From positions 1 through 20,152 of the IMG/VR virus record IMGVR_UViG_3300025131_000564: a DNA stretch of 20,152 nt. One strand, given 5' to 3'. Source of the stretch: a virus. Of this stretch, positions 1 through 20,152 are shown piece by piece. The stretch's first letter is position 1; every line of letters begins with the position of its first letter. The notes beneath the pieces are model-generated. The model ran no database searches and was not told the origin of the DNA. It worked only from the letters and a program-made list of their open reading frames with translations. A program made the translations under genes and the position numbers.

Positions 1-1468
1 CGGTGAGGGCCGCGCCACTTGATGCAGCAGCTTCCCAAGCAGGAATTGATCCTGCTCCCGTGCTTGTCAGAACGTGTCCATCAGTAGAAGCTGCCAACTT
101 CTCCAGAAAACCACTGGCATCACGATAGTAAATATCACCTGTTGCATCAGATCCCAATGTCATCGTGCAAGAACCGTCGATCACACCAGACCAAGTACCA
201 CTGGTGATGGTGCCTACAGACGCCAGAGAAGTTGCCGTGGTAATGGAGTTCTGAGTAGCAGTAGAAATGGTCCCTGCGAGTGTCGCTCCTGTAACGGCCC
301 CATCACTCGTAATGGCTCCATTGGCCTGTATGACGCCAGCAGTGGAGATTGTAGCCCCCGTGGCCCCATAGCCGCCACCAAACGTACCTTCTGCCGTACA
401 GGCCAGTGATGCAACAGTGACAGCCCCGGCAAATGTCGCCGCCTGTGCCGCCGACAACGTGAGGGCCAGTGTCAATGTCTCCCCCGAGTCAGCCGTCGTG
501 TAGAACTTGATCTCCCCAGGCATGTCGCCCGTGCCGGGAGTGCCGTCTACAGCAAATTCGATAGCCGCTGCTGGCGACTCGTAATCTGTCCCGTCATCAC
601 CATAAGCAATGATAGAACCAAGAATCTCGCCGTCTGTGACTACAGTATGACTCGCGATGGTAGCATTGCCACTCTTTAGCAAAGCCAATGTTGGAGCAGC
701 AGCCCTAGTGGCTGTTGTTGACCACCCGCCAATCAGGGCAGTCATATCAGCCGTTGCCGTTCCTAGCACCTGAACTTCTGGAACCACATCAGTAGCGCCA
801 CCACCATCAGAAATAGTCTGCTGTGCTGTTCCCCCAACTACCAATCCATAAGTATTGGCGATAGTTATATCTCCACCGGCAGCGATAGATCCAGAAGCCA
901 ATGCTCCTCCGACCGTGGCTGCATCAGTAAAGAAATTGCTCCAGCGAGTTCCTGTAATTCCCAGGCTCACATCCGAGTCAGTTGTCGGAATTAGACTCCC
1001 ATCAAGAACCTGAATTTGAGAGACAGGAGCGCCGCCAGCCGCGACATAGAGATCAAGTCGTCCAACCTCGCTTCCAGCTGTGGCAGTGGTCATCACCCAA
1101 TCGATATAAGCGATATTACTGTCACCACCCCCAGCATCATCTGCAAATAAAGCGATCCTTCCACCATCATTCGCTGCTGGTGTCCCACTCGCCGGGTTCA
1201 ATCCAAATCGTGCAACCTCCACGACGCCGGCCGCGGCGGCGTCATTCGCCACCCACGTCTTCTTCTCCGTCGCTGTCTGCGCCTCATCAAGCGACATTAT
1301 CCCGTTCGACGAAGACGTATCCACGTTCTCTCGATTCATATTCGTACCTTCGAGGAACGTCTTAATATTCGTAACCCATTCCCAATGCTCGTAGATAATG
1401 TCCCGGTTCGAGGCACTAGGAAGAGTCAACCCATCTCCTGTCGGACGGGTTATCGTGGCGTTAGCCAT
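1..1468 (-). CDS. Tail fibre / receptor-binding protein, C-terminus cut by window edge
   Basis: The reading frame opens at ATG 1468 with GGAGAGG seven bases upstream and runs without a stop to base 1, giving at least 489 residues. It is rich in Gly, Ala, Thr and Ser with little charge, as in trimeric beta-structured fibres. Around residues 150-185 is a segment of the type DGSLIPTTDSDVSLG...W, and around 415-480 come GTISTGTWSG and GDIYYRDASG...HVLTSTG..PAWE, both recurrent in phage and prophage fibres just before the distal region. The first ~84 residues have a different codon pattern and probably form the virion-attachment part. Its place last after the stabilisation-like protein fits a host-recognition fibre. 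The missing C-terminus should hold the receptor-binding tip or a chaperone domain. The fibre call is fairly sure; the receptor is unknown. Confidence 0.8.
   Translation of the reverse strand, partial: MANATITRPTGDGLTLPSASNRDIIYEHWEWVTNIKTFLEGTNMNRENVDTSSSNGIMSLDEAQTATEKKTWVANDAAAAGVVEVARFGLNPASGTPAANDGGRIALFADDAGGGDSNIAYIDWVMTTATAGSEVGRLDLYVAAGGAPVSQIQVLDGSLIPTTDSDVSLGITGTRWSNFFTDAATVGGALASGSIAAGGDITIANTYGLVVGGTAQQTISDGGGATDVVPEVQVLGTATADMTALIGGWSTTATRAAAPTLALLKSGNATIASHTVVTDGEILGSIIAYGDDGTDYESPAAAIEFAVDGTPGTGDMPGEIKFYTTADSGETLTLALTLSAAQAATFAGAVTVASLACTAEGTFGGGYGATGATISTAGVIQANGAITSDGAVTGATLAGTISTATQNSITTATSLASVGTITSGTWSGVIDGSCTMTLGSDATGDIYYRDASGFLEKLAASTDGHVLTSTGAGSIPAWEAAASSGAALT
1223..1243. 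repeat. GC-rich near-perfect inverted repeat inside the fibre gene
   Basis: GACGCC at 1223-1228 pairs with GGCGTC at 1238-1243, and the centre GCCGCGGC (1230-1237) is itself palindromic; only G1229 is unpaired. It encodes an Asp-Ala-Ala-Ala-Ala-Gly-Val stretch (fibre residues ~76-82) and lies at the point where codon use changes. It may be a recombination junction or simply the product of GC-rich Ala/Gly codons. Confidence 0.6.
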
Positions 1469-1501
1469 AGGACCTCTCCAAAGTTAAGAACAAATTACAC
1501 A

Positions 1502-3073
1502 TTACTCGAGTGGTGTCCACTCAACATCATAACCAACCAGTTCTATAGGGTCAGAACCGATCCATCTCGGCGCTATCGTCTCCGCGATTCTATTCACGTG
1601 AGTCATGAGCTGCTGATTCGTCCCACCCTCGTATCGGAGACCAGCGGAGTAGAGAAGACCAGTGTTATACTTCTGATCCGTCCCACCCGTCATCGCAGCA
1701 GACACCGCCGGCTGCTTCCCTTGATCCAGCTCCACTGAAAGATTGAAACTCTGACTCCCCGTCTTCTGCTTGATATAAGTCCGAAGCGCGACTATGTTCT
1801 TCCTACGATTTGGAGCCCCGAGGTCGTTCGGACTCATATCGACTTCCCACTCAAACTCACTCCCATTATCCGTCAGAATCCCCGACCCATTCCCCTTATG
1901 CACGAAACCATCGAGAGTGCCGAAGAAGTCCAGCTCGACATCTGAGATCACACTCCTCGCACCAAAGTTCATAACCTCTGTCAACTCATCAAACCAAAGA
2001 TCCCCGTTCTCCCAATCCCACACCATCACGAGATCATGCCCAGTGCTATTATCACTCGAAGAGACAAGGGTCCGAATCTGATGATCGCCTTCTCGAACCC
2101 ACGAGATCGCGTATTGCAGTCGGCTCTGCTTCAGCCCCCGCCAAGTATTCTGGTTGTGAAAGGTCGGCCACTCAATCGAATCATCCGGGCGAATAACGAA
2201 CGCCCCCTCTCTCGCTATTCCCCAAATGAATTCAGGGCGAGAGATAAACCCGAGCTTCGCAATCGGCTCAAACCCCCTCAACTCATTCATATACTCATAC
2301 TCAAATCGCCCGTGATTCACGACGACCTTACCCGAGTACGCCCCGTCCTCTTTCATCACCCAAAGGCGGCCGAAGTTATCAACCCCTCCGACGATCGGCG
2401 CGCCGCCCTCATAGATCTCAGTCCGATTCTGCGGTACCCACGTGCTAGTATCACTCTCCTTCGTTGTCCTATTAACGTCGCTCCAACGGATCCTCGTGAT
2501 CTCATCAACCCCACCCTCCGTCGGACGGAGCGCTACGAGCAACCCTTGATGGCTCACAATCCCACCCTTCACGAGCGTCCACGGCATCCCTGTCAGCGCC
2601 GCTACACTTGAAGGAGTAGTAAAATCCCCATCCCACGTTAGGATCTGGTCATTCCCGTTATCTATGAAAGTCTTCCTATCGAGATAAGCGAACTGACAAC
2701 GATTATTACCATCCCCACTCCACGTCGCTCCCCCAGTAATATCCTTCCTCGTAGTCCCGTCGTCAGTATAAATCGTCGTCGGAGTGACAACGAGCCGCTG
2801 AATCCCATAAGCGGGATAGTTGAACTGATTCAACCCTACGACGTTCTCACCACTCGTAAGCTGGGTCGAGTTGTAGAGTTCAAACCCCCGCCGAACATCT
2901 GCTGTCCCACGCTCCGAGATATTCATATCCCGCATCTTACGACAGTGCTCAGGAGTCAGGTTCTTCGTAGAATCGGGATACCGCCAGCGGCTCATTTGCC
3001 CACGAACGGCAAACATCTCAGTAGTCTGAGACTCTCCCTGCCCAATCCTATCTGCTGTGATGAATTCAGTCAT
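1502..3073 (-). CDS. Beta-propeller-like tail stabilisation / hub protein (P22 gp10-like)
   Basis: This 523-residue protein has many short beta-type segments with repeated Asp, Gly and Trp and phrases such as YTDDGTTRKDI, FIDNGNDQILTWDG, RIRWSDVN, GRLWVMKEDGAYS and LVMVWDWENGDLW. Such blade-like repeats are typical of the propeller-shaped stabilisation proteins that plug the head-tail junction of short-tailed phages. No signal peptide or membrane segment is seen. It starts at ATG 3073, overlapping the adaptor stop by one base (TGATG), and sits between adaptor and fibre, the expected place for a protein closing the tail and holding fibres. No catalytic motif was recognised. The virion tail-junction role is likely; equivalence to gp10 is inference from fold-like repeats and gene order. 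Confidence 0.65.
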   Translation of the reverse strand: MTEFITADRIGQGESQTTEMFAVRGQMSRWRYPDSTKNLTPEHCRKMRDMNISERGTADVRRGFELYNSTQLTSGENVVGLNQFNYPAYGIQRLVVTPTTIYTDDGTTRKDITGGATWSGDGNNRCQFAYLDRKTFIDNGNDQILTWDGDFTTPSSVAALTGMPWTLVKGGIVSHQGLLVALRPTEGGVDEITRIRWSDVNRTTKESDTSTWVPQNRTEIYEGGAPIVGGVDNFGRLWVMKEDGAYSGKVVVNHGRFEYEYMNELRGFEPIAKLGFISRPEFIWGIAREGAFVIRPDDSIEWPTFHNQNTWRGLKQSRLQYAISWVREGDHQIRTLVSSSDNSTGHDLVMVWDWENGDLWFDELTEVMNFGARSVISDVELDFFGTLDGFVHKGNGSGILTDNGSEFEWEVDMSPNDLGAPNRRKNIVALRTYIKQKTGSQSFNLSVELDQGKQPAVSAAMTGGTDQKYNTGLLYSAGLRYEGGTNQQLMTHVNRIAETIAPRWIGSDPIELVGYDVEWTPLE

Positions 3074-4053
3074 CAGAGGAAGTCAACTCCCTTAACCCGA
3101 GGCTGATCTTGGCGCTGCCGCCGTCCGCTCATATTCCACACATTCGCAAACACCAGCACCCTATTCGTCGGCTGCTCTCCATGATGAGCGAGGAACTCAT
3201 CGAACCGATCCTCCAGCGTCTTCCGCATATCCCGTGCAACCTGAAGCATACCAATTTTCGGGAAGAGGTCGTTAGCGATTCCACGCCAGATGAGATCATG
3301 AAACTCTTCTGGCAACTCCGGCCAATCCTCGTCTTCCACGAGAGGCGGTTTCCGCATCTCTGCGGAGATCGTATAGGTAAGCGCGGCATCAGGAATCGGA
3401 CCGAACTCGATCCATTCAAAGTCCGGGCTCTCCCACCAAGTCGGGATATGCGCGAGAACGTTCAGATCTGAATCCGCCGCGATGATCGTCCCAGCGAAAG
3501 TATTCCCACTCGCCGGAGCTTTCACGATCCTTTCAATCGTCGTGAAGCTAGCCGTAGATGAAGAAAGCGTCGTCCCATCCATCGTGACCTCTTCACGAAT
3601 CATCCGACCGTTCGCATCGAATCCTGTAATCACGCAGATGTAGTTCGACCCATCATCTCCGGTCTCCGTACTCACGAGAGAGATAACCCCCGCCGTCTGT
3701 GGTTGCTTCTCGACCCCAAATGTCCCAAAGGGCCGCGCTCTATCCGGCGTCCCAGTTTCCGTCTTACCCGGATCGTCCTTGATAAACTGCTGCTGTGTTA
3801 CATCATACAGCACACGTTTATTTGTCGTATCCTCAATCAACACGATCTTTCTTACATTAAAGGGCATTCCGTACTTTGCAGTATCTGCCACTGTCGTAAG
3901 AGAAAACTCTCGTGTCTCATGATTAGTCTTAGTCAACATCATGAGTCGCTGATATACAGCATTCCCACTCATCTTGACTAGGTCTTCAAACTCACCCGCT
4001 TCAGGTAGACCAGCGAGTTCGTGAACCCGCGATATGATACTACCCCATCTCAT
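3073..4053 (-). CDS. Head-tail adaptor / connector protein (gp4-like)
   Basis: The product has 326 residues. The N-terminus (about 1-60) is helical and resembles phage adaptors that begin with a short helix then LAGLPEAGEFEDLVKMSGNAVYQRL. A beta-rich middle (about 115-220) contains GVISLVSTETGDDGS, ICVITGFDANGRMIREEVTMDG and SFTTIERIVK, and looks like an inserted Ig-like or beta-sandwich domain. A C-terminal helical segment follows, PELPEEFHDLIWRG then ARDMRKTLEDRFDEFLAHHG, as in adaptors that ring the portal. It starts at ATG 4053 in an ATGA overlap with the upstream stop. Its position between head genes and the stabilisation-like protein supports the call. The central beta insert makes it longer than a minimal adaptor. 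Function is inferred from order and overall pattern. Confidence 0.6.
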   Translation of the reverse strand: MRWGSIISRVHELAGLPEAGEFEDLVKMSGNAVYQRLMMLTKTNHETREFSLTTVADTAKYGMPFNVRKIVLIEDTTNKRVLYDVTQQQFIKDDPGKTETGTPDRARPFGTFGVEKQPQTAGVISLVSTETGDDGSNYICVITGFDANGRMIREEVTMDGTTLSSSTASFTTIERIVKAPASGNTFAGTIIAADSDLNVLAHIPTWWESPDFEWIEFGPIPDAALTYTISAEMRKPPLVEDEDWPELPEEFHDLIWRGIANDLFPKIGMLQVARDMRKTLEDRFDEFLAHHGEQPTNRVLVFANVWNMSGRRQRQDQPRVKGVDFL

Positions 4054-4868
4054 GCAGAAGTGCCTCTCGCAAGGATTTCGTCAATAGAACTCGAACCATC
4101 AGTTGCCTCAATCAACTCTTCTTCCTCTTTCTCCTCTTCTTCGCCCTCTACTGGAGCGTTAAAGTCAGTTGCATCAAGGCGGCGAGCCTCTGCCTCCTCG
4201 TCACTAATCTCCTCTTCTTCCCCGTTCTCTCTACGGAGCAATTCAGCTCGCAAGGCATCCATATCCAGACTTGCCAGAGCTTCTTGAGGAGTAGCATTCG
4301 GCGTCCCCGCAGCCTGCATATTCATACCAGCCTGCTGAAACGCGAGAGCGATCGCATCGCCAACACTCTGAAACATATTCTCTTTTGCCATTTCAGCTTT
4401 CTGCTCTTCTGTACGGAACTTAAGATCCCGCTGAAACGGCCCATCTGTAACGCGAACCCGCTCAACGTAAAACGTCCAGCGTTCTTCTCGTCCGAGTTCT
4501 GTCCCGCTCGTTTCCTCGTACTGATCCGACTCTTCCTCATCAAGATAACGCTTTCCAACATTATCCCAACCATAAAGTCCAGAGCGATAGCCTGCGATAT
4601 CTACGATGATTCCATCGTCCGCGTGCAGCCCACGTTCCTCACCGTCTTTCTCAATCCGAAGACGAGTACGGCCACTAGCCAGCGGCATATCTGTTCCAAT
4701 TTGCTGACGCCACGGTTCTGCCGGAAAGAAGTCTGTCAAACTCCCATTTGTATTAATAAAGGTATAATAGAGAGGAGTTTCTTTCTGCTCTTTTGTCAGA
4801 GGAATATCTACTCCGTTGCTAGTCGGCTTAACGGCGGCCAGCTGCTCAGCTTCTATTGTAACAGGCAT
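4050..4868 (-). CDS. Unknown virion-operon protein with acidic C-terminal tail
   Basis: I do not recognise this 272-residue protein. An upstream in-frame ATG at 4928 exists, but the start at 4868 (MPVTIEAEQ) has GGAG eight bases upstream and avoids overlap with the neighbouring gene. Residues 1-160 look globular, with aromatic and charged patches (ETPLYYTFINTNGSLTDFFPAEPWR). Residues ~160-205 are Ala/Gln/Met-rich helix. Residues ~215-272 are very acidic with runs of Glu (EEEEISDEEAEA, EGEEEEKEEEEL), probably disordered. Acidic tails occur on phage scaffolding and assembly proteins and on DNA mimics, so an assembly role is possible. The stop overlaps the adaptor start (ATGA). Coding nature is sure; function is not. 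Confidence 0.75.
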   Translation of the reverse strand: MPVTIEAEQLAAVKPTSNGVDIPLTKEQKETPLYYTFINTNGSLTDFFPAEPWRQQIGTDMPLASGRTRLRIEKDGEERGLHADDGIIVDIAGYRSGLYGWDNVGKRYLDEEESDQYEETSGTELGREERWTFYVERVRVTDGPFQRDLKFRTEEQKAEMAKENMFQSVGDAIALAFQQAGMNMQAAGTPNATPQEALASLDMDALRAELLRRENGEEEEISDEEAEARRLDATDFNAPVEGEEEEKEEEELIEATDGSSSIDEILARGTSA

Positions 4869-4881
4869 CTTTTTCTCCTTC

Positions 4882-5205
4882 TTATGGAATGGTAAATCCG
4901 CACATATTGACCTGTGCGTCTGAATCACTATTAGCGAGTACGAGATTTGCTGCTACACCAGGTGCACAAGGCCAAGTCCCCGGTGGAATCTTAAAGGCAA
5001 TTCCTTCCGCTGAGACATCAACTTTCCACTCAGCCAAAACAGTCGAGCCTCCCCTAAGCTGAAGAGTTGCATCTTCATCTACGTGGCCCGACACATGCGT
5101 TACAACATGAGCCTTTCCAGAAACTGCAGCTTTCGTCGCAGTTGCTCCACTATCCGTTCCGGCGGCCGTTGCACTCCAGCCCCCACTCATTACCTCAGAT
5201 ATCAT
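4882..5205 (-). CDS. Small beta-rich probable virion protein
   Basis: The product has 107 residues and starts at ATG 5205, with GGAG about nine bases upstream; a second in-frame ATG five codons later is possible. The sequence alternates short hydrophobic and Gly/Asp/Ser segments: KAAVSGKAHVVTHVSGHVD, ATLQLRGGSTVLAEWKVDV, IAFKIPPGTWPCAPG, ANLVLANSD and VNMCGFTIP. This reads as one beta-sandwich domain of the kind seen in small capsid decoration or tail-associated phage proteins. It has no signal peptide. Fourteen bases separate it from the next gene. The specific role is inferred only from fold-like pattern and location; it could be a spike, decoration or adhesion domain. Confidence 0.6.
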   Translation of the reverse strand: MISEVMSGGWSATAAGTDSGATATKAAVSGKAHVVTHVSGHVDEDATLQLRGGSTVLAEWKVDVSAEGIAFKIPPGTWPCAPGVAANLVLANSDSDAQVNMCGFTIP

Positions 5206-5232
5206 CTCTCTCTACTCCTATAAATGAGAACC

Positions 5233-6285
5233 TCATCCTACGACTCCCTCTTCAGACTCTTCTGACGCTGCCACCTCAACTCCCACATCTCGCCAACTCT
5301 CGTCCACCTTGGAATCCACCCCATTGTTATTGGAGTGGATACCCGTAGCTTCCGAGTTGTGTGCAAATTGTTCTTTACTTCTGGACATATCTTCGCAGAT
5401 TCTTGCAAGTCTGTGTGCATAGGTATGCTCCGCCCTCACCTTTCGATGCCCCGTCCTCGCGATCAATTCCCGCTGCATAGGATTATCCAAACACCATTGC
5501 ACCGCACCGACAGCCTCATCCTCACCCTCGTATCCTACGAAGTGCACTCCCTCCTCAAACCCTAATTCTTTCCACCCTATAACATCTCGATTCGTGACGA
5601 GGCAAGTCCCATAACTCATCACCTCGAAAAACCGCATGTTTAGGTCATTCTTAATGCTGATGTTGAAACCAGTCCTGCCGCGCAAGTATCGAATCGCGGC
5701 CTCTTGGAAAAAACAATTCGTGTTATACCAGAAACTATCTACAGCTCCGAACACCGTATCGAGATAATCAACTCGATTATTCCCAACCCCGTCCGCGCCA
5801 TCATTCAGAAACCCTACAAAAACCACATCATACTCTTGACGTAGCCCCGCAGTCCCAGTGATACTATGATAAGCGGGAGAAGTTCTCAACTCTCCAAAGC
5901 TCGGATCGACGTTCGGATGGCAAGCTAACGGAAGCCAATGAGCATTAATCCCACTCTTTGACATCTCCTCCGCGCCATCTTGTTGAGCACAGTAGACGAT
6001 ATCAAACTTCTCCGCCCAATTCTTCCTTGTGTCATATCCCAAGTGCGTGTCAACCATCCATGCTGCATTTGGTCCGGGCAAGTCCATAGGTATATCATCA
6101 CGACCATCATCAATAAAGAGGTGAAAATCGTGCTCTGTCATCTCTTCCGCCGGAGTTGGTCGACGATACTTCACGCCGCCATTCTCTCGCCCTTGATGCC
6201 GACAATAAGCATCCCACATTCTTCGAGGAGTCCCATTATCACGGATATCACAATTATAGTGGAATCCAATCGACGGGAAAATCAT
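5233..6285 (-). CDS. CgeB-like glycosyltransferase
   Basis: The product is about 350 residues if started at ATG 6285, which overlaps the upstream stop as ATGA; a longer in-frame start at 6372 would overlap the neighbour deeply and is less likely. The C-terminal half carries the hallmark of CgeB/GT-B type glycosyltransferases: NMRFFEVMSYGTCLVTN, then WKELGFEEGVHFVGY and a helical RTGHRKVRAEHTYAHRL, which resembles the nucleotide-sugar binding half of Glyco_trans_1_2 proteins. The N-terminal half has DLPGPNAAWMVDTH and KFDIVYCAQQDG, also typical. It likely transfers a sugar from an activated donor to a virion protein, phage DNA or host glycan. The last ~45 residues are hydrophilic and may be disordered. 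It is the last of three linked glycosyltransferases. Confidence 0.75.
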   Translation of the reverse strand: MIFPSIGFHYNCDIRDNGTPRRMWDAYCRHQGRENGGVKYRRPTPAEEMTEHDFHLFIDDGRDDIPMDLPGPNAAWMVDTHLGYDTRKNWAEKFDIVYCAQQDGAEEMSKSGINAHWLPLACHPNVDPSFGELRTSPAYHSITGTAGLRQEYDVVFVGFLNDGADGVGNNRVDYLDTVFGAVDSFWYNTNCFFQEAAIRYLRGRTGFNISIKNDLNMRFFEVMSYGTCLVTNRDVIGWKELGFEEGVHFVGYEGEDEAVGAVQWCLDNPMQRELIARTGHRKVRAEHTYAHRLARICEDMSRSKEQFAHNSEATGIHSNNNGVDSKVDESWRDVGVEVAASEESEEGVVG

Positions 6286-7070
6286 GACGCCACCTCCACC
6301 CCAAACGTCGCAGGTGCGGGCACCGTCGTCCGAAGATCCTCGTAGATGCAGAAAGAAAACGCTTCTATACACTCCTTCAAGCTATGTTTCGCGGCTATTG
6401 CATTCCGCACAGCTTCTTGATGATCCACCCCGTCATAATACTCTCCGAAAGCGCGTCTACCGCTCTGCTGCCCGAGATGATGCAGGAAAGCTCGTTTATC
6501 CACCCGCACACTTTTTCCAGCCTGTCGTGCACGAATGCACAAGTCTATATCATCCCCACCTGGAAGAGTCTCATCCAACCCTCCAAGCTCCTTCAGAAAG
6601 CTTGTTCGACCCACTATACAAACCCCCATAATCACAGAGACTGAAAAGCTAAGCGCCGTCGAAGCATTAATCGCTTGATGCCCCGCAATGAAATCACTCG
6701 CCGGCCCCACCAATCCCACCGAATCATCTGAGAAATGACTTGTCAACTTTTGCCAAAACCCCATATCATAGAGATCCCGAATATCCGGTATGAACATAAC
6801 GTCATCGTTCATCATACAGAAGAGCGGAGTATCACATCTCTCCAGCGCGTAATTAATCCCACCCATCCAACCGAGGTTCTGCCCCGGATCGACGTAGTGG
6901 ATATAATTAGGCCAATCCTTAGAGTTCTCCGCCATACTCGCGTCCGACCCGTTATCTACAATCATAACTTGATACGGAAACCTAGTATAATTTATCAACG
7001 TAGTGATGCAATCTGAGAGCTGTGACATATTATGCCACGTCGGGATAGCTATCGTCAGAGTCGGATTCAT
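6282..7070 (-). CDS. GT2-family (GT-A fold) glycosyltransferase
   Basis: The product has 262 residues and starts at ATG 7070 in an ATGA overlap. It opens with the family signature LTIAIPTWHNMSQLSDCITTL, followed by MIVDNGSD (about 36-43), NLGWMGGIN (65-73), the metal-binding NDD in CMMNDDV (88-91) and GGLDETLPGGDDIDLCIRA, where the acidic cluster normally provides the catalytic base. This is the full core of an inverting GT2 enzyme such as rhamnosyl- or glucosyltransferases. It has no membrane segment, so it should act in the cytoplasm with a nucleotide-sugar donor. The linked partners suggest that two or three sugars are added in sequence. The acceptor cannot be told from sequence. Confidence 0.88.
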   Translation of the reverse strand: MNPTLTIAIPTWHNMSQLSDCITTLINYTRFPYQVMIVDNGSDASMAENSKDWPNYIHYVDPGQNLGWMGGINYALERCDTPLFCMMNDDVMFIPDIRDLYDMGFWQKLTSHFSDDSVGLVGPASDFIAGHQAINASTALSFSVSVIMGVCIVGRTSFLKELGGLDETLPGGDDIDLCIRARQAGKSVRVDKRAFLHHLGQQSGRRAFGEYYDGVDHQEAVRNAIAAKHSLKECIEAFSFCIYEDLRTTVPAPATFGVEVAS

Positions 7071-7909
7071 AGCGGAGTCACCTCAGACAAGGTGCCCCAA
7101 TTAAACTCATAATCCTCATTCCGCTCCATCCGCGTCTTCCAGTACATCTCATCATCACACCAAACCGTGTCATGGCACTTATGCTGAGCTACCAAACCTG
7201 AGTCAACGAATCTTCCAATCCCTGCCTCAGCCGCCCTCGCACAGAAGAACCAATCCTCGCCCGCACCAGTACTCTTATACCAAGGCTGAGGCAGAGTCCG
7301 AAACACACCAACATCCACCAAGGACACCGCACCGCCACTCGCCAACCACCCCTCAATATGCTCATCAGAAATCAAAGTATCTTTCGGATAATCGAAGAGC
7401 GGGTCGCTACGCTCATAGCACTTATCCCCATTCTCTTCAGGCATCATCTTCACTCCGAACACTGCCGGATAGATCGGGTCACGGGCAGTAAATGCTAGCG
7501 CAGAGATGATAGGCTTCTGATGCCGCCAGAGACGAAGGAAAGAAGACATCGGGAACTTCATGTCTGCATCCCAGCTCATAAGATAATCCGCTCCAGAAAC
7601 CACACAATGCTCTGCAATCCGCTCCCTCGCCAATCCCACAAGAGAAGTCCGAGAATAGTCACACAAGCCTAATTGTAACAATCCCAACCTCTCATAATCT
7701 TCTACAGTCGGCTCAGCCTCTACCTCTCCTGTCAATGGCGGCAATTCCAACGCATCGAACCTTTCAGCCCCAATAGCCTTACGAAGGATTGTTCTCTCAG
7801 AAAGCCCTCCGAGATAAGATACGAAACCGAGATAATCCTTCACTGTCGTATCATCCGGCCCATCATACCAAGGAAGTCCAATCATCAAGAAAGTCTTTTT
7901 ATCACTCAC
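7067..7909 (-). CDS. GT-A type glycosyltransferase with DxD motif
   Basis: The product is 280 residues. The start is GTG at 7909 with AAGGAG eight bases upstream, overlapping the upstream stop by eight bases. The N-terminus (FLMIGLPWYDG) resembles the first strand of a GT-A fold. GADYLMSWDADMKFP (about 107-120) contains the metal- and nucleotide-sugar-binding Asp-Ala-Asp, and GAGEDWFFCARAAEAG (about 215-230) gives the acidic ED seen before the catalytic region. A later His (QHKCHD, about 243) matches the usual C-terminal metal ligand. Similar enzymes occur in phage structural gene clusters. It probably glycosylates in the cytoplasm with the next two genes. The donor and acceptor are unknown. 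Confidence 0.78.
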   Translation of the reverse strand: MSDKKTFLMIGLPWYDGPDDTTVKDYLGFVSYLGGLSERTILRKAIGAERFDALELPPLTGEVEAEPTVEDYERLGLLQLGLCDYSRTSLVGLARERIAEHCVVSGADYLMSWDADMKFPMSSFLRLWRHQKPIISALAFTARDPIYPAVFGVKMMPEENGDKCYERSDPLFDYPKDTLISDEHIEGWLASGGAVSLVDVGVFRTLPQPWYKSTGAGEDWFFCARAAEAGIGRFVDSGLVAQHKCHDTVWCDDEMYWKTRMERNEDYEFNWGTLSEVTPL

Positions 7910-8243
7910 CGTCTTCGCTCCTTATAAGGTCATATTTGAGAGCTATCGCCTCTTCGACAGTCCCACCAGCAGCCACTACAAACCTATGCCCCTCGTGGTT
8001 CGCTCTCTGCTCTTTTTTATCGCGCTTCCATACCAATGTTCCGCAGTTATTACACCTCAACAACTTATCATTGCTGTCATCGCGGCCGTCGTGTGGAGTG
8101 AAGTCTGGTTCTATCCCAGTCTTATAATACGCCACTACTTCCTTCCGCATGAGCGTTTTACGTTCCTCACGAGAGAGGGAAGGAGGAGCCGAAGCCCCTC
8201 CCACCCAACCCGTGATCCGTCTAAAGAGCCCGGATAAAAACAT
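7902..8243 (-). CDS. Small protein with Cys2-His2-like metal-binding motif
   Basis: I chose ATG 8243, giving 113 residues (MFLSGLFRRITGWVGG...), because the longer in-frame start would overlap the neighbour deeply; the chosen start still overlaps it by about 23 bases and has no clear Shine-Dalgarno, so translation may be coupled. Residues 1-20 are hydrophobic with arginines, perhaps an amphipathic helix. The middle contains CNNCG...NHEGH, that is Cys-x2-Cys-x15-His-x2-His, which could bind zinc. The family is not recognised. It lies directly before the first glycosyltransferase gene and may belong to that cassette. Metal binding is inference from residue spacing alone. Confidence 0.6.
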   Translation of the reverse strand: MFLSGLFRRITGWVGGASAPPSLSREERKTLMRKEVVAYYKTGIEPDFTPHDGRDDSNDKLLRCNNCGTLVWKRDKKEQRANHEGHRFVVAAGGTVEEAIALKYDLIRSEDGE

Positions 8244-8688
8244 GGTTGCCGTAAGACAAGCCACCAGTGAACATCCCGGCCATCGTGCCCAACGCCACAA
8301 CAGGACCGAACTTATCAGCCCCGACGGAGGTCATGCCGACAGAAGCTTCCAACGGATGCGGGCAAAGGCCCACACCAGGAGAAACTCCCTTCGCCGTAGT
8401 GTTCAGATTCACACCTAGGACACTGGCATGATACCCGTAAACCTGGGCCAGTCCAGTGTTATTATCTGCCAGGTCCTCATCCATGAGACCAACAAAGTTA
8501 CCAACTGCATCATCAACCAGCCCAGCACGAGCCGGAAGGCCAACTTCAGCAGTCGTAACCGAGGCGACATTTCCAGCCGCCGTAAACTTACTCACCGGCC
8601 AATGCGTCGTAAGAGTCGCACCCTGCCGGTTGATGATCGTGACCCAAACCTTATCTGGATCGTCACGATTGATCTGTTGGATAATCAT
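8221..8688 (-). CDS. Probable small virion protein (decoration or head-completion)
   Basis: The product has 155 residues and starts at ATG 8688 with GAGGAG about nine bases upstream. The sequence is low in charge and rich in Gly, Ala, Val and Thr, with WVTIINRQGATLTTHWPV, AEVGLPARAGLVDDAVGNFVGL, LAQVYGYHASVLGVNLNT and GPVVALGTMAGMFTGGLSYGNHVFIRAL. It has no signal peptide or catalytic motif. Low charge, beta-prone segments and a location two genes after the major capsid gene are typical of abundant capsid-associated proteins in phages whose head genes are followed by a cement protein. This is inference from context; no named family was recognised. Confidence 0.6.
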   Translation of the reverse strand: MIIQQINRDDPDKVWVTIINRQGATLTTHWPVSKFTAAGNVASVTTAEVGLPARAGLVDDAVGNFVGLMDEDLADNNTGLAQVYGYHASVLGVNLNTTAKGVSPGVGLCPHPLEASVGMTSVGADKFGPVVALGTMAGMFTGGLSYGNHVFIRAL

Positions 8689-8722
8689 ACTTCTTTACTC
8701 CTCGGATAAAGATTGCTCGTAC

Positions 8723-9016
8723 TTAGACGAACACGCCTGTCCAGTTAAAAGTATCTGGTGCACCAGCATTCCCGTCGATGTGAACAGAGCCATTAGCTAC
8801 AGTTCCAGCAAAATCACTAGAGTTGATATGCAATCGCGGTGTAGCCACGTCTACATCATCAACATTAGAGTCTAGACTAAAACTGAGCCACGTCCCGCTC
8901 CCGAGAATCGCGGCAGTTCCCGCGGTACTATCAACCTCGATAGTACCAGAGATCTGCGTAGCATTCCCAATCGCCCTACGAGAAGCCGTGGTTACAGTGT
9001 AAGCTCCGCTAGCCAT
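8723..9016 (-). CDS. Small beta-rich capsid-associated protein
   Basis: The product has 97 residues with a strong ribosome site (GAGGAGGT) before ATG 9016, as expected for an abundantly made virion protein. It reads as alternating strands: ISGTIEVDSTAGTAAILG, TWLSFSLDSNVDDVDVATP, RLHINSSDFAGTVANGSVHIDG and FNWTGVFV. It begins 20 bases after the major capsid gene stops. Size, position and beta content fit a capsid decoration protein. The 107-residue gene at 4882-5205 has a comparable beta-rich look, although no alignable identity is obvious by eye. The function is not proven by any motif. Confidence 0.6.
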   Translation of the reverse strand: MASGAYTVTTASRRAIGNATQISGTIEVDSTAGTAAILGSGTWLSFSLDSNVDDVDVATPRLHINSSDFAGTVANGSVHIDGNAGAPDTFNWTGVFV

Positions 9017-9036
9017 TAGACCTTACCTCCTCTAAC

Positions 9037-10026
9037 TCAAGTAATCCCAGTCATCTTCCCGAGCTTACGGCGATTGTTCGTCCCCATATTACCCTGGAAG
9101 AGGATCTGAGCGGTGTAAGAGTCCTGGTTGACCGGACGCTGGAAACCTTCCGGAGCCATCGCAAGGTCAGCCTGCTTATGTACGAATAAGAAAATGTGGT
9201 TCGAGTTCAGCATGTAAAGCGTCTGCGCCTGGCAGTGCTCATCCCACTTAAACTCAGCACCACGGAACATCGGATTGATGCTCATCTCGCCCTTACCACC
9301 GCCACCAGCGTAGCGAATCGCGGGCTGAACAACAGCTTCAGCAATCTCGTGAATCGCCTGCGGGCAGAAGATAGCATCCGGAGCGCTACGCACACCAGCC
9401 GAGCCTTCCTGACAATCGTTGTGCAGAGTCCGGAGGTTTGGGAGGAGATTCACAGCGCCAGAACCAACCCCTGTGATAGCCTGGTTTTGCCAAGCGGTGT
9501 TGACTGAAGGATCGATATCAGCATACTCGTTCGCGGCCGTAGGATCGTCCGGCAGCATCGCCAGAAGACCAGTAACCTGCTTGGAGCTATTCGCTGAACC
9601 GTTCGAGAAAGCGTCAGTTGTCAGATTATCAGCAATCTCCAACTCGGCAGCGCGGATACGATCCTTAGCGAGGTCGCGGACTGCGCTCTCCCCACCATTC
9701 ACACGCTGTTCAAGACCAGAAATCACTGCGGCTGCGGACGCCTGCTTCCAGTTAAAGAAAGCAACTGTGCGACCGGGCTGCTGAGTGATATCGAGAACCT
9801 CATCACCCGAGTAGCGCTTGTAGTTCCCAGGACCTCTATGCAGCAGGCCCACTTTAATTCTATCACCGCCATTAACTTTGCGGATACGACTTCCACTACG
9901 CAACCAGTTAAGGAATGCGGTAGAAGTAAACACCTGATCGTGGAGCATTCCAGAGTCGATATACGCCATCAGCGTAGTCGAGAGAACATCTCCCCAATTA
10001 AGTGTAGGAGTGGCTTCGCCAGCCAT
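9037..10026 (-). CDS. Major capsid protein (HK97-fold expected)
   Basis: The product has 329 residues and starts at ATG 10026 seven bases after the scaffold stop, with AAAGGTAGGT as ribosome site. The N-terminal part (MAGEATPTLNWGDVLSTTLM..., then VFTSTAFLNWLRSGSRIRKVNGGDRIKVGLLH) resembles the N-arm and E-loop regions of phage coat proteins. The long helix QRVNGGESAVRDLAKDRIRAAELEIADNL fits the spine helix. A domain with DAIFCPQAIHEIAEAV and NPMFRGAEFKWDEHCQAQTLYMLN, ending in a beta-rich C-terminus, follows as in the P and A domains. The order portal, scaffold, this gene, decoration gene is the classic head module. No protease gene is seen nearby, so maturation may not need N-terminal cleavage. 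Confidence 0.87.
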   Translation of the reverse strand: MAGEATPTLNWGDVLSTTLMAYIDSGMLHDQVFTSTAFLNWLRSGSRIRKVNGGDRIKVGLLHRGPGNYKRYSGDEVLDITQQPGRTVAFFNWKQASAAAVISGLEQRVNGGESAVRDLAKDRIRAAELEIADNLTTDAFSNGSANSSKQVTGLLAMLPDDPTAANEYADIDPSVNTAWQNQAITGVGSGAVNLLPNLRTLHNDCQEGSAGVRSAPDAIFCPQAIHEIAEAVVQPAIRYAGGGGKGEMSINPMFRGAEFKWDEHCQAQTLYMLNSNHIFLFVHKQADLAMAPEGFQRPVNQDSYTAQILFQGNMGTNNRRKLGKMTGIT

Positions 10027-10033
10027 GATCTAC

Positions 10034-11002
10034 CTACCTTTGATTTCGTCGGAGCTGCTTGCGACCTAAAGCAAAAGCTCGGTTAAACACATCGTCAGGG
10101 TCATCACTCTCAGGATTCTTTGAGCGAATGCTGGGTCTCGTATTCGACGCCCCGACAGAGCCATCCGCTACGTTGGCGCGACCAGCGCGCCTCGGGCGAG
10201 TTCTCGTTTTCGGGGCTGCTTCTGCCTCCTCTCCCCTCTGCGCTTCAGCTTGTTCTGGAGTTAGAACACCAGATAGCACAGCCAGGTCAAGAGGAGTGAA
10301 GCCTTTCGATGCGAGCCGATCCCTAACGGGTCGTAGTTTAGCCTGAATGGTGGGATTGAGAACGACTTCTCCCTCCTCATTAATAGTCCCGAAAGCCTTA
10401 CCATGCTTCTCAACGCCTTCCTTCATAGCGTCGTCAACATAGGAGCGGCTTTCAGTCTCTGCCTTTTCAGCTGCGACTTCCTCCTTGCGGACAAAGCCGA
10501 GCTTTTCGGCGGCTCGCTCAATGAGCTTTAGCTGAGTCTCAGACGGATCATACTCATCCGGCTCTTCATCAACCTCATCAACGCCCATATCATCATCAGC
10601 GGCCCCATTCTGCCGCATCTCAACCATGACATCGAGCATTTGACTTTTAAGATCATTAAACTCATTAATGACTCGATTAGTCTCGCTCTGCATTCCCCGC
10701 ACAACTCCTGCTGCGCCGGGCATCTCACTGTCCAAATGGGTGAGGATTTTATCAATACCGGGCTTGGAGATGCTCTCTTCATCAGTCTCTTCGAGGTCAT
10801 CAACTTCGTCATCTCCAGCATCCAAGTCCTCAGTAGTGGCATCCTCTTCGAGTTCCACTACATCGGAGTCGAAATCATCATCCTCGACGGCACCGCCAAA
10901 CTCGCGCATATTCTCTGTGAGTAGATCCTCAAAACTAGGGGCACTCTCACTTGCGGGAGCAACAGTCTCGCCTGGGTCCGATTCCATTACTTCTTCTGGC
11001 AT
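10034..11002 (-). CDS. Capsid scaffolding protein
   Basis: The product has 322 residues and starts at ATG 11002 after GGAGG. Residues 1-90 are strikingly acidic (EDDDFDSDVVELEEDATTEDLDAGDDEVDDLEETDEE) and likely disordered. The middle, about 90-240, is predicted helical with a coiled-coil look (IDKILTHLDSEM..., FNDLKSQMLDVMVEM, KLIERAAEKLGFVRKEEVAAEKAE). The end is basic (KTRTRPRRAGRA, FALGRKQLRRNQR), as in scaffolds whose basic C-terminus binds coat protein. It lies immediately before the major capsid gene, the canonical place. A 70-base gap separates it from the preceding gene. The combination of charge layout and position makes the call firm, although scaffolds are poorly conserved in sequence. 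Confidence 0.8.
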   Translation of the reverse strand: MPEEVMESDPGETVAPASESAPSFEDLLTENMREFGGAVEDDDFDSDVVELEEDATTEDLDAGDDEVDDLEETDEESISKPGIDKILTHLDSEMPGAAGVVRGMQSETNRVINEFNDLKSQMLDVMVEMRQNGAADDDMGVDEVDEEPDEYDPSETQLKLIERAAEKLGFVRKEEVAAEKAETESRSYVDDAMKEGVEKHGKAFGTINEEGEVVLNPTIQAKLRPVRDRLASKGFTPLDLAVLSGVLTPEQAEAQRGEEAEAAPKTRTRPRRAGRANVADGSVGASNTRPSIRSKNPESDDPDDVFNRAFALGRKQLRRNQR

Positions 11003-11033
11003 CTCTATTCCTCCGTTGGGTAGGAAAGGGTTC

Positions 11034-11046
11034 GCCTTTTAAAGGC
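11034..11046. repeat. Short palindrome in the 70-base gap before the scaffold gene
   Basis: GCCTTT and AAAGGC flank a central T, a perfect 13-base inverted repeat in the longest gap of the leftward operon (11003-11072). It is not followed by a U-tract on either strand, so it is not a normal terminator. It could bind a protein or mark an RNA processing site, and may be chance. Confidence 0.35.
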
Positions 11047-11072
11047 TCTTATAGTAACGTGCGTTTTGTGCA

Positions 11073-11597
11073 TTACTTTGTAGCTTCTCTTGCCGCTTTG
11101 AGCGTCAGGTTCTCAAAAGCTTTCTTTGCAGCGACTGGATCACCCGGAGTATCAGCCTCAAGGTCTGAGAAACTCATATCCTCAGAATTTCCAGCCTTGT
11201 CAACCAATGACACGTCAAAGTCATCATACTCGGCATTCACCTCCACCATCGGGGTATCATGGCGGGCATCCTTAAGAGGACGCTTTCCAATCTGCGAACC
11301 GTTCGGGAGTTTCTTATCGAACAGTCTCGCGCCGCCCTCCTTATCTCCCGCCTCAACCAAACCCCTCTTCTTCAGCTCTTTCGCCTTCTGCTCTGCAGTA
11401 TAAATATTCACCCCGAGAGCCTCGTCCCAATAAGGCTCGAAAGTCGACATCCCCCTTGCAGCCTCTACTGGAAACATACGCCGCTTGAGCGTATTGCATC
11501 CTGAGCAAGAAACCTCTAGAGAATCTCGCACTCTAAACGGGACTACTACTTCCTCAGAGTCTCCACACGCAGGACAGACGAAATCATATTTAGCCAT
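11073..11597 (-). CDS. FmdB-type zinc-ribbon protein
   Basis: Started at ATG 11597 (MAKYDFVC), two bases after the upstream stop, this gives 174 residues; a longer start inside the previous gene is less likely. The N-terminal ~45 residues are a zinc ribbon with Cys8, Cys11, Cys31 and Cys34 (CPACG...CSGC) and match the layout of the FmdB regulatory-type ribbon, which begins M-x-x-Y-D/E-F/Y-x-C. The remainder is charged and probably partly disordered (AEQKAKELKKRG, EYDDFDVSLVDKAGN). FmdB-like ribbons are frequent in phage structural operons but their role is unclear. Position between the 626-residue protein and the scaffold suggests an assembly or capsid-internal role rather than transcription control. 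Confidence 0.7.
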   Translation of the reverse strand: MAKYDFVCPACGDSEEVVVPFRVRDSLEVSCSGCNTLKRRMFPVEAARGMSTFEPYWDEALGVNIYTAEQKAKELKKRGLVEAGDKEGGARLFDKKLPNGSQIGKRPLKDARHDTPMVEVNAEYDDFDVSLVDKAGNSEDMSFSDLEADTPGDPVAAKKAFENLTLKAAREATK

Positions 11598-11598
11598 T

Positions 11599-13479
11599 TT
11601 AGTACCCCAACCATTCGAGGAGCTTCCTGATGGAGACTGTTGAAGTCCCCTTGTAGAGCGCATCAAACTCCGCCCGCTTTTCCGCGTTGAGAATCTTCCC
11701 CTCGTTATCCAACCGTATAATGGTAGTCGGATGAACTTTCAGAAGCTTCCTCGCCTGACTCTTCGTAAGAGCCGGAGCATCATCTGGAATCCCCGCCTTG
11801 CGGAATAGCTTGAGAGTATCATTACTGATAAGGCCATTCTCTACAAGATCAAAAAGATCCTCAGATGGAATCCCCGCCCTACCTGACGTAGGCCTTCGAA
11901 GCACTAGCCTCCGAAGCTCTATCTCTGCCTCATGAATCTCTTTCCGCAGAGATTCAGCCAACTCCTTATTATCCTTACTCTTCAGCAGCTCTGCCCGAAG
12001 CTCGTTAATCTCACGCTCCAGATTCCCGATCTTAGCCCCATCGATGAACTTCGGAGCTGTTGTCGGTTTCGGCAATGTTCCACCGCTCACCTTCACCTTA
12101 CCCCACTCCACCCAATCCTTCAGGAAGCTAGTATCCGTCGGAGTTAGCGGAGTCCCATCCTGCAGCATCTGATACAACTGCTTCGCCTCATCAGAGCCAT
12201 TCCGCATAGCGTCGAGAGCCGCAGAAGTGACTGTATCGTCAGCCTTCCCAGCACTCTTAAAGGCGGCAACGACCTGATCGCTGTGCAAGAGATCCACCAT
12301 CGCATCGCTCGCGGCAGATATCGAAAGCCTCAGCGCCTCCTTAAACCCGTTCAACTGCTCCTCCATGCCATCCATATCAACTTGGAGACCTTCATGTACT
12401 TCCGGGTACTCTTTCAGGAACTTAAGCTCTTCCTCACTGTCCTTGATCAACTGCCGTAAAACATCTTCCGGAAGGTCTTTCATCTTCCGGCCATAGACCT
12501 CAATCGCCTGCTGGCCCTTCAACTTCATCGTCTGAATCTCGTCGAAAGATTCTCCGATCAAGTCGAAAGCCTTCTCCAGATCCGCGTCGAGAGAGCTATT
12601 CGCCTCATCAATCCCACCCAAAGCATCATCTGTCGCCTGGGGAACCTTAGCCGCAGTCGACCCACTGCCCTTCTGCTTCTTCAACGCCTCTTCCGCACCA
12701 TTCTCCAACCCATCCAGAATCTTCTGCTGCTCCTCAGAAGTCTCCCTCGATACGTTCTTTATAATTCGAAGGAAGTCCTCAAGCGCCTCAGACGTTGAAG
12801 AATCAAAGAGACTCTTAGACCTCGCTATCAGGGCTTCTGGAGAACCCGCGATGATATTGCGAACATCATCGAGAAGAGCCTGCCCAGGAGTCGCACCAAA
12901 AGCCGCTCCTTGACTCGCTACATCCGCTGAGAGGTCAATCGCTTCATCCGTCGCGTCAGGAATTATAGCTTTCTTAGACCCTTCTAGGTCTAAATACCAC
13001 GACTTTCCCTTCCCAGGCTTGTCGGGAAAGTCAAGCCGCTTCGTGCCCCCCGTTGTCGGGAAAACCTCTGATAGCATATCCCCGATTCGTCGACTCAGCC
13101 TTCTCGCGCCGCCAGACCCACTCCCCCCCATCCCGATTGGACCAACGATTCCAAGCACAGGATTCATCGACGGGGGGATAGATTCTGCAACCTGAAGGGC
13201 GGCATCAATCCCAGTCCCGAGCGCGCCTTGCACAGCCTGATCCACTCCGCGCACACCCTCAGCCGCGATCTTAGCCGGACCTACAAAGTGACGATCTATA
13301 CTCTGCGCTGTCACATCCAGAGCAATTCCGAGCGCTTTCGCTAACGTCTTCTCGACCGCTGAGAGCGTCCCACCAGCCGCGATCTTCTGCTCAAGCTGTG
13401 TCCGCAACTCCACGTTCGTCGCATCGGGCGAAGCGCTAGTCGCCGCCGGCACGTTCGTTTTTAACGCCTCAACTGGCAT
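11599..13479 (-). CDS. Large helical protein with excisionase-like C-terminus, possible internal/ejection protein
   Basis: The product has 626 residues and starts at ATG 13479 in a TAATG overlap. No complete family is recognised. Residues ~25-85 are helical. Residues ~86-125 are Gly-rich and hydrophobic (GALGTGIDAALQV, NPVLGIVGPIGMGGSGSGG), which could insert in or contact membrane or DNA. Residues ~225-400 and 500-550 are long charged helices with coiled-coil character (LDGLENGAEEALKKQKG, GNLEREINELRAELLKSKD). The last ~56 residues (LTKSQARKLLKVHPTTIIRLDNEG..., ending RKLLEWLGY) look like a winged helix-turn-helix of the excisionase/MerR type. The place just after the portal fits an internal head or ejection protein. 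Function is inference. Confidence 0.6.
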   Translation of the reverse strand: MPVEALKTNVPAATSASPDATNVELRTQLEQKIAAGGTLSAVEKTLAKALGIALDVTAQSIDRHFVGPAKIAAEGVRGVDQAVQGALGTGIDAALQVAESIPPSMNPVLGIVGPIGMGGSGSGGARRLSRRIGDMLSEVFPTTGGTKRLDFPDKPGKGKSWYLDLEGSKKAIIPDATDEAIDLSADVASQGAAFGATPGQALLDDVRNIIAGSPEALIARSKSLFDSSTSEALEDFLRIIKNVSRETSEEQQKILDGLENGAEEALKKQKGSGSTAAKVPQATDDALGGIDEANSSLDADLEKAFDLIGESFDEIQTMKLKGQQAIEVYGRKMKDLPEDVLRQLIKDSEEELKFLKEYPEVHEGLQVDMDGMEEQLNGFKEALRLSISAASDAMVDLLHSDQVVAAFKSAGKADDTVTSAALDAMRNGSDEAKQLYQMLQDGTPLTPTDTSFLKDWVEWGKVKVSGGTLPKPTTAPKFIDGAKIGNLEREINELRAELLKSKDNKELAESLRKEIHEAEIELRRLVLRRPTSGRAGIPSEDLFDLVENGLISNDTLKLFRKAGIPDDAPALTKSQARKLLKVHPTTIIRLDNEGKILNAEKRAEFDALYKGTSTVSIRKLLEWLGY

Positions 13480-13793
13480 TAATAAAACCCCATTGGGTGA
13501 TCTTCCTCACCACTCCGTACTCGCTCCATCTCTTTCGCCAGACGCTCTAAGCGTCCTTTCCGCTGAAGCTTACGAGCCTTTGCGTGGAGCTTAGCCACCT
13601 CCCCATCCTTCATCTTCGTCTTGCCATTCCGCACTTGCGAGAGGCGCATCTCTACGACAGCGAGTTTATCCTGCACCTCGATATCCTTCGACTCCTCTTC
13701 GCCCTTCTCACCCTTCTCACCCTTCTCGCCTTTAATTGTAGCGAGAAGTTCCTCTACCCCGTCGGCGAACTTAACCATACTTTCTTCAGGCAT
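13479..13793 (-). CDS. Small charged protein with collagen-like repeat
   Basis: The product has 104 residues. ATG 13793 follows the portal stop by two bases and its ribosome site GGAG overlaps the end of the portal gene. Residues ~21-33 are KGEKGEKGEKGEE, four Gly-Glu-Lys triplets as in collagen-like segments of phage proteins. The remainder (IEVQDKLAVVEMRLSQVR, KLHAKARKLQRKGRLERLAKEMERVR) is a strongly charged helix, likely a coiled coil, then a short tail. The family is not recognised. Collagen-like repeats plus coiled coil can drive trimer formation, so a small structural or portal-associated protein is conceivable. The next gene overlaps its stop (TAATG). Confidence 0.7.
   Translation of the reverse strand: MPEESMVKFADGVEELLATIKGEKGEKGEKGEEESKDIEVQDKLAVVEMRLSQVRNGKTKMKDGEVAKLHAKARKLQRKGRLERLAKEMERVRSGEEDHPMGFY
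13702..13729. repeat. Nine-base tandem repeat coding Gly-Glu-Lys
   Basis: The plus strand reads cccttctca, cccttctca, cccttctcg and then cc, a 9-base period with one substitution. It keeps frame, so copy-number change would add or remove Gly-Glu-Lys triplets without frameshift. Confidence 0.85.
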
Positions 13794-13795
13794 TT

Positions 13796-15898
13796 CTAAG
13801 CTCCTTCACTACGGCCGCTGGTACGCCCGACACTAGGACTACTCTCATCTCCGAATAAATCAGCGTTCGCTGGACCGATATCGTTTCCGCTCTGGCGGCC
13901 CGCTGTAATCTGTTCCATCAATGCTTCTGCCTCTGCGCCGAAGCTACCCGGACCTTCCTCCCCCGCCGGAAGCTGTCCATTTCCACCAGGGCTGGGCGCT
14001 CCAGGCATCGCAGGCGCAACGGGCTGCGACCGCGGCATGATGTCGTCAAGATCCTTCTCTTGGAACCCCTTGACTAGGAGTCTCCGCACCAGCTCTGCCA
14101 CATTCGGCACGCCCTGGTTTAGCTGAGTCAGAACCGGCACCAACCCCGAGAGGAGATTGATAAGGTCCATCCCCTGTGAACGCTCGAGGGCGAGATTCGC
14201 ACTCTGGCTTGTGATATCAAGCTGGAAGCGATACTGCCCCTTTGCCATCTCAGAAGTAACCTGTGCGAATGCTATGGCCTCGGGGGCAATATGCTCAAGA
14301 TCCTCGGGAACGAATTGCGTAATTAGCTGCCACATCTTTTGCGCTTTACGCGTCTGATACTCATTCAGAAGGGCGGCTCTACGATTCTCCCGACTAGTAT
14401 TCCTACGCTCGATAATATTAGCCTCAGTCGCGCTATCGGGATTCACTCCAGCTTGCGGCTGCGGGGTTCCCATAGCACGGTCAAACATCGCAAGGGCTTG
14501 ATTCATCAACGCGCCCTTCTCTTCCCCCACTCGAAGGAACTCAAATGCTCTGACCGGCGGCCCATTCATCTCTCTATCTGAAAGTCCAGGGATTCCATAG
14601 GCAGCACTATCCGGCCCATCCAGCATCTGCTGAACAAGGTTCTGATCCTTAATCACATTCGTATCATACATTACGATATTCTTGTTCTTTCTCGCAACGT
14701 ATAGATTAGCGTCGAGGATCTCATTCACAAGCATCTGGATGCTATCTGCGCCGCCCATCGCCAGAGGGCTCTTATTGAACCAAGTCCGAATACCTGTATG
14801 GAAACTCAAAATCTCGGCTGGAAAATCATCCAAGCGATCATAAGGCCACTCATCCTCGTTCCGCAAGAACTGATTGTGGTCATCAGCGATCACGAGAAGG
14901 AGATTCCTATACTTCCCCTTAGCTACTGGAAAGTTCCGCACCCAAATCTCATGGCCCTTCGTCGTAGCGAATGGGTCAAGTCCGAGAGTATTCTCATCTC
15001 CATCGAACTCATCGCTTCCAGTCGCCTTATTCGTCGAAACTAGATCATCGGTATTCTTATAGTTTGAATTTGCCTGAACATCCATCGTTGGAAGTTCCCA
15101 ATCAAAGCAAATCCACTTCGCGTCCTTCAGCCCCTCCTGTGCCTCCCAGTTAATCAAGAACTGGTCTGGCTGCCAGCGCTTCCCCCAAACACTCTCGTTT
15201 CGCACGGTTGTATCAGAGTCCGGCTGCGCGCGATCCTCAAAAGCCTCGTGAATCTTCATATGCGCTTTGAGCGCCTCTTCACCCTCTTCTGTCGGAGGGT
15301 CGATAGGATTCTTCAGCGCCTCTTCATGCCACTCATTATGATACCGATGATCTTGATGCTCTGTGACGAGCGCAGGAGTGCCCTCTACTAGATGAAGGTT
15401 CTCCTCTTCTGGAAACTCAAATTCAAGAGCATCCGGTTGTTCAATCTGCTGCTCTCGCAGGTCAAAATCAATCGTGTATCCGAGCTTCGTTACGCCATAA
15501 GGATAGATGCTAGCGTCTAGAAAGACACGTTCATCAGTCCTAAGCTGACGAGTCATCCGCCAATAGTAGTTGAGAGACTTTGACACATCATCTACTTGAT
15601 CGACGGAAAGAGCATTCTCAGCTGCAGCGCGAAAGACTGGATCACGATCGAGCGCGTTCGCTATGGTCTGGTCAAGCCAGCCGTAGAGAACTCCTGCCTT
15701 AATTCGATTCGTATGTGTTTCGCCAAGAGGACCGTCATTCTCCAAGTCCGCCTCACGCTCAGAGGCCGGGTCACCCGCGAAATACGATTCGAGAATATTA
15801 GCAGCCTCGAACCAAGGTTTCATCTTAGAGCGCGTGAAATCAACCTGCGCTCGCCAAAACTCCACTTGCTCTTTTTCTGTAAGGTCTTCGTATGCCAT
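13796..15898 (-). CDS. Portal protein
   Basis: The product has 700 residues and starts at ATG 15898, overlapping the large terminase stop as TAATG. The length is near that of the P22-type portal (about 725). N-terminal helices (FWRAQVDFTRSKMKPWFEAANILESYF) lead to the beta segment SIYPYGVTKLGYTIDFD, a common portal pattern, then FLINWEAQEGLKDAKWICFDWELP and WVRNFPVAKGKYRNLLLVIADD in the wing. The helical C-terminal half has NEILDANLYVARKNKNIVMYD, SATEANIIERRNTSRENRRAALLNEY and MWQLITQFVPED, typical of crown/stem helices. Residues ~620-700 are Pro/Gly-rich and probably disordered. Position right after the large terminase is diagnostic. It forms the DNA entry ring of the capsid. Confidence 0.86.
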   Translation of the reverse strand: MAYEDLTEKEQVEFWRAQVDFTRSKMKPWFEAANILESYFAGDPASEREADLENDGPLGETHTNRIKAGVLYGWLDQTIANALDRDPVFRAAAENALSVDQVDDVSKSLNYYWRMTRQLRTDERVFLDASIYPYGVTKLGYTIDFDLREQQIEQPDALEFEFPEEENLHLVEGTPALVTEHQDHRYHNEWHEEALKNPIDPPTEEGEEALKAHMKIHEAFEDRAQPDSDTTVRNESVWGKRWQPDQFLINWEAQEGLKDAKWICFDWELPTMDVQANSNYKNTDDLVSTNKATGSDEFDGDENTLGLDPFATTKGHEIWVRNFPVAKGKYRNLLLVIADDHNQFLRNEDEWPYDRLDDFPAEILSFHTGIRTWFNKSPLAMGGADSIQMLVNEILDANLYVARKNKNIVMYDTNVIKDQNLVQQMLDGPDSAAYGIPGLSDREMNGPPVRAFEFLRVGEEKGALMNQALAMFDRAMGTPQPQAGVNPDSATEANIIERRNTSRENRRAALLNEYQTRKAQKMWQLITQFVPEDLEHIAPEAIAFAQVTSEMAKGQYRFQLDITSQSANLALERSQGMDLINLLSGLVPVLTQLNQGVPNVAELVRRLLVKGFQEKDLDDIMPRSQPVAPAMPGAPSPGGNGQLPAGEEGPGSFGAEAEALMEQITAGRQSGNDIGPANADLFGDESSPSVGRTSGRSEGA

Positions 15899-17508
15899 TA
15901 GGCTGGCAGCTCCTCAAAAACTTCGGCTGCGAGGGTCTGAGAGTTATGCACATTCTGCACAATGCTAGGTTCGGGTGAGAACGGAGCAACTTTTCCAATC
16001 CTCGTACCGCGACTCCGAAGTACTCTCCTCTGCACCATCTCGTCGAAAGTAAGATTCCGTGGAGCCTCAGGCTTCGCCTCTACAACTGCCCCTTCGCCGC
16101 GATTAATCTTAACGATCATCCGACAGAGAAGCGCACCCGCGTCAACCATGTCATCATTTTTACCACGCGGGAAGCGAACAAGCTCGTCGATGAAATCGCC
16201 TACCCAGGGAGCGCCCTTCGGAAGAAAGATTTTTCCCGTCTGAGCAAGCCCGGCAAATGTCGCTGCTCGTGAAACCTTATTCGCAATGCTGGGAAATGGT
16301 CGGCGAGTAACATAAAGATCCTCTTCCTGCATCCTACGCCGAATAAACGGTCCCACGCCTTTCAGAATCGCCCCAGGCTCCTCCGCCCACGCATTAGGAC
16401 TTCGCTGCCTCATAAGCTCTAAAAGGGCATCCACCCATACGGCAGTATCACATTGACGGCGAAACATATCAGTAAAATAGATATTGCCTACACTATCACA
16501 ACCGCCGACAAGGTGAACGCTATAATCACCTCGATCCTCAGACGTCGCATAGTCGCTTGCGCCATAGAAGCTCAGAGCGCTCGGAAGTTCATCATACTCA
16601 CCGAACCAATCAGGGTCAAAAACATCTCCCTCGTTCGGAACAGGCTGCTGCTGATGGAGAGCTATAAACTGCATAGGATTCTCATCACGGATAGCATGAA
16701 GCTCCTTGATACTCCTCCATGCTGGTAGCAATGCTTCACCTTCTGATCGACCGAGGGGGTCATTTGCAGTGGCTATAGAAGGGACTTCTAGAACGTCCCA
16801 ATCCCCCTGACGCTTAACCCTCCCACCGAGGTCATCGTCATACCATCGCTGCATGATTAAAATGACCGCCCCCGGACCATTCTTATACGGCCTTAGGCGA
16901 TTCAGGAGAACTGAAGTATACCAGTTCCAGAGCATCTCTCTATGAGCAGCAGAGGAAGCCTGCTCCCAATCTTTCGTCGGGTCATCGATGATAGCGATAT
17001 GGGCGTGAAACCCAATAAGGCCACCACCAACACCTTCGGCCTTATACGTGCCGCCAGCCGTCGTCGCCCATTCATCTCGTGCCATCGCTTGCGGATCGAG
17101 TTTTACGCCAGGAAATATATTTCCGAAGCGGGGGTCTTTGATCCTGTCGCGAATGACTCGCCCGAAAGAGGCAGCAAGGTCTGCGTTATACGAGGCGTGG
17201 ATGAACTTTGTTCGGGGACTACGCCCCACGCACCATGCTGGAAAAAATCTGGAGACGAGTTCGGATTTTCCAGAACTCGGTGGTATAAATATGGCAAGTC
17301 TTCGACACGCACCACTCTCCACCTCCTCCAGCTTTTTCGCAATCAGCCTATGAACCGCATGACTCTCGTACATCTCGTCCATATAGCTCGCAAAGTCTAT
17401 CAGGCCGCGCTTTGCGCGAGACCGCTTCTGAAGCTCGGTAAGGATCTCCTGAGTACCGAAGTCCGCAGGTGCTTTCGGCCCCTCGACTAGTCCGAGATGT
17501 TCAGTCAT
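15898..17508 (-). CDS. terL: Terminase large subunit
   Basis: The product has 536 residues and starts at ATG 17508 in an ATGA overlap. The ATPase half has a Walker A of the terminase type, IPPSSGKSE (about 75-83), the adenine region before it (RRLAIF), Walker B IAIIDDP (171-177, acidic pair D175/D176) and the coupling motif ILIMQRW (216-222). The nuclease half has an RNase H-like set: Asp319 in GASDYAT, acidic residues in AEEPG (about 375-379) and DDMVDA (452-457), which should bind two metal ions. All key residues look intact. It packages DNA into the procapsid through the portal encoded next, with the small subunit two genes upstream. Confidence 0.95.
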   Translation of the reverse strand: MTEHLGLVEGPKAPADFGTQEILTELQKRSRAKRGLIDFASYMDEMYESHAVHRLIAKKLEEVESGACRRLAIFIPPSSGKSELVSRFFPAWCVGRSPRTKFIHASYNADLAASFGRVIRDRIKDPRFGNIFPGVKLDPQAMARDEWATTAGGTYKAEGVGGGLIGFHAHIAIIDDPTKDWEQASSAAHREMLWNWYTSVLLNRLRPYKNGPGAVILIMQRWYDDDLGGRVKRQGDWDVLEVPSIATANDPLGRSEGEALLPAWRSIKELHAIRDENPMQFIALHQQQPVPNEGDVFDPDWFGEYDELPSALSFYGASDYATSEDRGDYSVHLVGGCDSVGNIYFTDMFRRQCDTAVWVDALLELMRQRSPNAWAEEPGAILKGVGPFIRRRMQEEDLYVTRRPFPSIANKVSRAATFAGLAQTGKIFLPKGAPWVGDFIDELVRFPRGKNDDMVDAGALLCRMIVKINRGEGAVVEAKPEAPRNLTFDEMVQRRVLRSRGTRIGKVAPFSPEPSIVQNVHNSQTLAAEVFEELPA

Positions 17509-17693
17509 GCGGCTACGCCGTCCTCAGGCACGTAAACGTGATAGCTCTTACGATCGCCGCATTTCGGGCAGTTCCCATCAATGATCTCACGATGTTTCTC
17601 ACCAGTAATGTCCAAAACATCATCCAACTCTGCCATACTTCCCATCCACTTGAACTTACATTTAGAACAAGCCCAATGTCCGAACATGCTCAT
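17505..17693 (-). CDS. Small zinc-ribbon protein between terminase genes
   Basis: The product has 62 residues starting at ATG 17693 in an ATGA overlap with the preceding gene, and ending in an ATGA overlap with the large terminase. Cys9-x2-Cys12 (WACSKCKFKW) and Cys42-x2-Cys45 (GNCPKCGDRKSYHVY) make a complete four-cysteine zinc ribbon. The stretch between is polar. It has no other domain. Tight coupling to the large terminase suggests equal expression with packaging genes. Zinc ribbons of this size could bind nucleic acid or a protein partner such as the terminase or host RNA polymerase. The role is unknown. Confidence 0.78.
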   Translation of the reverse strand: MSMFGHWACSKCKFKWMGSMAELDDVLDITGEKHREIIDGNCPKCGDRKSYHVYVPEDGVAA

Positions 17694-17860
17694 GAGAACA
17701 TCCTCTCCTCTAGCTCCCTCTCTCGCCTAAGATCGAACGCCTCTATCGAACGCTTCATCCACTCTCTATACCTCTTCATAACGAAAGGGCCGACAGGCTT
17801 CGGATTCTTCATCTCACTCGAAGAGATCACGATCGGAGTGGCTACGTATTTCCACTTCAT
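17690..17860 (-). CDS. Small unknown protein
   Basis: This 56-residue frame reads MKWKYVATPIVISSSEMK through to ERMFS. ATG 17860 overlaps the small terminase stop (ATGA) and its TGA overlaps the zinc-ribbon start (ATGA), so it fills the gap exactly and is probably real. The N-terminal half has a short hydrophobic strand (VATPIVI), and the second half is a basic amphipathic helix (RYREWMKRSIEAFDLRREREL). No family is recognised. The exact two-sided stop-start coupling is the best evidence for coding. Confidence 0.72.
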   Translation of the reverse strand: MKWKYVATPIVISSSEMKNPKPVGPFVMKRYREWMKRSIEAFDLRRERELEERMFS

Positions 17861-18591
17861 GCTTCAACCTTCACAGGATCAGTCCGTCCTTCTTGCTCCG
17901 CCTCCGCCCCTTCCGCCACGGCTTCGAGGGCTTCGGTGGGGACTTCTGAGATTCTCCCATTAGCAGGAGCCTCAGCCAACGACGCAATGTCGTTAACCAC
18001 TTCCTCGAACTCCCCCTCTTTGATCTCCAATCCATCTTCAGTTCCAATCTTCTGATGCAGAGCGGAAAGAAGCTGGGCAGTAGAAGCACCGTCTACGTTA
18101 TTCACGTACTCAACGCGCTTATCAATCTCGGTCCGAACAGCATAACCCATGTCCTTACCGAGTCGATCGAGGAGCCAGTTAGATTGCTTAAGGTCGCCCT
18201 CTTCCACAGCATCGAATACGTTAACCTGGGCCTTGTCAATGATAGCGCCACGGGCAGCCTCGAATGCCTCTCGGACTTGTGGGTTAGTCCGAACATGATA
18301 CATGACGGCGGCTGGGCTTCCGAGGCCAACCTCTTCTGCGACCAGCGTAAGGACTCCCCGGTGGAGAGTGATCGCGGCCGCAAGCTCTTCAGGCTTTGAT
18401 GTGGGATTCTTTTTCGTCTTATCCAGCCGCCGAGTGTTCGACAAAGGAACCAGCTCAGGATACTTCTCAACATAATGGTAGACGTTTGAGGGGCTAGTAT
18501 CGAGAATGCGGGCCGCTGCCGACATATTCCCTTCGGCGGCTTGTAACGCCAACCCTACATCCTCCACGTCTAACACCGTCGCCCTACCCAT
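17857..18591 (-). CDS. terS: Terminase small subunit (DNA-recognition)
   Basis: The product has 244 residues starting at ATG 18591, overlapping the preceding stop by eight bases. Residues ~8-40 (VEDVGLALQAAEGNMSAAARILDTSPSNVYHYVEKYPEL, read in parts) form a helix-turn-helix as in small terminases that bind the packaging site. A second similar helical unit (LHRGVLTLVAEEVGLGSPAAVMYHV) follows. Around residues 110-150, REAFEAARGAI and NVFDAVEEGDLKQSNWLLDRLG match the common motif where an oligomerisation helix carries the EEGD signature. The C-terminal ~70 residues are acidic (EIKEGEFEEVV, AEGAEAEQEGR). It stands two genes before the large terminase, its expected partner. It should form a ring that selects phage DNA. 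Confidence 0.8.
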   Translation of the reverse strand: MGRATVLDVEDVGLALQAAEGNMSAAARILDTSPSNVYHYVEKYPELVPLSNTRRLDKTKKNPTSKPEELAAAITLHRGVLTLVAEEVGLGSPAAVMYHVRTNPQVREAFEAARGAIIDKAQVNVFDAVEEGDLKQSNWLLDRLGKDMGYAVRTEIDKRVEYVNNVDGASTAQLLSALHQKIGTEDGLEIKEGEFEEVVNDIASLAEAPANGRISEVPTEALEAVAEGAEAEQEGRTDPVKVEA

Positions 18592-18778
18592 CTACGGCCG
18601 CCATACTCTTCGAGAGGTGCTTCTGAATCGCTTCATCACCCAGCTCTTTACTCTGCTCGCCATTACGGAGAGTACGATGCGCCGACCAAAGCGCACGCGC
18701 ACGCGAGTTCTTTATGATGACGGAGCCTGGGCCGCGGCGGCCGGGCCCCTCTTTAAAATCTTTCATACTAGATTCCAT
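18584..18778 (-). CDS. Small unknown protein, first gene of the leftward operon
   Basis: The product has 64 residues from ATG 18778 (MESSMKDFKEGPGRR...). A longer in-frame start at 18871 would include the promoter itself and lacks a ribosome site, so I reject it; a start at the second Met (18766) is possible. The promoter -10 ends seven bases before the ATG, so the mRNA would begin at this codon. Residues 6-40 are basic (GRRGPGSVIIKNSRARALWSAHRTLRNG), and the rest is a short helix. No family is recognised. Its stop overlaps the small terminase start by eight bases, giving coupled expression. A nucleic-acid-binding helper of packaging is conceivable but unproven. Confidence 0.65.
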   Translation of the reverse strand: MESSMKDFKEGPGRRGPGSVIIKNSRARALWSAHRTLRNGEQSKELGDEAIQKHLSKSMAAVDG

Positions 18779-18784
18779 GTCCCT

Positions 18785-18813
18785 AATATAAAGAACCTGT
18801 AGAAAGAGGTCAA
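18785..18813 (-). promoter_or_regulatory. Sigma70-type promoter of the leftward late operon
   Basis: On the minus strand TTGACC (18808-18813) and TATATT (18785-18790) are separated by exactly 17 bases. The expected start lies at about 18778, the first base of the ATG of the first gene, which suggests a leaderless transcript. It drives packaging, head and tail genes unless another promoter acts upstream. Confidence 0.7.
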
Positions 18814-18893
18814 GCCTTCCCACCCACCTTTCATATCCTATTATCTCCCGACTAATATGCAAAATGTTCATAACTACAAAATCATTAAGCTTC

Positions 18894-18925
18894 GAAATTT
18901 TTTGAAAATTTGCTCAGAAAATTTC
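18894..18925. repeat. AT-rich inverted and direct repeats in the divergent region
   Basis: GAAATTTT (18894-18901) is the inverted complement of AAAATTTC (18918-18925). The octamer GAAAATTT also occurs as direct repeats at 18904-18911 and 18917-18924. The cluster lies upstream of the leftward promoter and may be an operator, an UP-type element or a melting region. Confidence 0.5.
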
Positions 18926-19009
18926 CGGGCCTTTAAAATAAGAAAGAAAAAGCAAAAGGGGGAATCGCCTAAAACGAATGCTCTCTCCCTCCTTCGCCCC
19001 CCTCCCCTC
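18926..19009. other. Gene-free stretch: purine tract then pyrimidine tract
   Basis: No gene is seen here. The plus strand is nearly pure purine from about 18936 to 18964 and nearly pure pyrimidine from about 18981 to 19009, with a short mixed spacer. The two tracts could partly pair in single-stranded form. The adjoining bases 18814-18893 and 19096-19161 hold no gene or clear signal. Confidence 0.4.
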
Positions 19010-19095
19010 AAAATCCGTGCCGGGTTGTGGCACGAAAGCAAAATCCATGCCACCCCGCCCCCGCAAGATTCGTGCCGGGTTGTGGTACGAAAATT
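19010..19095. repeat. Three-unit repeat with hairpins between divergent promoters
   Basis: Units begin AAAATCCGTGCC (19010), AAAATCCATGCC (19040) and AAGATTCGTGCC (19065). Units one and three continue with GGGTTGT and then GGCACGAAA or GGTACGAAA, so CGTGCC pairs with GGCACG across a seven-base loop (19016-19034) and TTCGTGCC with GGTACGAA (19069-19091). Unit two lacks the second arm. The layout suggests regulator or terminase binding sites. Confidence 0.65.
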
Positions 19096-19161
19096 GCTTC
19101 TAGTAGGGGCTAAGGATTGGATTAGCACAGCCTGTCATCTTTCAACCTTTGAAGAAATACC

Positions 19162-19190
19162 TTGACAATCGGACGCGGGTACTGTATCTT
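19162..19190 (+). promoter_or_regulatory. Sigma70-type rightward promoter
   Basis: TTGACA (19162-19167) matches the -35 consensus perfectly and TATCTT (19185-19190) follows after 17 bases. A perfect TATAAT sits directly behind (19191-19196) but at a 23-base spacing. The start would be near 19197, leaving a leader of about 180 bases before the plus-strand gene. Confidence 0.7.
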
Positions 19191-19196
19191 TATAAT

Positions 19197-19374
19197 ACCA
19201 TCAGAAACAGAAAGGAGAATAGATAGAAGACAATACCAAATCGAACAATGCAAAAGGTAGAGAATCCTGACGCCAGTATTGTATCTCGTGCTTGTGAGAG
19301 CCAGGTACTCCCTTGGAGATGGGGCCGTGCGTCATTCCACTCATATCCTAATCTTACGAAGGAAATAGGACACC
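19197..19374 (+). other. Long 5' leader of the plus-strand gene
   Basis: About 180 bases separate the likely transcript start from ATG 19375. A good ribosome-site-like AAAGGAG (19211-19217) has no usable start codon at normal distance. A short frame from 19248 has no ribosome site and overlaps the main gene. No known riboswitch pattern is recognised. The gene itself has AGGA six or seven bases before its ATG. Confidence 0.4.
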
Positions 19375-19911
19375 ATGGCAAAAAGAAAGCCACAAGACCA
19401 AAGTCCAGATGCGACACCATCTGCGATACCCGGGTTTTTTCTGGACCCTTATAGGGCAATGTATAAGCCACAAGGGATGGACGAGAAGGACCCAAAGATA
19501 CCCAAAGAATGGTTTGGGAAGGATGAGGAATGGAAGGGTATCGAATTCGCGATCCATGTGGAAGAAGGTGCCGATTCGGAAGAAATGCTGGCCGATATTC
19601 TCTCCCAGGTAAAAGACGGATTGAAACGACGTCAGCAGGAAATCATTCGGTATCTCATGGGGAGGGAAGTAAAAGCTCCCGCGCGTACCCCGGAACATAT
19701 CACCCTCATGGACAAGATTTACGAAGAAGGGAAAATATCGATAACCCTTCATAATCTCGTAAATTGGAAGAGCCATCTGGGAATAGAGAAGAAACGACGT
19801 TCGCCAAAAACTAAGGAGGAATTAGCAAAGGAGGCCGTCGCGAAGTATAAAGAGGCTGGAATGTCCAAAGAGGATATTCTCAAGGCCATTGAATCTCAAA
19901 TAGAAGACTAG
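19375..19911 (+). CDS. Unknown charged protein, first gene of the rightward unit
   Basis: The product has 178 residues starting at ATG 19375 after AGGA, and is the only convincing plus-strand gene in the window. No family is recognised. Residues 1-20 are polar and probably flexible. Residues ~20-60 hold aromatic and charged segments (FFLDPYRAMYKPQGMDEK, KEWFGKDEEWKGIEF). Residues ~65-100 are a long charged helix (SEEMLADILSQVKDGLKRRQQEIIRYLMG). Residues 139-145 are a basic patch (KKRRSPK), and the tail (KTKEELAKEAVAKYKEAG then MSKEDILKAIESQ) looks like a two-helix hairpin of nucleic-acid-binding type. It has its own promoter, divergent from the late operon, so it may be an early or regulatory gene. 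That is inference. Confidence 0.75.
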   Translation: MAKRKPQDQSPDATPSAIPGFFLDPYRAMYKPQGMDEKDPKIPKEWFGKDEEWKGIEFAIHVEEGADSEEMLADILSQVKDGLKRRQQEIIRYLMGREVKAPARTPEHITLMDKIYEEGKISITLHNLVNWKSHLGIEKKRRSPKTKEELAKEAVAKYKEAGMSKEDILKAIESQIED

Positions 19912-19918
19912 GAAAGGA

Positions 19919-19942
19919 GGGGAGGAGGGAAACCTCCTCCCC
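19919..19942 (+). terminator. Hairpin A just after the plus-strand gene, GAAA loop
   Basis: Ten perfect pairs GGGGAGGAGG / CCTCCTCCCC enclose a GAAA (GNRA-type) tetraloop, starting eight bases after the stop codon. There is no U-tract, so intrinsic termination is uncertain; mRNA 3'-end protection or processing is equally possible. Confidence 0.55.
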
Positions 19943-19963
19943 GATCCTACTAATTGTTTAGAG

Positions 19964-19981
19964 ACCTTTTATGTTAAAGGT
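19964..19981 (+). repeat. Small hairpin in the downstream cluster
   Basis: ACCTTT (19964-19969) pairs with AAAGGT (19976-19981) across a six-base loop. It is short and may be chance, but it lies between the two strong GAAA-loop hairpins. Confidence 0.35.
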
Positions 19982-20002
19982 GTATCGACGCTAAGAACCT
20001 TC

Positions 20003-20028
20003 GGAGGGGGAGGGAAACCTCCTCTTCC
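20003..20028 (+). repeat. Hairpin B, second GAAA-loop hairpin related to A
   Basis: Eleven pairs GGAGGGGGAGG / CCTCCTCTTCC, two of them G-U, close on GAAA (20014-20017). Relative to hairpin A, several stem positions differ yet stay paired on the plus strand only, which suggests that the RNA form matters. Confidence 0.6.
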
Positions 20029-20032
20029 AACA

Positions 20033-20049
20033 CTCCCGCTGCGCGGGAG
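20033..20049. repeat. Hairpin C with CGC-TGC-GCG core
   Basis: CTCCCGC (20033-20039) pairs with GCGGGAG (20043-20049) around a TGC triloop, seven pairs. The core CGCTGCGCG recurs in hairpin D with a different outer stem. Confidence 0.6.
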
Positions 20050-20090
20050 AGGCAAAATCCAAGTTGGCGAAAAACTATTCATATATCAGG

Positions 20091-20120
20091 TTGACGAGCG
20101 CTGCGCGCTCCCTGTAAGAA
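20091..20120 (+). promoter_or_regulatory. Possible rightward promoter at the window edge
   Basis: TTGACG (20091-20096) is followed by TAAGAA (20115-20120) at an 18-base spacing, with hairpin D in the spacer. A direct repeat GTTGGCGA occurs on both sides (20063-20070, 20124-20131). The downstream gene is outside the window, so this stays weak. Confidence 0.3.
20096..20110. repeat. Hairpin D with the same core as C
   Basis: GAGCGC (20096-20101) pairs with GCGCTC (20105-20110) around TGC. The inner CGCTGCGCG is shared with hairpin C, while the outer bases changed on both sides so that pairing is kept, like two members of a palindromic repeat family. Confidence 0.6.
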
Positions 20121-20152
20121 TGTGTTGGCGATCGCTCCCCCCCACCCCGCAA

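Follow-up and report, generated by a model that had tools for sequence, protein, structure and literature searches.

The window, a 20,152-base stretch from an uncultured tailed phage (IMG/VR virus record IMGVR_UViG_3300025131_000564), carries a late operon on its minus strand that runs from terminase, portal, scaffold-like and capsid genes through a block of four genes to the adaptor and the tail genes. The block (5233–8243) encodes a small Cys/His protein and three unlike glycosyltransferases: a GT-A enzyme with a DxD motif, a GT2 enzyme and a CgeB-like GT-B enzyme. A sequence-only reading had named the same three types, and the open reading frames, Pfam matches and an AlphaFold model bear it out. 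In operon order, the features are:

9037..10026, minus strand: major capsid protein (phrog_9953, E 1.1e-48)
8723..9016, minus strand: small protein of the virion module, follows the capsid gene; alternative candidate acceptor (syntenic in relatives)
8221..8688, minus strand: predicted capsid decoration protein, candidate glycan acceptor (AlphaFold and VIA-align)
7902..8243, minus strand: small protein with CxxC...HxGH (Cys2-His2-like), first cassette gene (ORF calls, residue conservation)
7067..7909, minus strand: GT-A glycosyltransferase with DxD (WDADM), GEDW and C-terminal His, GTG start (AlphaFold model)
6282..7070, minus strand: GT2 glycosyltransferase (PF13641, PF00535)
5233..6285, minus strand: CgeB-like GT-B glycosyltransferase (PF13524)
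4882..5205, minus strand: small protein encoded after the cassette (synteny conserved in relatives)
3073..4053, minus strand: SU10-like adaptor protein, downstream flank (PF24175, 30.8 bits, cut-off 27)

The joins of 4–8 bases claimed from the sequence are present as overlaps of 8, 4 and 4 bases among the four minus-strand ORFs. The block does lie between capsid-associated genes and the adaptor: a decoration-type gene stands directly before it, and two small genes (4882–5205 and 4050 to about 4868) separate it from the SU10-like adaptor gene. Translation of the Cys/His ORF (8243–7902) could begin at the ATG at 8243, which gives a 23-nt overlap with the decoration gene, or at an ATG near 8150, in which case that overlap is lost. 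A family search (Pfam, PHROG) gave no match for the small protein at 8723–9016. No annotated phage matched the window closely at the DNA level, the window had no Rfam match, and no tRNA genes were found in the records scanned.

Profile searches and structure prediction supported all three enzyme assignments, Pfam for the GT2 and CgeB-like proteins and AlphaFold for the GT-A protein. The GT2 protein matched PF13641 at 50.1 bits (cut-off 27) and PF00535 at 45.2 bits (cut-off 23.3), and the C-terminal domain of the CgeB-like protein matched PF13524 at 70.2 bits, well over the cut-off of 25; the CgeB-like protein had no sequence match among solved structures and no tblastn match in annotated phages. 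The GT-A protein had no Pfam match and only a weak one to phrog_1574, but its AlphaFold model (mean pLDDT 93.3, 30 sequences) has a GT-A fold. VIA-align paired this model with STIV A197 (Z 16.3), human LH3 (16.1), COLGALT1 (13.7) and mimivirus R699 (13.3), and its nearest predicted viral structures were mostly phage glycosyltransferases. LH3, COLGALT1 and R699 share the fold over 177–191 residues at Z of about 13–16 and act on protein acceptors, whereas their identity to the window enzyme is 11–13%; with identities of only 9–16% among the solved matches, the substrate cannot be read from them. No lysyl hydroxylase was found. We also considered a collagen-like acceptor for such an enzyme and rejected it: a 104-aa ORF at 13482–13793 has a short collagen-like GEKGEKGEKGEE run (a GEK run), which is missing in relatives.

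Loss of catalytic residues had been named as grounds for refutation; alignment of about 30 sequences per enzyme instead showed invariant motifs. These are D114 and D116 (DxD), E218 and D219 (xED) and H243 (C-terminal His) in 30 GT-A sequences, D89, D90, D173 and D174 in 29 GT2 sequences, and the donor-side residues D59, G61, D63, R218 and E221 in 29 CgeB-like sequences. In the closest usable pairs dN/dS was about 0.04–0.08 for the three enzymes, with dN far below dS; the estimate is limited to these pairs, as saturation in many pairs makes dN/dS medians untrustworthy for the small proteins. No transmembrane segments were predicted in the window's enzymes, which by this measure look soluble. 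Many relatives have a methyltransferase fused to the C-terminus of GT2 that is absent from the window GT2, and one (L003) has a methyltransferase matching PF13489.

In the Cys/His protein, C64, C67, H83, G85 and H86 were invariant in 27/27 sequences, and from these residues the protein may bind zinc. Further small CxxC zinc-ribbon-like ORFs occur at 11076–11627 and 17508–17693 of the same virion operon, and the type recurs in the lineage.

Capsid, GT-A and CgeB queries against viral contigs supplied the relatives, whose gene order was mapped with HMMs built from the window and the first relatives. Scanning the viral contigs with one GT-A sequence gave no relatives, so alignments were needed. 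The common order was capsid, small protein, decoration-type protein, Cys/His protein, GT-A, GT2, CgeB, small proteins and adaptor. Including the window, 39 contigs had the full cassette together with both flanks, from decoration gene to adaptor; some of these contigs are near-identical. Additional GT2 or GT-A copies were noted in L019, L028 and L038. The Cys/His and GT-A genes overlapped or lay no more than 10 nt apart in 37/45 contigs, and the other two within-cassette junctions were as short in 49/51 and 45/57. The recurrence of gene order and short junctions across relatives shows that the arrangement is not due to chance. By contrast, the junction before the cassette, between the decoration and Cys/His genes, was short in only 4/43, which places the Cys/His protein within the coupled unit. 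Its short overlap with GT-A in most relatives, its invariant motif and the Zn-ribbon proteins of alternative cassettes (below) all favor the suggestion from the sequence that it is a cassette partner.

The sequence-only reading had proposed comparison with related genomes lacking the block. Some relatives hold an alternative cassette, and more distant ones have an empty slot. In L080–L086 (38–45% capsid identity) the flanks are kept and the slot holds a different cassette: a DDD-type GT-A-like protein, a separate Zn-ribbon protein and a Methyltransf_24 enzyme, joined in L081 by a GT2 and an NAD-dependent sugar epimerase (NDP-sugar type). In L081 and L085 the DDD-type GT-A-like protein has an internal Zn-ribbon-like insertion. 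More distant L087–L091 (35% capsid identity) have a small CxxC protein, GT-A, GT2 and CgeB, except that L089 ends after GT-A. At 25–30% identity (L092, L093, Mx9, ppBjS10J-1 and ctMlz233), no such genes lie between the capsid and adaptor genes. When the capsid protein was the only query, every contig that offered sufficient sequence and reached 35% identity or more had a cassette; this recruitment avoids bias from collecting relatives by enzyme similarity. In 14 long records there were one or two PF00535 matches per record, and those that could be placed were at the cassette. A DNA methylase (PF01555) was present in some records; by itself it does not call for glycosyltransferases.

Cassette distances follow those of the backbone (r 0.75–0.96), which points to mainly vertical inheritance of the CgeB-type cassette. 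Partial Mantel correlations that control for capsid distance were 0.21–0.49 between the decoration protein and the cassette, over 24 genomes. Under a fuller backbone control in 14 genomes the decoration–GT-A link vanished and the Cys/His link remained at 0.55. Co-inheritance of decoration protein and cassette beyond the backbone is therefore weak and depends on the control.

The gene next to the cassette, 8221–8688, yielded an AlphaFold model of pLDDT 76.7 whose fold matches phage capsid decoration proteins; the top matches were all capsid proteins. VIA-align gave a Z of 12.3 to the HFTV1 capsid-interface protein and values above 10 to capsid proteins of FCWL1 and T1, with further matches to XM1, Pam3, Sf11, TW1 and the phi29 head-fibre base. 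The HFTV1, T1, FCWL1, XM1, Pam3 and TW1 decoration proteins share its predicted fold at Z 8.9–12.3, although identity is just 9–16%, and tblastn found no match to it in annotated phages. Ser43 is invariant in 31/31 sequences, inside a variable low-confidence loop, and is a candidate glycan site only. No serine/threonine-rich tail was noticed on the candidate acceptors. Gene position by itself is no proof of substrate; we infer that the decoration protein is the likeliest acceptor, with the neighboring small proteins and the capsid protein as alternatives.

Proteins related to the window GT-A also occur near head genes in other phages. Those of phrog_1574 come after the capsid gene in the Manatee Spring phages and in Microcystis phage Mel-JY34, and vir323 has one between its head and tail genes. 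This head-region placement is similar to that of the window enzyme, although identity is about 27–31% over partial length; no CgeB-like partner was seen in these neighborhoods. In Synechococcus phage S-SCSM2R (L122, 5635–7224) a related GT-A sits elsewhere: it is two genes away from a 2OG-Fe(II) oxygenase, upstream of baseplate genes, a neighborhood that recalls hydroxylase and glycosyltransferase pairs.

In our interpretation the block is a translationally coupled cassette, expressed late, whose products glycosylate the virion itself, most likely on the decoration protein; we put the probability of this at roughly two in three. Since dozens of relatives keep the three enzymes with their small companion, or a different set, in the same slot, the virus probably sugar-coats its own particle. 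Virions assembling in the cytosol would be the setting. The metal-dependent GT-A would start the glycan by placing one sugar on a virion protein, and GT2 and the CgeB-like enzyme would lengthen it using nucleotide-sugars of the host. In relatives a methyltransferase, either fused or encoded separately, might cap a sugar. The product would be a short virion glycan, methylated in some cases. The CxxC/HxGH protein could serve as a structural or substrate-recognition partner, and the benefit may be shielding or altered adsorption. The acceptor, the order of action, the sugars and the benefit are those we infer.

Phage-encoded virion glycosylation, which the sequence-only reading had mentioned for some mycobacteriophages, is indeed described for Che8 (gp110), Corndog (gp38) and Myrna (Freeman et al. 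2023, as cited in PMC12363180 and PMC12619734). Those systems, like this one, use phage-encoded glycosyltransferases, whereas here a virion protein is only the probable target. In cluster F1 mycobacteriophages the enzymes are encoded towards the genome's 3' end (PMC11256854). Here a coupled unit of three enzyme types and a Cys/His protein adjoins the decoration gene, and relatives also have methyltransferases. What is new relative to the mycobacteriophage systems is the dedicated, exchangeable slot and the conserved metal-binding-type companion; we found no published account of this gene arrangement in the open-access literature. A bolder version, to which we give a rather low probability, is that the slot is dedicated to glycan cassettes whose CxxC-type companions deliver the enzymes to the decoration protein, diversifying the capsid glycan, possibly at Ser43. 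The exchangeable cassettes would then be of the CgeB type or the DDD-GT-A/methyltransferase/epimerase type, each with its own metal-binding companion.

Glycosylation of the virion need not fall on the head. Tail genes share the operon, and mycobacteriophage glycans are reported on capsid and tail tube alike (PMC12619734). But the slot adjoins the decoration gene rather than a fibre gene throughout the lineage, and in other phage groups GT-A comes after the capsid gene, so we regard a tail or fibre acceptor as rather unlikely. Less probable again is a role on phage DNA, with sugars added to a pre-modified base to evade restriction or other DNA-directed defence. Phage glycosyltransferases of that kind exist, and the GT2 protein has a match to TAGT (PF20691), but at 15.6 bits this does not reach the cut-off of 27.5 and is far below the generic GT2 matches. 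PF00303 (thymidylate-synthase-type) was absent from 14 partial records in which controls worked, and base-modifying hydroxylase families were absent among the Pfam matches of 63 other lineage proteins. A search of the partial records for PF12851 (TET) gave no matches, with its controls silent too, and is hence uninformative. The claim that virion rather than DNA is glycosylated fared unevenly: the virion side is favored by late-operon placement in the virion module, after a decoration-type protein, and the case against DNA draws on absences from partial records only.

The enzymes might instead alter a polysaccharide on the host surface, serving superinfection exclusion or release. GT2 does resemble polysaccharide enzymes, and phage glycosyltransferases that alter host serotype are known (cited in PMC12619734). 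We nonetheless consider it very improbable given the late operon position and the lack of predicted transmembrane segments in nearly all sequences. Scans of genome contigs with the CgeB and capsid queries yielded no provirus, and hence no sign of lysogenic conversion. Together, the missing thymidylate-synthase-type base modifier and the soluble-looking enzymes argue against DNA and host-surface targets.

Phage virion glycosylation has been documented in a few mycobacteriophages. If the cassette does act on the particle, the slot and the GT-A relatives in other head regions would suggest that sugar-coated particles are commoner among environmental phages than recognized; this work names a candidate acceptor gene and a small cassette.

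Two other features of the window were noted. A minus-strand frame with a tail-fibre-like look (1–1485) is open-ended, running off the left end. Beside the divergent right end are two 40-nt direct repeats (18998–19092 and 19921–20024), each with a hairpin (CGTGCC...GGCACG), and two copies of GGAGGAGGGAAACCTCCTC accompany them.
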